The notes beneath the pieces were generated by a model. The model did no database searches. It worked only from the letters and a program-made list of their open reading frames with translations, and was not told where the DNA came from. The position numbers and the translations under genes are program-made. From assembly GCA_913057195.1 (NCBI GenBank), contig CAJXNL010000001.1, positions 1 through 64,000 on the forward strand: a DNA stretch of 64,000 bases, read 5' to 3'. Shown piece by piece: positions 1 through 64,000 of the stretch. The first letter of the stretch is position 1. Each line of letters begins with the position of its first letter. This stretch comes from an uncultured Wenzhouxiangella sp. GTDB taxonomy: Bacteria > Pseudomonadota > Gammaproteobacteria > Xanthomonadales > Wenzhouxiangellaceae.

Positions 1-74
1 GCAGGATTCGAACCTGCGAAGGCATAGCCAGCAGATTTACAGTCTGCCCTCGTTGACCGCTTGAGTACCCCTCC
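1..74 (-). tRNA. tRNA-Tyr (GTA), 3' end cut by window edge
   Basis: Read on the minus strand, the sequence begins GGAGGGG at position 74 and shows a D arm, an anticodon arm with loop CTGTAAA (anticodon GTA, complement of positions 38-40), a long variable arm typical of class II tRNAs such as tRNA-Tyr, and a T arm with GTTCGAATC. The T stem ends at position 1, so the 3' acceptor strand and CCA lie outside the window. Bases 75-217, between this gene and ychF, hold no gene I can support; I see no clear promoter there. Confidence 0.95.
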
Positions 75-217
75 AAAACAGCACTCCAACTCCAAAATGT
101 CTCTTTCCAGCCCTCAATCGCGACCCCAACAACCGGGCATGCGATTTTCGGACGAAGCCAGCAATTATCGCTGATGCCTGCCTGTGCGTCAACTCCGAGG
201 CACAATTTTTCGCCCGA

Positions 218-1309
218 TCAGACGTTGAATCGAAAATGCATCACATCGCCCTCTTGGACCACATAATCCCGTCCTTCGAGACGCCATTTCCCCGCCGCCT
301 TGGCTCCAGCCTCACCGCCGGCGGCCAAAAAATCGTCAAACTGAGTGACTTCGGCTCGGATGAAACCTGTTTCAAAATCGGTGTGAATTCGACCGGCCGC
401 CTTCGGTGCGGTCGCCCCGCGCTTGACCGTCCATGCCCGCACTTCTTTCGGCCCCGCGGTGAAAAATGTCAATAAATCCAAGAGGTTATATCCGGCTCGG
501 ATCAATCGATTCAGCCCCGGCTCTGTCTGGCCCAAATCGGCTAAGAATTCCAGCTGATCATCGGGATCCAGTTGGGCCAACTCTGCCTCAAGTGCGGCGC
601 TTAACACCACCAGCGGCGCCTGACGGGCCTCAGCATGCGCTTGAACCGCACGGACTTGGGCGTTGTCCTGGCCCGCTTGGTCAGCCACATTGGCCACATA
701 CAGCACCGGCTTAGCGGTAATGAATTGCCACGTTTTAAGGGCATCACGGGCCGCATCATCCAACATCAGCAAACGCATTGGCTGGCCCTCGGCCAGGTGG
801 GCGACGGCCTGTTCTAGGTGACCCGCCAGCGCGATGGCCGCTGCATCACCCGAGCGAGTTTGCTTTTTGACCTTCTCCAGCGCGGCTTCGGCGGTGTCCA
901 AATCCGCCAAGCACAGCTCGGTTTCGATGGTCTCAATGTCCGAGACTGGATCCACACGACCTGCCACGTGTGCGATGTCGTCATCCTCAAAGCATCGGAC
1001 GATGTGTGCGATGGCGTCGGTTTCACGAATGTGCGCTAAGAATTGATTGCCCAACCCCTCACCTCGCGACGCGCCGGCGACCAAGCCGGCAATGTCGACA
1101 AATTGCATCATGGTGGCGACGGTTTTTTCAGGTCGAACAATTTCGGCGAGCTGATCCAACCGAGGATCAGGCACCGCGACCATGCCGGTATTGGGCTCAA
1201 TTGTGCAAAACGGGTAGTTTTCAGCGGCGATTTCTGCCCGCGTTAAACAATTAAACAACGTCGATTTGCCCACGTTGGGCAGCCCCACAATTCCGCACTT
1301 AAAACCCAT
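218..1309 (-). CDS. ychF: Ribosome-binding ATPase YchF (Obg-family)
   Basis: Encodes 363 residues, the usual YchF length. The P-loop GLPNVGKS lies at residues 9-16, the G3 region DIAGLVAGASRGEGLGN follows near residue 73, the G4 position reads NVAD near residue 206 instead of NKxD, as expected for this ATP-preferring branch, and a TGS domain fills the last ~85 residues. YchF is a cytosolic translation-associated ATPase implicated in stress responses. It lies 34 bp downstream of pth on the same strand, the common pth-ychF pairing, and is probably cotranscribed with rplY and pth. The start has an upstream GAGGG-like ribosome site. Confidence 0.97.
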   Translation of the reverse strand: MGFKCGIVGLPNVGKSTLFNCLTRAEIAAENYPFCTIEPNTGMVAVPDPRLDQLAEIVRPEKTVATMMQFVDIAGLVAGASRGEGLGNQFLAHIRETDAIAHIVRCFEDDDIAHVAGRVDPVSDIETIETELCLADLDTAEAALEKVKKQTRSGDAAAIALAGHLEQAVAHLAEGQPMRLLMLDDAARDALKTWQFITAKPVLYVANVADQAGQDNAQVRAVQAHAEARQAPLVVLSAALEAELAQLDPDDQLEFLADLGQTEPGLNRLIRAGYNLLDLLTFFTAGPKEVRAWTVKRGATAPKAAGRIHTDFETGFIRAEVTQFDDFLAAGGEAGAKAAGKWRLEGRDYVVQEGDVMHFRFNV

Positions 1310-1343
1310 TACAACCCTCTACCCAGATTTTGAAATGGCGCCA

Positions 1344-1928
1344 TCAGGCACCCGCATCGCTATGCAATTCCAGCATGGCCCGATCCGCATGCCCACCGAG
1401 CCACTGCTCCACCGCGGGCAAACTTCGCTCAATGGCGCGCTCAATGGCCTGCTCATCCGCGCGATTGGCTCGGCCCAGCACCCAGGGTGTGACTTGTTCG
1501 CGCTGCCCGGGGTGGCCAATTCCAATTCTGAGCCGCCAAAATCCTGGTCCACCCAAATGGGCCAACGCGCTTTTGAGACCGTTGTGTCCACCATGCCCAC
1601 CGCCGAGCTTTAACCGCACTTGACCCGGGGGCAAATCCAAATCGTCATACGCCACCAACACGTGGTCGAGCGCAATGTCATAAAAGTCGGCCGCCGCGCG
1701 AAGCGCTTGCCCTGAGTCGTTCATAAAGGTGTCTGGCTTGAGAACCACAACGTCTTGATCTTTCATGCGAACCTTATCGGCCTGACCGAGGCATTTCTTT
1801 TGGGCCCGCAAACTCAGAGGATGGCGCTTGGCCAGCGCATCTAAAAACCAAAACCCGGCATTGTGCCGGGTTTGGTCATACTGCCGCCCTGGGTTGCCCA
1901 AACCAGCAATTAATCGCCGATGGGTCAT
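1344..1928 (-). CDS. pth: Peptidyl-tRNA hydrolase
   Basis: Encodes 194 residues. It hydrolyses the ester bond of peptidyl-tRNA released from stalled ribosomes, recycling tRNA. The family's active-site residues are visible: Asn12 in GLGNPG, catalytic His22 in TRHNAG, Asn70 in TFMNDSG and Asp95 in YDDLD, with the glycine-rich GGGHGGHNG stretch after them. TFMNDSG replaces the commoner TFMNxSG form without losing the asparagine. It sits 31 bp after rplY and 34 bp before ychF, giving an rplY-pth-ychF translation operon. Confidence 0.97.
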   Translation of the reverse strand: MTHRRLIAGLGNPGRQYDQTRHNAGFWFLDALAKRHPLSLRAQKKCLGQADKVRMKDQDVVVLKPDTFMNDSGQALRAAADFYDIALDHVLVAYDDLDLPPGQVRLKLGGGHGGHNGLKSALAHLGGPGFWRLRIGIGHPGQREQVTPWVLGRANRADEQAIERAIERSLPAVEQWLGGHADRAMLELHSDAGA

Positions 1929-1959
1929 GCGCGCTTATTTAAAACGGCCGCCGAGTGGC

Positions 1960-2667
1960 TCACTCGTCGCCGTCTTGCTCGCCATCGTCGCTGGGCGCTG
2001 ACTCCGCCTCATCTGCCTGGTCTGGCTCAGCCTCAGCGCCGGCGGCCGCATCGGCTTCAGCGGCCGCTGCGCCAGTGCCTTGGCTTTCGCGGATGAACGC
2101 TGTTGTCACCACCGCCATGTCGGCCTCTGGATCATATTGAATGGCCGGTATCGTCACGCCCTCGGGCAGCTTGATGTCGCTGAGCATCACGCTGTCACCC
2201 GGCTCGAGCTCTGCCAAGTCAATGGTCAAATACTCAGGCAGGTCTTTTGGCAATGCCGAGATCTCAACCTCGGTCATCTGATAGGAGATCACGACACCCG
2301 CGGCCTTCGTGGCCGGCGACGTCTCCTCATTGATGAAATGAATCGCCACCGAGACTCGAATCTCTTCGTCGTCACGGATTCGTTGGAAGTCAACGTGGTT
2401 GATGAACGGCTTGAATGGGTGGCGTTGCAAATCACGCATAACGACTTTCTGGATCTTGTCGCCGACATTCAGCTCTAAGACCGATGATTGGAACGACTCA
2501 TTTTCTACGGCGTGAATCATGTAGTTGTGATCCAGCGTGAGCATGGCGGGTTCACGGCCGGCGCCGTAGACAATGGCTGGGACTCGACCCGCACGACGCA
2601 GGCGGCGGCTCGCACCCTTCCCCACATCCTCGCGCAGTTCGGCCTGTATCTTAAAAGTTTTCGACAT
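1960..2667 (-). CDS. rplY: 50S ribosomal protein L25/TL5 (Ctc form, acidic tail)
   Basis: Encodes 235 residues: an N-terminal 5S-rRNA-binding L25 domain (about 1-95), the second TL5/Ctc beta domain (about 100-190), and an alanine- and acid-rich low-complexity tail (about 198-235) ending in DGEQDGDE. It is therefore the long Ctc type and not the 94-residue E. coli type. The mature protein binds 5S rRNA in the large subunit. A GAGAG ribosome site lies upstream of the ATG. It is the first gene of the rplY-pth-ychF run; its usual upstream partner prs is absent here. Confidence 0.95.
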   Translation of the reverse strand: MSKTFKIQAELREDVGKGASRRLRRAGRVPAIVYGAGREPAMLTLDHNYMIHAVENESFQSSVLELNVGDKIQKVVMRDLQRHPFKPFINHVDFQRIRDDEEIRVSVAIHFINEETSPATKAAGVVISYQMTEVEISALPKDLPEYLTIDLAELEPGDSVMLSDIKLPEGVTIPAIQYDPEADMAVVTTAFIRESQGTGAAAAEADAAAGAEAEPDQADEAESAPSDDGEQDGDE

Positions 2668-2749
2668 GACTGAAGCTCTCTATTGGGTAATTTGTCTGTT
2701 TTAACTGACCGAGATCGATCCGCGACCAAATCGACGAAGTCAGCCCGGT

Positions 2750-2779
2750 AGTATACCGCGGATGAGGGATGCAATAGAA
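2750..2779 (-). promoter_or_regulatory. Possible sigma-70 promoter for rplY-pth-ychF
   Basis: On the minus strand, TATACT (complement of 2750-2755) is preceded, after 18 bp, by TTCTAT (complement of 2774-2779). The -10 box is good and the -35 box is weak. It sits about 82 bp upstream of the rplY ATG in the 229-bp divergent gap between rplY and the YccA-like gene. Assignment is by eye only. Confidence 0.4.
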
Positions 2780-2896
2780 GCCCCACAGGCCACATTCCAA
2801 GCGCGTCAATGCGCCCTGCTTGGGGAACTGGTAGACTTTTGGTCTGGTCTATGTACTGACTGCTGAAATTTAAATCGAAGAGGACAAACAACTGCC

Positions 2897-3577
2897 ATGA
2901 ACCAGCCCTTTCGCACCACTGCGACCGTCGATCGCGCCATTGAGACCAATGACGCGGCTCGGCGCGTTTTGAGAAACACCTGGAACCTTTTGGCCATGAC
3001 ACTGCTCTTTAGCGCCGGCATGGCGCTGTTGGCCATGCGCGCCGGCTGGGGCTATCCGGGCCCTCTGGTGGTTTTGGCGGGCTATTTTGGACTGCTGTTT
3101 CTGACCACCAAACTGAGGCACTCAGCCTGGGGCATTTTGAGCGTGTTTGCGCTGACAGGCTTCATGGGCGCGACCTTTGGCCCCATTTTGAACGCCTACA
3201 TGACCGGGTTTAGCAATGGCTCTGAGTTGGTGGCTGCCGCCTTCGCAACCACCGCGATCGCCTTTGTCGGTCTGTCGGCGTTCGCGCTGACCACAAAAAA
3301 AGACTTCAGCTTCCTCGCACCCATGCTCTTTGTCGGAATCTTGGTGGCGTTTGTGTGCGGTTTAATCGCACTGTTTTTCCAGCTCAGCGCCCTGTCTTTG
3401 GCCGTCAGCGGCATGTTCTCCCTGTTGATGTGTGGCTTGATTCTTTTTCAGACCCAACAAATTGTCCAAGGCGGTGAGCGCAACTACATCATGGCCACCG
3501 TCACTTTGTTTGTGTCGATTTACAACCTCTTTTCCAGCCTGCTGCACCTGTTTGGGTTCATGTTTGGCGAAGAGTAG
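2897..3577 (+). CDS. Bax inhibitor-1/YccA family inner membrane protein
   Basis: Encodes 226 residues with a short charged cytoplasmic N-terminus and about seven hydrophobic segments spread from residue 30 to the end, the topology of the BI-1/YccA (TMBIM) family. E. coli YccA interacts with the FtsH protease and modulates turnover of membrane proteins; the same role here is inference. An AGAGGA ribosome site lies about 11 nt before the ATG. The gene stands alone, divergent from rplY and convergent with thiO with only one base between the two stop codons, so no terminator fits between them. Confidence 0.88.
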   Translation: MNQPFRTTATVDRAIETNDAARRVLRNTWNLLAMTLLFSAGMALLAMRAGWGYPGPLVVLAGYFGLLFLTTKLRHSAWGILSVFALTGFMGATFGPILNAYMTGFSNGSELVAAAFATTAIAFVGLSAFALTTKKDFSFLAPMLFVGILVAFVCGLIALFFQLSALSLAVSGMFSLLMCGLILFQTQQIVQGGERNYIMATVTLFVSIYNLFSSLLHLFGFMFGEE

Positions 3578-3578
3578 G

Positions 3579-4643
3579 TCAGCTTAAGGCCTCGGCAGTG
3601 TGCTCGGCGCACGCCGGGGCCATTCCCAAGCCGTTTCGAAAATGGCCGGTGTTGACCCACAGACCCGGCCAGTCGGCATGCCGGTGGCCCACAGCGGGCT
3701 CATCCGATCCATGCCCCGGCCGCAGGCCAGCCCAGTGCTGGATGATCGGGGCGCTTTGAAGCCTCGGCCAAGTGCTCACAGCCATCTGATGAATTTTATC
3801 CGCGGCCGACGGGGTGGGTGCGGTGTCAAAGCCCACGTCCTCAATCGTTGAGCCTGCGAGAATGTGACCATCCAACCGAGGGATTAAATACCCCTCCCCG
3901 GTGTTGGTGATGTGTTTGGGTGCCTGATCCGGTGGGAGATGAAACAGCAGCATTTGACCGCGCATCGGCGACACACCCAATGGCGATAGCCCAGACGCCT
4001 GAAGGATCTGATCACTCCAAGCGCCGGCGGCAAGGACCACCCGCTCACCCACACCGAGACAGGTTGTCTTCTGCCAGGCGCTGATGCGGCCATCGGCTTG
4101 CTGGACCAAACGCTCGACAGGACAGTGGGCACAAAGGTCTCCGCCCAGTGCGCGGTGGCTGGCCACCAACGCCTGAATCAGCCTCGGATTACGTATCTGG
4201 GGGACATCGGGCAAGAGCACAGCGGGCCAATCGCCATGCGGCAAACCGGCATCAAAGTCTTGGCGTTGACCCATCACAGCGCGCTCTGAGGTTTGTGCCC
4301 GCCAAGTCGCGCTCATGGCAACAAAATCATGTTGATTCGGGTTCCCGCTGAGCAACAAACCGCTTTGGTGATACTCACAGTCGATGCCAGACAATGCCTC
4401 GATCTCTGGCAGCCACGCATCAAATTGCTCGCGCGAGGTTCGAACCGTTTGCTCAACGACCGGGCCGTAGTTCCAAGGGGGCACCGGGCAAACAATGCCT
4501 CCGCCCGCCCAGCTGGAGCCTGCGCCAGGGGCACCCGCATCCAACACGCTGACCGAAACGCCCCTTTTCAAAAGGGCAAATGCACTCATTAAGCCCACCA
4601 CGCCCGCGCCGATCACCAATACCGACGCGTCAGCCACTTTCAT
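3579..4643 (-). CDS. thiO: Glycine oxidase ThiO-like FAD-dependent amine oxidase
   Basis: Encodes 354 residues of the DAO superfamily. An N-terminal Rossmann motif (VIGAGVVGL) ends in an acidic residue for FAD ribose binding, and the C-terminus has the GLRPG and NTGHFRNG signatures of ThiO-type glycine oxidases. ThiO oxidises glycine to iminoglycine for the thiazole ring of thiamine in the cytosol. I place the start at the ATG at 4643, whose ATGA overlaps the lspA stop; the in-frame opening further upstream would run 117 nt into lspA and precedes no sensible domain. No other thiamine gene is in the window, so a role as another small amino-acid oxidase cannot be excluded. Confidence 0.82.
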   Translation of the reverse strand: MKVADASVLVIGAGVVGLMSAFALLKRGVSVSVLDAGAPGAGSSWAGGGIVCPVPPWNYGPVVEQTVRTSREQFDAWLPEIEALSGIDCEYHQSGLLLSGNPNQHDFVAMSATWRAQTSERAVMGQRQDFDAGLPHGDWPAVLLPDVPQIRNPRLIQALVASHRALGGDLCAHCPVERLVQQADGRISAWQKTTCLGVGERVVLAAGAWSDQILQASGLSPLGVSPMRGQMLLFHLPPDQAPKHITNTGEGYLIPRLDGHILAGSTIEDVGFDTAPTPSAADKIHQMAVSTWPRLQSAPIIQHWAGLRPGHGSDEPAVGHRHADWPGLWVNTGHFRNGLGMAPACAEHTAEALS

Positions 4644-5170
4644 GAGGGGTCGCTGGGCGTGACATCTCGGCTGGCTGACCGGTTGGGAATAAACCCCTCC
4701 ACCAATATCAGCGCCACACCCATCACGATCGCGCTGTCGGCCAGATTGAAAGCAGGCCAATGGTAGCCATAAGCGTGCACATCAATGAAGTCGATGACAT
4801 AGCCAAATCGAACTCGGTCAATCAGGTTGCCGACGGCACCAGCCAAAATCAGTGCGATGGCCGATGGCAATAATCGCGCCGGGTCAGGCAGGCGTTTCAA
4901 CCACACCAAGAAAATCCCGACGATAATCAGCGCAGCAGCGCTTAGAAACCAGCGCTGCCAACCGCCTTGATCGGCTAAAAAACTAAACGCTGCCCCTGAA
5001 TTGTGCGCCAAAGTCAGGTTCAGCCATGGCCAAACAGGCTCGGCACGATAAAGCTCAAGTTGGGTCGATGCCAAATGCTTGGTCCAAACGTCCAAAACCA
5101 CCAAGACCAACGCCAAGCCCAACCAAAAGGCATAGCGCGACCACCGCATGGGCGCCGCCGCTAACCCCAC
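4640..5170 (-). CDS. lspA: Lipoprotein signal peptidase (SPase II)
   Basis: Encodes 176 residues with four transmembrane segments. It cleaves the signal peptide of diacylglyceryl-modified prolipoproteins in the inner membrane. The two catalytic aspartates are recognisable: Asp127 in GYVIDFID and Asp145 in FNLADSAI, with the conserved NLIDR just before. The start overlaps the end of ileS by 10 nt (a second ATG at codon 8 would avoid the overlap), and its stop overlaps the thiO start by 4 nt. This is the classical ribF-ileS-lspA order, with thiO where fkpB-ispH often follows. Confidence 0.97.
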
Positions 5171-7992
5171 TGGCGCACCTCACCAGCGCTTTCGATATTG
5201 GACACGCAGCGAGCGCACAGCTCGGGATGCTGGGGGTGATCGCCCACGGTCTCACTGTGATGCCAACACCGCACACACTTGGGCGCTTGAGTCACCGCCA
5301 ACCCCACTTTGACTGAATCGCCCTCCACATCGGCCGTGATCTCAGGACTGCTCACGTCCGCCAAATGAACGTCTGCCACCAACAGCACAAACCGAAGTTC
5401 GTCACCCACAAGCGCCAAATCATTGGCAAGTTGCCCTTGGGCTTCAAGGGTGACCACCGCCGCCAGCGACGAGCCAAGCGCCCCGTCCCGGCGCAGCTTT
5501 TCAATCTCTGGACCAATCAGTTCGCGGAGCGTCCTCAAGCGCCGCCACAGCTGCGCCTGCTCGGGCCGATCGGCCAAGGGATCTTGATTTAAAGGGGCAT
5601 GCCAAGTCTCGAGCATGATCGGGCCAACCTCATGATCCGGCCGGCTTTGCCATATTTCCTCTGCGGTAAACGGACACACCGGCGCAAGCCACCGCACCAA
5701 GCCCTCCAAGACATGCCACATGGCCGTCTGCGCCGAGCGCCGCGCCGGATGGGCGGATGGCAGGGTGTAGAGTCTGTCTTTAATGATGTCGAGATAAAAC
5801 GCACCCATGTCTTGGCTGCAAAAGTGATGCAGCGTTTGGTAAACCAATGGGAATCGATACGCCCGATAAGCCTCTGTCACCGTGTGTTGCAACTGACTGG
5901 CCAACGATACGGCATACCGGTCCAGCGGCAACATCGCTTGAGGGTCCACAGCATCGCGTGCGTGGTCAAAATCGGCCAAGTTGCCCAGCAAAAATCGCGC
6001 CGTGTTTCGGATTCGGCGATAGGTGTCTGAGACCCGCTTTAAAATCTCATCAGAGACATGCATCTCCTGGCGATAGTCTGCACCGGCCACCCACAGCCGA
6101 AGCACGTCTGCCCCCAAAGAATTGACCACCGTTTGAGGCGCCACCACATTGCCTTGAGACTTTGACATCTTCAATCCGTTGGCATCGACAGTGAACCCGT
6201 GGGTCAGCACCTGTTTGTAAGGTGCATGACCATGCATGGCCACTGCGCTCAGCAAAGAGGACTGGAACCAGCCTCGATGCTGGTCACTGCCTTCAAGATA
6301 CAAATCAGCGGGTCGATGAAGCGCGGGGTTTTGGTCCAGCACACAGAAATGACTGACCCCTGAGTCAAACCACACATCCAAAATGTCATTGACGGGCTCA
6401 TAGCACTCAGCATCCACGCCCAAACGGTTGGCAATGTCAGGTTCAAACCAGACATCCACACCATGCGCCTCAATCAGCTCAGCCAGTGACTCTAAAAGTT
6501 CGGGTGTGTCTGGATGCAGCGACTGGTCCTGGCGATCGATGAAAAATCCCAGCGGAACGCCCCAGGTCCGCTGCCTTGAAATACACCAATCAGGGCGTGA
6601 CTCAATCATCGAGCGAATCCGGTCTTGACCCCATTCAGGCACCCAGGTCACCGAGTCAATGGCCGCCAGCGCTTGCTGGCGCAAGTGGTTTTGGTCCATT
6701 GAAATAAACCATTGAGGCGTGGTCCGAAACGCAGTCGGCGTTTTGTGACGCCAGCAGTGCGGATACGCATGATCGAATGCATGGGCCGCCAACAAGGTGT
6801 GATTGGCCGCCATGTGGTCAACCAAGACCGCGTTGGCTTTCCAGACAAACTGCCCCCCCACCACAGGCGTGTCGTTTAAAAACACGCCCTTGGCATCGAT
6901 GGGATTGACCACGGCCAACCCGTAGAGCTGCCCCACTTCAAAATCTTCCTGACCATGACCTGGCGCCGTGTGCACCGCCCCGGTGCCCGTTTCGGTGGTC
7001 ACATGATCGCCAAGAATGACCGGCACCTGCTGTCCGTTATACGGGTGATTGAGCACATGATGCTCCAGTGCTTGACCGGTGGCCTCGCCCAACACCTCGG
7101 GGTGAGCCAACCCCACCCGTTCAACAAACTCATCCAGCAGTGCTTGAGCCACCACACACTCTAGGGTGCGTTTGGTGCCGTCGGTCGCGGTGTGCTGCCC
7201 GCGCACCAAGACATACTTAAGCGTCGCGTTCAGACACACCGCTTGGTTGGCGGGAATCGTCCAGGGTGTGGTTGTCCAAATCACCACACCGGCGTTTTGC
7301 AGAGGCTGATCACAGCCAAATGCAGCGGCCAGCGCCTTGGGGTCTGTGCTGGGAAACAACACATCAATCGCGGTCGATTGCTTGTCGTTGTATTCGATTT
7401 CGGCCTCAGCCAGCGCCGAGCCGCAATCAAAACACCAGTGCACAGGCTTGGTGCCACGCTTGATGTGCCCTCGCCGGGCAATCTGTGCCAAAGCTCGAAC
7501 CATGTCTGCCTCATACCGAAAATCTCGTGAGGCATAGCGGTGAGGCCAGTCCGCCAGCACGCCCAGGCGAACAAAGTCCTCACATTGATTGTCGATCTGG
7601 CGGTCTGCATACTCGCGGCACTTCTGGCGAAACGCAGAGGCATCCAGCTTCTGCCCCACCTTGCCGCTTTTTTTCTCAACCTGAAGTTCGATGGGCAAGC
7701 CATGGCAGTCCCAACCGGGCACAAACGGGGCGCGGTAACCGGCCAGTAAAGCAGACCGGGTGACCATGTCTTTGAGAATCTTATTCACCGCGTGCCCAAT
7801 GTGTATGTCGCCATTGGCATATGGCGGCCCATCATGCAGGACGAATAACGGCCGATCTTTCGTGGCCGCCTGTATTGCTTCGTACAGCCCATCGGCCTCC
7901 CATTGGGCCAACATATTCGGCTCGCGTTGGGCCAGCTGAGCCTTCATGGGGAAGTCGGTCTCCGGCAGGTTGATGGTGTCTTTGTAATCCAT
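5161..7992 (-). CDS. ileS: Isoleucyl-tRNA synthetase
   Basis: Encodes 943 residues, close to E. coli IleS (938). It charges tRNA-Ile and edits mischarged valine. Class I motifs are intact: HIGH in [11 protein letters not shown] near residue 67 and KMSKS in [10 protein letters not shown] near residue 607; the editing domain lies between them. The C-terminus carries the zinc finger CVRCWHHS...CARC. It follows ribF by 38 bp and overlaps lspA, consistent with one transcript. The bacterial-type C-terminal zinc domain argues against the mupirocin-resistant eukaryote-like form. Confidence 0.98.
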
Positions 7993-8030
7993 GGTCTAAC
8001 TCATTGACTCATTGCATCGAATATGGGATT

Positions 8031-8963
8031 TCAGGCTTGCAGTTGCGTTCGGGCCATCTTGGCATCTTCGTGCATCCTCTCGACCATGGCATCTAAAGAA
8101 TCAAAGTAAGCCTCGGCACGAATGTGTGACACGAATTCAACTTCAACATGCTGACCGTACAACAGACCATCATAGTCAAAAAGGTGAACTTCTAAAAGCC
8201 AATCGACACCGCCCACGGTGGGGCGTTGGCCAATGCTGGCCACGCCCGGATGATTGGAAAGCTTGGTTGAGGCAGGGCCATTCACTCGAACCGAATAAAC
8301 GCCATGCACCGCGGGTGGCAGCGGTGGGCGCAGATTGATGGTGGCATACCCCAAGTCTCGGCCCAATTGCTGACCGCGCAGCACGCGCCCGCCGATCGCA
8401 TACCGCCGGCCCAACATCGCCTCAGCCGCCGCCAAATCACCCTCGGACAGGGCTTTGCGGATGCGGGTGGATGCAATTCGCTGTCCGCCGGTCATCACGG
8501 CCGCCACCGGATGCACCTCGAAACCCAATTGCCGGCCAAATTCGGTCAGCATGGCGACATCACCCGCGGCACGCGCGCCGAAACGGAAATCCTCGCCCAC
8601 AATGACATGTCGGGCGCGGGCGAGCTGGACCACCTGGTGCTGAACGAACGCCTCAGGGCTCAGCTGACTGAACGCACGATTGAACCGCAGCATCAACAAG
8701 CGCTCAAGCCCAGCACGCCGGCAGCCGATGACCTTATCCCGCACTGACATCAACCGCTTCACAGGATCATTGGGATTAAAGAAAGTCGCCGGCAGGGGCT
8801 CAAAGCACATCAGGGCGAAGGCCAGATCGAAGCGCTCAGCGAGGTGAGCAGTTTGCTCGAGCAAGGCCTGATGGCCCAAGTGCAGACCATCAAAATTGCC
8901 GATGGCCAAGGCCGTGTCGGGCCGAGCGTCGGTCAATACGTGGGGTGAGCGAATAACATCCAT
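8031..8963 (-). CDS. ribF: Bifunctional riboflavin kinase/FAD synthetase
   Basis: Encodes 310 residues. The N-terminal FMN adenylyltransferase domain (about 1-180) has the nucleotidyltransferase motif GNFDGLHLGHQ near residue 22 and TRIRKAL near 166; the C-terminal riboflavin kinase domain (about 185-305) has GYATINL near 206. It turns riboflavin into FMN and FAD in the cytosol, feeding flavoproteins such as the ThiO encoded three genes downstream. It sits 15 bp after murJ. Confidence 0.97.
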   Translation of the reverse strand: MDVIRSPHVLTDARPDTALAIGNFDGLHLGHQALLEQTAHLAERFDLAFALMCFEPLPATFFNPNDPVKRLMSVRDKVIGCRRAGLERLLMLRFNRAFSQLSPEAFVQHQVVQLARARHVIVGEDFRFGARAAGDVAMLTEFGRQLGFEVHPVAAVMTGGQRIASTRIRKALSEGDLAAAEAMLGRRYAIGGRVLRGQQLGRDLGYATINLRPPLPPAVHGVYSVRVNGPASTKLSNHPGVASIGQRPTVGGVDWLLEVHLFDYDGLLYGQHVEVEFVSHIRAEAYFDSLDAMVERMHEDAKMARTQLQA

Positions 8964-8978
8964 GGCAAGTGGGCCAGT

Positions 8979-10586
8979 TTAGCGGGTTTGACCTTCGTCG
9001 GGGCGTGAGAAGTGCGATGGACGAACGCCAAAAAGCCACATGACGGCGGCGTACGTGCCCGCCCCGACAATCACGGCCACACCCAGCAGCATCGCTCGGG
9101 ACCCCAAAGGCATAGCCAGCCACTCACTGGTCTGGGGCAAACCCCACCACAACACCGCTGCCATGACAGCGCAGGCCACCATCACTTGCAAGCCGCGGTT
9201 GATTGACAGCGTGGGCGCCAAATCGGCCTGTCGCAACGCTCGCCAAAGTAAGCCCGCATTCAGCCAGGCGGTCACACTGGATGCCAATGCCAGGCCCGCA
9301 TGCAGGCCTGGCAGCGCGGCCAAAGTCCCCCAAAGCCCCCTTGACCAATTGCCCTCTGACTGGAGATGCGCCAAAAGCAAAACAAAAACCACATTTAAAA
9401 TCATATTGACCAGCAGCGCGATCACCGCAATGCGCACCGGCGTGTGCGCATCTTGGCGCGAGAAAAAAGCCGGCGAAAATACCTTCACGCCGATGAAAGC
9501 CGGGAGCCCCAAACAGTAGGTTGTCAGGGCCCAGGTGGCCATGGTCACATCGGTGCTGGTGAAAGCGCCATAATTGAACAAAGTGGTCAGCACCGGGCCA
9601 GCCAACACCGCCAAACCGACCGCGGCGGGCAGACCAATCGCCCACCCCAGCCAGAGGGCCCAGTTTAAAGTGGCCCTAAATTCACCCGCCTCACGCCGCG
9701 CGTGCAGTCGCGACAATGTGGGCAAAATCACCGTGGACAGGGCCACGCCAAACAGACCCAGCGGGAACTCCATCAATCGGTCGGCGTAATACAGCCAAGA
9801 AATTGATCCGGCAACCAGCAGCGAGGCGATCAAGGTATCGAACAATAGATTGATTTGAGCCACTGATGAGCCAAATAATGTGGGCACCATCAGCTTCAAG
9901 ATGCGCTGAACCCCTGGATGTTTGAAATTGGGCCATGGTTTGGGCAAGACTTGATGGCGAATCAGCACCGGCAGCTGAATCCCGAGCTGGAGAACACCTG
10001 CCACCAGCACACCCCAAGCCAGCGCTTTGATGGGTGGATCAAAATAAGCGCTGAAAGCCACAGCCGCCGTGATCATTGAGAGATTCAGCAGCGCCGGCGT
10101 CAATGCTGGCAGCGCAAATCGACCCAACGTGTTGAGAATCCCACCTGCAAGCGCAGTCAACGCAATCAACATCAAATACGGAAAGGTCACCCGCAGCATA
10201 TCGGTGGCCAACGCCCATTGCTCCGGGTCATCGACGAACCCAGGTGCGAACAGTCCGATGATCCAACCCGCACCCAATAAGCCCACCGCGGTGATGACCA
10301 AAAGCACAGCCAACAGTGCACCGGTGGTGGCATCGATTAATTGCTTAAGCGCGCGCTGGTCCCCTTTTTCTTTGTACTCATTGAGCACGGGCACAAAAGC
10401 CAGCGAGAATGAGCCCTCGGCAAACAGACGACGCAAAAAGTTGGGGATCTTGAAGGCCACCACAAAGGCATCCATCGCCCAACCAGCCCCAAACCACCGT
10501 GCGAGCACAACGTCGCGCACGAATCCAAGAATGCGCGAGATCAAGGTCATTGACCCAAAGTTCAGAGTGTGGCGCAATAAACTCAT
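8979..10586 (-). CDS. murJ: Lipid II flippase MurJ
   Basis: Encodes 535 residues with about 14 transmembrane segments of the MVF/MOP superfamily. The N-terminus (SRILGFVRDVVLARWFGAG) and the PNFLRRLFAEGSFSLAFVPV region are strong MurJ signatures; the arginines there line the central cavity that binds lipid II. It flips the peptidoglycan precursor across the inner membrane. I set the start at the ATG at 10586, giving a standard N-terminus; an upstream opening would add 29 residues without family support. It is divergent from rpsT across an 89-bp gap, as in many gammaproteobacteria. Confidence 0.96.
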   Translation of the reverse strand: MSLLRHTLNFGSMTLISRILGFVRDVVLARWFGAGWAMDAFVVAFKIPNFLRRLFAEGSFSLAFVPVLNEYKEKGDQRALKQLIDATTGALLAVLLVITAVGLLGAGWIIGLFAPGFVDDPEQWALATDMLRVTFPYLMLIALTALAGGILNTLGRFALPALTPALLNLSMITAAVAFSAYFDPPIKALAWGVLVAGVLQLGIQLPVLIRHQVLPKPWPNFKHPGVQRILKLMVPTLFGSSVAQINLLFDTLIASLLVAGSISWLYYADRLMEFPLGLFGVALSTVILPTLSRLHARREAGEFRATLNWALWLGWAIGLPAAVGLAVLAGPVLTTLFNYGAFTSTDVTMATWALTTYCLGLPAFIGVKVFSPAFFSRQDAHTPVRIAVIALLVNMILNVVFVLLLAHLQSEGNWSRGLWGTLAALPGLHAGLALASSVTAWLNAGLLWRALRQADLAPTLSINRGLQVMVACAVMAAVLWWGLPQTSEWLAMPLGSRAMLLGVAVIVGAGTYAAVMWLFGVRPSHFSRPDEGQTR

Positions 10587-10675
10587 ATCTGGCTCAATTG
10601 CCCTTGACTGTCGGCCCAAATCATCTGACAATATTCGGCTATCTTGATCAAAACCTCTGGACCCAGGAGTCAATT

Positions 10676-10936
10676 GTGGCCAATAGTGTTTCTGCTCGTA
10701 AGCGAGCGCGTCAATCAGAACGACATCGTCAGCACAATGCAGCCCTCCGCTCGCATGTGCGCACCCAGATCAAAAAGGTGCTCAAAGCCATTGAATCGGG
10801 TGATCAAGGCGCTGCCCGCCAAGCTTACCAGCTGGCGGTGCCTGCCATTGATCGGTCCGTCTCAAAAGGCATCATGCATGCCAACAAAGCGGCTCGCCAC
10901 AAGGCGCGTCTCAACCAGCATATCCGAGGCATGTAA
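10676..10936 (+). CDS. rpsT: 30S ribosomal protein S20 (GTG start)
   Basis: Encodes 86 residues starting (M)ANSVSARKRARQSE and containing the conserved SVSKGIMHANKAARHKARL region. It binds 16S rRNA during early 30S assembly. The only plausible start is GTG at 10676, preceded by a good AGGAG at 10665-10669. E. coli rpsT also uses a non-ATG start (TTG) linked to translational autoregulation, so a comparable control is plausible here but not shown. It is monocistronic and divergent from murJ. Confidence 0.96.
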   Translation: MANSVSARKRARQSERHRQHNAALRSHVRTQIKKVLKAIESGDQGAARQAYQLAVPAIDRSVSKGIMHANKAARHKARLNQHIRGM

Positions 10937-10942
10937 AGCGAC

Positions 10943-10974
10943 GATGGCCACCCCCAGGGGGGTGACGGCCCATC
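10943..10974. terminator. Imperfect hairpin after rpsT
   Basis: Six bases after the rpsT stop, GATGG pairs with CCATC around an inner CACCCC/GGGGTG stem with a bulge and small loop. It lies between the convergent rpsT and the SDR gene and could end both transcripts, but there is no T-run on either side, so it may act only weakly. Confidence 0.35.
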
Positions 10975-11047
10975 TAGAATCAAACCCAAAACCACAGACG
11001 GCCATCGGTCCCGAGCCGAGTGTCCTCTTGATCAGCACCGGTGAGCG

Positions 11048-11806
11048 TCAAAAGCCGCCCGTGACCGACAAGCCGCCATCGGCGGTGATGACCTGGCCCG
11101 ACAGCCACCCCGAATCCTCGCCGATCAGAAACGCAATCACCCCGGCAATGTCGGCAGGCTCAGCGAGCCGCCTCAGCGGGGTGGTGGACTCGAAATACCG
11201 CACCATCTTTTCATTATCGAGGAGTGCTTGCGCAAAATCCGTCTTGACCAGCCCCGGGGCCACTGCGTTCACACGAATCCCATCAGGCCCCAGCTCCAGC
11301 GATAAGTTACGAACCAGCTGGTTTTCCGCCGCCTTGGACATGCCATAGACACCAATGGCTTGATTGCCAAACTGGCCTGCGATCGATGAAACGAAGCACA
11401 CCGCGCCCGATCCGCTGGCTTTGAGCGCGGGTCGAGCCAAGTGCGCCAGGCGCATGGAGGCATACACGTTGTTGCGCATGATCACATCGAATGCCGCTTG
11501 GTCGACTTGATCCGACGGGCCGTACACTGGGTTAGATGCGGCATTCACCACCAAGCCATCGATGCGCTGATGCTTGGCCAGCGTCTGTTCAATCAGTGCA
11601 CTCAACTGATCCTCGTGGCCAATGTGACAGGCAATCGCTGTGGCCTGACCGCCAGCGGCGCTGATCTCATCAACAACCGCTTGGCAACTGTCTTGATTGC
11701 GACTGGACACAATGACCCGATAACCTCGGCTGGCCAACAAGAGCGCAGTGCTTTTGCCAATGCCACGGCTTGATCCGGTGATGATAACGACAGGTTGGTT
11801 GCTCAT
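11048..11806 (-). CDS. Short-chain dehydrogenase/reductase (SDR)
   Basis: Encodes 252 residues of a classical SDR. The cofactor motif TGSSRGIG is at residues 11-18, NAAS stands in the NNAG position, and the catalytic Ser (VSSIAGQ) and YxxxK (YGMSK) are present. The C-terminus DGGLSVTGGF is typical of FabG-like enzymes. The substrate cannot be read from sequence. A basic residue soon after the glycine motif (SSRNQ) suggests NADPH preference. It follows the histidine phosphatase gene by 18 bp, so msrA, the phosphatase and this SDR may form one operon. Confidence 0.9.
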   Translation of the reverse strand: MSNQPVVIITGSSRGIGKSTALLLASRGYRVIVSSRNQDSCQAVVDEISAAGGQATAIACHIGHEDQLSALIEQTLAKHQRIDGLVVNAASNPVYGPSDQVDQAAFDVIMRNNVYASMRLAHLARPALKASGSGAVCFVSSIAGQFGNQAIGVYGMSKAAENQLVRNLSLELGPDGIRVNAVAPGLVKTDFAQALLDNEKMVRYFESTTPLRRLAEPADIAGVIAFLIGEDSGWLSGQVITADGGLSVTGGF

Positions 11807-11824
11807 GATGGACTCCTAAAAAAC

Positions 11825-12520
11825 TTAAGCCAACGTGTGAAAAGAGGCCGCCTCAAAATGAGAAATGGCATTGAGCTCTTCCAATTGCCACTGCCCACTT
11901 GCACTGACCGACAGGGTCGAGATGGAGGCATTGTACAGACTGACATTGCACTCGCGTTGCCAGGTCAAAGGCGCGCCGATGGCATCCGCGCAGATTGTTG
12001 AAATGACCCCGGCTGAGGTGATTGCGACCACAGATTGTCCTCCGGCCACGCTTTGATGCCACTCGTTGAGCGGGCTGCAGACCCGCTGATGGAAATCTCG
12101 CCAGCGTCCGTTGTGTTCACACACCAGCCGTTCGGCTTGCCAATGCCCCAACACGCCTGGGAACCAACGCAAAAAAGTCCCCAGATAGGCTTTTGGGTTA
12201 TCGAACGCCCCATCCTCAGGCACCTCAAGCCCGAGCGTGTCGGCCTGTTCAATGGCTGAGCGAATGAGCCGGTCAACGGCGTATTCGTTGAGTGAGGGAT
12301 CAAAATGGGGTGTGCTGCTTAGGCCGAGGCGATCTAAGGTCTGCTGATGACGGTTCAAGTGACCACACACCACATGAGAGGATGGGTCAAGCCAAGTGGA
12401 CAAGTACGCACCCAGCTGTTCGCTTTGCGCGTACCCAAGCGCTGAGAGCTGATCATAATTGTCGGTGCCCAGACTGCCCTGGCCATGACGGATCAGAACC
12501 AGTCGGGCCTGATCACTCAC
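11825..12520 (-). CDS. Histidine phosphatase superfamily protein
   Basis: Encodes 231 residues of the phosphoglycerate-mutase-like (branch 1) histidine phosphatases. The nucleophile sits in LIRHGQG (His12); a second-half region SAGVISTICADAIG matches the distal part of the fold. GTG is the only start codon here. I choose 12520 because it overlaps the msrA stop in a GTGA arrangement; a GTG three codons upstream is the alternative. The substrate is unknown. A role in the methionine-sulfoxide context of msrA is not indicated by sequence. Confidence 0.85.
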   Translation of the reverse strand: MSDQARLVLIRHGQGSLGTDNYDQLSALGYAQSEQLGAYLSTWLDPSSHVVCGHLNRHQQTLDRLGLSSTPHFDPSLNEYAVDRLIRSAIEQADTLGLEVPEDGAFDNPKAYLGTFLRWFPGVLGHWQAERLVCEHNGRWRDFHQRVCSPLNEWHQSVAGGQSVVAITSAGVISTICADAIGAPLTWQRECNVSLYNASISTLSVSASGQWQLEELNAISHFEAASFHTLA

Positions 12521-13020
12521 ACAGCACACTGACCGCCGCGTCGGGCGAGGTATTGCTGATGGTATTCCTCAGCTCGCCAAAAGGGCGCAGCCGGCTCAAT
12601 TGCCGTGGCGATGGGGGCCGAATAGCGCCCGGATGCGTCCAGCTGGGCACGGATCTCTGTGGCCTCATCGTGCTGCTGTTCGTTGTGGGTAAAAATGACC
12701 GAGCGGTACTGACGCCCGACATCGGGGCCCTGGCGGTCAATCTGAGTCGGATCGTGCAAATCAAAAAACGCATGCACCAATGACTCGTAGGTGACTTGAC
12801 TTGGATCGAACTCAACCTCGACAACCTCGGCATGGCCCGTCACTCCAGTGCAGACCTGCTCATATGTGGGCTGATCGACATCACCACCCATATATCCCAC
12901 CGTGGCATTGACCACGCCGTGAAGCTTGCGAAAACGCGCCTCAACACCCCAAAAACAACCCGCGCCGAAAGTCGCCTTGGGCCATGGGGTGTCATTCGTT
13001 TCTTGAATCATGTTCTGCAT
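12517..13020 (-). CDS. msrA: Peptide methionine-S-sulfoxide reductase
   Basis: Encodes 167 residues. It reduces the S epimer of methionine sulfoxide in proteins. The active-site motif GCFWGVE is at residues 21-27 with catalytic Cys22; the GYMGG, GHAEVVEVEFDP and DPTQ motifs of MsrA follow. A C-terminal cysteine in GGQCAV may act as resolving residue. The start has an AGGTGA ribosome site. It is divergent from sbcB across 74 bp and overlaps the downstream phosphatase gene. Confidence 0.96.
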   Translation of the reverse strand: MQNMIQETNDTPWPKATFGAGCFWGVEARFRKLHGVVNATVGYMGGDVDQPTYEQVCTGVTGHAEVVEVEFDPSQVTYESLVHAFFDLHDPTQIDRQGPDVGRQYRSVIFTHNEQQHDEATEIRAQLDASGRYSAPIATAIEPAAPFWRAEEYHQQYLARRGGQCAV

Positions 13021-13094
13021 CGCTCACCTTTGGTGATTGTTGACAGGCCAGCCCATATTCTATCGAAAGCGCCCCAGGGTACAATGAGTCCGGC

Positions 13095-14525
13095 ATGGAT
13101 ATTTCTTCTTTTCTTTGGCATGACTACGAAACGTTTGGGGCCAACGCCAGACTCGACCGACCGTGCCAATTTGCGGCCATTCGAACCGATTCACAGCTCA
13201 ACCCCATCGACGATCCCATTGTGTGGTTTTGCCAACCCAGCGCTGACACCCTGCCCCACCCAAAGGCCTGCTGGATTACGGGCATCACGCCACAGCACGC
13301 CATTGCCCATGGCATGCCGGAGCCCAAGTTTGCACACGCTGTCTTTGATGAGATGAGCCAGGCGGGCACCTGCACCGTGGGCTATAACAACCTTCGGTTT
13401 GATGACGAAGTCTCTCGCCATCTGTTCTGGCGCAACTTCATTGATCCGTACCAGCGCGAATATGCCAATGGCAACAGTCGATTTGATCTGATCAATGTGC
13501 TTCGTTTGACGCGCGCACTTCGTCCCGAAGGTCTGGCCTGGGCCGAATACGATGATGGTCAACCCAGTTTCAAGTTAGAAGACCTCGCCACCGCCAACGG
13601 CCTGGACGCCACCCAAGCACACGACGCCCTAGTCGACGTTGAAAACACGCTCGCGCTGGCGCAAAGGCTCAGGCAGGCACAGCCAAAACTCTGGGCCTGG
13701 GCGCTCGATCTTCGTCAAAAATCCACCGTGGATGCCTTGCTCAGTCAAGGCCAACCACTGGTCTATGCCAGCGCCTACTTTGCTCAACGCCCTGGCTCAG
13801 TCGCACTGATCTCACCGCTGGGTCGCCACCCCACCATCAAAAATCAGTGGTGGGTCTGGGACTTGAGCTTCCACCCTCAAGACATCCTAGAATCGAAAGG
13901 ACGCCGGCTCGGTGATGACGACTTGGCTGACATGCCTCTGCCCGTCAGCACAATCAAAATCAATGCCTGCCCGATGGTTGCGCCCCTGGGGGTCGTGGAT
14001 GCCGAAACGGAAAACCGCCTTGGCGTTGACATCGAGCAAATGCGACAGCATCACCAATGGTGGCTGGAGCATCCCGACCAGGCCCGCGATTTGCTTGCTC
14101 ATCTGGGAAGCCGCACGCCCTTATTCGATCCCGCACCTGACCCCGAAGTCGATCTCTATGGCGGTTTTGTTCCACGCCAAGACCAAGCGCTGACGCGACG
14201 CATTGCGGGCATGACAGCCGACGAGCTGGCGGCGCTGGACAGCCCTTTTTCAGACTCCAGGCTCAATACGCTGCTGTTTAGATATCGCGCTCGACATTGG
14301 CCGCACACATTGAGCGACGCCGAGCAGGCCGATTGGCATAGAGACTGCCGCGAACGTTTGGTCATCGGCCGTGAGGGCTTGGGCCCCACCCTCGAGGAAT
14401 ACCACCTTGAGCTCGAACAGTTGGCCCAAGCGCATCCAGACGCCGATGACTTGCTCACGGCTTTACGCGCGTGGCCCGACCAGCTGAAATGCCTGATTGA
14501 CGGCAACCACAATTCAAGCACTTAG
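13095..14525 (+). CDS. sbcB: Exodeoxyribonuclease I
   Basis: Encodes 476 residues, matching E. coli ExoI (475). It degrades single-stranded DNA 3' to 5' in recombination and mismatch repair. DEDDh motifs are visible: HDYETFG (Asp10, Glu12), NNLRFDDE near residue 100, and AHDALVDVENT near 176. The SH3-like and helical C-terminal regions that bind SSB are covered by length. It stands alone, ending at a 270-bp convergent gap that contains the DnaA-box palindrome. Confidence 0.96.
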   Translation: MDISSFLWHDYETFGANARLDRPCQFAAIRTDSQLNPIDDPIVWFCQPSADTLPHPKACWITGITPQHAIAHGMPEPKFAHAVFDEMSQAGTCTVGYNNLRFDDEVSRHLFWRNFIDPYQREYANGNSRFDLINVLRLTRALRPEGLAWAEYDDGQPSFKLEDLATANGLDATQAHDALVDVENTLALAQRLRQAQPKLWAWALDLRQKSTVDALLSQGQPLVYASAYFAQRPGSVALISPLGRHPTIKNQWWVWDLSFHPQDILESKGRRLGDDDLADMPLPVSTIKINACPMVAPLGVVDAETENRLGVDIEQMRQHHQWWLEHPDQARDLLAHLGSRTPLFDPAPDPEVDLYGGFVPRQDQALTRRIAGMTADELAALDSPFSDSRLNTLLFRYRARHWPHTLSDAEQADWHRDCRERLVIGREGLGPTLEEYHLELEQLAQAHPDADDLLTALRAWPDQLKCLIDGNHNSST

Positions 14526-14555
14526 CTGGCGTTTATGCAGTAGCACCTGCAATGT

Positions 14556-14756
14556 TTATACACAACTCACTGATTCATCATTTAACAATTTTGTGACGGT
14601 CAGCCAACGCCTCATCGACCGGCCTTTTGTTCTATAAGTCTCTGTAATTACGGCTCTTTTTTTATTGTATAAATTTTGCCCAAATCGCTCCGACGCCGAC
14701 ACGACGCCCACTGGCGATTCGTTGCCCACAGCGTTATCCACAAGTTGTGTGGATAA
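14556..14756. other. DnaA-box cluster in convergent intergenic region (candidate origin or DnaA-control site)
   Basis: Two exact E. coli-type DnaA boxes face each other: TTATCCACA at 14734-14742 and its reverse complement TGTGGATAA at 14748-14756, forming a 10-bp perfect inverted repeat around a 5-nt centre. A third 9-mer, TTATACACA at 14556-14564, fits the TTATNCACA consensus, and TTGCCCACA at 14722-14730 is a weaker match. Between them, 14630-14678 is AT-rich with a T7 run. The region lies between the 3' ends of sbcB and a hypothetical gene, where no promoter for either is needed. I see no GATC in it. Function is inference. Confidence 0.6.
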
Positions 14757-14795
14757 CATCGCCAGGCCACAGGCCACCCAATCAAACCGCCCGTT

Positions 14796-15101
14796 TCACG
14801 CCTCCATAAGTGGCAGCTGAAGGCCCTCTGGCCCCGCCAAATGTGACCTTTGGGGAGCACGTTTCGGTCGCTGAGACAGCGCCCGACGCAGCACCGCATC
14901 GGACCGCGGCGACACCCACTCGACCACACTCCCGTCGTCAAATTGCATCATCAGCACCTCGGGCGGTTGGCCATTGCGACCAGGCTTGGCAATCACAGCA
15001 CTGATGCGCTTGCCAACAATTTGCTCGCGAAACTCGCTGGGGGTGGGCGCGGCCGCGGGGCGCCGGTCGGCTCGGATCGGTGTCACATTTGAGTTTTTCA
15101 T
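14796..15101 (-). CDS. Hypothetical protein, basic N-terminus
   Basis: I do not recognise this 101-residue protein. It starts MKNSNVTPIRADRRPA, followed by a region (about 25-75) with beta-like alternation (GKRISAVIAK, VLMMQFDDGSVVEWV) and an arginine-rich tail. I choose the ATG at 15101 because GGAGAG lies nine bases before it; a longer opening to 15203 has no such site. It has no signal peptide and no membrane segment. Its 3' end borders the DnaA-box region, but that does not itself assign a function. Confidence 0.6.
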   Translation of the reverse strand: MKNSNVTPIRADRRPAAAPTPSEFREQIVGKRISAVIAKPGRNGQPPEVLMMQFDDGSVVEWVSPRSDAVLRRALSQRPKRAPQRSHLAGPEGLQLPLMEA

Positions 15102-15244
15102 TGTCAGCTCTCCGTATTGTGGATGGGTGCATCTGGGATTTAAGGCCATTACAACGCATGCCTTTCTCAAAACATGAGAAGCCACAATTGTTGTGATCGG
15201 CACCCAGTGCGCCCATCTCTGACGTCCCCATAAGCCAACTTCCG

Positions 15245-15333
15245 ATGGGCGCTCAGCCCATTGCGATTTAATCTGGTCCGGACACTGCCATCGTTGCAGT
15301 GTCTGACAGACTCACTGGCCTCCAAGCGCCAGT
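15245..15333 (+). repeat. Three tandem perfect hairpins upstream of the HhH gene
   Basis: Three inverted repeats occur in 89 bases: ATGGGC/GCCCAT at 15245-15261 (5-nt loop), GACACTGC/GCAGTGTC at 15281-15303 (7-nt loop) and ACTGGC/GCCAGT at 15314-15333 (8-nt loop). They end 25 nt before the start of the secreted HhH protein and could fold in its leader RNA or serve as protein-binding sites. The rest of the gap (15102-15244) shows only a weak inverted repeat TTCTCA/TGAGAA. Confidence 0.5.
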
Positions 15334-15358
15334 CCACACATCCACAAAGGAGAGGTTT

Positions 15359-15643
15359 ATGAGCACCAAGGGGTTTATGTACACCATGGTTTTGGCCATT
15401 GCCTTGGCCATCCACTCGATGGCCTTTGCGCAGTCAAACCGCATCAATATCAACACCGCCAATGCAGAACAAATGGCCGAAGTGATGGTGGGCATTGGGC
15501 CTTCAAAGGCCAAAGCCATTGTCGAGTATCGCCAGGAATTTGGGGCGTTTGAGGATGTCGAGGAATTGATTAACGTGCGAGGCATTGGCCTTCGCACAGT
15601 CGACCAAAACCGAGACAGGCTCAGTCTGGAGGATCAACTTTAA
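15359..15643 (+). CDS. Secreted helix-hairpin-helix protein, ComEA-like
   Basis: Encodes 94 residues: a signal peptide (about 1-24, cleavage after AFA) and a double HhH domain (INTANAEQMAEVMVGIGPSKAKAIVEYR, then INVRGIGLRTVDQNRDRL), as in the periplasmic DNA-binding domain of ComEA. ComEA binds incoming DNA during natural transformation, often working with type IV pili. Many gammaproteobacteria carry such short stand-alone forms, so competence is suggested but not shown. GGAGAGG precedes the ATG at 15359, which decides this start over one 20 codons upstream. Confidence 0.88.
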   Translation: MSTKGFMYTMVLAIALAIHSMAFAQSNRININTANAEQMAEVMVGIGPSKAKAIVEYRQEFGAFEDVEELINVRGIGLRTVDQNRDRLSLEDQL

Positions 15644-15693
15644 CCAAGTTAAAGCGCTTCGGCAGATGGCCTGGCTGTCTGCCGAGGCGGGCT

Positions 15694-16290
15694 TTAGCTC
15701 ATCGGTTGGCGAGAGCCAAAAGCGTGGGCCAAGGTGGACTGATCGGTGTGCTCGAGCTCACCCCCTAAGGGCACTCCCTGGGCCAAACGACTGACTCGAA
15801 TCCCGTTCCGCGACGCCATCTGCGAGAGATAGTGTGCGGTGGCCTCTCCTTCAACCGTGGTGTTGGTGGCAATGATCATTTCATCAATGGCCTCGTCGTC
15901 GAGCCTCGAGGCCAGCTCGTTCAAACCCAATTGCTCAGGCCCAATGCCATCGAGGGGGGACAAGCGCCCCAACAAAACAAAATAACGGCCTTTGTATGCC
16001 GTTGCGCTCTCAATCGCCAGCACATCAGCCGGACTTTCCACCACGCACAGCACACTCTGATCACGGTCTTGGTCCAAACAGACTTTGCACACGGCATCAA
16101 CTGTGAAATTGCGGCAGCGCTCACACCGGCGCATTTTGTCCATCGCCAACTTCAGGCTGTCAGCCAACCGCCGACCGCCCTCTCGGTCTCTTTCCAACAG
16201 GTGCAATGCCATTCGCTGTGCCGACCGCTTCCCCACACCCGGCAAACACCGCAATGTCTCGAGCAACTCATCAAAAGGATCGTGGATCAC
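15694..16290 (-). CDS. recR: Recombination mediator RecR
   Basis: Encodes 198 residues. With RecO and RecF it loads RecA onto SSB-coated gaps. The N-terminal HhH (CLPGVGKRSAQRMALHLL), the four-cysteine zinc finger (CERC...CKVC, about residues 57-72) and the Toprim domain with VVESPADVLAIE are present in order. It is the last gene of dnaX-ybaB-recR, 15 bp after ybaB, the arrangement common in bacteria. Confidence 0.97.
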   Translation of the reverse strand: MIHDPFDELLETLRCLPGVGKRSAQRMALHLLERDREGGRRLADSLKLAMDKMRRCERCRNFTVDAVCKVCLDQDRDQSVLCVVESPADVLAIESATAYKGRYFVLLGRLSPLDGIGPEQLGLNELASRLDDEAIDEMIIATNTTVEGEATAHYLSQMASRNGIRVSRLAQGVPLGGELEHTDQSTLAHAFGSRQPMS

Positions 16291-16305
16291 AATCAGGTAT
16301 CGGTA

Positions 16306-16623
16306 TCAGGGCAGCTGAAACCCGGGTGGGAGATTCAGCCCTCCGGTCAACCCAGACATTTTTTCTTGGGTTTTCTCTTGAATCTTGTTGATGGCATCGT
16401 TAATGGCGGCGGCCATCAGGTCCTCGATCATCTCTCGGTCATCGGCAATCTGAGGGTCAATGACGACACGACGAACATCATACTGACCTTTCATGACCAC
16501 CTCGATCATGCCCCCACCGGCTTGCCCGGTCACTTCGATGTCACCCAACTCTTCCTGGGCCTGCTTGAACTGATCCTGCATTTTTTGTGCTTGTTGCATG
16601 AGCTGCGCAATGTTGCCTTTCAT
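16306..16623 (-). CDS. ybaB: Nucleoid-associated protein YbaB/EbfC
   Basis: Encodes 105 residues. Members are small dimeric DNA-binding proteins of the nucleoid. The sequence has the family signatures MQQAQKMQDQ near the start and GGGMIEVVMKGQYDVRRV in the middle. It lies 3 bp after dnaX and 15 bp before recR; this conserved triad suggests cotranscription and a link to replication-associated repair. Confidence 0.95.
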   Translation of the reverse strand: MKGNIAQLMQQAQKMQDQFKQAQEELGDIEVTGQAGGGMIEVVMKGQYDVRRVVIDPQIADDREMIEDLMAAAINDAINKIQEKTQEKMSGLTGGLNLPPGFQLP

Positions 16624-16626
16624 GAC

Positions 16627-18231
16627 TTAATGACTCCTAGTCCCGACGGGGCGAATTGATTCGGTGAGCACCTGAGCGTCAAATCGGTCTTTGAGCTTGT
16701 TGACCAGCGGGTCAGACTCAATGGCCTGCTGTGCCTCGGCCTGCGCCTCAGCTTGCTCCTGATGAGCCAAGTCCGCCGGAGTGGGTTGCTTTGGCTCGTC
16801 TAAAAATACAATCTTGATTGTGACATTGGCTTTGTAAAATTCTGACAACGCCGAGGTCAACGTGGATTGAAACCGCTCAGTCATGAGTTCTTTGTAATCG
16901 TCGGTCACACCAAATACCACTTGCTGAGCCTGGATAGACTCCACCACCAGCAAGCCAGCCACAGCTTTCACTGAGCCATTAAGCGGCATCGCTTCCAGCA
17001 CACTGGCCCACTGATCAGGCTTAAGGTCAAGTTCACCCGATCGGCTGCTGGTTGCATCATCTGCCGCTTCTGACACCCCCTGAGCGGGCTCAAGGTCGTC
17101 GAGCTGCGGGGCCGCACCACCCGGCGAAGCCGCACCGTCGGTGGGTGTTTGATTGGGTGAAAAAGCAAACAGGCGCAAGATGGTCATCTGGCAACCCGTT
17201 TTTGGACTGGGGGCTAAATCAAGGTCTTTTCGGCCACGCACAACGATCTCATAAAACAGCTGGATGTCCTCTGGGTCAAACTGAGCAGCCAATCCCACCA
17301 AACTGTCCCAATCGTTTCGGGAATCATCTCGGTAATCGGGCAAAGCCAAGATCAGCCCAATGCGGTGCAAAGCCTCGGCCAAATCCACCATCAGTTGACC
17401 CAAATCTCGAGCTTGAGCAAATACGTCATCGATCACTGCGATCGCCTCGTCAGGCTTTTGCTTCACCAATGCTTTGAGCAATGCATGGATGTGTCCTTGC
17501 TCCACACTGCCCAGCATCTGGCGAATGTTCTCAGCAGTGAGGCCCTCTTCGGTGGCAATGGCTTGATCCAGTAAGCTTAAGCCATCACGCATGCTGCCAT
17601 CGGCCGCCACGGCGATTTGATTGAGCGCATCGTCAGCCGCATCAAAGCCCTCTGAGTGGGTGATTTGTTGAAGTTGCCGAGTGATTTGATCAACGGATAA
17701 ACGACGCAGGTTAAATTGCAAACACCGAGATAGGATGGTGACCGGAATCTTTTGAGGGTGCGTGGTGGCCAAGACAAACTTGACATGCTCAGGGGGCTCT
17801 TCTAGCGTTTTTAACAAGGCATTGAAGCTGTGCATAGACAGCATGTGGACCTCATCGATGAGGTAGACCTTGTAGCGGCCCTGAGCGGGAGCATACGGCA
17901 CATTATCTAGGATCTCGCGGGTGTCATCCACTTTTGTTCGGGAGGCCGCATCAATTTCCATCAAGTCCACAAAACGACCTTCATCAATGGCCGCGCAGTG
18001 CTCGCAAACCCCACAAGGCTCGGCACTCACTCCCTCGAGGCAATTGAGCGATTTGGCCAGAATGCGAGCAATTGTGGTCTTACCGACGCCGCGAGTCCCA
18101 GTAAACAAAAAGGCATGATGAATTCGGCCTTCGGCCAGGCCATGGGTGAGCACTTTCACCACGTGGTCTTGCCCAACCAACTCACTGAATGTCTTGGGTC
18201 GCCACTTGCGCGCGAGGACTTGATAGCTCAC
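16627..18231 (-). CDS. dnaX: DNA polymerase III subunit tau/gamma
   Basis: Encodes 534 residues, shorter than E. coli tau (643). The clamp-loader ATPase has Walker A GTRGVGKT near residue 45, the zinc module with cysteines of LNCLEG and CGVCEHC, Walker B LIDEVHML near 125 and sensor 1 ATTHPQKIP. Domain III continues to about 365; the C-terminal part (about 400-534) should hold the DnaB/alpha-binding region. I see no A7 or A6G slippery run, so I have no evidence for a frameshifted gamma product. It heads dnaX-ybaB-recR and is divergent from the 4.5S RNA gene. Confidence 0.97.
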   Translation of the reverse strand: MSYQVLARKWRPKTFSELVGQDHVVKVLTHGLAEGRIHHAFLFTGTRGVGKTTIARILAKSLNCLEGVSAEPCGVCEHCAAIDEGRFVDLMEIDAASRTKVDDTREILDNVPYAPAQGRYKVYLIDEVHMLSMHSFNALLKTLEEPPEHVKFVLATTHPQKIPVTILSRCLQFNLRRLSVDQITRQLQQITHSEGFDAADDALNQIAVAADGSMRDGLSLLDQAIATEEGLTAENIRQMLGSVEQGHIHALLKALVKQKPDEAIAVIDDVFAQARDLGQLMVDLAEALHRIGLILALPDYRDDSRNDWDSLVGLAAQFDPEDIQLFYEIVVRGRKDLDLAPSPKTGCQMTILRLFAFSPNQTPTDGAASPGGAAPQLDDLEPAQGVSEAADDATSSRSGELDLKPDQWASVLEAMPLNGSVKAVAGLLVVESIQAQQVVFGVTDDYKELMTERFQSTLTSALSEFYKANVTIKIVFLDEPKQPTPADLAHQEQAEAQAEAQQAIESDPLVNKLKDRFDAQVLTESIRPVGTRSH

Positions 18232-18320
18232 TGATGCTTCAATCCATTTGGGCTGCGATGCAGCCTGTTATCTTTGGGACACTCAAGTGTACACGATCAG
18301 CCAAAATTCGAGCGTGCCAG

Positions 18321-18350
18321 TTGGCAATTTTCCTGTGACTCTGAGATAAT
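18321..18350 (+). promoter_or_regulatory. Sigma-70 promoter of the 4.5S RNA gene
   Basis: TTGGCA at 18321-18326 and GATAAT at 18345-18350 are 18 bp apart, with an extended -10 TGA just before the -10 box. The expected start is 5-8 bases downstream, at the 5' end of the 4.5S RNA. The sequence after the -10 is GC-rich (GCGGGG), as often seen at growth-rate-regulated stable RNA promoters. Confidence 0.75.
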
Positions 18351-18356
18351 GCGGGG

Positions 18357-18473
18357 TTGGTGGTCTTCACTGGTCTTCCCACACTGTTTTTGCGGTGAAC
18401 CCCGTCAGGCCCGGAAGGGAGCAGCGGCAGCGGCAAACGCAGGTGCTGGGGCTGGGCTGGTGGGGGCCACCTC
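18357..18473 (+). ncRNA. ffs: 4.5S RNA of the signal recognition particle
   Basis: The conserved SRP domain IV core is clear: GTCAGGCCCGGAAGG followed by GAGCAGCGGCAGC, containing the Ffh-binding GGAA tetraloop and the asymmetric loop. The ends pair: GGTGGTCTTC at 18359-18368 with GGGGGCCACC at 18462-18471, ten pairs including G-U. Length is about 113-117 nt, like E. coli ffs (114). The RNA with Ffh targets ribosomes making inner membrane proteins. Exact ends are estimates. No rho-independent terminator is visible between it and the downstream gene at 18570. Confidence 0.93.
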
Positions 18474-18569
18474 TTGCCATTGGGCTGGGTTACACTCGTG
18501 GACGACAGCGCCGCTTCACGAGCCAGACTGAATTAAAGATGCACCATCAAGCGCCAATCCAGACGTCCC

Positions 18570-19850
18570 ATGCCCATTAGATTGTTGGCGGTGGGGGACA
18601 TGCACCTGGGCCGACGCCCCAGTCGAATACCGGCTTGGCTTGCCCGCCAGAATGATTCACTCGACCCGTTCGGGGCATGGGAGCGTTGTGTTGAGCAGGC
18701 CATTGCACAGCGCGTTGATGTCATGGTGCTGGCTGGCGACTTGGTGGATCAGGAAGACAATTTCTTTGAAGCCTATGGGCCACTTGAGCACGGCATCAGC
18801 CGCCTGACCCAATCGGGCATCCAGGTGCTCGGCGTCAGCGGCAATCATGATGTCAAAGTCCTGCCCAGGCTCGCTGAGCACCTGAATCAATTTCAGTTGT
18901 TGGGCAGCGGTGGTCAATGGCAATCGCATATCTTAAGCAAAGACAATGAATCCCTCACGATCCATGGGTGGTCTTTCCCCAAACCCATGGTCGCAGACAG
19001 CCCGTTGGCAGGACACGTGTTTGAACGAGGCCCGGGTGTCAATATCGGTCTGTTGCACTGCGATCTGGATCAGACCGAATCAACTCACGCGCCGGTCTCA
19101 TCACAAGCGTTGCGAGACACACCTCTAGATGCCTGGCTGTTGGGTCATATCCACAAACCCAGCGCGCTCAGCACGAGCCAAACCCGAGGGTATCTTGGCT
19201 CCCTCAGCGGCCTCCATGTCGGCGAGTCAGGCCCCCGTGGGCCATGGTTGATCGAAATCCATCATGGTCAGATCGCGTCATTTGAGCAATGGACCATCGC
19301 ACCACTGCATTGGAGCGAGGTTGATTTAAATATTGAAAAGATTGACGACCCCCAACAAGCCCAAGGTCAATTGATGGCGACATTGTCACAGCTTGATCAG
19401 TCTTGGGCCCGACACGACCTGCCACCCAATGCCGTTGGCATTCGGCTTCGTTTGACCGGTGCAAGCCAACTGTCATCCGCGGTCATCAATTCATTGGAGG
19501 CTGGCCTGGGTGAAAACTTGAGCACCCATTCGATTCCATCGGTGTTTATCGAATCGATCATTGATAACACCACCGTTGATATCGATTTGGAGTACTGGGC
19601 CGCCCAGCCCAACCACGCCGGTGAACTGGCACGCAGCCTCCTCGCTCTGGAGCAGCCCAACGACCACCCCGAGTTGGCCCAACTGATTGCTGCGGCTCGA
19701 GAAAAACTGATGCTTGCAGAAACAGACGCTCGGTGGCACTCAATCAAAGAAATTGAGTGGAGCGATGCGCTCGTTTGCGATTATCTGCATCGAAGTGGCC
19801 ATCGATTATTGCGTGAGCTGATTGCGCAGCTCGAAGAGCAACAGCCATGA
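18570..19850 (+). CDS. SbcD/YhaO-like metallophosphoesterase exonuclease
   Basis: Encodes 426 residues. The calcineurin-like nuclease motifs appear in order: DMHLG (Asp10, His12), GDLVD (Asp57), GNHD (Asn92, His93), LLHCD near residue 153 and GHIH (His193, His195). This is the Mre11/SbcD fold; with the absence of a close SbcD C-terminus and the YhaN-like partner it resembles the YhaO branch. It probably acts on DNA ends with the ATPase encoded next, whose ATG overlaps this stop by four bases. The start follows the 4.5S RNA gene directly and may be read from its promoter. Confidence 0.85.
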   Translation: MPIRLLAVGDMHLGRRPSRIPAWLARQNDSLDPFGAWERCVEQAIAQRVDVMVLAGDLVDQEDNFFEAYGPLEHGISRLTQSGIQVLGVSGNHDVKVLPRLAEHLNQFQLLGSGGQWQSHILSKDNESLTIHGWSFPKPMVADSPLAGHVFERGPGVNIGLLHCDLDQTESTHAPVSSQALRDTPLDAWLLGHIHKPSALSTSQTRGYLGSLSGLHVGESGPRGPWLIEIHHGQIASFEQWTIAPLHWSEVDLNIEKIDDPQQAQGQLMATLSQLDQSWARHDLPPNAVGIRLRLTGASQLSSAVINSLEAGLGENLSTHSIPSVFIESIIDNTTVDIDLEYWAAQPNHAGELARSLLALEQPNDHPELAQLIAAAREKLMLAETDARWHSIKEIEWSDALVCDYLHRSGHRLLRELIAQLEEQQP

Positions 19851-22800
19851 AACTCACTCAATTACACATCACCAAACTGCCAGGGATTGCCACGCCAATT
19901 CATGTTGACTCGCTGAGCGGAGATATCAATTTTATTACCGGGCCGAACGCCAGCGGCAAAAGCTCATTGATTCGTGCACTGCACTACCTGTTGACACCAC
20001 CGGCCAAAGAAGATCCCATCGACTTGATCCTCTCGGCCGAGCTGACACAAGGCAATCAAACTTGGAGTGTTACCCGAATCGGTGCCGAGCAAAGTTGGCG
20101 CTGTGACGGTCAACCCGCGTCTCGGCCCAATCTACCCGCCGGTGAGACACTGAGCTGCCATCTGATTCGCATTGAGGACTTGGTCAGCCTCAATCACGGC
20201 TCCGATGAGCAGCTGGCCGAAAATATCCGAATCGAGCTGGATGGTGGCCTGAATCTGAGACAACTCAAGACCCAGCTGCTTGAGGCGGCCAAAGCCACTG
20301 CACGCACTGAGAAACGGCAATGGCGTGATGCCAACGAGCAGCTCAATCAAGTTCGATCCGAGCACCGTGCACTGCACAGCCAGCGCCAGGCGCTGCCTGA
20401 TCTCGAAGCCAAAATCCAGTCCGCCAAGAGCAGTGCTGCAACCTGTCAAAGCATCAGGCTTGCACTGGAGGGCATCGATCAGCAAGAAAAAATCCGAGAG
20501 GAGCAATTGTCGCTTGCCGCACTGCCTGCCGGCGTCGCCCATTTAACGGGCCAAGAACTCGAGCAAGTGGCCGATCTTGAGGACAAACACCAAAACTTTA
20601 AATCGCGCCTGGCTGAAACAGAACAACGCATTGCTCAGCATACGCAAACCCTGGGCGCCACCGGTTTTGCTGAAGGTGGTCCTTCGCAATCTGATTTGGA
20701 AGCGATGGAAGCCCTTGCCGAGGAATTCACGCAAAAATCCAGAGAAATTGACCGCATTGACTCGCACTTGACCGATGCAAAGGCCCGTCTTAATGACGCG
20801 CTCGAGAGGCTTAATCTGGATGAAGCTGAAGTGGCGTCCGCTCTCCCTGACCTGACCGTTGAGACCATTAATGAAGCGATTGAATTGGGCCGTCGGCTCG
20901 ACCAGGCTCACGCCAACACACTTCAGGCCCAAGGCGCATCGGCACGCCATCCTGCCCTGTGGGCGTATCCCGCCATTGCTGCCTTAACGGGCCTTGGCGT
21001 TGGCGTGGGGCTTTGGTTGGGCTCGCCCACTGTGTCGGTTGGTCTCGGCATGGCCGGTGCGGCGGGTCTGGCATGGCTGAGTTGGTCTTGGTCGCGCCAA
21101 AACACCTTGGCTTCTGACGCCAAAAGTCAATCACAAACCCTCGAGCAGATCCAAGCTGATGTGAGTGCTTTTACCCAAAAAACAGGGTTGTCCATCCGTT
21201 TGTTCGGTGAGGCATCCGCCGCCATTTTCACCGATGCATATCGCCAATATCGTCAAGCCGAAACAGAACATGCTGAATTAAAACGCTCACTGGCCAAAGA
21301 GAAACATCAAACAGAAAAGCTCGAGCAACAGCTGCGTGATTTTCTGTCCGCTTGGACTCCAATGGACATCCCCAAGACCCAAGTCTCACCACAGCCGGCG
21401 GTATACCGGGCCAAGCTCAGCCAGCTGAGAAATCAACACCAAACCGCAGAGCATGCGCGCCAAGCATTGGACCGTGCTCGGCAAGAGAGCGCTTTACTTA
21501 AAGAGGATTTAGAAAATACCCGCCAAGCCATCGACTCAATCTACGGTTCTGTGGATTTACACATCGGGGCACGTCACGACCTGGAGAGGCTCATGAGCCT
21601 GCGGCCGACTTGGCAGGCGCACCAAACTGAACTTGCCCGCGCTCAAGCCATCCTTGATGATCGCCTGAGCCACTTGGCAGACTCTCCGAAGCTGATCGAA
21701 GCGGTCCAGAGCAATGATCGGCGATCTTTGGACGAACAGCTTGAATATCATGAAAGCCAGGCCCAAACCCTTGAGTCTCTTCAAGACAAAAAAAGCAGAA
21801 TCCTAGAGGCCATTGACCGAACCTCAAAAGGGCATGCACTCGCTGAAGCGAGCGCGGCTTTAGACGAGGCATCGCACGCCCTTAAAGACAAGCGGGAGTC
21901 TGTCTTGATGGCTGAGGCCGGTGTATTTTGGCTCTCTCATATTGAGACCCACCATCGATCAAAAGTCGGGGAAACCACGATGGATCGAGCTCAACGGTTG
22001 TTTTCGCAATTCACTCATCACCAATGGACATTGGGCGCTGAGGAGCATTTTTATGGGATTCAAAGCACCGACAAAAAACAATATCCCCTCAGTCAGCTGT
22101 CGACTGCAACCCGGATGCAGCTTCTCTTGGCGGTGCGCATTGCCAATGTCATTCAAAACGAGCAGGGCCGCTGTGCTTTGCCGTTGGTCATTGACGAGGC
22201 ACTGGCAACCAGTGATGCTCAACGCGCACTGAGCATCATTGACAACCTCAACACACTCGCATTTGAGCATGAGCGCCAAATCATCTATCTGGCCGCCAGT
22301 GATTACGAGTGCCGACTGTGGGAAAGCGTGAGCCGCACTGAGCCCCACACCATTGAATTGGCACCCTCGCCCAGCTTGCCTAAGAGACAACCTGATTTTG
22401 AAATCGCACACCACACGCCCATCCCGGCCCCTGGTGACCTCGCTCCAGCCGAATATGCCCAGCGCATTGGTGTCCCATCTTTGGATCGCAACCGGCGCAT
22501 TGAAGAAGTTCATCTGTTTTATCTTCTTGGCGACCAACCCTCCCTGCTTCATCGAATGATGGAGGTCTGGCGGATTAAGCAACTGGGGACGTATGAGCAC
22601 TGGCTGAGCAATGCTCAAGCTGATCAACAGCTCGACGTCAAACAACGAGCACGACTACAGCGGCGCGTGCGTGTCATGCACCGATGGTGGGAGGCCTGGC
22701 TTCAAGGCCACGGCAAAGTCATGGATGCTGCCGTGTTGCATGCCGCACTCGATGACGGCGTGTTGACCCCAGCCACATTGCCTGGCGTGATCGAGGCAGC

Positions 22801-23077
22801 TCAGGAAGTGGCGTTTAATGCAAAGGCATTGCTGCAGCACCTGGAGACTCAGCCCATCACAATGGGCAACAAAAGACGAAAAATCGCAGTCAAGAAACGC
22901 CAAGCGTTGCTCAACTTTTTACACACGACTGGCCACTGGACAGATGAAGCGCCGTTAACGCTGTCCGAATGTCGCCAGCAAGCGCTTAGGGCATTCTCGC
23001 CCGCACCAGATGATGCGGAACTGCGTGAGCTCAATGCTCTGATTGATCGCCTTGAGGCGGGGTGTGTAAGCACTTAA
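19847..23077 (+). CDS. SbcC/YhaN-like AAA ATPase with C-terminal extension
   Basis: Encodes 1076 residues. Walker A GPNASGKS (32-39) opens an SMC-like half ATPase; two coiled-coil stretches (about 160-360 and 425-700) flank a hydrophobic double segment at about 367-412, as in membrane-associated YhaN-type proteins; the distal half carries a degenerate signature (LSTATRMQL) and Walker B LVIDEALATSD with Asp783/Glu784. Normal family members end soon after. Here about 245 further residues (about 830-1076), helical and rich in W, R and Q, follow with no motif I recognise. It likely forms an end-processing complex with the nuclease encoded upstream. Coupling by ATGA overlap supports joint synthesis. 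Confidence 0.85.
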   Translation: MKLTQLHITKLPGIATPIHVDSLSGDINFITGPNASGKSSLIRALHYLLTPPAKEDPIDLILSAELTQGNQTWSVTRIGAEQSWRCDGQPASRPNLPAGETLSCHLIRIEDLVSLNHGSDEQLAENIRIELDGGLNLRQLKTQLLEAAKATARTEKRQWRDANEQLNQVRSEHRALHSQRQALPDLEAKIQSAKSSAATCQSIRLALEGIDQQEKIREEQLSLAALPAGVAHLTGQELEQVADLEDKHQNFKSRLAETEQRIAQHTQTLGATGFAEGGPSQSDLEAMEALAEEFTQKSREIDRIDSHLTDAKARLNDALERLNLDEAEVASALPDLTVETINEAIELGRRLDQAHANTLQAQGASARHPALWAYPAIAALTGLGVGVGLWLGSPTVSVGLGMAGAAGLAWLSWSWSRQNTLASDAKSQSQTLEQIQADVSAFTQKTGLSIRLFGEASAAIFTDAYRQYRQAETEHAELKRSLAKEKHQTEKLEQQLRDFLSAWTPMDIPKTQVSPQPAVYRAKLSQLRNQHQTAEHARQALDRARQESALLKEDLENTRQAIDSIYGSVDLHIGARHDLERLMSLRPTWQAHQTELARAQAILDDRLSHLADSPKLIEAVQSNDRRSLDEQLEYHESQAQTLESLQDKKSRILEAIDRTSKGHALAEASAALDEASHALKDKRESVLMAEAGVFWLSHIETHHRSKVGETTMDRAQRLFSQFTHHQWTLGAEEHFYGIQSTDKKQYPLSQLSTATRMQLLLAVRIANVIQNEQGRCALPLVIDEALATSDAQRALSIIDNLNTLAFEHERQIIYLAASDYECRLWESVSRTEPHTIELAPSPSLPKRQPDFEIAHHTPIPAPGDLAPAEYAQRIGVPSLDRNRRIEEVHLFYLLGDQPSLLHRMMEVWRIKQLGTYEHWLSNAQADQQLDVKQRARLQRRVRVMHRWWEAWLQGHGKVMDAAVLHAALDDGVLTPATLPGVIEAAQEVAFNAKALLQHLETQPITMGNKRRKIAVKKRQALLNFLHTTGHWTDEAPLTLSECRQQALRAFSPAPDDAELRELNALIDRLEAGCVST

Positions 23078-23086
23078 ACCAAAGGC

Positions 23087-23581
23087 CTAATCCCACACCT
23101 GAGGCTTAAGCTTAGCAGGCAAGTAAAGTGGATGAGCCGGTTGGCCGGAACGGTTCAGCTTCAATACAAGCAAGCGGCGACACAGTTGCTTGACATCCTG
23201 ATCTCGATCTTGGTGGCTGCCATGGTTGCCCCAAACGGCGACCACATCATCGACTTTTCTGACCCAATGGCGAATCCAGTCATCGTTGTCTGGACCGATG
23301 GGCGAAGACGCAACTTTGAGTCGGCTCGGGTCTGTCGCACGATACGCAAAAAGGTTCAGCATCACCAGCCCACCGTATCCCCACCGCCGAGCGAAATCCA
23401 TGCATCGCCGTATTGTTGGATCATTGCTCTTGTCATCCGCTGTAGAGGGATTGAGACCAATCATCACCACTTTTTTTTGCGCTGGTGCCCACTCTCGCTG
23501 TAAGCTGTAGCGATATCGCCCGCAATCAGAAAACACAGCGTTGCTGGCGGTCAAGTCATCAAAGGGGAATGGGTGTTGCAT
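23087..23581 (-). CDS. DUF1643 family protein
   Basis: Encodes 164 residues. The hallmark regions of DUF1643 are present: RYRYSLQREW, MIGLNPSTAD (residues about 40-49) with DPTIRRC, and LNLFAYRATDP near residue 78. The biochemical function of the family is not known to me; members occur both in core genomes and beside mobile elements. Here codon use looks like its neighbours. Its ATG (23581-23579) overlaps the ATG of the divergent sensor gene (23580-23582) in the sequence CATG, and its 3' end lies 9 bp from the ATPase gene. Confidence 0.85.
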   Translation of the reverse strand: MQHPFPFDDLTASNAVFSDCGRYRYSLQREWAPAQKKVVMIGLNPSTADDKSNDPTIRRCMDFARRWGYGGLVMLNLFAYRATDPSRLKVASSPIGPDNDDWIRHWVRKVDDVVAVWGNHGSHQDRDQDVKQLCRRLLVLKLNRSGQPAHPLYLPAKLKPQVWD

Positions 23582-26500
23582 GGCTAACCCTTATCTTAAT
23601 CGATTGCTCAGTGTCATGGCGGCCGCCGTTATTGTGCTTGGATTCAGCTCCCAGGGCTCGGCAGACACCGTCAACTTTGATCGACTGTCGCTACAGCAGG
23701 GCCTGTCCCAATCAAACATCTTCGCGCTCACACAAGACAGCCAAGGCTATATTTGGATGGGCACAGAGAGTGCCGCAGACCGCTTTGACGGGCACCAAAT
23801 TGATGCTTTTCGCCATGACCCGGCCAACGCCAACACCATCACTTCTGGGGCTGTTGTGGATTTCCACTCGGACCAAGCGGGCAATTTATGGATTTTGACA
23901 GAGCAGGGAATGTCGTATCTTGATCTGGACAGTCTCACCGTCGCTCGAGTATTAGAAATCGAAGCCGATGATCCGGTGTTTGGCGCAATCGGAGGCCTGT
24001 CGGCATTTTGTGACCATCAAGTCATTGGTATTTTCGGTGACCAGGTCTGGCAGGCTGATCCGGTGACATCCAGCCACCGGCGGCTTCGGTTTGTTGGGCA
24101 TCAACCACAAGCTCGACTGACACAACCCGTTGTCGATCCTCTTGGCCACCTGTGGTTAAGCGATGGTCATGACCTGTGGCGCTCCGATTGCCAATCCCCT
24201 TCTTTTAAACATGTCTTGAGCTGGCCAACGTCCAGTGGGGCACCGCAGTTCGGTGTTTCATTATTGACCCTGACTGGGCGGGGTGATCTTGCTTGGGCAG
24301 GACCTGATGGCATTGGCATCGTCGATCCAGCCACTGGCCAATGGCGGAATATCATCCGAACCGAACAAAATGTCCTGGCCATCTCCACCGATGAGCTGGG
24401 TGGGCTGTGGGCGTTCACAGAAACAGCGCTGATGCATGGTCAACTCAACGACACCGGTGATGCAATCCGCTCATGGGCACAGTTAATCGAACATCAGTTG
24501 CCCGTAGAGAACTTCCCCAATAAGCCGTTGATCCAGACCGCCCGAAGTGGCGATGGGGTGATTTGGGTGTCGGTGGGCAATCTATTCGGCGCGTATACTC
24601 CCAATGAAGGCACCTTCGAGCGATTTTCACACAGCCCCACGAATCCCCAGTCGCTGCCGCCGACGGCAGGATGGGGCGGCTATGAACTGTTCGCCGATCG
24701 ATTTGGTGTGCTTTGGGTGGGCGCCAAACTGGGTGGCGTTGCTCGCTATGTGCCCGAGCGTCACCGCTTTGAACACATTCGGGACATCACCCAATCGTCT
24801 TATGTCGTTCGAGGCGTTGCCGAGCAACGCGTCAACAATCAGCGTTTTGTCTGGGTGGGCCTGGACAATGGCGGCCTGCAGCTGTTTGAGCGTCAACCAC
24901 AAGGGTTCGAGCGGGTTGATCCGCAGCGAATAAACACGTCCGATGCCCTTGATTTGAGCACGCTCCAGATCCGCAGCTTTGCCGTTCATCCACGAACTGA
25001 CCGCGTTTGGTTTAACGGCGTTCGTTGGCTGGGCCAATTAGACGCCAAAGACCGATCGATTTCGTTTGAATCACGACATGATGCGGCGTTCGATCGCAGC
25101 CGTCCACTGGCCTTTAGCCCCAATGGGCGATACCTCTACCAAGCCTTGGGTCCACGACTCATCCGGCATCAATTCAATGCCGATGGAGAGAAAATGGACA
25201 CTGAAACCTTGAATTGGGCGCCCGGCAGGATAAATCCATGGCGCATTCGAAGCTTGAGCGTATTGTCCAGCGGGACGGTGTTGATTGCCACCGAGAACCA
25301 GCTGTTTGCGATGCAGCCATGGGATCAGACTGCGATCAAAGTGACCTTCTCCAATGAGTCAATCTCGAACGACCAAATCATTTCCATGTTGGATTTGGGT
25401 GATGGCCGACTGCTTCTGGGAACCGCGAGCATGGGACTGATTGAAACACGTTGGTCAGAATCACAAGGGATGTTCCAGCTCGACGTCCAGCGACGCTGGT
25501 CTCAGGATGCAGGGCTCCCTGATGTCACGATTTACGCCCTTGCCAGGGACCCACTGGGCCGGCTCTGGCTGAGCACCAACCGGGGCTTAAGCCGATTGGA
25601 CATCAACACAAACCAAGTCTTGAATTTCACTTTAGATGATGGCCTTCAAGCCTATGAGTTTAACAGCCGCGTGGTCCATCAAACTCGCTACGGTCATCTA
25701 TATTTCGGTGGCATCAATGGTGTGAACGCATTTGACCCTGCGGCGATCACACCCCACCCTGAACCCCCCATCGTTCGCCTCAAGCAGGCACAAATTAATG
25801 AAGCACCCATTTTTACAACAGGACCCACCACGCTGAAGCATCAACAAAACAACTGGGTCTTTGAGTTTGTTGGATTGCACACAACCTCTCCCACCCAGAA
25901 TCGTTACGCATACCGGCTCGAGGGCCTTGATAACAACTGGGTGCAATCGGGCACTGAACGCGTTGCTCGATACACCGCGCTTGATCCAGGCAACTATCGG
26001 TTTTGGGTACGCAGCGCCAACAGCGATGGGGTGTGGTCCGAGCCGAAATTGGTGTTTCAGGCCCAGATTTTGCCACCCCCGTGGCTGAGCCCAGTGGCTT
26101 ATGTTGCGTATGGGTTGTTGACTGTTCTCTTAATTGGCGGGATCGTGGCACGGACACGTGCACGACGCGTGGAGCTCCAGCGCTTGGTCGACCAAAAGAC
26201 CGAAGAATTGAGACAGAAAAATAAGCTGGTGACTGAGCAATCCAGTGCGCTACAAGAGGCATTAAACGCACGAACACTCTTTTTTGCCAACATCTCGCAT
26301 GAGCTTAGAACACCACTGACCCTCATTGAGGCCAATCTCTCAAAGATTGAGGACACGCTGCCCGACCCCGCATCAGTCTCAACTGCCCGGCGTTATCTCA
26401 ACCGCATGGTACAGATGGTAGATCAATTGCTGGATTTGTCTCAGATTCGGGCGCATGGGGCACAAACCGAATCAACGCCCTGGTCACTCACTGAACTTCT

Positions 26501-27815
26501 TGAAACAACCCACCGAGCCTATCAGGGTGTGGCGGAGGCCAAGCATGTCAAACTCACCATCCAATCCGACATGAACTGGGTAACACGCATTGACAGCACC
26601 AGCGCTGAGAAAATCTTGCTCAACTTGTTGACCAATGCGATCAAGTTCACGCCTGCCGGCGGCAAAGTGCAACTTGAGCTTGCCGGCGATGAGCAATCGG
26701 GTGTTTGGCTGCGGGTCTGTGACACCGGGCCTGGCATCCCCGAGTCTGAACAAGCCCTCATCTTTGACCGATTCCACCGCGTCCCAATTAAAGAGGCCCA
26801 GCGTACATCCGGCGCGGGTATTGGGTTGGCCTTGGTCAGCGAGGCCGTGGCCGCTGTCGGGGGTCGCATCGAGTTGACGAGCCAGGTGGGCCAAGGCAGC
26901 GTGTTTGCGGTATGGTTGCCTGCCGAGCATCGCGACGCCGATTCCAAAGCACTGCCTGCATTGGCGCCAGCCGAGCCGTCTCCGGCGCCGGCTAATGCCA
27001 TCCAGCCAAGCCCACCTGAGCACCCACCCAGCCCACCCGATGGGAGCCGCCTGCTTGGCAGATTATTGGTGGTGGAAGACAATCCCGATTTGCTGGCCTA
27101 CTTAGTCGAGCAGCTGTCATCACAGTGGTCTGTGATCAAGGCAGAGAATGGATTGGAGGCCATCGAGTGTCTCAGAGACCGCGATGTTGACATCATCCTC
27201 AGCGATATCATGATGCCCCACCTTGATGGCTTGAGCCTTCTTAAGCACATCCGAGACGATTTCCGCACCAGCCACATCCCATTTTTATTCCTCACCGCCC
27301 GCGGCGATAATGAAACAGAGCTACAAGGCCTGATGCTGGCCGCTGATGATTTTGTGCGCAAGCCTTTCGATGCCCGTATTTTACAGCTCAAACTCAAAAA
27401 CCTGATCGACAATCGTCGCAGTTTGCAACAGCATCTGGGAGACAAGAAAAAACAACCGCTCACCATCGAGCACACCCAGAGTTTGAGTCCCCGAGACCAT
27501 CGCTTTGTGGAAAAACTCAACGCTTATTTGGACACCCATTACGGTGACGAGACTTTGAGTGTGGCAAGTCTGGCGGCCGCCCTGGCGGTGGATGAGCGCA
27601 CATTGCAACGCAAGACCAATGCCCTGTTTGGCCAGCCCCCGGCGCGGTTTATCAACGCTTACCGCATCAAGCAGGCTTGTCAGCTTCTACTCGACCCGGG
27701 GATCAGCATCCAGGAAGTGGCCTATGCCTGTGGCTATACCAATCCTCGCTATTTTTCACGGGTTTTCACTGAACACAAGGGTGAAACACCATCCCAATGG
27801 CGCAAACAGCACTGA
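23580..27815 (+). CDS. One-polypeptide hybrid two-component regulator (periplasmic propeller, kinase, receiver, AraC HTH)
   Basis: Encodes 1411 residues. Order: signal peptide (1-30, ending near QGSA); a two-component-regulator beta-propeller region (about 35-740) with repeated units such as DSQGYIWMGTE and DPLGRLWLSTNRGLSRLD; a Y_Y_Y domain (about 745-830); one transmembrane helix (about 840-860); HisKA with His907 in SHELRTPL; HATPase with NLLTNAIKF and GAGIGLAL; a receiver with phospho-acceptor Asp1209; and a C-terminal AraC/XylS HTH. It senses a periplasmic ligand and acts directly as transcription factor. The ligand and targets are unknown: no glycan-use genes adjoin it. I prefer ATG 23580 for its signal peptide over TTG 23541. 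Confidence 0.9.
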   Translation: MANPYLNRLLSVMAAAVIVLGFSSQGSADTVNFDRLSLQQGLSQSNIFALTQDSQGYIWMGTESAADRFDGHQIDAFRHDPANANTITSGAVVDFHSDQAGNLWILTEQGMSYLDLDSLTVARVLEIEADDPVFGAIGGLSAFCDHQVIGIFGDQVWQADPVTSSHRRLRFVGHQPQARLTQPVVDPLGHLWLSDGHDLWRSDCQSPSFKHVLSWPTSSGAPQFGVSLLTLTGRGDLAWAGPDGIGIVDPATGQWRNIIRTEQNVLAISTDELGGLWAFTETALMHGQLNDTGDAIRSWAQLIEHQLPVENFPNKPLIQTARSGDGVIWVSVGNLFGAYTPNEGTFERFSHSPTNPQSLPPTAGWGGYELFADRFGVLWVGAKLGGVARYVPERHRFEHIRDITQSSYVVRGVAEQRVNNQRFVWVGLDNGGLQLFERQPQGFERVDPQRINTSDALDLSTLQIRSFAVHPRTDRVWFNGVRWLGQLDAKDRSISFESRHDAAFDRSRPLAFSPNGRYLYQALGPRLIRHQFNADGEKMDTETLNWAPGRINPWRIRSLSVLSSGTVLIATENQLFAMQPWDQTAIKVTFSNESISNDQIISMLDLGDGRLLLGTASMGLIETRWSESQGMFQLDVQRRWSQDAGLPDVTIYALARDPLGRLWLSTNRGLSRLDINTNQVLNFTLDDGLQAYEFNSRVVHQTRYGHLYFGGINGVNAFDPAAITPHPEPPIVRLKQAQINEAPIFTTGPTTLKHQQNNWVFEFVGLHTTSPTQNRYAYRLEGLDNNWVQSGTERVARYTALDPGNYRFWVRSANSDGVWSEPKLVFQAQILPPPWLSPVAYVAYGLLTVLLIGGIVARTRARRVELQRLVDQKTEELRQKNKLVTEQSSALQEALNARTLFFANISHELRTPLTLIEANLSKIEDTLPDPASVSTARRYLNRMVQMVDQLLDLSQIRAHGAQTESTPWSLTELLETTHRAYQGVAEAKHVKLTIQSDMNWVTRIDSTSAEKILLNLLTNAIKFTPAGGKVQLELAGDEQSGVWLRVCDTGPGIPESEQALIFDRFHRVPIKEAQRTSGAGIGLALVSEAVAAVGGRIELTSQVGQGSVFAVWLPAEHRDADSKALPALAPAEPSPAPANAIQPSPPEHPPSPPDGSRLLGRLLVVEDNPDLLAYLVEQLSSQWSVIKAENGLEAIECLRDRDVDIILSDIMMPHLDGLSLLKHIRDDFRTSHIPFLFLTARGDNETELQGLMLAADDFVRKPFDARILQLKLKNLIDNRRSLQQHLGDKKKQPLTIEHTQSLSPRDHRFVEKLNAYLDTHYGDETLSVASLAAALAVDERTLQRKTNALFGQPPARFINAYRIKQACQLLLDPGISIQEVAYACGYTNPRYFSRVFTEHKGETPSQWRKQH

Positions 27816-27839
27816 CGACTTCTCACTGTCGGAATTGTG

Positions 27840-27994
27840 CACTCAGGTGTCGCCCCAAGGAAGGCCCTGAACACGCCATCAAGCTAGGATGAAAGCGTCG
27901 GGTTCAATTGGCGTTGGCACCCGACCTGGGGCTTCGCTGCCGACACGCTGAACCGACATAAAGGCAAAGGGGGATGGCAGCGGAGCCCTTTTTT
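27840..27994 (+). ncRNA. Candidate structured regulatory RNA or attenuator with intrinsic terminator
   Basis: Two adjacent hairpins end in a T6 run. Hairpin 1: GTCGGGT (27897-27903) pairs with ACCCGAC (27919-27925). Hairpin 2: GGGGCTTCGCTGCC (27928-27941) pairs with GGCAGCGGAGCCC (27976-27988), 13 pairs around a 34-nt loop, followed by TTTTTT at 27989-27994. The 5' arm of hairpin 1 extended (GTCGGGTTCA) can also pair with TGAACCGAC (27949-27957) inside the second loop, so two exclusive folds or a pseudoknot are possible. It may simply terminate the regulator gene, be a small RNA, or control the AddBA-like genes. The 5' end is a guess; no promoter is clear. Confidence 0.5.
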
Positions 27995-28343
27995 CTTCAA
28001 GCCCAGCTCCCACCTGCACACGCTTTTGACGAAAACGGGTGGGTTGCGATCATTCAGGCATATCGCCAGTGGGCTCTTCGGCCTGCCTCATCCCCCGAGA
28101 ATGTCGATTCTTGGTGACGGCACAGCCTAAAATTTGGTCAACAGCGACGTGATGTGTCGCCACCAGTGCTACTCTCTTTGCATGTGTCATTGTCCCAAGA
28201 CTCATCATGGCGAACGAGCACTCTGAAATCATCGATCACAACGGCGATTGGCCGCCGAGGCATCAGGCTTTGGTCGCCTGGCCGCACGCCGCCTTCAGTC
28301 TGCGGGCACACCGCCTGTTTGTCCCAAAAATCAAAACGTGTCC
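27995..28343 (+). other. Non-coding stretch upstream of the AddB-like gene
   Basis: This part of a 528-bp gap holds a further hairpin at 28009-28043 (CCCACC/GGTGGG with an inner TTTT/AAAA stem). A 52-codon opening at 28207-28365 (starting MANEHSEIIDHNG) has no ribosome site, no recognisable homology and overlaps the next gene, so I do not call it a gene. No clear sigma-70 promoter is visible by eye, although the AddB-like gene must be transcribed from here or from upstream. Confidence 0.4.
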
Positions 28344-31016
28344 ATGGCACATACCCAGCGTGTAATCCTCACCCCCCGCGCGGCTTTGGCGCGCTCGATT
28401 CAGCATCAGCACGCTGTCGATGCCGCAACGGGTGGTGATTCGGCTTGGGACAAGCCCGCGGTCTTGTCCGTGGATGCATGGCTGATCAATCTCCACGAAC
28501 TCTGGGCGATGCAGACCCCGAGCGCCCGCGTGCCGCTCAATCAACACCAAACCAAACTTTTGTGGCAGCGCGCGATTGGTGAAGACACCCTCATCGGCGC
28601 CTCAGGCTTAACCAGACTGGCCACTCGCGCGTGGCAAACCATCCACGAGTACGCTTTAACGCCGCCCGATCAGTGGCCTGAGACCCTGCTCAACGACGAT
28701 CAGCGCGCCTTTAAGCGTTGGGCCAAACGTTACCAGCAGGCTTGCCAGCAAGAGCAAGTCAGTGATTTTTTTACAGATTTGTCGGCGTTGGCACAAGCCT
28801 GCCTGAGTCGCGACTTGCCCGTGCCTGAATCAATCACGTTATATGGCTTTGTCAGCCCGCTCAAACCTGCTCATCAGCGCATTTTGGATGCCTTGGCCGA
28901 GTGCGGCAGTTCGATTGTTCATCAACCCTCTCAACAACATGACCGCGCTGAGCCGTTGAGCATCCAGGGCTGTGCGAATGCAGATGATGAGATTATCCGC
29001 GCCGCCCATTGGGCGCGCGAACACTTAAAAGCTCACCCAAAACACCGACTGGCCATTGTGGTGCCTGAGCTGAGCCAACGTGCAGCCAGCGTCGAACGCC
29101 TGCTTCGACTGACGCTAGACCCACTCGACGCCTGTCTGGCGTCTCAGGGCAGACGGCCATGGCACCTCGTGCATGGACAGTCGTTGGGGCAGCTGCCCAT
29201 GATCCGACAAAGTTTGGCCATCTTGGGTCTTCGTTGCGAACGAATCTCTCAGCCGCGCATCCACCAGTTGGCGCAGTCGCCGTGGTTGCACGGCTGGCCC
29301 GAAGAAGCCACGCAGCGCCATAGACTGGTCGATAAGCTTCAAGCCCATGAGCCCCACTGGGTGGATGTTTCCACCGGCATTCGATATGCCCACCAAAACG
29401 ACTGTCCAGAATTCGCCAAGCGGCTGAGTCATTGGCAACAACAGCAGCACCGCTCCCCCAAGGTCACTCACACTGATGCCTGGGCTGAGCAGTTTCAAGA
29501 AGAGCTCAGCGCCATAGGCTTTGGATTTGGTCGCGCACTGGACAGCACCGAGCATCAAACGCTGAACCAGTGGCACCATGCCCTGGAAAACTTCAGCCAA
29601 CTCTCCGCCACTTCTGCTCAAAAAGCCACTCGATATCGGCGTGATCAGGCCTTGGCACTGCTGTCGATGGTGACTCAAGACACCATCGTCCATGAACAGA
29701 ATCCTGGGGCGCCCATTGCTGTGCTGAGCGTCGAGGACGCCTATGGGTCACACTTTGATGCGGTCTGGTTGACGGGTGTTGATGAAGATCACTGGCCAAC
29801 GCCCCCGCAGCGCATTCCATTGATCCCCAATGCCGTTCAACGAAACATTGAAACAAGCACCCCTGAAGGCTGCGTGGCTCAGGCCTCACGCCAACTTCAA
29901 GCCCTGATGACCCTGGCGCCGGTGGTTCAGGCCAGTCACGCTTTGGGAGAAGAAGACTGGCCGCTGAAACCCACTCGCTTGATCACCGCCAACCACAGCT
30001 GCAACACAATCGCTCATGAAAGCCGGGCACCCCTGTGGACACTGCCGCCTGTGCGCCTCGAGGTCATTGAAAATGACACCAAAGCACCCCCGCTGACAAG
30101 TCAGGGCATCACAGCCGGCGGCATGCGCTTGTTAAATGATCAGTCCACATGCCCATTCAAGGCGTTTGCCGTTCATCGCCTAAAAGCCACCCACTGGCAA
30201 TTGCCACAGCCTGGGATCGGACCAAAAGACCGCGGCATCCTGATGCATCAAGCCCTCGATGCATTTTGGGCTGAGGTGGTCGATTCCACACAGCTGGCCT
30301 CTTTGGGCCCAGAAACGCTCAAGCAATGCGTCGGCGCTCATGTGGATGATGTCCTCAATCGATATCAAAACAAACATCCTGCCGCCATGGATGAGATGTC
30401 TCGCGATCTCGAACGGGACAATCTGATTTCTAAAATACTGGAGTGGCTTGCTATTGAGAAGAAAAGGCCCGAGTTCACTGTGATCAAACGCGAGGAAGAG
30501 ACCACGCTCACCATCGGGCCGCTGACACTCAAAGGAAAACCCGACCGAATTGATGAAACTGCTGCTGGCGAGCAGCTGATCATCGACTATAAAACCGGAA
30601 ACACCACAAAATCTGACTGGTCGCCCAGTGGACGCCTCCCTGACGGTCAACTGCCGGCCTACGCGCTGAACCTCAAGCCTCCAGCGCAGGCCATCGCATT
30701 TGGAAAACTGGCCAAAGCTCAAGTCAGCTTGGATGGTTTGAGTGCGAGGGATCTTGAAATACCGGGAGTCACGCCCATCGAAAAAGCCAACCGTGGCCCG
30801 TTCAAACCGATAAAGACTTGGCCAGAGCTGATCAATGTCTGGCGCGATCAATTGGCCGAGCTGGCGGATGAATTTCACCGCGGCCACGCCCCGGTGGCAC
30901 CCGTCAAACCTCAGGTTTGTCAGCGCTGTCACTTGCAACCACTGTGCCGAATCGGGCAACGGCGTGGCCATGCCCACTGGGAGGCAGACGGAGATGACGA
31001 GGGGATGGTCGAATGA
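28344..31016 (+). CDS. AddB-like PD-(D/E)XK nuclease, probable DNA repair protein
   Basis: Encodes 890 residues. The N-terminal part (about 1-560) is an inactivated helicase-like region typical of AddB-type proteins (ILTPRAALAR near the start, SVEDAYGSHFDAVWLTGVDEDHWP around residue 465). The C-terminal PD-(D/E)XK nuclease has KPDRID (Asp734) and IIDYKTG (Asp748, Lys750). Four cysteines, in STCPFKAF and CQRCHLQPLC, would hold an iron-sulfur cluster as in AddB. It works with the helicase encoded next to process double-strand breaks. I take ATG 28344 because family members begin just before the LTPRAALAR segment; there is no strong ribosome site, so the start is uncertain. Confidence 0.85.
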   Translation: MAHTQRVILTPRAALARSIQHQHAVDAATGGDSAWDKPAVLSVDAWLINLHELWAMQTPSARVPLNQHQTKLLWQRAIGEDTLIGASGLTRLATRAWQTIHEYALTPPDQWPETLLNDDQRAFKRWAKRYQQACQQEQVSDFFTDLSALAQACLSRDLPVPESITLYGFVSPLKPAHQRILDALAECGSSIVHQPSQQHDRAEPLSIQGCANADDEIIRAAHWAREHLKAHPKHRLAIVVPELSQRAASVERLLRLTLDPLDACLASQGRRPWHLVHGQSLGQLPMIRQSLAILGLRCERISQPRIHQLAQSPWLHGWPEEATQRHRLVDKLQAHEPHWVDVSTGIRYAHQNDCPEFAKRLSHWQQQQHRSPKVTHTDAWAEQFQEELSAIGFGFGRALDSTEHQTLNQWHHALENFSQLSATSAQKATRYRRDQALALLSMVTQDTIVHEQNPGAPIAVLSVEDAYGSHFDAVWLTGVDEDHWPTPPQRIPLIPNAVQRNIETSTPEGCVAQASRQLQALMTLAPVVQASHALGEEDWPLKPTRLITANHSCNTIAHESRAPLWTLPPVRLEVIENDTKAPPLTSQGITAGGMRLLNDQSTCPFKAFAVHRLKATHWQLPQPGIGPKDRGILMHQALDAFWAEVVDSTQLASLGPETLKQCVGAHVDDVLNRYQNKHPAAMDEMSRDLERDNLISKILEWLAIEKKRPEFTVIKREEETTLTIGPLTLKGKPDRIDETAAGEQLIIDYKTGNTTKSDWSPSGRLPDGQLPAYALNLKPPAQAIAFGKLAKAQVSLDGLSARDLEIPGVTPIEKANRGPFKPIKTWPELINVWRDQLAELADEFHRGHAPVAPVKPQVCQRCHLQPLCRIGQRRGHAHWEADGDDEGMVE

Positions 31017-34000
31017 GTGATCAATACGCTCGCGAGCATGCCGTTGATGTGTCACGTTCCGTCTTGGTCCAAGCACCGGCCGGTTCTGGAAAGACAACGC
31101 TGCTCGTAGAACGATACATTGGCTTACTGGCCACCGTAGAAGCGCCCGAATCCATTTTGGCCATCACCTTCACTCGAAAAGCCGCCGCTGAGATGCGACG
31201 CCGAATATTGCAAATTCTGACGCCAGGCCATGATCAGTGGGAAGCGCATGAACACGGTCTGAAAACAAAAGTGGCGGCCATCGCCGATCGCATCGAGGCT
31301 TGGAGTCTTCTTGAAAACCCACAAAGGATGCAGATTCGGACCATCGATGGGTTCTGTCATTCGCTCACCAAAGCCATGCCGGTGGTTGGCCAGCTGGGCC
31401 CGGTCCCTCAGCCTGCAGACCAACCCCAAAAACTCTATCGTCAAGCCGCCCGTCAGGCCCTGCGCTCAGACCCACAAGACAGTGAAATGGAAAGAGCGCG
31501 TCAAAACCTGTTGGCCTGGTGTGACCACAACGCATTTCAAGTGGAGTCATGGATTGCCAAGCTGTTAAGCAAGCGCGAGCAATGGCTTAAATTGATCATG
31601 CCTGGCGGACACTTTGATCGGGAACGCCAAAATGCATACTTGGCCCACTGTGTCGAACAAACGCTCGCGCAGGCGCATTCACAATTAAAGGCCTCTTTGG
31701 AAAATGCCGGGGTTGAAGTTAAGACCTTCTTGGGCTGCTTGGCGGAAGCGGGCCACGAAATCAAGGCAAGAGGCGCTGACTCCCCCATCAGTCATCTGGC
31801 GGGCATCACCACGCTCCCATCCGCCAGCGCTGCTTCGATCAATCTCTGGCGAGGTTTAGGAGAAGCTTTGGTCAAACAGGATGGTCACTGGCGCAGCGCG
31901 CCCAACACCACACAAGGGTTTTCAAAAAACACGCCCCACAAACAAGCCATTGATGAAATTCTTGACGACCTTCGCGAGGACACCGCCTTGGCCGCGCTGC
32001 TTCGCGAGGCGGCGGATCAACCCGAGCCTGCCTACAGCGATCAAGATTGGTCCATGCTCGAGTCACTGGTCGCTGTGTTGCGCCGCGCCGCTCAACACCT
32101 TGAACTTGTGTTTGCCCAAGCCGGCCAAAGTGACTTCACCGCGATTGCCACGGCCGCGATCCGTGGCTTGGGCAACGACCAAACAGGGTTTAGCGACCTG
32201 GCACTGTATCTGGACAGCCAAATTGAGCACATTCTGGTCGATGAATATCAAGACACCAATCATCCTCAATATCAGCTGCTTGAAAAACTGATTCAGGGCT
32301 GGGCCGGTGAACCTCACCGGACCTTGTTTTTGGTGGGCGACCCCATGCAGTCCATCTACCGCTTTCGTGAGGCCGAGGTGGGGTTATTCATTCAAACGCG
32401 TGACCAAGGCATCGGACCGGTCATTCCTGAGTCGGCACAACTGAGTGAAAACTTTCGCTCCAGCCCCTCGATTGTTGACTGGGTCAACAGCCACTTGGGT
32501 CCTTTATTTCCACTGCGTGAGGACATCGCATCCGGCGCGATTGCGTATGCCCGTTCAGAGTCACACCGAGCGTTGTCGGGTCAGGTGACAGTCCAACCCT
32601 TCCCCAATGCTCAGGCTGAGGCCGAGGCCATCGCCGATCACATTCAGTCCTTGCTGCAGACCCGTGCCCCACAAAAAGATTACAAGATTGCCATTATTGT
32701 GCGAGCCCGCAGCCATCTCAACGCGATTCTCCCGACGTTGCGACGTCGAGACATTCCGTTTCGCGCCCTCAAACTCGACAAACTGATTGAACGACCGGCC
32801 ATCCAGGATCTCTTGGCCCTCACACAGGCCATGATGAACCCGCAGAATCGAACTGCGGTACTCGCCGTAATGCGCTCACCACTGGCCGGCTTAACATTGT
32901 CCGAGCTCAGTCAATTGACCAAAGACTGCAGCAGCTCACTCAACCGAGAGGCCTTGATTGGTCTCAGTGAGGATGCGACAGCGCGCGCGGAAAAAGTTTT
33001 TGATGTTTTGGAAAAAGCCCAACAGCAAGTGGGCCGGCGGCCTTTAAGTGAGCTGGTTGAGGGCGCCTGGCTGCAGTTGGGTGGCCCTGCGTTGGCCTCG
33101 GATCCGACCGGCCAGCCTGCTGAGGAGATTGAAACCTATTTCAATGCCTTGGCGCATGCAGAGAATAGTGAGTTGCTTCAAGACTGGAATGACTTTATCG
33201 AGTGGCTGGCACAAAGCCACACCAAAAGCGATGGCGGCGGTGAGCAGTTGGCCGTGGATGTTGTGACCATGCATGGCGCCAAGGGTTTGGAGTGGGACGC
33301 GGTGATCATCCCCAGCCTACAGTCGCAAGGCAATCGCAGCCAGAGCGATTTGTTGTATTGGTTGCCGCTTTCCACAGATGACAATGAAGAGGCCGTCTTG
33401 ATGGCGCCCATGGACGCGCCGGGGCGCAAAAACCCCTCCCCGCTGGTCAAGCTGATCAAGAAAGCAGACAAGCATCGGCAAACCTATGAGGCGCTGCGCT
33501 TGATGTATGTTGCCACCACCCGCGCCAAGTCTGATCTTTTGATCAGTGCGGTGATCCAACCCAATCAAGAAGGTGACTTTAAGCCTGCTCAGGGCACTTT
33601 ATTGGAAACAGTGTGGCCGACTTTACACGCATATTTCTCCCATCGCACAGTCACCGAAGACACGGCACCCTCCACTGACCCGGAAGCCGCTTCCATAGAG
33701 GCTTCACCCGATCAACATCTTTATCGTCTGCCGCGTGATTTTCAACCCGACTATGCTCAAGCATTGAGCTGGACTCCCCCTTTCGAAATACAGCAGCGCG
33801 CGGGCGAGGTTGAGTTTAATTGGGCGGGCACGCAAGCGCGTCGCAGTGGCACGGTGCTCCATCAACTTCTTGAGGTGGTGGGTCAAACAGGCATCGAAGC
33901 GCTCACGGAAGCCGACCTTCAGCGTCTCATTGACAGCATCCCGAAACGCTTGCGCAGCGCCGGCACCCACCAAGAGGCGTTAAAAAAACAAACTGCGCAG

Positions 34001-34351
34001 ACTGAATCTGCCTTTATGGGCGTTTTAGAGAGCCCAACTGGGCAGTGGATATTGAGTGGAGGCCACCGCAACGCGGCCTGCGAGTACCCCATCAGCGGTG
34101 TGTTGGACGGTCGCTTGATACAAGGGGTTGTTGATCGAACCTTCATTGATCAAATCGGCCAACGCTGGATCATCGATTACAAGTCCGGCCACCACGCAGG
34201 GGGTGACTTAGAAGGGTTTTTAGAGCAAGAAGCAGATCGTTACCGCGAGCAACTGAGCATCTATCGGCGGCTTTTTGCCCAATTGAGCGCCGAGCCCATC
34301 ACAACGGCGCTCTACTTGCCACGTCACGACCGGCTGAAGGTTGTTGAGTGA
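31013..34351 (+). CDS. AddA-like UvrD/Rep helicase-nuclease
   Basis: Encodes 1112 residues. Superfamily 1A helicase motifs are intact: motif I APAGSGKT (21-28), motif Ia AITFTRKAAAEMRRR, motif II DEYQDTN near residue 413, motif III VGDPMQSIYRFREAE, and motif V VTMHGAKGLEWDAVI near residue 752. The C-terminal nuclease carries IIDYKSG with Asp1055 and Lys1057. The dual nuclease layout of the pair, one per subunit, is the AddAB pattern and not the single-nuclease RecBCD one. Its ATG overlaps the stop of the AddB-like gene by four bases. Role: resection of broken DNA ends for RecA loading (family knowledge). Confidence 0.92.
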   Translation: MSDQYAREHAVDVSRSVLVQAPAGSGKTTLLVERYIGLLATVEAPESILAITFTRKAAAEMRRRILQILTPGHDQWEAHEHGLKTKVAAIADRIEAWSLLENPQRMQIRTIDGFCHSLTKAMPVVGQLGPVPQPADQPQKLYRQAARQALRSDPQDSEMERARQNLLAWCDHNAFQVESWIAKLLSKREQWLKLIMPGGHFDRERQNAYLAHCVEQTLAQAHSQLKASLENAGVEVKTFLGCLAEAGHEIKARGADSPISHLAGITTLPSASAASINLWRGLGEALVKQDGHWRSAPNTTQGFSKNTPHKQAIDEILDDLREDTALAALLREAADQPEPAYSDQDWSMLESLVAVLRRAAQHLELVFAQAGQSDFTAIATAAIRGLGNDQTGFSDLALYLDSQIEHILVDEYQDTNHPQYQLLEKLIQGWAGEPHRTLFLVGDPMQSIYRFREAEVGLFIQTRDQGIGPVIPESAQLSENFRSSPSIVDWVNSHLGPLFPLREDIASGAIAYARSESHRALSGQVTVQPFPNAQAEAEAIADHIQSLLQTRAPQKDYKIAIIVRARSHLNAILPTLRRRDIPFRALKLDKLIERPAIQDLLALTQAMMNPQNRTAVLAVMRSPLAGLTLSELSQLTKDCSSSLNREALIGLSEDATARAEKVFDVLEKAQQQVGRRPLSELVEGAWLQLGGPALASDPTGQPAEEIETYFNALAHAENSELLQDWNDFIEWLAQSHTKSDGGGEQLAVDVVTMHGAKGLEWDAVIIPSLQSQGNRSQSDLLYWLPLSTDDNEEAVLMAPMDAPGRKNPSPLVKLIKKADKHRQTYEALRLMYVATTRAKSDLLISAVIQPNQEGDFKPAQGTLLETVWPTLHAYFSHRTVTEDTAPSTDPEAASIEASPDQHLYRLPRDFQPDYAQALSWTPPFEIQQRAGEVEFNWAGTQARRSGTVLHQLLEVVGQTGIEALTEADLQRLIDSIPKRLRSAGTHQEALKKQTAQTESAFMGVLESPTGQWILSGGHRNAACEYPISGVLDGRLIQGVVDRTFIDQIGQRWIIDYKSGHHAGGDLEGFLEQEADRYREQLSIYRRLFAQLSAEPITTALYLPRHDRLKVVE

Positions 34352-34363
34352 CCGCGGCGGCAT

Positions 34364-34966
34364 ATGACTGAAGATGAGGTGAAGTTAGACTGCCGTCGGC
34401 TCATTAAGATTGAGCCACGCTTTGCAGTCGTTCATAACCGCTTGGGTCCGGCCACTCCCCGCCACAAGCCTGCAGGCTTTATGGGCCTATTTCAAAGCAT
34501 CGTCTCGCAACAACTCAGCACCCAAGCCGCCAGCAGCATTTGGGCGCGACTCATCGAAGCAGGCATTACGAGCCCCGAGGCACTGCTTCAAAGCAGCGAT
34601 GACGAGCTCCGCCGCCAGGGTTTATCACACCAAAAAATCCGCTACAGCCGCGCGTTGGCTGAATCGGGACTTGACTGGACCGGGCTGCATTCGTTGGACA
34701 CCGATGAGGTCATTGAGAGGCTGGTGCCCATCGTCGGCATTGGGGCGTGGACTGCCCAAATGTATGCGTTGTTTTCTTTGGGGCACCGTGATGTGTTTGC
34801 ACCGAATGACTTGGGGCTTCGCGAGGGCATCAGAATCTTGTTTGAGCTGCCCGAACGGCCCAAGCCCAAAGAAGCCGAAACTCTGGCTCAGGCGTGGTCG
34901 CCGGTCCGCTCAGTGGCCTCGCTGTGGCTGTGGGGTTGGTATGATTATTGTCGACATCAACACTGA
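34364..34966 (+). CDS. DNA-3-methyladenine glycosylase II (AlkA family)
   Basis: Encodes 200 residues of the HhH-GPD superfamily. It removes alkylated purines from DNA as the first step of base excision repair. The HhH (LVPIVGIGAWTAQMYALFSLG) and the catalytic aspartate in FAPNDLGLREG match AlkA/MAG enzymes; the early segment MGLFQSIVSQQLSTQAA is the minor-groove-reading helix. It lacks the N-terminal TBP-like domain of E. coli AlkA, so it is the short, Mag-like form. It begins 12 bp after the AddA-like gene and probably shares its transcript. Confidence 0.92.
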   Translation: MTEDEVKLDCRRLIKIEPRFAVVHNRLGPATPRHKPAGFMGLFQSIVSQQLSTQAASSIWARLIEAGITSPEALLQSSDDELRRQGLSHQKIRYSRALAESGLDWTGLHSLDTDEVIERLVPIVGIGAWTAQMYALFSLGHRDVFAPNDLGLREGIRILFELPERPKPKEAETLAQAWSPVRSVASLWLWGWYDYCRHQH

Positions 34967-34998
34967 GTTTTTGAGGCCACAAACTGCAAGGAACTGCC

Positions 34999-35763
34999 AT
35001 GCCAGACTTTTCAAATAAGGTCATTGCGATCACCGGCGCCACAGGCGGAATTGGTCAAGCCACAGCCCAAAGCATCGTTGATGCGGGGGGATCCGTCGTG
35101 CTGGGTGATCTGGATTCAGAGGCCATCGATGCATTGTCGAGTCGGTGGGGCGAACAGGCCACAGGGCGAGTTGTGGATGTCACCAAGGCCGAGGACAATC
35201 AAGCTCTCATCGAGCAGGCATTGTCGGTGTTTGGCCGATTGGACGGTCTGTTTCTCAACGCGGGCATTGAGGGTCGTGTTGGCGCATTTGAGACGCAAAC
35301 CGAAGCCGACTGGCAACGTGTCTTCGCAGTCAACATCGAGGGCCCACGATTGGGCGCTCTGGCGGCACTGCCGGCCCTGCAGCGCACCGGCGGTGGCAGT
35401 GTCGTGATGACATCAAGCGTGGCGGGTGTGCGAGGTGCGCCCAATCTTACGCCCTATGTCACCAGCAAACATGCGCTGGTGGGGCTCATGCGATCTCTGG
35501 CGGCTGAATGGGGCCCGAAAGGCATCCGAGTCAATACCCTTAACCCCGGTCCAGTGGACAACCGCATGATGCGTTCCATTGAAGAGCAGTCAAGTCCGGA
35601 GCATGGCAATGAGGTGAAAGCCGCGTTTGTCAGCCGCATCCCCCTTGGGCGATACGTGTCCAACGAGGAGTGTGCGCAGATGGCCACTTTTTTGCTGAGT
35701 GATGAGAGTGCAGGCGTCACCGGCAACACCTATATGGTTGATGGGGGTTATTGCTCGGGCTAG
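34999..35763 (+). CDS. Short-chain dehydrogenase/reductase (SDR)
   Basis: Encodes 254 residues of a classical SDR. TGATGGIG is at residues 12-19, an aspartate pair after the second strand (LGDLDSE) suggests NAD preference, and the catalytic residues lie in MTSSVAG and YVTSKHA. The NPGPVDNRMMRS segment and DGGYCSG end are typical. The substrate is unknown. AAGGAA sits upstream of the ATG. It follows the glycosylase gene by 32 bp but shares no obvious pathway with it. Confidence 0.9.
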   Translation: MPDFSNKVIAITGATGGIGQATAQSIVDAGGSVVLGDLDSEAIDALSSRWGEQATGRVVDVTKAEDNQALIEQALSVFGRLDGLFLNAGIEGRVGAFETQTEADWQRVFAVNIEGPRLGALAALPALQRTGGGSVVMTSSVAGVRGAPNLTPYVTSKHALVGLMRSLAAEWGPKGIRVNTLNPGPVDNRMMRSIEEQSSPEHGNEVKAAFVSRIPLGRYVSNEECAQMATFLLSDESAGVTGNTYMVDGGYCSG

Positions 35764-35845
35764 CTCAGCGATGTGAGCACGCGGTATCCCTCATCAAAGA
35801 CGCCGGCGTGGTCAGCATGGGAAAGACCAGATACAATGGCGTATT

Positions 35846-37099
35846 GTGACCGACCAATCTCCCCTGAATAGCGCCGATAACGCGCACCCGTATGAGACCA
35901 ACAGCAAAGCCTCTTTGGTCATCAACTTGGGGCGGGCGCTGCTGCATGTGGGATCACCCTCTCATCGGCTGGAAGAAGCCATGGCGATCATGGCACGACG
36001 GCTGGGATTAACGGCCGAGTTCTTCTCGACGCCGACTGCGCTGTTGGTGTCTTTGGGCGATCAATCAAAACAGCAAACCTTCCTCGCCCGATCAGAACCG
36101 GGCAGCCCAAATTTAGCCAAACTGGCTGATTTGACTGAGGTGATGAGTGCCTTAGCCACCAATGACATGACGCCCGATCAGGCCGATAAGCGTGTTCACG
36201 CCATCGACACGCAGCCGCCTCTGTACGGCTGGGGCTGGCAATTGCTGGGTTTTATCATTCTCAGCACGGGGATTGCGCCGATTCTGGGTGGCGGCATTAA
36301 AGAGTCATTGTTGGCCATGACCTTAGGGCTGATTGTGGGCACGGCCGTTTTGACCTTGCGTCGTCATGTCGAGCGATCTCGACTGATCACCCCACTCGCC
36401 TCCGCTCTGGTCACGCTGCTGGGGACATTGTGGTGTGGCTTGGATCCGACCACAGCGCTGCTCCCTGCCGTGACCGCCAGCATCATCACACTCCTCCCAG
36501 GGATGGATCTGACAGTCGCAGCCCGTGAGCTGGCCACGGGCCACGTGGTGTCAGGATCATCACGGCTGGCGTTTGGCCTGACCGTCTTGGCACTGTTGGG
36601 CTTGGGGATGGTTGTGGGCAGTTTGTTGGCTCAGACCGTTGTGGGTCCGGTGCCCTTAAACTTCACGGGAGATCGGGTCTCTTGGATGAGTTTTGCGGGC
36701 CTGGGCTTGGCTGCTGCCGGGTTAATGCTGCTGAATCAGGCGCACCAGCGGGACTGGCCCTGGATGCTATTGGCTTGTGTTGTGGCTTGGCTTTTTGCAG
36801 GCCTGGGTGATGTCTTGGACTCGCCCGTGGTCGGGGCTTTTTTGGGCGGCTTGGCCGTGGGGATGGCGGGGAATTTGTTTGTTTTGCTCACCGGCCGACC
36901 AGGCTCAATCATGCATATTCCAGGACTGATTGTCTTGGTGCCTGGCAGCATTGGCTTTCGAAGTGTGACCAGCCTGCTGGGGGATGATGTGGTCAGGGGC
37001 ATCGAAACAGGGTTTCTCACCGCAATCATTGCGATTGCGCTGACAACCGGTATGATGCTCTCAAGCGTGTTGCTGCCACCGAAAAAAACTGTGCTCTAG
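35846..37099 (+). CDS. ThrE-family threonine/serine exporter
   Basis: Encodes 417 residues with a GTG start. The N-terminal cytosolic region (about 20-130) has the DUF1212 signature (GRALLHVGSPSHRLEEAM, FFSTPTALLVSLGD), followed by about ten transmembrane segments, the last five forming the DUF3815 (ThrE_2) part with LTGRPGSIMHIPGLIVLVPGS. Both halves are fused, as in Corynebacterium ThrE, which exports threonine and serine by proton antiport. The precise substrate here is inferred from family only. No strong ribosome site precedes the GTG. It is followed by the SbtA-like gene after 10 bp. Confidence 0.87.
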   Translation: MTDQSPLNSADNAHPYETNSKASLVINLGRALLHVGSPSHRLEEAMAIMARRLGLTAEFFSTPTALLVSLGDQSKQQTFLARSEPGSPNLAKLADLTEVMSALATNDMTPDQADKRVHAIDTQPPLYGWGWQLLGFIILSTGIAPILGGGIKESLLAMTLGLIVGTAVLTLRRHVERSRLITPLASALVTLLGTLWCGLDPTTALLPAVTASIITLLPGMDLTVAARELATGHVVSGSSRLAFGLTVLALLGLGMVVGSLLAQTVVGPVPLNFTGDRVSWMSFAGLGLAAAGLMLLNQAHQRDWPWMLLACVVAWLFAGLGDVLDSPVVGAFLGGLAVGMAGNLFVLLTGRPGSIMHIPGLIVLVPGSIGFRSVTSLLGDDVVRGIETGFLTAIIAIALTTGMMLSSVLLPPKKTVL

Positions 37100-37109
37100 A
37101 GGACATCAC

Positions 37110-38078
37110 GTGCTTGAACTGTTCCTGACGAATTTCTTATCCCCTCCCGTGCTGTTTTTCTTTTTGGGCGGCTTGGCGGTGATGGTCAAAAGTGACCTGG
37201 GAATCCCCAGTCAGATTTCAAAATTCCTAAGCCTCTATCTTCTTTTCGCCATTGGATTTAAGGGCGGTGTGGCTTTGGTGGATGGCCAGCCCACTTGGTT
37301 GATGGGCCGCACATTGGCCTTTGCTGTGGCGTTAAGTGCCCTGGTCCCCCTCATTTTATTTCAGTTCGCCAAACACTGGTTTAACCGCGCGACCGCCGCA
37401 GCCATTGCAGCAACTTATGGCTCAATCAGTGCGGTCACGTTTATCGCGGCCACCGGCTACCTAGACCGATTTGAGATTCAGTGGGATGGTTATATGGTCG
37501 CGGCCATGGCGTTGATGGAAGCCCCTGCGATCATTGTTGGGATCCTTCTTTACTATGCTGGCACAACATCAACAATCCGTTGGAAGACGGTGTTGCATGA
37601 GTCTGCGCTCAACGGCTCGGTGTTTCTGATCATGGGAAGCATGCTCATTGGCGCGCTGACCGGTCAACAGGGCATGCATCAAGTCGCTCCGTTTGTGGTG
37701 GACTTATTTGCGGGCTTGCTGTGCTTGTTTTTGCTCGATATGGGCATACGAGCGTATCAAGAGTTAAAAAGTGCACGCCAATTGTTCAGCCTCAAAGAAT
37801 ACGGACTGATGATCGTGACCGCATTAATTACGCCCGTCATTGGTGCAACACTGGCCACACTGGGTGTCATGGCTTTGGGTGTGGGAGAGGGCAACGGCAT
37901 GCTATTGATTGTGCTCGCTGCCAGCGCCAGCTATATCGCAGTCCCTGCCGCGATGCGACTGGCCATTCCGGACGCGCAGATCAATGTTTATTTGCCGATG
38001 AGTCTGGCCATCACGTTCCCCTTCAACCTTCTGGTGGGCATCCCCATCTACCATGCATTGGCCAATTGGGCACAGTGA
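37110..38078 (+). CDS. SbtA-like sodium-dependent bicarbonate permease
   Basis: Encodes 322 residues with about ten transmembrane segments in two inverted halves. The conserved segments LYLLFAIGFKGG and ATYGSISAVTF near residue 110, and ASASYIAVPAAMRLAIPDA near residue 270, match the SbtA (DUF897) family, which in cyanobacteria imports bicarbonate with sodium. In heterotrophs these may supply bicarbonate for carboxylases; that is inference. The start is GTG with GAGGA nine bases before it. It lies 10 bp after the ThrE-like gene, so the two are probably cotranscribed. No PII-like SbtB gene adjoins it. Confidence 0.85.
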   Translation: MLELFLTNFLSPPVLFFFLGGLAVMVKSDLGIPSQISKFLSLYLLFAIGFKGGVALVDGQPTWLMGRTLAFAVALSALVPLILFQFAKHWFNRATAAAIAATYGSISAVTFIAATGYLDRFEIQWDGYMVAAMALMEAPAIIVGILLYYAGTTSTIRWKTVLHESALNGSVFLIMGSMLIGALTGQQGMHQVAPFVVDLFAGLLCLFLLDMGIRAYQELKSARQLFSLKEYGLMIVTALITPVIGATLATLGVMALGVGEGNGMLLIVLAASASYIAVPAAMRLAIPDAQINVYLPMSLAITFPFNLLVGIPIYHALANWAQ

Positions 38079-38090
38079 AACCGCTTTAGC

Positions 38091-38681
38091 TCAGGGGTTA
38101 TAGATGGTTTGGCCTGACTGCGCATAAGCCATCAACACCTGTGCAGCCTGGGCACGCAGACACGCCACTTCAACACCAATCCCCCGCTCGTTCAGTTCAT
38201 CCACCCACAGCGACGATCGAGCGCCTTCATCAAAGCCAGCGGCCTCAACGTCCGCTTTTGTTGCACCACAAATCACGTGTTGGACCCCCGACCATGGAAT
38301 CGCACCCAGACACATGGCACAGGGCTCTGCCGAGGTGACCAACGTGAGCGGGGCATGAGGTGTTGTCGCCAAATTCCATTGAGCGTATCGCTGCTGAGCG
38401 AGTGACAACGCCATGATTTCGGCATGCGCACAAGAGCACGATTGGGCCTCGACACAGTTGACCGCTGCTGAAACCACCTCGCCTGAAGCGAGCGACACCA
38501 CAAGCGCCCCAAAGGGTCCGCCAGTCTGATGCTCAACATTCTGTCTTGCCAGCTCAATTGCCAGCGCCATGGCACTGGCAGGCTCACCCGGCTCAAATGT
38601 CCAACGGCGCGCGTCTGCGGTGAGCCAGCGGGGCAGCTGGAGTGTCACATCAGACCGAAGACGATGGGCTTCACTGCTCAT
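38091..38681 (-). CDS. Nucleoside deaminase (cytidine/deoxycytidylate deaminase superfamily)
   Basis: Encodes 196 residues. Zinc motifs are CAHAEIMAL (His and catalytic Glu) and EPCAMCLGAI (PCxxC), as in guanine deaminase/TadA-type enzymes. Its GGPFGALVV segment and the C-terminal IYNP resemble guanine deaminases, but it is longer than both and I cannot decide the substrate. The start at ATG 38681 overlaps the ogt stop by 11 nt; a longer opening would enter ogt further. It is convergent with the SbtA-like gene. Confidence 0.85.
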   Translation of the reverse strand: MSSEAHRLRSDVTLQLPRWLTADARRWTFEPGEPASAMALAIELARQNVEHQTGGPFGALVVSLASGEVVSAAVNCVEAQSCSCAHAEIMALSLAQQRYAQWNLATTPHAPLTLVTSAEPCAMCLGAIPWSGVQHVICGATKADVEAAGFDEGARSSLWVDELNERGIGVEVACLRAQAAQVLMAYAQSGQTIYNP

Positions 38682-39159
38682 GCTCAAGCAACCACACTTT
38701 TCGATCAATCCCGGGCCCATAGCCACCCAAACCGCCATTCTTAGCAACGACTCGATGACAGGGAATCAACACCGGCAACGGATTGGCTCCGTTGGCATTG
38801 GCCACGGCTCGAACGGCTCGGCTGCGCCCCAAGCTTGCAGCCTGCGCCGAATAAGTGATGGTGTGCGCGTATGGGATGGCTTGGAGTGTCTCCCACACAG
38901 CCTGTTGGAAGGGTGTGCCCTGTGGCGCCAATGGCACGCTGAACGCCTGTCTTGTGCAAGAAAAATATTCACTGAGCTCGGTTTTCAAACGCGCTGCGAT
39001 CGCCTTGGCTTTTGCGGTGGGCGCGGTCGCTGGCCGAGAATTCAAGGCTGTGGGAGGCTGATCAGCAAACCAACACCGCAAAACAGCTGCATCACTCACC
39101 TCAAACCCCAGCCGACCCAAGGGCGTCTCGGCTTCATCAATCCATCGGTTTGGCGTCAC
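38671..39159 (-). CDS. ogt: Methylated-DNA--protein-cysteine methyltransferase
   Basis: Encodes 162 residues. It repairs O6-alkylguanine by suicide transfer to the cysteine in LIPCHRVV. The family's FQQAVWETLQAIPYAHTITY, arginine finger region RSRAVRAVANANGANP and GGYGPGIDRKVWLL segments are all present. I choose GTG 39159 because AGGAG lies seven bases upstream; TTG at 39219 would add 20 residues with no ribosome site. It is translationally close to the downstream deaminase and divergent from the lipoprotein gene across the palindromic operator. Confidence 0.92.
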   Translation of the reverse strand: MTPNRWIDEAETPLGRLGFEVSDAAVLRCWFADQPPTALNSRPATAPTAKAKAIAARLKTELSEYFSCTRQAFSVPLAPQGTPFQQAVWETLQAIPYAHTITYSAQAASLGRSRAVRAVANANGANPLPVLIPCHRVVAKNGGLGGYGPGIDRKVWLLEHEQ

Positions 39160-39242
39160 CCACTCACTCCTGCTACTGCCCACGCGCCAGTGTAGCGGCT
39201 CAGAGAGGTCTGGACACAAGGTTTTGGTTTGCGCTACATTAG

Positions 39243-39267
39243 ATACCGTACTAAAACAGTACGGTAT
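39243..39267. promoter_or_regulatory. Perfect 10-bp inverted repeat, probable operator
   Basis: ATACCGTACT (39243-39252) and AGTACGGTAT (39258-39267) are perfect reverse complements around AAAAC. The repeat lies 31 bp before the lipoprotein ATG, where a promoter -10 would be expected, and about 85 bp from the ogt start on the other side. It looks like the binding site of a dimeric repressor, for instance of the TetR type; the regulator is not encoded nearby. No T-run follows, so a terminator is less likely. Confidence 0.6.
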
Positions 39268-39297
39268 TTACGAACTTTCGACCAACAAGGAGACCCC

Positions 39298-40329
39298 ATG
39301 AATTGGCGCGTCATTGCCCAAACCGTTGCCCTGCCAATTATCGCCACTGTGCCATTAATTGGCTGCGCGGCCCTGGATTCAGCGGCTTTTGAACCGACAC
39401 TGCGCGAGCAGAAATCACCCACCAGTGAGTTCACCGCACCCCCACAAGCCGACCGGGATGCGATCCTGGCCATGGCTGGTGAGTTTGATGTCACATTTGA
39501 GTTTAATGAGACTGTGGCTCTAAAGGCTGGTTATCAAGCCACAAAACCCAAACAAGATAATGCCAAAGAGGTCGTAATTGTGGTGGAGGACCATCCAGGT
39601 CATATCGTGTTGCAGCACTTATTGCTGGTCGGTGGCACCCAAGTCATCAAACATTGGCGTCAAGATTGGACTTGGGAAGCTTCTCATCGATTTGAGTTCA
39701 GCGATGAACAAACCTGGACGCGAGTATCACTAAGCCCAGAAGAAACTCAAGGACAGTGGACACAGTGTGTTTATGGTGTGGTCGATACCCCAAGATACTG
39801 CGGCACCGGTCAGTGGAATCATCGCTACGGCAATCCAACCTGGACATCTGATCGATCATGGCGGCCCCTGCCCCGGCGAGACTACAGCATCCGAGATGAC
39901 TACAACGCGCTGAATGTAGAAAACCGCCACACCATCACGCCATCGGGATGGACACATGAGCAAGACAACACCAAGGTCGTCCGTCACGACCCCAACAGCA
40001 ACACACCACTCGTTCGTGAGGTGGGTTTCAACAATTATCAAAGAACAAACGGGACCGATTTCACACCCGCTTATGAGTACTGGCAACGCACGGAAAAGTT
40101 CTGGGCAGAAGTCAGAGCACAATGGGAACGCCATCTCAGTCAGGGCCAGGTTGTGGTCAAAGCTGGAACCGATGGCGAACCCATTATTGGCAAGCTCTTT
40201 GAGTTGGCAGCGGCCGTCGATCATGCCCAAACGGACTGGAACACCAAAACACAGGCGGTCGATGACGTTTTTCAGCGCTATGTTGATACGCCCACCCAGC
40301 AACAACTGGCCCAAAATCCCAGTCCATAA
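39298..40329 (+). CDS. DUF6607-like lipoprotein
   Basis: Encodes 343 residues. An N-terminal lipobox LIGC (Cys23) follows a hydrophobic segment, so the protein should be anchored to a membrane by SPase II processing. The body (VTFEFNETVALKAGYQ, IVLQHLLLVGG, KHWRQDWTWE, LPRRDYSIRDDY) resembles the family I know as DUF6607, whose function is not established. AAGGAG precedes the ATG at 39298, which rejects a start 23 codons upstream that would lie over the palindrome. Cysteines in QCVYG and RYCGTG could form a disulfide. Confidence 0.7.
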   Translation: MNWRVIAQTVALPIIATVPLIGCAALDSAAFEPTLREQKSPTSEFTAPPQADRDAILAMAGEFDVTFEFNETVALKAGYQATKPKQDNAKEVVIVVEDHPGHIVLQHLLLVGGTQVIKHWRQDWTWEASHRFEFSDEQTWTRVSLSPEETQGQWTQCVYGVVDTPRYCGTGQWNHRYGNPTWTSDRSWRPLPRRDYSIRDDYNALNVENRHTITPSGWTHEQDNTKVVRHDPNSNTPLVREVGFNNYQRTNGTDFTPAYEYWQRTEKFWAEVRAQWERHLSQGQVVVKAGTDGEPIIGKLFELAAAVDHAQTDWNTKTQAVDDVFQRYVDTPTQQQLAQNPSP

Positions 40330-40474
40330 CCCACACATGCTTGATCTGTGACTCTGAGTGCCGTGGGTTTGGAGACCAAGCCCACGGCGCGACAGACCAC
40401 TCACAACAGCTCGATGGCAGTTGGGTATGCTGTCGCGTATGGCTGATTCAAACATCAACCCCCGCCGGGATTCC

Positions 40475-41356
40475 ATGATCCGGATTCCCAGTCTCCGTCA
40501 GCCACTTAACCCTGCCCCCATGGGTTCTCCTGAACAGCTCAAGGCATTCATTACCGCTCACCGAAGGCTATTGGTGATCACCGGGGCCGGACTATCGACC
40601 GGCTCAGGCATCCCCGCTTATCGAAATCACAGCGGGGACTGGCTGCGTCGAACACCCATTTTCTATCAAGATTTTATGCGCTCTTCTACGGCACGACGGC
40701 GATACTGGGCTCGAAGCTATATCGGCTGGCAACCGGTTGCCCGCGCGGCGCCCAACCCAGGTCATCACGCGCTGGCAAAGCTCGAACGCAGCGGCCACAT
40801 TGATACCTTAATCACACAAAACGTCGACGGGCTCCACCAGCGTGCCGGAAGCCAATCCCTTATCGAGCTCCATGGCCAACTCGGACGCGTCCGCTGCTTG
40901 GATTGCGGCCAGGATTATCTGCGAGATGATATTCAAAAGCGACTGTCTGAGCTTAACCCGGGTTGGTTACCTGAAGTGCGCCAACTCAATCCTGATGGCG
41001 ACGTGGATCTCGATGATGCCGCCTATCCCGGCTTCAACGTGGCAGATTGTCTAAATTGTCACGGGCGACTCAAACCGGACGTGGTCTTTTTTGGAGAGTC
41101 TGTTTGTCCCCAAGTGAGCCGATCAATTCAACAAGCCAGCGATCACTGTGATGGTGCTTTGGTGGTGGGATCGTCATTGGTGGTCATGTCAGGTTATCGA
41201 ATTGTCAAATCAATGCATGAACAAAAAAAGCCTGTGGTTGCCATCAATCAAGGCCATACCCGTGCTGACGATTTGCTGGAATTCAAAGTCAGTCAAGACT
41301 GCATAAAGGTCCTCGATGCGTTGACACAAGAAATGACAAACAACGATGAGGTTTGA
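40475..41356 (+). CDS. NAD-dependent protein deacylase, Sir2 family
   Basis: Encodes 293 residues. The sirtuin motifs run in order: GAGLSTGSGIPAYR, TQNVDGLHQRAG, catalytic His in LHGQLG, zinc cysteines RCLDC and DCLNC, VVFFGESV and VGSSLVV. It removes acyl groups from lysines using NAD. The zinc-ribbon insert is larger than in CobB and resembles the SIR4-like bacterial class. The start is uncertain: ATGs at 40427, 40439 and 40475 are possible and none has a clear ribosome site; I take the last because it gives a normal length. Confidence 0.88.
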   Translation: MIRIPSLRQPLNPAPMGSPEQLKAFITAHRRLLVITGAGLSTGSGIPAYRNHSGDWLRRTPIFYQDFMRSSTARRRYWARSYIGWQPVARAAPNPGHHALAKLERSGHIDTLITQNVDGLHQRAGSQSLIELHGQLGRVRCLDCGQDYLRDDIQKRLSELNPGWLPEVRQLNPDGDVDLDDAAYPGFNVADCLNCHGRLKPDVVFFGESVCPQVSRSIQQASDHCDGALVVGSSLVVMSGYRIVKSMHEQKKPVVAINQGHTRADDLLEFKVSQDCIKVLDALTQEMTNNDEV

Positions 41357-41498
41357 TGTCTCCATGCGTTGTGATCCTGATCTAGATTGTGAGGATTGTC
41401 CAGACGTGCCAGGCGCCATAACGACAGTCCAGAGGACTGATCAGATTGATTGGGCATGGCATTATGCGCGTTGGCGAGCAGGGAGGATGACAATGCCT

Positions 41499-41924
41499 TT
41501 AGGGCTCGATTGTATAGCTGGTTGTGATTGCCGAATCATGTTCAAGGGCTTTGGCGACCGAGCAGTACTTATCGATGGACAGCGCGATCGCCCGATCCAC
41601 TTTTTTGACATCTAGCGAGTCACCGCTCAAGGTGAAATGCAAATGAATGCTCTTAAACTGGCTGTGGTGAGCACCATCCACAGAGACACGCTCTCCGTCG
41701 ACGGCCACCTCTAATGAATCCGGATTTTGGCGCTGCTTTGTAAGAATCATCACGACATCAATGGCAGCACAGCCCCCAATCGCAGCCAGCAGCATTTCCA
41801 TTGGCCGAAACCCTGCCTGAATGCCTCCCAGGCTCTCAATGCCATCCATTTCAAGCCGATTGCCATCGTCGTTAATGGCTTCCATGTGTACCGCGTCATT
41901 CAGTCGTTTAATCCGAACCGTCAT
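41499..41924 (-). CDS. OsmC/Ohr-family peroxiredoxin-like protein
   Basis: Encodes 141 residues. The two redox cysteines typical of the family are in IGGCAAID and DKYCSVAK. These proteins reduce organic peroxides. It resembles the YhfA-like OsmC branch more than Ohr by its RPMEMLLAAIGGC motif, which is an inference. AGGAGG lies before ATG 41924. It is convergent with the sirtuin gene across 142 bp in which I see no feature, and divergent from the DUF305-LVIVD gene. Confidence 0.88.
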   Translation of the reverse strand: MTVRIKRLNDAVHMEAINDDGNRLEMDGIESLGGIQAGFRPMEMLLAAIGGCAAIDVVMILTKQRQNPDSLEVAVDGERVSVDGAHHSQFKSIHLHFTLSGDSLDVKKVDRAIALSIDKYCSVAKALEHDSAITTSYTIEP

Positions 41925-42019
41925 GTCACATCCTCCTGCTTGGGCCGCACAAACGCGCAGTATAGCGCTGATTGCCACGCTGTGAGCCAATCGTTGGTCG
42001 CCGAAACGCCCTCCGGGCC

Positions 42020-42051
42020 ACCCTCACCGAAGAGGGTCGCGAAGACTCGCG
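42020..42051. repeat. Two adjacent short hairpins upstream of the DUF305-LVIVD gene
   Basis: ACCCTC/GAGGGT (42020-42037, 6-nt loop) is followed directly by CGCGA/TCGCG (42038-42051, 4-nt loop). They lie in the 174-bp divergent gap between the OsmC-like and DUF305-LVIVD genes, 47 bp before the latter's ATG. They may be leader RNA structure or protein sites; a TATGAT just downstream (42059-42064) could be a -10 box. Confidence 0.3.
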
Positions 42052-42098
42052 TGTCTAGGTATGATGTCAAGACGTCCACACCATTGAGAGCCGTATCG

Positions 42099-44669
42099 AT
42101 GATTAAAAATGTCTTGACTTTTGCTGTATTGCTTGCGGTGTCGAGCACCTTTTCACTCGCACAAAGCCCCATTGTCAAACCAGGTGCACCAGGGCAAGAC
42201 AGTCAGTTCTTGGATTCTGATGAGGCCAGCCGATTGACAGGCGCCTCCGTCACCGCCGCTGATCTTCGATTCATGCGCGACATGATCCCACATCATCAAC
42301 AAGCCTTGGATATGGCGGCACTCGTTCCAGATCGGACGAGCCAAAATGCCATTGTCGACTTGGCGCGTCGCATTGCAACATCACAAGAAGACGAGATTGA
42401 GTTCATGGAAGGCTGGCTGGTGGCTCAAGGCCAGAACAAACCCGACCGATCATGGCAACACCATGTAGGAGGAATGCACCCGACGAACGGTGGGCATAGC
42501 GGCCACGACCAAGCCACACCGTCGGCTCCGCATAATATGCAGGCTCAGCCCAATCAACCGGCGGCCTCTGACCACATCATGGAAGGCATGGCCACACTCG
42601 AAGAAATGGCTCAACTGAAGGCCTCAGAAGGGCAAGCCTTTGATCAGCTTTTTTTAAGGCTCATGATTACCCATCATGAGGGCGCACTGACCATGGTCGA
42701 AGAGTTGCTGGATACTCAAGGATCTGCCCGAGACCCAGCGCTCTATGAGTTTGTCACCGACGTTCAAAATGATCAAGAAGCAGAAATTGATCGTATGTTT
42801 GCAATGGTCAATGACCTTGTGGATGATCCCAGGGTCGGCTTAGCCGCTGGCTTCCGAGACGCTGAGTCTGCGATATCAAACTTGACCCTTCTGAAAGCAT
42901 TGCCCAAACCAGCTGGCTTTTTCGATCCAGCCAATCCCGCCGGATTGCCTCTCGACAAGGACAGCGAGGATGACCTTGACGATGCAGACTCAAAAACCGA
43001 GCTGGCGGAGACGGGTGATAATGCCGGCGATGACGCTGAAAAACGCCCAAGCTTGTTGGACTTCGCAAACACTGACATCGCATTTTTTGATGATGTGATG
43101 GTGGCAGGCAGCTATCATGGCTTTAACATCTATGACATCGCCACCCCTGCCCAACCCAAACTGGTCAGCTCTGTGGTCTGCCCCGGTGGTCAGGGCGACA
43201 TCACGGTGGTCGATGACCTGCTTATTATGTCTGTTGAGCAGACGCGCGCGCGTTTGGATTGCGGCTTGGAGGGGGTTGCTGAAGATATCAGCAATGAACG
43301 CTTCAGGGGATTGCGAATATTTGACATCAGCAATATTGAGGTGCCCCGTCAGGTCGGCGCTGTTCAAACCTGTCGTGGCTCCCATACCCACAGCGTCGTT
43401 GCGGTGGATGATGAGTCCATCCTTGTCTATAACTCCGGCACGGCCCCGGTCAGAGACGGTGAGGAACTGGCGGGCTGTTCAGACGAGTCTCCATGGAAAG
43501 ACGAGTCAACCGCACTGTTTCGGATTGATGTGATTGAAATACCCATCAACCGTCCCAGTGAGGCGAAAATCATCAAAAGTCCTGCGGTGTTTGCAGACCC
43601 AGAAACCGGCGCACTGGCCGGCCTTTGGACGCGCGGTGACCATGGCCCAAGAACACAAACCACCAATGAAACCAATCACTGCCATGACATTACCGTTTTC
43701 CCGACGCTGAATATTGCAGCCGGTGCATGCTCGGGCAATGGCATTATTTTTGATATCAGTGACCCCATTAACCCGAAAAGAATTGATGAGGTGGTGGACG
43801 CAGGCTTTGCGTATTGGCACTCCGCCACGCTGAGCAATGACGGATCGAAAGTTCTTTACACCGATGAGTGGGGAGGCGGCACTCGCCCGCGCTGTCGAGC
43901 CTCAGATCCTTTGACGTGGGGTGCCAACGCCATCTATAACCTTGTAGACAATGAGTTGGTCTTTGGTGGCTATTACAAAATGCCCGCCCCTCAAAGTGAC
44001 AAGGAAAATTGTGTGGCTCACAATGGTTCTTTGATACCCGTGCCCGGTCGCGACATCATGGCTCAAGCTTGGTATCAAGGGGGGTTGTCCGTATTTGACT
44101 TTACAGACCCTGCCAACGCCGAAGAAATCGCTTTTTTTGATCGTGGCCCTGTCAGTGATGAGCACTTAGTGACTGGGGGATACTGGTCAACTTATTGGTA
44201 CAACGGACATATTTACGGGACCGCGATTGTTCGGGGCGTGGATGTCTTTGAGCTGGTGCCGTCCGAGAGCCTGAGTGCATACGAAATTGAGGCGGCCAAG
44301 ATGGCTGACATGGGTGATGTGTTCAATCCCCAGACACAAATGCCGGTCAGTTGGCCGATACACCCAACCATTGCGCAGGCTTATGCCGATCAGCTTGCTC
44401 GATCTCAACACCTCGACACCGAGCAACGTCAAACACTTGAGGCCATCCTCCTGGAAGCTGAGTCGATAATCGATGACGGCGGTAACGACAGCGCTTTGGC
44501 GGACAAGCTCAGCGATTGGGCCACCAAGGCACGGTCGTTGGTGGCTCAGCCTCAACGGACTGCGTCCCGATCAGCTCAGGGGTTGTCTGAGGTTTTGGAT
44601 GCGCTGAGTCTTCGACTTAATCGGTCGCTTGCTCAGGAATCGGCTTTGCCCGATAGAGACTCGACATAG
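42099..44669 (+). CDS. Secreted DUF305-LVIVD fusion protein
   Basis: Encodes 856 residues. After a signal peptide (1-22, cleavage after SLA) comes a DUF305 ferritin-like four-helix domain (about 45-250) with MIPHHQQALDMA and MITHHEGALTMVEE, then an acidic linker (about 280-315) and a long LVIVD-repeat beta-propeller (about 317-717) with recurring units such as GFNIYDIATPAQPKLV and GIIFDISDPINPKRID, ending in a helical tail. DUF305 proteins are often linked to metal (copper) handling, LVIVD propellers to surface proteins; the combined role is unknown. GAGAG precedes the ATG. Its 3' end overlaps convergent tyrA by 37 bp. Confidence 0.85.
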   Translation: MIKNVLTFAVLLAVSSTFSLAQSPIVKPGAPGQDSQFLDSDEASRLTGASVTAADLRFMRDMIPHHQQALDMAALVPDRTSQNAIVDLARRIATSQEDEIEFMEGWLVAQGQNKPDRSWQHHVGGMHPTNGGHSGHDQATPSAPHNMQAQPNQPAASDHIMEGMATLEEMAQLKASEGQAFDQLFLRLMITHHEGALTMVEELLDTQGSARDPALYEFVTDVQNDQEAEIDRMFAMVNDLVDDPRVGLAAGFRDAESAISNLTLLKALPKPAGFFDPANPAGLPLDKDSEDDLDDADSKTELAETGDNAGDDAEKRPSLLDFANTDIAFFDDVMVAGSYHGFNIYDIATPAQPKLVSSVVCPGGQGDITVVDDLLIMSVEQTRARLDCGLEGVAEDISNERFRGLRIFDISNIEVPRQVGAVQTCRGSHTHSVVAVDDESILVYNSGTAPVRDGEELAGCSDESPWKDESTALFRIDVIEIPINRPSEAKIIKSPAVFADPETGALAGLWTRGDHGPRTQTTNETNHCHDITVFPTLNIAAGACSGNGIIFDISDPINPKRIDEVVDAGFAYWHSATLSNDGSKVLYTDEWGGGTRPRCRASDPLTWGANAIYNLVDNELVFGGYYKMPAPQSDKENCVAHNGSLIPVPGRDIMAQAWYQGGLSVFDFTDPANAEEIAFFDRGPVSDEHLVTGGYWSTYWYNGHIYGTAIVRGVDVFELVPSESLSAYEIEAAKMADMGDVFNPQTQMPVSWPIHPTIAQAYADQLARSQHLDTEQRQTLEAILLEAESIIDDGGNDSALADKLSDWATKARSLVAQPQRTASRSAQGLSEVLDALSLRLNRSLAQESALPDRDST

Positions 44670-45757
44670 ACCCGACCGCGGGTCATCAAATTGGCGAACG
44701 CCGCAGCATCATCCGCTGCAATTGCCTCTTGGATCATGCCCACGGCGCGTGTCAGCGCGTCGTGGGCCAAGTGCCCGTGCTCATTGAGCTTTTGGATCTC
44801 GTAATAAACCGCAGGGCTCTCGTAGGCGACATCCGAAGCAATTGCCAGCTGGCGCGCAAAAGTGGTGCTGGATAACTCAGACAGCTCACTGGCGCCTATT
44901 CCCGTCTCGACCAATGCCACTAAAAATGCAATGTTAATGGTGTGTGAGAGGCCAAGGACCAACGCCATCAGTCGATCATGCCGGTCGATGGGAATGGTCA
45001 CAGTCTCAGCCATTGTGTCAGAAAATATGGCTTTGGCTTCCTCGACTGCCAACGGCGAGCCCACGTCCATCAGCAAGATATGACGGCCGGACAGCAAGGC
45101 CGTATCAGGACCAAACATGGGATGCACGGAGCATACTTTTAGGCCTTGGTGGCACGCTGCATGTAACGCCTCAATCAAAGGCGTTTTGATAGAACCCACA
45201 TCAAACACTAAAGCAGACGTTTGTCGTTCACTTAATTCATAAAGCAAAGTGGCTGTAATCCCGGGCGGCGTCGCCAATACGATGACATCGAAATTCAGCC
45301 CTGCCTGACGCCAGTCGCTGAGATGCCGTGTTGACTCAGTTGTCGAGACTGCAGGGTCTGCAATCGTCACTTGATAGCCTTGCGCGTCCAAAAAATTTGC
45401 CAACCACACGCCTAAGCGGCCCGCACCACCGATCACCAAGGCATGCAGCCCCTCACCGCGATGGGCGCGCCGGACCTGATCTTGCTCTTGCTGAGTCAAG
45501 GAAGCCTCAATCAGCCGAGCAATCAAATCTTCAGCCAGATCCGGGTCCAGTGCCAATTCTTGCGCCTTTGAACGCACTGCATTGAGCACATCACGCTCAC
45601 GACGGAAATCACGAAGCTGACGACCAGCTTGTGCTTTTATCTCGCCAATTTCGGACACAATCCGTTGGCGCTGCGCAGCCAGCTCGACGAGATGCTGATC
45701 AACGTTATCAAGTGCCTCGCGTAAAGCATTAAGCTGTGAATGGGAATGTTCAGACAT
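44633..45757 (-). CDS. tyrA: Chorismate mutase/prephenate dehydrogenase (T-protein)
   Basis: Encodes 374 residues, equal to E. coli TyrA (373). The N-terminal AroQ chorismate mutase (about 1-90; LREALDNVDQHLVELAAQR) is fused to an NAD-dependent prephenate dehydrogenase with VIGGAGRLGVWLANFL and the HPMFGPD motif near residue 197. It makes 4-hydroxyphenylpyruvate for tyrosine. The start at ATG 45757 gives the standard N-terminus. A class II DAHP synthase at the window's right edge would feed the same pathway. It stands alone, divergent from the CIA30-like gene. Confidence 0.95.
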   Translation of the reverse strand: MSEHSHSQLNALREALDNVDQHLVELAAQRQRIVSEIGEIKAQAGRQLRDFRRERDVLNAVRSKAQELALDPDLAEDLIARLIEASLTQQEQDQVRRAHRGEGLHALVIGGAGRLGVWLANFLDAQGYQVTIADPAVSTTESTRHLSDWRQAGLNFDVIVLATPPGITATLLYELSERQTSALVFDVGSIKTPLIEALHAACHQGLKVCSVHPMFGPDTALLSGRHILLMDVGSPLAVEEAKAIFSDTMAETVTIPIDRHDRLMALVLGLSHTINIAFLVALVETGIGASELSELSSTTFARQLAIASDVAYESPAVYYEIQKLNEHGHLAHDALTRAVGMIQEAIAADDAAAFANLMTRGRVYVESLSGKADS

Positions 45758-45831
45758 GGTCAAGCCAGCGCCTCTCAGGCTATGCAGATGGACTCCTCGC
45801 GCCAAAGCAGATTCGGGAGTATGATCTGCGT

Positions 45832-46449
45832 ATGGTAACGAATATTGCACACCGTTTTTGCCTGGCGCTACTTTTGATGGCTGGGGGCTCATGGGCCGCT
45901 GAAGACCGCCCAATTGGCCAAACGTTGCTCATTGATGACTTCCAAAGCGGGACTGGACAGGCAGTTTTTGGGACATCTTGGTCTGGATTCAGTGACCGAG
46001 TCATGGGCGGGCGCTCCGAGATTAATTTGGCCTATCAACGCTTGAGTGACAACAGCTTATCTTTACGATTGTCAGGTCCTGTCCGGTTAGACAATAACGG
46101 CGGCTTCATCCAAGCAAGACTGCCACTAGAGCAATCCGGTCAGCGCTTCGATGCCAGCGGCTGGTCAGGCATTGAAGTGACCGCGCGCGCTGCGCCTGGG
46201 GCGTACTATGTTCATTTGCGCTCGCGCGCGACTTGGTTGCCATGGCAGTATTACTCAGCCCAGATTGGCTTTAATGATGCTGAAAGGTGGCAAACGCATC
46301 GGATTCCATTTGAGCTCTTTCAGGCTGAAGCAACCCGTTCAGTGCTCGATGTCTCATCACTGAAAAGTGTTGCGATCGTCGCATATGGTGAGGCATTCGA
46401 CGCCGATATTGAGCTTAAAAGACTGTCGTTCTATCGCGAAGAAGACTGA
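45832..46449 (+). CDS. CIA30-like exported protein
   Basis: Encodes 205 residues: a signal peptide (about 1-23, ending SWA) and a CIA30/CBM11-like beta-sandwich (IDDFQSGTG, SDRVMGGRSEINL, GPVRLDNNGGFIQARL, SGIEVTARA). In mitochondria CIA30 is a complex I assembly factor; bacterial exported relatives have no established role and no complex I genes are near. The start at 45832 gives the signal peptide; the longer opening would overlap tyrA. Its 3' end overlaps the convergent deacylase gene by 19 bp. Confidence 0.8.
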   Translation: MVTNIAHRFCLALLLMAGGSWAAEDRPIGQTLLIDDFQSGTGQAVFGTSWSGFSDRVMGGRSEINLAYQRLSDNSLSLRLSGPVRLDNNGGFIQARLPLEQSGQRFDASGWSGIEVTARAAPGAYYVHLRSRATWLPWQYYSAQIGFNDAERWQTHRIPFELFQAEATRSVLDVSSLKSVAIVAYGEAFDADIELKRLSFYREED

Positions 46450-47600
46450 CCAGCAATAATGGCCTGAACCAGTTGCACACAGCGGTCAAGTTGCTCTATT
46501 TCAATGAATTCATCGGGTTGATGTGCTTGGTCGATTGAGCCTGGCCCACACACAATTGATGGGAGCCCTGCAGACTTAAAGTTGCCCCCTTCGGTTGCAA
46601 AGCCCACCTCCCCAGTGCCTCCAGGCGCCACACCCGGTAGCGCTCGAAGCCAAGATTCAATCCCAGACTCGTCTGACGGCGTTAATGGTGGCACCCGGGC
46701 AATGGCTTCAGTGACCACTGAAGCACTTGGGGCATAACGACGCAAGTCGGGCAGAACATTCTCCTCAACCCAGGCATTTAGAGCGTTGATAATCTCATCT
46801 GGATCCTCGTCAGGCAGTGCACGATACTCCCATTGGAACTCACACCGAGCCGGCAAGATATTGACTGCTGTCCCACCCTCAATCAAACCAACCTGGACTG
46901 TGGTGTACGGGGGTTCGGCTCCGCTGGTACTGCCTTCTAAGCGCTTGGATTCGCCCAGTTGATACAGTTTTTCAATCATTCGAGACGCTGCAAAAATAGC
47001 GCCACCCCCACGGTGTGGTTGGCTGGAGTGGGCGGCTTGCCCTGTCACCACGGTTTTGAAAACATTGATGGATTTATGTGCCTTGACCACCTCCATGGAA
47101 GTGGGCTCACCAATGAGCACACGCTCCGGCCGACCCACATGGCTGATCAGGTCCTCTATCAGCCCATCAACACCGATACAGCCCACCTCTTCATCATATG
47201 ACATTGCCAGATGAATCGGAGCGGTAAGCGCATCGATATCAGCGGATTCTAAACACGCCATGCACACCGCCAAAAACCCCTTCATGTCCGCGCTGCCACG
47301 ACCATATAGACGACCATTGATCTCAGTCAAAATAAATGGATCAGTGGACCAGTCTTGCCCATCGACAGGCACCACATCGGTGTGACCAGATAACACCACA
47401 CCAGGTCCTGTCTCAGGACCAAATGAGACCAATAGATTTGCTTTTGTCCGATCGGCGTTCCAAGTGCGACGACATCGGCCCCCTCGTTCAGTCAACAAGG
47501 CCTCAGCCCAATCGATCAGTGCCAAATTCGATTCACGCGAAACAGTGGGAAAAGCCACCAGTTCTGAAAGTCGCTCAATGCTTTTTTGGTTCACACTCAT
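46431..47600 (-). CDS. ArgE/DapE-family deacylase (acetylornithine deacetylase-like)
   Basis: Encodes 389 residues of M20 metallopeptidases. The metal-binding residues are in LSGHTDVVPVDG (His), GRGSADMKGF (bridging Asp), SYDEEVGCIG (catalytic Glu pair) and GPGSIDQAHQPDE (His). The layout is close to ArgE of arginine synthesis. Its translational coupling with a sodium symporter (ATGA overlap) and DUF3311 protein, and its position facing a secreted dipeptidyl peptidase, make use of imported N-acylated amino acids or dipeptides an alternative; hence I give no gene symbol. Confidence 0.85.
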   Translation of the reverse strand: MSVNQKSIERLSELVAFPTVSRESNLALIDWAEALLTERGGRCRRTWNADRTKANLLVSFGPETGPGVVLSGHTDVVPVDGQDWSTDPFILTEINGRLYGRGSADMKGFLAVCMACLESADIDALTAPIHLAMSYDEEVGCIGVDGLIEDLISHVGRPERVLIGEPTSMEVVKAHKSINVFKTVVTGQAAHSSQPHRGGGAIFAASRMIEKLYQLGESKRLEGSTSGAEPPYTTVQVGLIEGGTAVNILPARCEFQWEYRALPDEDPDEIINALNAWVEENVLPDLRRYAPSASVVTEAIARVPPLTPSDESGIESWLRALPGVAPGGTGEVGFATEGGNFKSAGLPSIVCGPGSIDQAHQPDEFIEIEQLDRCVQLVQAIIAGQSSSR

Positions 47601-49096
47601 GCGTTGCCCTCATGACTGATTGATGACTGAAATGGTGCGGGATCAAGAAAGCGAGATGTATGCTCACTCGACTGGGCTTTGGTGACCAGTGACACAGCCA
47701 CCAAAACCGGTATATGGACCATCAAACCCAAAACCCCTTCGTGCAGCCCCCATGGAATACTGTCGGGATTAAAAAATCCAAATAATGCCGCACCCGCACC
47801 GGCAATCAAACCACATAAAACACCTAAGGTAGTGGCGCGCCCCCAAAACAACGCAGCCACCACCGGAGGCGCCAGTTGCGCAATCACGCCATATGAGGTC
47901 AATAGCAAGACCACTAAGGATTGCCCCTCACTGACTGCAAAAAAGTACGCCACCCCGCCAGCGAGCACCATCACGACCCGAATCATCCATCGCTGGGTGT
48001 ACTCAGAGAGCGTCGCAAACGGTCGCACACCGTCTTCTACTGCAACAGACGCTGTGGCATGCAACAGGGCATCGCCCGTGGACATGGAAGCGGAAAGCGC
48101 ACCCGCGCAAAAAAGGCCAACAACAATCAAAGGCAGGTCCACTGTCAAAATCAACTCAGGCAAAATGAAGTCTGGCCGGTCCACATTAGGCAACGCCATT
48201 ACCCCAGCAAAGCCAATCAAAAAAACCGGTACCAGAAACAGCTGAAAAGTGGGAAACAAAACAACAGTTTGTCGAATGATTTTCTCATTCTTTGCCGTGA
48301 AGGCCTTCATAAAAATGTGGGGCCACATCGTGAGTCCTACGGCGCTAATAATAATGGCGCTCGTATAACCTCCCCAGCTCCATGGATTGCCGTTAGAAGC
48401 CAGTCCAGGCAAAGTAAGCAAATTCGGGTGGTTATCAATAATCTCAGTGAACATGGGACCAATGCCACCATGCAGCGCATGCGGCAAATACAGCCCAAGG
48501 GCCCACGCGATGACAATCATAAACAGCCCTTGAAACGTGTTGGTCCAGCCGACTGCGGCCACCCCACTGGTCAGAACATAGATCATCACAATTCCATAAC
48601 TGACCAGACTGCCTAGCCACAAGGGCACCTGCCCTTCAGTGACCGCTTCAATGACAATCCCTGCTCCTTTCATTTGTAGCGTGATGTAAGGGATCAGCGC
48701 CACAACGCTCACCAACGCGATCAAAATTGAAAGAGTCTTTGAGGGAAATCGCGCGGTCAGAAACTGGGCTTGTGTCACCAGCCGCAATCGGCGACCAATG
48801 CGGGCGATCTTAGGGCCCATCACATACCAAGGCGCAATCCCCAATACACCGTACGACAGGATGTAAAAGGCAGCAGCGCCGCGGGAATACGCCCAACCTG
48901 GCCCCCCAAGAAAAGCAAATGCAGAAAACACGGTGGCACCCGTTACAAAGTACATCACCAATAAACCAAAGTTCCGATCTCCAGCCACATACCCATCGAC
49001 CGTGGCAGAGGTGCCTTTGCCTGCCCGCAGCCCAATGGCCAGCGTGACCAGCAAATATCCCACTATCATTGAGGTCACCACCAACCACTGGCTCAT
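47597..49096 (-). CDS. Sodium:solute symporter (SSS family)
   Basis: Encodes 499 residues with about 13 transmembrane segments. The LeuT-fold SSS signatures are seen in DGYVAGDRNFGLLVMYF near residue 32 and YISLQ-like YITLQMKGAG near residue 138, plus FCAGALSASMSTGDALLHA around 350, where sodium is bound. The substrate is unknown; related symporters that work with DUF3311 proteins often carry monocarboxylates, amino acids or pantothenate. I choose ATG 49096 because its ATGA overlaps the DUF3311 stop; a longer opening would cover that gene. Confidence 0.9.
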   Translation of the reverse strand: MSQWLVVTSMIVGYLLVTLAIGLRAGKGTSATVDGYVAGDRNFGLLVMYFVTGATVFSAFAFLGGPGWAYSRGAAAFYILSYGVLGIAPWYVMGPKIARIGRRLRLVTQAQFLTARFPSKTLSILIALVSVVALIPYITLQMKGAGIVIEAVTEGQVPLWLGSLVSYGIVMIYVLTSGVAAVGWTNTFQGLFMIVIAWALGLYLPHALHGGIGPMFTEIIDNHPNLLTLPGLASNGNPWSWGGYTSAIIISAVGLTMWPHIFMKAFTAKNEKIIRQTVVLFPTFQLFLVPVFLIGFAGVMALPNVDRPDFILPELILTVDLPLIVVGLFCAGALSASMSTGDALLHATASVAVEDGVRPFATLSEYTQRWMIRVVMVLAGGVAYFFAVSEGQSLVVLLLTSYGVIAQLAPPVVAALFWGRATTLGVLCGLIAGAGAALFGFFNPDSIPWGLHEGVLGLMVHIPVLVAVSLVTKAQSSEHTSRFLDPAPFQSSISHEGNA

Positions 49097-49299
49097 TCGC
49101 GATCTCCACGTGAGCACTCGAGGCCAATCAGCACCACAAAGCCCAGAATAATCCATAGAATTGACCATGCCAGCGGCACAGGCAGCCCACCAATTAAGGG
49201 CTTCGGCTCAGCAAACCAGGACGCTACGGGCCACATCACCGCCACACAGTAGACGATGAAAAAGCCAACCGCAAAAGACGCTCTCCACCTGGATTTCAT
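49093..49299 (-). CDS. DUF3311 small membrane protein
   Basis: Encodes 68 residues with two hydrophobic segments (about 8-28 and 40-58) separated by the PLIGGLPVPLAW motif that is typical of DUF3311. These proteins lie next to SSS symporters and are thought to be small accessory subunits. The ATG at 49299 is preferred; it starts the conserved region. It overlaps the symporter gene by four bases and is divergent from the peptidase gene across 71 bp, where both promoters must lie. Confidence 0.85.
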   Translation of the reverse strand: MKSRWRASFAVGFFIVYCVAVMWPVASWFAEPKPLIGGLPVPLAWSILWIILGFVVLIGLECSRGDRE

Positions 49300-49370
49300 G
49301 GCCCAATAGTAGCAAGAAGTCAACCTAGGAGAGTGGCATAATAAGAATCACTGACTGAAGGATCTTACCG

Positions 49371-51632
49371 ATGGCCCACCGAATCATTTTTTGGCTTTCA
49401 CTATTGCTTTTTTCAACACCACTGGCCGCGCAAACCACCAGCGCACAGTCATTGACGCTCGAGCGGATATTTTCCAGCCCAGAACTCTCAGGGAGCACGC
49501 TCAGACAAGTAAAACTCTCACCTGCTGGGGATCGGGTGACTTTCCTAAGAGGGCAAGAAAATGACAAAAACCGGATGGACCTGTGGGAATATCACATTAA
49601 AGATCAACAATCCCGCCCGTTGGTTGAAGCCGATCAGGTCATGCCCGATGAGCGCCCACTGAGCGAGGAAGAAAAAGCACGCCGTGAGCGAGCGAGAATT
49701 TCATCATTACGCGGCATTGTTGAGTATGACTTTTCAGCCGATGGACGGTTCCTAATCTTTCCTTTGGGTGGCAATGTCTACGTTGTTGACCTTGAGCGAA
49801 GCCCAATCAGGGTAGAAGCCGTCACCACCAGCAGCTCATTTGATACGGATCCCAAGATTTCGCCTGATGGGCGTCGCGTGGCCTTCATTCGTGACCAAGA
49901 TCTATGGGTGGCAAACCTCACCGATCAGACTGTTCGAGCGATCACAACTGATGGCAACGGCCCCATCAAAAACGGCATGGCTGAATTCATTGCGCAAGAA
50001 GAAATGGGCCGGAACACCGGATATTGGTGGTCTCCCAGCGGCGATGCGATCGCATTTTTACGCGTCGACGAATCACGCATTGAAATGACCAAACGCTATG
50101 AGGTCAACGCAGATCGAATCGACATGGTTAACCAGCGCTACCCTTATGCCGGTACCGACAATGTGACCTATCAGCTTGGGATTGCATCTATCCATAAAGA
50201 GTCCAATCCACAGGATCACATCCAGTGGATCAACCTAGGCCAGGAGACGGACATATACATCCCTCGAGTTCAGTGGTTGCCCGACGGCCAATCATTAAGC
50301 TATCAGCGCCAAAGCCGAGATCAGAAAATCCTTGAATTGGTCACCTATGATCTCGACACCAAAAAACAACGTGTTGTCATGACTGAACAGTCAGATACCT
50401 GGATCAATCTGCACGACAATCTGTATTACCTGTCTGACGGTTCTGGGTTTATTTGGTCCTCAGAGCGCAGTGGCTACAATCATTTGTACCTTTATCTTTT
50501 TGATAGTCAAAAACTCAAGCCGTTGACCCAAGGAGCATGGGCAGTGGACGAGCTGGTTGGTGTGGATGAGGCATTGGGATTGGTGTATTTCACCGCCGCT
50601 TACCCTGATCCAACACAAAAGCAACTAATGCGAACTTCCATGGTGACGCAAGCGCCTGATGTCGCCACTCCAGTAAGCACCAAAGCTGGGTGGCATGAGC
50701 TGGTGATGGATAACGATGCGGCGTTTTATATTGATCAATACTCGAGCACCACTCAGCCGCCTCAGCTGTCATTACATCGCGCTGATGGGGAGCATCTGGC
50801 CTGGCTCAATGAAAACACAATCGCTCCCGAACACCCATATTGGCCATATGCCAATGAGCATCGGCGTGGAGAGTTCGGTGTTTTGCGAGGCCCAGAGGCT
50901 CAGCGTCTTCATTACCGAATGATTACACCTCCCGGATTCAATAAAAATGAACAGTATCCAGTTGTTGTGCATGTCTACGGTGGGCCGACCTCACGGCTCG
51001 CCACAAACCAATGGTCTCGGCGCATATTAATTGAGCAGTACATGGCTCAACAAGGCTTTATTGTCTTCTCCCTAGACAACCGCGGTGTGGTTCGCCAGGG
51101 CAAAGCATTCCAGGATGCGGCTTATCAACGGCTGGGCCGCATCGAAATGGTTGATCAGATGGTGGGCGTTGATTGGCTGCGATCACAACCTTTCATTGAT
51201 GCTGACAAGATTGGGATTTTTGGTTGGAGCTATGGTGGATACGTCGCCTTGATGGCGGCCAGTCAATATCCTGGAGATTTTGCAGCAAGTGTCGCTGTGG
51301 CACCCGTGACCGACTGGTCACTGTATGACACGCACTATACTGAACGTTATTTAGGGCATCCAGAAAAAGCCCAAGAGGCCTACGAAAAAGCAAACGTCTT
51401 AACCTATGCCGATGAGATACAAGATCCGCTGTTGCTGATCCATGGTATGGCTGACGACAACGTGCTTTTTACGCATTCCACTGTACTGATGCAGGCACTT
51501 CAAGAGCAAACCATTGAGTTTGACTTAATGACCTATCCAGGTGAAAAACACGCCATTTCTGGAAAAAGTCAACGACTACACGCTTATCAAACAATCTCCA
51601 ACTTTTTCAAACGCCACCTTGAACCGAATTGA
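49371..51632 (+). CDS. Dipeptidyl peptidase IV, secreted S9 family peptidase
   Basis: Encodes 753 residues: a signal peptide (about 1-21, cleavage after LAA), an eight-bladed DPPIV N-terminal propeller (about 70-500) with the ISPDGRRVAFIRD-like blades and the FIAQEEMGRNTGYWW region that holds the double-Glu substrate anchor, and an alpha/beta hydrolase domain. The catalytic triad is Ser620 in GWSYGGY, Asp in GMADDNVLF and His in GEKHAIS. It releases Xaa-Pro dipeptides in the periplasm or outside. Its 3' end overlaps convergent aceK by 26 bp. Confidence 0.95.
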   Translation: MAHRIIFWLSLLLFSTPLAAQTTSAQSLTLERIFSSPELSGSTLRQVKLSPAGDRVTFLRGQENDKNRMDLWEYHIKDQQSRPLVEADQVMPDERPLSEEEKARRERARISSLRGIVEYDFSADGRFLIFPLGGNVYVVDLERSPIRVEAVTTSSSFDTDPKISPDGRRVAFIRDQDLWVANLTDQTVRAITTDGNGPIKNGMAEFIAQEEMGRNTGYWWSPSGDAIAFLRVDESRIEMTKRYEVNADRIDMVNQRYPYAGTDNVTYQLGIASIHKESNPQDHIQWINLGQETDIYIPRVQWLPDGQSLSYQRQSRDQKILELVTYDLDTKKQRVVMTEQSDTWINLHDNLYYLSDGSGFIWSSERSGYNHLYLYLFDSQKLKPLTQGAWAVDELVGVDEALGLVYFTAAYPDPTQKQLMRTSMVTQAPDVATPVSTKAGWHELVMDNDAAFYIDQYSSTTQPPQLSLHRADGEHLAWLNENTIAPEHPYWPYANEHRRGEFGVLRGPEAQRLHYRMITPPGFNKNEQYPVVVHVYGGPTSRLATNQWSRRILIEQYMAQQGFIVFSLDNRGVVRQGKAFQDAAYQRLGRIEMVDQMVGVDWLRSQPFIDADKIGIFGWSYGGYVALMAASQYPGDFAASVAVAPVTDWSLYDTHYTERYLGHPEKAQEAYEKANVLTYADEIQDPLLLIHGMADDNVLFTHSTVLMQALQEQTIEFDLMTYPGEKHAISGKSQRLHAYQTISNFFKRHLEPN

Positions 51633-53337
51633 TACATGCATCAGGTCCGAAAGGCGGCACATCAAGCTCATGACCCAGCGCGACTTGTGCCTGGGTCTGC
51701 TGCCACCAGTCTGGATTAAACAACTCACCGTGTATTGAGCTCAGCAATTGGAGCCGAGCCGGAGCCAGGCCCATAAATAAAGGGAATTGCTCAGGGAAAA
51801 CGTCATCCTCACCCACATGAAACCAGGGCTCACTGCTCATGGACATCACATCGTCATCGGTGTCCGGCCAATGCCGAAATCGGCACTCATCGAGAAGACG
51901 AAGCTCATCGTAGTCGTAAAAAACCACACGCCCGGATCCGGTGACACCAAAATTTTTGGGTAAAAGATCGCCCGCAAAAATGTTGGATCTTGCTAAATCC
52001 TTTATGGCTTGGCCATAGTCCATTACTGCTTTTAACGCGTCAGGCTCTGGTGCACTGGACAAATATAGATCCAACGGATGGACACGGCGCTCAACATAGC
52101 AATGGTGTATCAGAAGATGGTCTGACCCCAACTCAACCACCCGAGAGCATTCAGTCTGAACCGTGTCTAATAAGCTCGGCGAAAATGCCTCCAGCGGCAG
52201 CTTTAACTCACGAAATTCTTGGGCATCAATCAAGCGACCCACCCGATCATGCTTAAACACCAGATGATAGCGCTCCAAAACATCCGCACGAGTGACTGAT
52301 TTGGATGGCGCGAAGCGGTCTCTAATCAGCTTAAAGACCACCGGATAGCCAGGCAACGTCAGCACCAGCATCACCATGCCCTTTTTACCCTCTGCCTCCA
52401 TCATTTGCTCTTCTGGATGTGCCAGCAAGTAGGAGAAAAAAGACTGAAACCGCTCTGTCTTGCCCTGTTTGACACGTCCCAAGACGGTGTATAACTCAGC
52501 CGCAGGTTTGCTGGGAAGAAGCTGACTTAAGAACCCAACCACAGGCTCAACATCGTCCAAATCCGCCATAAAGTAATTGAACGTGTACCCGAATAAAATG
52601 CTGATTTCTCGGGTTGTTGTCAGGACCGCTTCACACCACACGCCCTGATCAGACATGCTAAACCCAAAGACGATCGGCAGCCACGAACCGTCAAGATTCA
52701 CGCGGCCCACCCGGTAGGCACGTCCTGCACGGTAGAAACAAGCGCTCAGAATTTCGATGGTGACCTGACTGTTTTGCATCGCATAAGCCGTGGACAAATG
52801 ACGATAGAGCGCTGCAGGGTCTTCACTGATGACGCGCTCTAACCAAGGTTGGGTCAAAACGCCCATCAAAAAAGCCAAGTCATCTGGTTCATCCAGCGAC
52901 AGGTCATACCTTTCAACGCGGGGCTCGACTGAGGTGGCGGTGGGCCGATCGTTGACAGTGAACTCAATGGCCGCATCCACGCCAGTGGTCTTAAACAAGC
53001 GCCTGCTGAGGGTATTAAAAAAGGTCTGATAAAGCTTGGCATCACTGACGGACTTGGTGACTGCCTGATAGTTGGCTCGGATCTGAACCCAAATGGCGCG
53101 AGAAAATAGGCGGTCCACTAGAATTTGTTCGAGCCTTTCAATGGCGTCATTAATGGCCGAGTCATACAGCGCATACCGCTCATTGATATCTTGAATCATG
53201 CCCTGGCGATCGCGGTTCAGGAAACGCCGTTTGGCCCGCCGGGTGATGTCTGAAAAGCTGGCATTGTAGTCTTCAAAAGCCCGTACGATGCACTGAACGG
53301 CTGCCTCAACCTGAATTTGTTGAGGCGATTGGCTCAT
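51607..53337 (-). CDS. aceK: Isocitrate dehydrogenase kinase/phosphatase
   Basis: Encodes 576 residues (E. coli AceK 578). It phosphorylates and inactivates isocitrate dehydrogenase, sending carbon into the glyoxylate bypass, and reverses this. The ATP-binding loop EGKKGMVMLVL with VVFKLIRDRFAP (about 320-345), the Asp-rich DQNS-like region YCVERRVHPLDLYL and the KNFGVT/VVFYDYDE kinase motifs (about 460-485) are seen. In E. coli it is in aceBAK; here it is the last gene of sucC-sucD-nadE-aceK, its ATG overlapping the nadE stop by four bases. aceA and aceB are not in the window. Confidence 0.95.
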   Translation of the reverse strand: MSQSPQQIQVEAAVQCIVRAFEDYNASFSDITRRAKRRFLNRDRQGMIQDINERYALYDSAINDAIERLEQILVDRLFSRAIWVQIRANYQAVTKSVSDAKLYQTFFNTLSRRLFKTTGVDAAIEFTVNDRPTATSVEPRVERYDLSLDEPDDLAFLMGVLTQPWLERVISEDPAALYRHLSTAYAMQNSQVTIEILSACFYRAGRAYRVGRVNLDGSWLPIVFGFSMSDQGVWCEAVLTTTREISILFGYTFNYFMADLDDVEPVVGFLSQLLPSKPAAELYTVLGRVKQGKTERFQSFFSYLLAHPEEQMMEAEGKKGMVMLVLTLPGYPVVFKLIRDRFAPSKSVTRADVLERYHLVFKHDRVGRLIDAQEFRELKLPLEAFSPSLLDTVQTECSRVVELGSDHLLIHHCYVERRVHPLDLYLSSAPEPDALKAVMDYGQAIKDLARSNIFAGDLLPKNFGVTGSGRVVFYDYDELRLLDECRFRHWPDTDDDVMSMSSEPWFHVGEDDVFPEQFPLFMGLAPARLQLLSSIHGELFNPDWWQQTQAQVALGHELDVPPFGPDACINSVQGGV

Positions 53338-54974
53338 GTGTCCTCAATGAGGCCGCTGTCACGCCATCCTGAGGTGATCGGGTAGCGCCGGTCGCGCCCA
53401 AAGGCGCGTCGTGTGATCCGAGGGCCTGGCGCGCCCTGCCGGCGTTTATATTCAGCAGCTAAAACCATGCCCGCAACGCGGCGCACCACCGCTTCTTCAA
53501 ACCCTGCCGCAACAATCGTACCGATCGGCTGGTCAAGCTCAACATACCGTGTGATGATTTCATCAAGAACAGGATAGGGAGGAAGCCGATCTTGATCCAA
53601 CTGGTTAGGGGAAAGCTCAGCTGAGGGCGGGCGATCAATGACGCCTTGAGGAATGGCTTCAGAGCGGTGATTTCGATAATCACACAGTCGGTACACCATT
53701 TGTTTCAAACAATCTTTTATCGGGCTAAAGCCCCCACACATATCGCCATAAATCGTGGAATAGCCAGTGGCAAGTTCACTTTTATTGCTGGTGGCCAAAG
53801 GCAAATGCCCGAATTTATTGGACAGCGCCATAATGACCGTTCCGCGAGCTCGTGCCTGAAGATTCTCTTCGGTAAAGTTTTCACGAGTTCCAGCAAACAC
53901 CTCTGCCATTTGGTTGAGCATGGCTTGATAGATCGGCTCAATGGAGATGGTTTCATGACAAAGCCCCATTGATGTGATCTGTTCGGTCGCTAGGATAAGC
54001 GACAACTCAGCAGTATGCCGAGACGGCATCATCACCGCCAGCACATTCTCTGGACCCACAGCATCTGCAGCAATGGCTGCCGTAAGCGCTGAGTCAACCC
54101 CACCTGACAGACCTAAAACCACCGATTCAAATTTGTTTTTTCTGGCATAGTCACGAAGTCCAAGCGTTAATACCTCATACACCACAGCCAAATCATCGGT
54201 GGTGCCCTCAGGCCAAACGATTGGATCAAACTTCCGACTGTTCTTATCATATTCCAACACCAGAAGCACTTCTTGGCACAGTGGCGCAGGCGACGACAAC
54301 TGCCCATGACCATCGATAGCCAGTGAATGCCCATCAAACACCAATTCATCTTGACCACCCACGCAGTTGAGATAGATGACCGGCAGTCCTGTCTCTGCAT
54401 GTCTGTCTTGAAGAACCTGACTTCGATCCAGGTGCTTTTGCATGTAATATGGCGAAGCATTGGCAGACACCAAAAGCTGTGCACCGGCCTGGTGTGCAGC
54501 GCGCGCGGCTTCGGGTGTCCATGTGTCCTCACAGATCAACACGCCAACGCGAACACCCGCCACTTCAATGACCAAAGGTTGATCTCCTGGCACAAAGTAT
54601 CGGCGCTCATCGAAAACCGCGTAATTGGGTAAATCCCATTTATCGTAAGTGCCAATAACCTGCCCATCTCTGAGCCAGGAAACGGAATTATATCGACGCT
54701 CCCCTTCAGCTCGTGGGTGACCAACGATGACATCAATCCCTTGGACATGCTGAGCAATGTCCTTCAGGGTTTGTTCAGTGCGCCTCATGAAACCGGGCCG
54801 CAGAACCAGATCCTCCGGCGGATACCCGGTCAAGGCAAGCTCAGGAAACACCAAGAGATCAGCTTGGTGCTGATCTCTCGCTTGAACGAGCAATTGGAGG
54901 ATTCGATCGTGATTGGCCGTGATGTGGCCAACTTCAAAATCGAATTGTGCCAGTGCTATTTTCAGCTCAAACAA
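53334..54974 (-). CDS. nadE: Glutamine-dependent NAD+ synthetase
   Basis: Encodes 546 residues. The N-terminal nitrilase-type glutaminase (about 1-265) has Glu in [13 protein letters not shown], Lys in YDKWDLPNY and Cys in LICEDTW; the C-terminal synthetase has the PP-loop [12 protein letters not shown] near residue 288 and [18 protein letters not shown]. It amidates nicotinate adenine dinucleotide to NAD. The start is TTG (54974), overlapping the sucD stop by 13 nt, so translation may be coupled. It is followed directly by aceK. Confidence 0.95.
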
Positions 54975-55834
54975 CCCGAGATTGCTGCGCCCAACTCCAC
55001 CGGTGAGCGTACAGTGCTCACACCGGCCTGTTCGAGCGCTTTGTATTTGGCATCGGCCGTCCCCTCGCCGCCCGAGATGATGGCACCGGCATGACCCATC
55101 CGCTTGCCCGGAGGCGCGGTCACACCAGCGATGTAGCCCACCACAGGCTTAGTGACATGATCTGCGATGAACTCAGCGGCCTCTTCTTCAGCGCTGCCGC
55201 CAATTTCGCCGACCATGATAATGCCCTCTGTTGCATCATCTTCTTGGAACAAAGACAAGCAGTCCACAAAACTCATGCCGTGGATTGGGTCACCACCGAT
55301 GCCGATGCATGTCGTTTGGCCCAAACCAACTTGGGTGGTCTGGAACACGGCCTCATAAGTCAAGGTACCAGAGCGAGAAACAATGCCCACGCGGCCAGGT
55401 TTGTGGATTTGGCCGGGCATAATGCCGATCTTGCATTCGCCTGGGGTAATGATCCCCGGACAGTTGGGTCCTATTAGCGTCACGTCGTCGTATTCAGCCA
55501 ACGCCGATTTTACCCGCATCATATCGAGCACCGGGATGCCTTCAGTGATGCAGACAATCACACGGATGCCAGCATCGGCCGCTTCCAAGATGGCATCAGC
55601 AGCAAATGGCGGCGGCACAAAAATCATGGATGCGTCCGCGCCGCTTTGCTCAACCGCTTCTTCCACGGTATTAAACACAGGGCGATCCAGGTGAGTCTGA
55701 CCGCCTTTTCCAGGCGTGACTCCTCCGACCAACTGAGTCCCGTAAGCCATCGCCTGCTCAGAATGAAAAGTGCCCTGCGCGCCCGTGAAGCCTTGGGTAA
55801 TCACGCGGGTGTTTTTATTGACTAGTACGCTCAT
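54962..55834 (-). CDS. sucD: Succinyl-CoA synthetase alpha subunit
   Basis: Encodes 290 residues, the normal size. It forms the CoA-binding and phosphohistidine part of the TCA-cycle enzyme. The CoA site ([15 protein letters not shown]), [20 protein letters not shown] and the phosphohistidine segment [17 protein letters not shown] are present. It lies 15 bp after sucC and overlaps nadE by 13 nt. Confidence 0.98.
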
Positions 55835-55849
55835 AACTCATGCATTCCT

Positions 55850-57013
55850 TCAGGCTTGAACCGCGGCAACCGCTTTACGGGCGCCGTCATTGAGATCGTC
55901 AGCAGTGATAATGGTCAGGCCACTGTCAGCCAACAGTTGCTTACCTTCATTCACGTTGGTGCCCTCCAACCGGACCACCACCGGTACATTCAGGTCGATG
56001 TCACGAACAGCGTTGATGATGCCCTCAGCAATCAAATCACAGCGGACAATCCCACCGAAGATGTTCACCAAAATGGCTTCAACACTGTCACTGGACAGGA
56101 TCAGTTTGAACGCTTCTTTAACGCGCTCTGCATTGGTGCCTCCCCCCACATCCAGAAAGTTTGCAGGCTCGCCACCCGCCAGCTTAATCACATCCATGGT
56201 GGCCATCGCCAAACCAGCGCCGTTAACCATGCAGGCAATATTGCCATCCAATGTGACGTAGTTGAGATCATGCTTCGAGGCAGCCAATTCAGTCGGATCT
56301 TCTTGCGATTCGTCGCGCATGTCAGCCAACTCAGGATGACGATACAGCGCGTTATCATCGGCATTGAGCTTAGCATCGAGCGCGCTGAGATTGCCTTCAC
56401 CATCTATGATCAGCGGATTGACTTCAATCAAGCTGATGTCTTTGTCCACAAACAGGCGGTATAGACCTGCCATGATTTTGGTCAGCTGCCCAACTTGGCG
56501 CGCGTCCAGCCCCATTTTAAAACCCATTTTCCGAGCTTGATAAGGCATAAAGCCAGCAGCCGTATCCATGGTTTCGGTGATGATTTTGTCTGGTGTTTCG
56601 GCCGCGACTTGTTCAATATCTACACCGCCAGCGGCAGATCCCATGAAAACGATGGCTTTGTGAGTTCGATCAATTAAAGCACCCAAGTAAAGCTCTTGCT
56701 CAATATCGGTGGCCTCTGCGATCAGCACACTGTTGACCGGCAACGCCAGTCCGCCTGTTTGATAGGTCTCGATATTCATTCCGAGCATGCGCTCGGCTTC
56801 TGATTTCACCGCATCGAGACTATCAGCCAGCTTCACCCCACCGGCTTTGCCACGTCCGCCGGCGTGAACTTGAGCCTTGACCACCCATTGGCTCCCACCG
56901 ACTTTTTTTGCAGCCGCGATGGCCTCATCCGCGGTGGTTGCAAGCTCACCCTTGGGGACCGGAATGGCGTACTGCGCAAACAAGTCCTTGGCCTGATATT
57001 CATGAAAATTCAT
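55850..57013 (-). CDS. sucC: Succinyl-CoA synthetase beta subunit
   Basis: Encodes 387 residues (E. coli 388) with [15 protein letters not shown] at the N-terminus, the ATP-grasp region ([19 protein letters not shown] near residue 45) and the C-terminal ligase domain ([31 protein letters not shown]). It binds nucleotide and succinate. I choose ATG 57013 with AAGGAA upstream; the opening to 57496 would extend into the divergent regulator. It heads sucC-sucD-nadE-aceK. The 162-bp divergent gap before the regulator gene must hold promoters, but I see no clear box. Confidence 0.97.
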
Positions 57014-57175
57014 TGACTTGGGTTCCTTGAAGTCGAAGTTGAGACGAAAAACGCCATCCAATCCCGTATTTTGATGGATTTTGGTCGAGTTATCAAACCA
57101 CGGCGACGATTTCGCCCCTATTTTAGCGTCAAATTCCGATGTACAGGCCATGCATTCCACCCCAATATCCGAAAT

Positions 57176-58150
57176 ATGGAATGGACCTCCTCCCCTGATC
57201 CTCTCAATGAGCGATTGATTGGTACCAGCCCTGCAATGGTCAAGCTGAAGCAATGGGTTCACCGCCTGGCAGAACTCGATGTCAATGTTCTGATCGAAGG
57301 GCCCTCTGGCTCCGGTAAGGAGTTGGTTGCTGAACTGATCCATGCCCTCAGCAATCGAGGCAACCACCGCTGGGTGCCGATCAATTGTGGCGCCATTCCC
57401 ACAGAACTTTTTGAAAGCGAGCTGTTCGGTCACCGCGCCGGCGCCTTTACCGGCGCGAATGAGGCGCAGTTGGGGTTGGTGGCCATGGCCAATCACAGCA
57501 CCTTATTTTTAGATGAGATCGGCGAACTGCCGAAAAAGATGCAGGTGAAACTATTGCGCGCACTAGAAACGCAAATGATTCGACCGTTGGGTGCGAGTGA
57601 GGAAGTATCAATCAATGCGCGGGTCATCGCAGCAACAAATCAATCGCTTGATCAGTTGATCGAAAGCGGTCAATTCCGACGCGATTTATACCATCGTCTC
57701 AGTGTTGCCCGGGTCACCACCCCCGCATTAAGCGAACTTGGTCATGATCTCATCACGATCAGTGAACGTCTTCTTGACCGAGTGGCCAAGCGATTGCAGC
57801 TGCCCAAAAAACCGCTCAGCCACGCTGCCTACCAAGCGCTTGCTCAGCATCCTTTCCATGGCAATGTCCGAGAGCTGGAACATTGCCTGACCCGGGGTTT
57901 GATTTGGTCCTCAGGCCCTGAAATTGACCAGGCAGCACTCGGGCTCTTGTCCGAGCCCGAGTCGGTGTCTCATCAGCAAGCACGCGGGCAGGAACCGACG
58001 ATGGCGCTACCAGAGGCATTGGAGCAAACCGAACGAATCATGATTGCCCGAGCCCTGAGAGCCAATGGTCGCAAGCGGCATCAGACCGCTGCCCAGCTGG
58101 GGATAACAGAGCGGGCCCTGCGCTATCGCTTACGCAAGCATGGCCTTTAA
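57176..58150 (+). CDS. Sigma-54-dependent transcriptional activator, PspF-like
   Basis: Encodes 324 residues: an AAA+ domain (about 10-245) with Walker A GPSGSGKE (42-49), the sigma-54-contacting GAFTGA loop (89-94), Walker [10 protein letters not shown] and the R-finger region FRRDLYHRL, then a Fis-type HTH at the end ([18 protein letters not shown]). It has no receiver or sensor domain, so like PspF it must be controlled by another protein or be constitutive. The start at 57176 is chosen since the domain begins soon after; earlier in-frame codons lack a ribosome site. No sigma-54 promoter (TGGCAC-N5-TTGC) was found nearby. Confidence 0.9.
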
Positions 58151-58262
58151 AACGCCATGGCGCGGGCTTTAAATCAATCGTTTTGATTTTGATGGATGTA
58201 AAGAAACTGCGATCTGCTTGTGCAACAATTGTGGTTCAATTCAAAGCAGGCGTGTATAAATT

Positions 58263-59606
58263 ATGGCCGTCAATCCAGCCTCTATCAACGCACATGACGC
58301 CATGGGTGAGGCGTTGATCAATCGATTTTTAGCGGTGCGCCGTCAATCTGATTTGATGGCCACCGGCCTCAGCCCAGAGGATCAGAATCTTCAGTCAATG
58401 CCAGGTGCCAGTCCGATGAAGTGGCATCGAGCTCACACGACATGGTTCTTTGAAACATTTGTCTTGAAGCCACATTCTGGTCAATGGGGCTTTTCATATG
58501 AACCCATCAACGAACAGTTCGAATATCTTTTCAACTCCTACTACAACGGCGTGGGTCAGCAGTTCCCACGGGCGCAGCGAAGCCTAATGTCACGACCAGA
58601 TTGCGAGGAAGTGGCCGCGTATCGCAGACATATTGATCAATCCATGCAACAGCTTTTGTCCAAAGCGCCTGATTCAGCGATGGAAACACTCGCTGAGCTG
58701 GTGATCTTGGGGCTCAATCATGAGCAGCAACATCAAGAATTGATGGCGACCGATCTTAAGCATGCATTCAGCTTTAATCCCATTGCGCCCGCATGGACAA
58801 AACGGCCCGACCCACTGGGACCTGCCGCTGCACAACGTTGGGTCAAAATCAGTGGCGGCATTCATCAAATCGGTCATGACCCTGATCACGCACCTGATCC
58901 ATTGAGCTTCTATTTTGACAATGAGACGCCGCAACATAAGGTTTATCTGGAAGACTTTGAATTAGCACGTCGCCCAGTCACTTGTGGGGAATATTTACAG
59001 TTCATGGAAGATGGGGGTTACCGCAACGTAAATTTGTGGTTGTCTGACGGTTGGGCGTGGCGGCGCGACCACGACATTCAATCGCCGATGTACTGGCGCC
59101 AAGAAGACGGGCAGTGGTATCTACAAACCTTGGGCTGTTGGCGGGAGGTTGATCCCGATGAGCCCATCTGCCACATCAGCTTTTATGAAGCTGCCGCTTT
59201 TGCTCTGTGGGCTGGCGCACGACTGCCGACAGAAGCAGAGTGGGAGGTGGCAGCAGGCTCGATATCGAGCGACTCCATTGAAGAGGGCCATTTCTCGGGC
59301 TGCAATCGATATCATCCAGCCAGCTCACCCGATCTAAACGCCGAACATGAGGCATCGCGGCCTCTGGTTCAACTGTTCGGTGACATTTGGGAATGGACGG
59401 CCTCGAGCTATTCTCCATACCCTGGATTTAAACCGGTGGCTGGAGCCATTGGTGAGTACAACGGAAAATTTATGGCCAACCAAATGGTGCTGCGCGGCGG
59501 AAGCTGTGCAACGCCCACTGGGCATATTCGAAACACCTATAGAAACTTTTTTTATCCGCCCGATCGGTGGCAATTCAGTGGCCTGCGCTTGGCACGCGAT
59601 TTGTAA
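58263..59606 (+). CDS. egtB: Ergothioneine synthase EgtB-like iron sulfoxide synthase
   Basis: Encodes 447 residues: an N-terminal DinB-like domain (about 15-175) with iron-site histidines in KWHRAHTTW (His55/His58) and NHEQQHQE (His153/His157), and a C-terminal FGE-sulfatase domain (about 205-447) with RRPVTCGEYLQFMEDGGY and WEWTASSYSPYPGF. It couples hercynine to a thiol donor (cysteine or gamma-glutamylcysteine) with oxygen. A TATAAA only 3 bp before the ATG raises the chance of a leaderless message or a start at Met14 (58302). It is followed by egtD; egtC, egtA and egtE are not seen. Confidence 0.93.
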   Translation: MAVNPASINAHDAMGEALINRFLAVRRQSDLMATGLSPEDQNLQSMPGASPMKWHRAHTTWFFETFVLKPHSGQWGFSYEPINEQFEYLFNSYYNGVGQQFPRAQRSLMSRPDCEEVAAYRRHIDQSMQQLLSKAPDSAMETLAELVILGLNHEQQHQELMATDLKHAFSFNPIAPAWTKRPDPLGPAAAQRWVKISGGIHQIGHDPDHAPDPLSFYFDNETPQHKVYLEDFELARRPVTCGEYLQFMEDGGYRNVNLWLSDGWAWRRDHDIQSPMYWRQEDGQWYLQTLGCWREVDPDEPICHISFYEAAAFALWAGARLPTEAEWEVAAGSISSDSIEEGHFSGCNRYHPASSPDLNAEHEASRPLVQLFGDIWEWTASSYSPYPGFKPVAGAIGEYNGKFMANQMVLRGGSCATPTGHIRNTYRNFFYPPDRWQFSGLRLARDL

Positions 59607-59639
59607 ACACCTCACACTCCCATCTCCAATGGTGACTGG

Positions 59640-60572
59640 ATGAGCTCATTTGAAGAAGATGTCTTAATCGGACTGAGTGAATCGCCACGCTGGCTCCCAT
59701 GCAAGTACCTTTACGATGCTAAGGGCTCAGCGCTGTTTGAGAAAATTTGTGACACCGAGGATTACTATGTCACACGCGCTGATCTAGAGATTCACAGGCA
59801 TCAAATTGCTGAGGTCGCTCAATTGATCGGCTCGAATGCGCATCTCATTGAGTTTGGATCAGGTTCTGGCATCAAAACTGAGCTGCTCATCTCAGCCTTG
59901 TTGCAGCCCCGCGCTTACACGCCCATTGAGATCTCTCAAACCGCACTGGATGCTTCGGTCGATCAGCTTCGAAAACGCTTTCAACACCTTGATGTGCATC
60001 CGCTTCAGGCCGATTATACTGAAGACATTGACCCCCACCATCTCCACCTTGATCCTGTGGCCCGGCGTCGAGTGATTTATTTTCCTGGCTCGACCATCGG
60101 CAACTTCACTCGTGACCAAGCCAGCACATTTCTCAAACGGATGGGCAAGATGGCCGGTGACGACGGGCTGATTTTTATTGGTGTGGACTTGATCAAGCCC
60201 ATTAACAAGTTGCTCCGAGCGTATGACGACAGCGCTGGAATCACCGCAGAGTTTAATCTGAATTTACTGCAACGCTTACGCAATGAGCTAAACGCAGACA
60301 TTGATTGCGATGCCTTTGCTCATGAGTCTCGATTCAATCGGGCTTTACAAAGGGTAGAGATGCATTTGGTGGCTCAAAGCCCCACCAGCATTGGGCTGGG
60401 TGAACAGCACTTCGAATTCTCCAAAGGTGAAAGCATCCACACTGAGAGCTCTCACAAGTATTCAATCGCAGGTTTTCAGGATTTGGCCCGAGAATCGGGC
60501 CTCAATCCTGTTCGCTATTGGTTAGATAGCCAAGCTCAATTCAGCATGCACTGTCTTGAGCCTGGCCAGTAG
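59640..60572 (+). CDS. egtD: L-histidine N-alpha-methyltransferase EgtD
   Basis: Encodes 310 residues. It trimethylates histidine to hercynine, the first step of ergothioneine synthesis. The SAM site LIEFGSGSGIKTELLI near residue 65, the histidine-binding YFPGSTIGNF near residue 145 and the early CKYLYDAKGSALFEKICD are diagnostic of EgtD. It lies 33 bp after egtB in the same direction, so the two-gene EgtBD route is complete except for the C-S lyase. It is convergent with ggt, 13 bp apart. Confidence 0.96.
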   Translation: MSSFEEDVLIGLSESPRWLPCKYLYDAKGSALFEKICDTEDYYVTRADLEIHRHQIAEVAQLIGSNAHLIEFGSGSGIKTELLISALLQPRAYTPIEISQTALDASVDQLRKRFQHLDVHPLQADYTEDIDPHHLHLDPVARRRVIYFPGSTIGNFTRDQASTFLKRMGKMAGDDGLIFIGVDLIKPINKLLRAYDDSAGITAEFNLNLLQRLRNELNADIDCDAFAHESRFNRALQRVEMHLVAQSPTSIGLGEQHFEFSKGESIHTESSHKYSIAGFQDLARESGLNPVRYWLDSQAQFSMHCLEPGQ

Positions 60573-60585
60573 ATTCTTCGGCCAC

Positions 60586-62340
60586 TCAGTACCCCGCAGC
60601 TTGACCATCTTTTCGGGTCTCTGAGGCGCCACGATAGACTCGGCTGGGCGGATCAGTACGCTCATCGATCTCAACCATGATCGCTTGGTACCCTCCAAAA
60701 GGCCCCCGCGCCCAACTGACTCGATGCCCTTTACCCAAAAGGGCTCGAATGGTCGAATAGTCGAACCCAGACTCAAGATTGACCTCGCCGCCATCCGTCA
60801 TTTGAAGTGCCTGGCCAGTCGGCTCAGTTGAACCAGTGTGGTGAATACGCGGTGCATCACCGGCCTCTTGCAAGCCCATCCCAAAATCCACAAGGTTCAT
60901 GACAATTTGAGCATGGCCTTGAGGCTGCATGCCGCCACCCATCAATCCAAAACTGACCCAGGGCTGGTCATCTTTGGTAATGAATGCCGGGATGATGGTG
61001 TGAAATGGTCGCTTTCCCGGTGCGAACGTGTTGGGATGACCCTCTTTTAACACAAACATCTCGCCCCGATTTTGCAAGATAAAGCCCGCACCCGGAGGCG
61101 TCATCCCAGATCCCATGCCACGATAGTTGGACTGAATAAAGGACACCATGTTGCCATACTGGTCTGCGGTGGTGAGGTAGATGGTATCGCCTTCATCGAG
61201 CTCCGGCCGACCGGCTTCAATGGTTCTGGCGCTGCGATCGAGATCGATCAGCTCGCGCCGTTGATCGGCGTACTCTTTTGAGATGAGCCAATCGACATCA
61301 ACCTCCATATACTCCGGATCAGCATAGTGACGCGCCCGATCCTCAAATGCGAGTTTCTTGGCCTCGACAAATAAATGCACATGCTCAGGTGAGCCGAATT
61401 CAACCTCTGAGAGGTCAAAGCCCTCTAAGATATTGAGAATTTGCAGCCCAGCGATGCCTTGACCGTTCGGCGGAATCTGCCACACGTCATAACCTCGGTA
61501 ACTTGTGGAGACAGGTTCGACCCACTCACCTTGGTGATTGGCCAAGTCGTCATAACTTAAAAATCCACCATTTTCAGCCATATAATCACTGATGCGGCGC
61601 GCCAGCTCACCTTTATAAAATCCATCACGTCCGTCCTCGACGAGAATTCGCAACGTGTCAGCATAGTTGGGGTTTTTCCAAACCTCACCCGCTCGTGGTG
61701 CTCGACCATCGATCGTGAACTGCTCAAGAAATCCTGGATACGCCTCTAACACCGGCACGGTGCGCTCCCAGTACCACGCGATCAACTCATGGACGGGATG
61801 CCCATTTTCTGCATACTCGATGGCGGGGGCCAAAATGTCGGCCATCTCGAGCTGACCATATCGCTCATGCAGCGCGAACCAGCCATCAATCACCCCGGGC
61901 ACTGATACTGGCAGCGGCCCCCGCTTTGGGATGTCTTTGTAGCCATTCTCTTGAAACCACTCAAGACTGAGATCCTGTGGCGAGCGTCCAGAACCGTTGT
62001 ATCCGGTCAACTGCTGAGACGATTGATCCCATACAATCGCGAACATGTCACCGCCTAAGCCATTGCCGGTCGGCTCCATCAACCCCAAGGCTGCGTTCGC
62101 TGCAATCGCAGCATCCACCGCATGCCCGCCCTGCTTGAGAATATCCAGCGCGATCTGCGTGGCCAATGGATGAGAGGTGGCTGCCATGCCATTTTGGCCC
62201 ATCACCTCAGAACGCGAGGCAAAAAGCTCACCCGTGATTCGGTCATATGCCCAACTGGAGGATGTCAAAAACAGCAGCACCAAAAGCGCAATCAGTGGAT
62301 GTGTATTCAGCGGCGTCGGCGACTTTCGAGTCATGGTCAT
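60586..62340 (-). CDS. Gamma-glutamyltransferase, exported
   Basis: Encodes 584 residues. A signal peptide (about 1-31, ending SWA) directs it to the periplasm. The N-terminal NNtn precursor starts MAATSHPLATQIALDIL and the autoprocessing nucleophile aligns with Thr386 in GDTIYLTTAD; GSGMTPPGAG follows. The TIYL form is that of YwrD-like gamma-glutamyltransferases, not the E. coli TTHYS. It hydrolyses or transfers gamma-glutamyl groups, e.g. from glutathione. GGGAG precedes the ATG. Its position beside egtBD invites a link to gamma-glutamyl thiols, but its export argues against a cytosolic EgtC-like role. Confidence 0.92.
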   Translation of the reverse strand: MTMTRKSPTPLNTHPLIALLVLLFLTSSSWAYDRITGELFASRSEVMGQNGMAATSHPLATQIALDILKQGGHAVDAAIAANAALGLMEPTGNGLGGDMFAIVWDQSSQQLTGYNGSGRSPQDLSLEWFQENGYKDIPKRGPLPVSVPGVIDGWFALHERYGQLEMADILAPAIEYAENGHPVHELIAWYWERTVPVLEAYPGFLEQFTIDGRAPRAGEVWKNPNYADTLRILVEDGRDGFYKGELARRISDYMAENGGFLSYDDLANHQGEWVEPVSTSYRGYDVWQIPPNGQGIAGLQILNILEGFDLSEVEFGSPEHVHLFVEAKKLAFEDRARHYADPEYMEVDVDWLISKEYADQRRELIDLDRSARTIEAGRPELDEGDTIYLTTADQYGNMVSFIQSNYRGMGSGMTPPGAGFILQNRGEMFVLKEGHPNTFAPGKRPFHTIIPAFITKDDQPWVSFGLMGGGMQPQGHAQIVMNLVDFGMGLQEAGDAPRIHHTGSTEPTGQALQMTDGGEVNLESGFDYSTIRALLGKGHRVSWARGPFGGYQAIMVEIDERTDPPSRVYRGASETRKDGQAAGY

Positions 62341-62483
62341 GGTGGACTCCCTTTAACTTCGGTCTCAATATAGCCAAAGCTCGAGGGTACCGCAAACGCA
62401 GTCCGACGTGTGCCGACTCAGCCAAACAGGGGTCAAGTAAGCTAAAATAGAGACATTAAGAAGCCGTATTGGAGAAACGTTCA

Positions 62484-63461
62484 ATGAAAGCGCCCGTTCG
62501 CATTGCTATCACAGGTGCTGCTGGTCAAATTGGCTATCAGCTCATCTTCCGAATTGCTGCCGGAGACATGCTCGGCAAAGATCAGCCCGTTATTTTGCAG
62601 CTGATCGAAATCCCACCCGCACTCGAGATGCTTAAGGGTGTTGTTATGGAGGTTGATGATTCAGCGTTTCCACTGGTTCAGGACATCATCGCCACCACAG
62701 AACTTGACGAGGGCTTTAATCAGGCAGACTATGCAATATTGGTCGGTTCAAAACCCCGTGGCCCTGGTATGGAACGGGCTGATCTGCTGAGCGCGAACGG
62801 CCAAATCTTTGGACCACAAGGGGCCTCAATGAACCGAGTCGCCAGCCGTGACGTCAAAGTCCTCGTGGTTGGCAACCCAGCCAATACAAATGCGTTGATT
62901 GCTCAGGCCAATGCGCCTGATTTGCCCCCTGAAAACTTCACTGCAATGACTCGGCTGGATCACAATCGAGCATTGGCACAACTGGGACAAAAACAAAGTG
63001 TTCATCATGCCAGCATCCGCAACATGACAATCTGGGGAAACCATTCTTCGACGCAGTACCCAGACCTTCATCATGTCAACATCGATGGAAAGCCAGTGAT
63101 GCCTCACGTTGATCAAACTTGGTATGAATCTGAGTTCATTCCAACCGTTCAACAACGCGGAGCCGCCATCATCAAAGCGCGCGGCGCATCCAGTGCTGCA
63201 TCAGCGGCCTCCAGTGCCATTGACCACATCAGAGACTGGGCCCTTGGAACGCCAGAGAATGATTGGGTTTCTATGGCAGTGCCTGCCGATGGGAGTTATG
63301 GGATCGAGCCGGGCGTGATCTATTCCTTCCCCTGCCGCTGCAATGATGGGCATTGGGAAATCGTACAAGGGCTAGAAATCAATCCTTTCTCACGCGAGCG
63401 GATGGATGCAACCGACCAAGAACTTCGCCAAGAGCGCCAGGCGGTCGAAGATCTTCTATAG
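62484..63461 (+). CDS. mdh: Malate dehydrogenase (cytosolic/type-2)
   Basis: Encodes 325 residues. It interconverts malate and oxaloacetate with NAD. The Rossmann motif [10 protein letters not shown], the substrate-loop arginines in [14 protein letters not shown], catalytic Asp and His in RLDHNRA and [13 protein letters not shown], and length match the MDH family shared with eukaryotic cytosolic forms rather than E. coli Mdh. GGAG at 62471-62474, nine bases before the ATG, decides the start. It is convergent with the DAHP synthase gene, 9 bp apart. With sucCD it forms part of the window's TCA-cycle content. Confidence 0.95.
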
Positions 63462-63470
63462 CAGGCCCCG

Positions 63471-64000
63471 CTAGGCGATGCTTCGGTGCTTTTTCACGAC
63501 CAGCATCGCCAACTCTAGTGCCTGCTCATAATTCAGACGCGGATCAACGGTCGTTTTGTACGCAGTCACGAGGTCAGTTTCGCTCAAGCGCCTGGCACCA
63601 CCAATACACTCGGTCACGTTTTCGCCGGTAAGCTCTAGGTGGAGCCCGCCTAAACGCGATCCGTGGCTGGCATGAATATCGATCGCTTGCTCTACCTCGG
63701 CCTGGATATTATCAAAATGCCTCGTTTTGTAGCCATTGCTCGTCTTTTCTGTATTGCCATGCATTGGGTCACAGATCCAAAGCACGGGCGAGCCAGTGGC
63801 TTTGACGGCATCAATGAGCCCAGGCAGCTGATCGGCGATATTGGCGGCGCCAAGACGGTGGATCAGCACCACACGCCCCATCTCATCGTCAGGATTAATA
63901 CGCTTTAGGAGCGCCTGCACGTCACGCCCAGTCATACCGGGGCCCACTTTGATGCCCACCGGATTTCGAATTCCACGCATCAACTCGATATGCGCGCCAT
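63471..64000 (-). CDS. Class II 3-deoxy-7-phosphoheptulonate synthase, 3' part only
   Basis: The last about 175 residues of a class II (plant-type) DAHP synthase; the 5' part lies beyond the window. The reading frame continues to the window edge (AHIELMRGIRNPVGIKVGPG), so an internal ATG at 63980 is not the start. Conserved C-terminal motifs are HRLGAANIADQLP, WICDPMHGNTEKTSNGYKTR and GGLHLELTGENVTEC (metal ligands His and Glu). It catalyses the first step of the shikimate pathway. TyrA, also in this window, uses the pathway's product. Confidence 0.95.
   Translation of the reverse strand, partial: GAHIELMRGIRNPVGIKVGPGMTGRDVQALLKRINPDDEMGRVVLIHRLGAANIADQLPGLIDAVKATGSPVLWICDPMHGNTEKTSNGYKTRHFDNIQAEVEQAIDIHASHGSRLGGLHLELTGENVTECIGGARRLSETDLVTAYKTTVDPRLNYEQALELAMLVVKKHRSIA

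Follow-up and report, generated by a model that had tools for sequence, protein, structure and literature searches.

The gap between sbcB and a convergent orphan gene of 101 aa is predicted to hold a DnaA-reactivating sequence (DARS) of the DARS2 type, a reading to which we assign a probability of about 85%. The window, by which we mean the whole 64,000-nucleotide stretch of DNA that was analysed, carries there a 201-bp element built from a core of three DnaA boxes, a Fis site, an IHF-like site and a distal fourth DnaA box. The arrangement of these boxes and its conservation are far beyond chance, given an inverted pair at 5 bp, a third box at 3 bp and fixed positions of the Fis site, the IHF site and the fourth box. 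The features are as follows.

13095..14525, plus strand: sbcB (exonuclease I), left neighbour, ending at the gap; identified by Pfam PF08411 and PF00929 and by synteny in relatives
14556..14756, plus strand: whole putative DARS-type element, 201 bp, in the order box IV, IHF-like site, Fis site, boxes III, II and I; distances between features constant in relatives
14556..14564, plus strand: DnaA box IV, TTATACACA; a TTATnCACA of like direction stands between -168 and -180, counted from box II, in 31 of 32 sbcB-type loci
14635..14647, plus strand: IHF-like site TAAGTCTCTGTAA, register -99; degenerate in the window, with 3 mismatches to TAAnnnnTTGATW
14667..14681, unstranded: Fis site GTATAAATTTTGCCC, register -67; exact GnnYAnnnnnTRnnC
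14722..14730, plus strand: DnaA box III, TTGCCCACA, two mismatches; 3 bp from box II
14734..14742, plus strand: DnaA box II, TTATCCACA, exact copy
14748..14756, minus strand: DnaA box I, a further exact TTATCCACA, separated from box II by 5 bp
14796..15101, minus strand: orphan gene of 101 aa, right neighbour, ending at the gap; constant neighbour in relatives

The preliminary description of this DNA had placed all boxes and the AT-rich stretch (14630-14678) correctly, and both flanking genes do end at the gap as it said, sbcB at 14525 and the 101-aa gene at 14796. The AT-rich stretch and the far box that it listed proved to be parts of one element, the former belonging to the Fis/IHF module and the latter being box IV. 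Within the core, box I is inverted relative to box II, while box III points the same way as box II. The Fis/IHF module has an AT content of 72%, compared with 52% for the whole gap. Box number alone is not striking, since TTATNCACA occurs 3 times in the window against 1.1 expected and 10 of 100 shuffles equal that count. A genome-wide count of DnaA boxes, suggested earlier as a check, returned 14 exact TTATCCACA sites, and apart from this pair none of them shows the core layout. Outer inverted arms, CTGGCGAT and ATCGCCAG at 14711-14718 and 14758-14765, lengthen the palindrome in this genome only. We also observed TGAC words about 11 bp apart at about 14584-14607 of the window and at the equivalent position in relatives (registers -150 to -127), so that in many sbcB-type loci these repeats sit between box IV and the IHF site.

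Conservation of the gap in relatives, likewise suggested as a check, was assessed with the search pattern TTATCCACA-N(2-10)-TGTGGATAA and with the reversed pattern as a control. The pair was found in 52 of 61 relatives, with a gap of exactly 5 bp at all sites listed, and the reversed control had no site in the same 61 genomes. Among 232 genomes drawn from the gammaproteobacteria, 98 have the pair at a gap of 2-10 bp (5 bp in all matches listed), whereas the 31 spacings from 6 to 36 bp yielded matches in 14 of the 232, several of which arise when the same elements are read with a perfect box III as the partner of box I. A phylum-wide draw contained the pair in 27 of 199 genomes, mostly but not only of the same class. 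A third DnaA-like box stands exactly 3 bp to one side of the pair, in the direction of its neighbour, in 73 of 74 related loci and at 3 bp in 29 of 30 wider loci; it matches at no fewer than six of nine positions in 70 of the 74 related loci, where shuffles lead one to expect 2.8. Because the loci counted belong to related species, they do not represent independent events; the argument is carried by the one-base precision of the spacing across families and unlike gene neighbours. In the wider class, box III is itself a perfect TTATCCACA in some genomes (G067, G119, G131 and G264), and G264 and G233 each have two pairs separated by a few hundred bases.

Further conserved positions emerged on the box III side when loci were aligned on the pair, with the start of box II as 0, and compared with the Fis consensus GnnYAnnnnnTRnnC (PMC4245941) and the IHF consensus TAAnnnnTTGATW. 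The Fis consensus is exact at -67 in 32 of 34 sbcB-type loci, the window included; the best Fis register in shuffled flanks averages 3.5 mismatches. For IHF, the best register in the sbcB-type loci is -99, with 12 of 34 loci within one mismatch and the window itself at 3 mismatches. In the argS, priA and wider sets, the Fis site lies at -78 and the IHF site at -110, an outward shift of 11 bp that corresponds to roughly one turn of the helix; box IV of the argS set is displaced likewise. Beyond the sbcB-type loci, the fourth box occurs in all 19 argS-type loci (-187 to -192) and in 24 of 29 wider loci (-200 to -165), while the priA set mostly goes without it (present in 1 of 12). No consensus box was found on the flank opposite box III in 92 loci.

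The chromosomal address of the element varies. In relatives, the pair sits in the sbcB/orphan-gene gap or, often as a second copy, at priA or argS. The sbcB/orphan-gene gap or sbcB-recR address is used in most genomes of the same genus, in some other genera and in one other family of the order (in Wenzhouxiangella sp. XN79A the element is at the same place, its pair with one mismatch), and nearly all remaining sites are at priA or argS. That the element recurs at such unlike addresses indicates that the DNA itself is conserved, not its neighbours. Many genomes of the same genus hold two copies, the argS copy lying 92-97 kb from dnaA in two complete genomes. The window's site is intergenic, in a convergent gap, and in three complete relatives its homologue is separated from dnaA by 0.30-0.45 of the genome. 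In the window's genome, argS is 38 kb from dnaA, and the gap between argS and the carbonic anhydrase gene has shrunk and retains no core-like match. The argS-side element is thus gone and the sbcB copy is the only one left with an exact core. In relatives, the second copy, located between argS and the gamma-carbonic anhydrase gene (e.g. L106 near 5001), adjoins GTTACAATA, a promoter-like word of argS, and this word is kept in the window's genome although the element there has been lost.

The position of that second copy bears on whether the element could be a DnaA-controlled transcription site for a neighbouring gene. In relatives, the argS-side copy is indeed upstream of argS, and boxes III and II form a double box of the kind, with members 2-3 bp apart, that E. 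coli DnaA prefers, also upstream of its targets (PMC11317965). We nevertheless regard such control as very improbable, because different genes adjoin the same element and because both neighbours in the window end at the gap, where no promoter-like site was found. Our results agree with the earlier view that the gap has a function at the level of DNA rather than a promoter role for the flanking genes.

Convergent neighbours also invite a reading as a two-way transcription terminator or a structured RNA formed from the palindrome. The inverted boxes and outer arms, located between convergent genes, do form a good RNA fold (z -2.35), but no intrinsic terminator, in the sense of a GC-rich stem followed by a T-run, was found at the palindrome, and the sole terminator-like site is elsewhere (14536-14551) and at chance level. 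There was no Rfam match, and the outer arms of the palindrome are not conserved in relatives. An RNA-level role would moreover leave unexplained the conservation of box III, the Fis site and box IV, as well as the copies outside convergent gaps, and we consider it highly unlikely.

Beyond the sbcB/orphan-gene gap of relatives lie recR, ybaB and dnaX. The 101-aa gene, which had no match in Pfam or NCBIfam, stands in relatives between sbcB and a gene for a secreted HHH (ComEA-like) protein, always adjoining the element. SbcB of the window is nearest to that of a sediment metagenome bin (identical to one relative compared) and then to Wenzhouxiangella, and the host genome is probably that of a reduced member of the Wenzhouxiangellaceae. 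It encodes DnaA, HU, IHF alpha and IHF beta, together with two proteins whose matches score under curated cut-offs, an Hda-like protein and a Fis homologue of 92 aa. The complete relative G019 has about ten additional short frames with a DnaA-domain ATPase; many are 247 aa long and score identically, and they are probably copies of an insertion-sequence helper ATPase.

Among the functions suggested earlier, DnaA reactivation and a replication origin fared differently. Perfect DnaA boxes adjoining AT-rich DNA would suit oriC, but the usual oriC neighbourhood, rpmH-dnaA-dnaN-recF, is on contig C10, with DnaA boxes and AT-rich DNA in its dnaA-dnaN gap. An oriC would normally coincide with the GC-skew minimum and usually adjoin dnaA. 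GC skew in the window is negative on both sides of the site, with no change of sign. In the complete relative G027, whose skew was sampled in 20 stretches, the skew turns near dnaA (0.17 Mb) and between about 1.77 and 1.93 Mb, and the homologous site, at 1.748 Mb, is close to the terminus; in G019 and G026, that site is 0.42 and 0.30 of the genome away from dnaA. We therefore rejected oriC at this site, to which we attach almost no credence. DnaA reactivation, conversely, is strongly supported as a predicted function, since the element agrees with the E. coli DARS core and with the DARS2 IHF register.

If the E. coli system is a guide, ADP-DnaA would bind boxes I-III, and the DnaA molecules on boxes I and II would meet head to head. 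IHF would bend the DNA, with help from Fis, and the complex would then loosen its ADP. The freed DnaA could take up ATP and become able to start the next round at oriC, located elsewhere (dnaA-dnaN on contig C10). Going beyond E. coli, we propose that the IHF bend could return box IV to the vicinity of the core, because the IHF site is about midway between the two. The site would work as DNA, needing no product of its own, and titration of DnaA may be a side effect. We further hypothesize, tentatively and as a possibility somewhat short of an even chance, that a four-box DARS of about 200 bp (core, Fis, IHF and a distal same-direction DnaA box, folded back by IHF) is the widespread gammaproteobacterial form. 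Many genomes would hold two such sites, the first close to the origin (argS/priA) and the second distant from it (sbcB-recR), tying the recharging of DnaA to fork progress, and the E. coli sites DARS1 and DARS2 would be derivatives that have moved.

A literature search for DARS in Xanthomonas, Pseudomonas or Vibrio yielded nothing pertinent. DARS sites have been investigated in E. coli, and the papers covered by the search describe their conservation only for E. coli-proximal species, with the address unchanged (PMC4245941, PMC8682772). The strict signature, which combines TTATCCACA-N5-TGTGGATAA with a third box 3 bp away, picks out such elements throughout the class. It opens the questions of when recharging of DnaA first evolved, of the number and positions of the sites that a genome needs, and of whether one site suffices for a reduced genome. 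Natural variants, such as those with the one-turn spacing difference, could show how IHF and Fis drive the release of ADP.

In an alternative reading, a site like E. coli datA or a plain titration site would bind DnaA and lower its free amount, or promote ATP hydrolysis with IHF, without reactivation. The element has an IHF-like site between box IV and the core, much as datA, compared here by its description, has an IHF site between DnaA boxes (PMC5742627), and strong binding would titrate DnaA in any case. Titration alone, however, would not require a spacing fixed to one base, and the head-to-head pair at 5 bp with a third box at 3 bp is the described hallmark of DARS. Whereas datA promotes ATP hydrolysis, a head-to-head core of boxes I and II is not described for it. 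We thus consider a datA-like or titrating role unlikely and favour the DARS2-type sequence.

DARS1 and DARS2 of E. coli share a three-box core with equal spacing, in which box I is opposite to boxes II and III (PMC5742627; also PMC8682772), and DARS are prominently marked by the head-to-head contact between boxes I and II (PMC5742627). Read from sequence, the DARS1 core is TAATACACA-TGG-TTATCCACA-GGAAT-AGTGGATAA and the DARS2 core is TTCTTCACA-ACT-CTATCCACA-GAAAA-GGTGAATAA, both with 3- and 5-bp gaps identical to those in the window. The element therefore has the three-box core that defines DARS, with box I opposed to II and III at the DARS1/DARS2 spacing, and like DARS it is intergenic and away from oriC. 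With DARS1, in the bioD-uvrB gap, it shares the core directions and gaps but not the address; no Fis or IHF consensus was found near E. coli DARS1.

The likeness to DARS2, in the rppH-mutH gap, goes further, although the two differ in chromosomal address, in the same-direction fourth DnaA box that the window element has at about -178, and in boxes I and II, which are consensus in the element and degenerate in E. coli. A Fis site, which DARS2 needs, is present in the element, exact and at a fixed register on the box III side as in E. coli, but its order relative to IHF is different: at -67 it lies between core and IHF, while the exact Fis consensus of E. coli is beyond IHF, at -137. The first IHF site of E. 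coli DARS2 is at -99 and the second 3 bp further, in agreement with the two sites 3 bp apart described in PMC4245941. DARS2 needs an IHF site; the register of -99 is conserved in the family and equals that of the first site in E. coli DARS2, but the match in the window is weak (3 mismatches). Both elements are intergenic, with a three-box core in the same directions and 5- and 3-bp gaps, and the window's degenerate IHF-like site stands at the DARS2 register.
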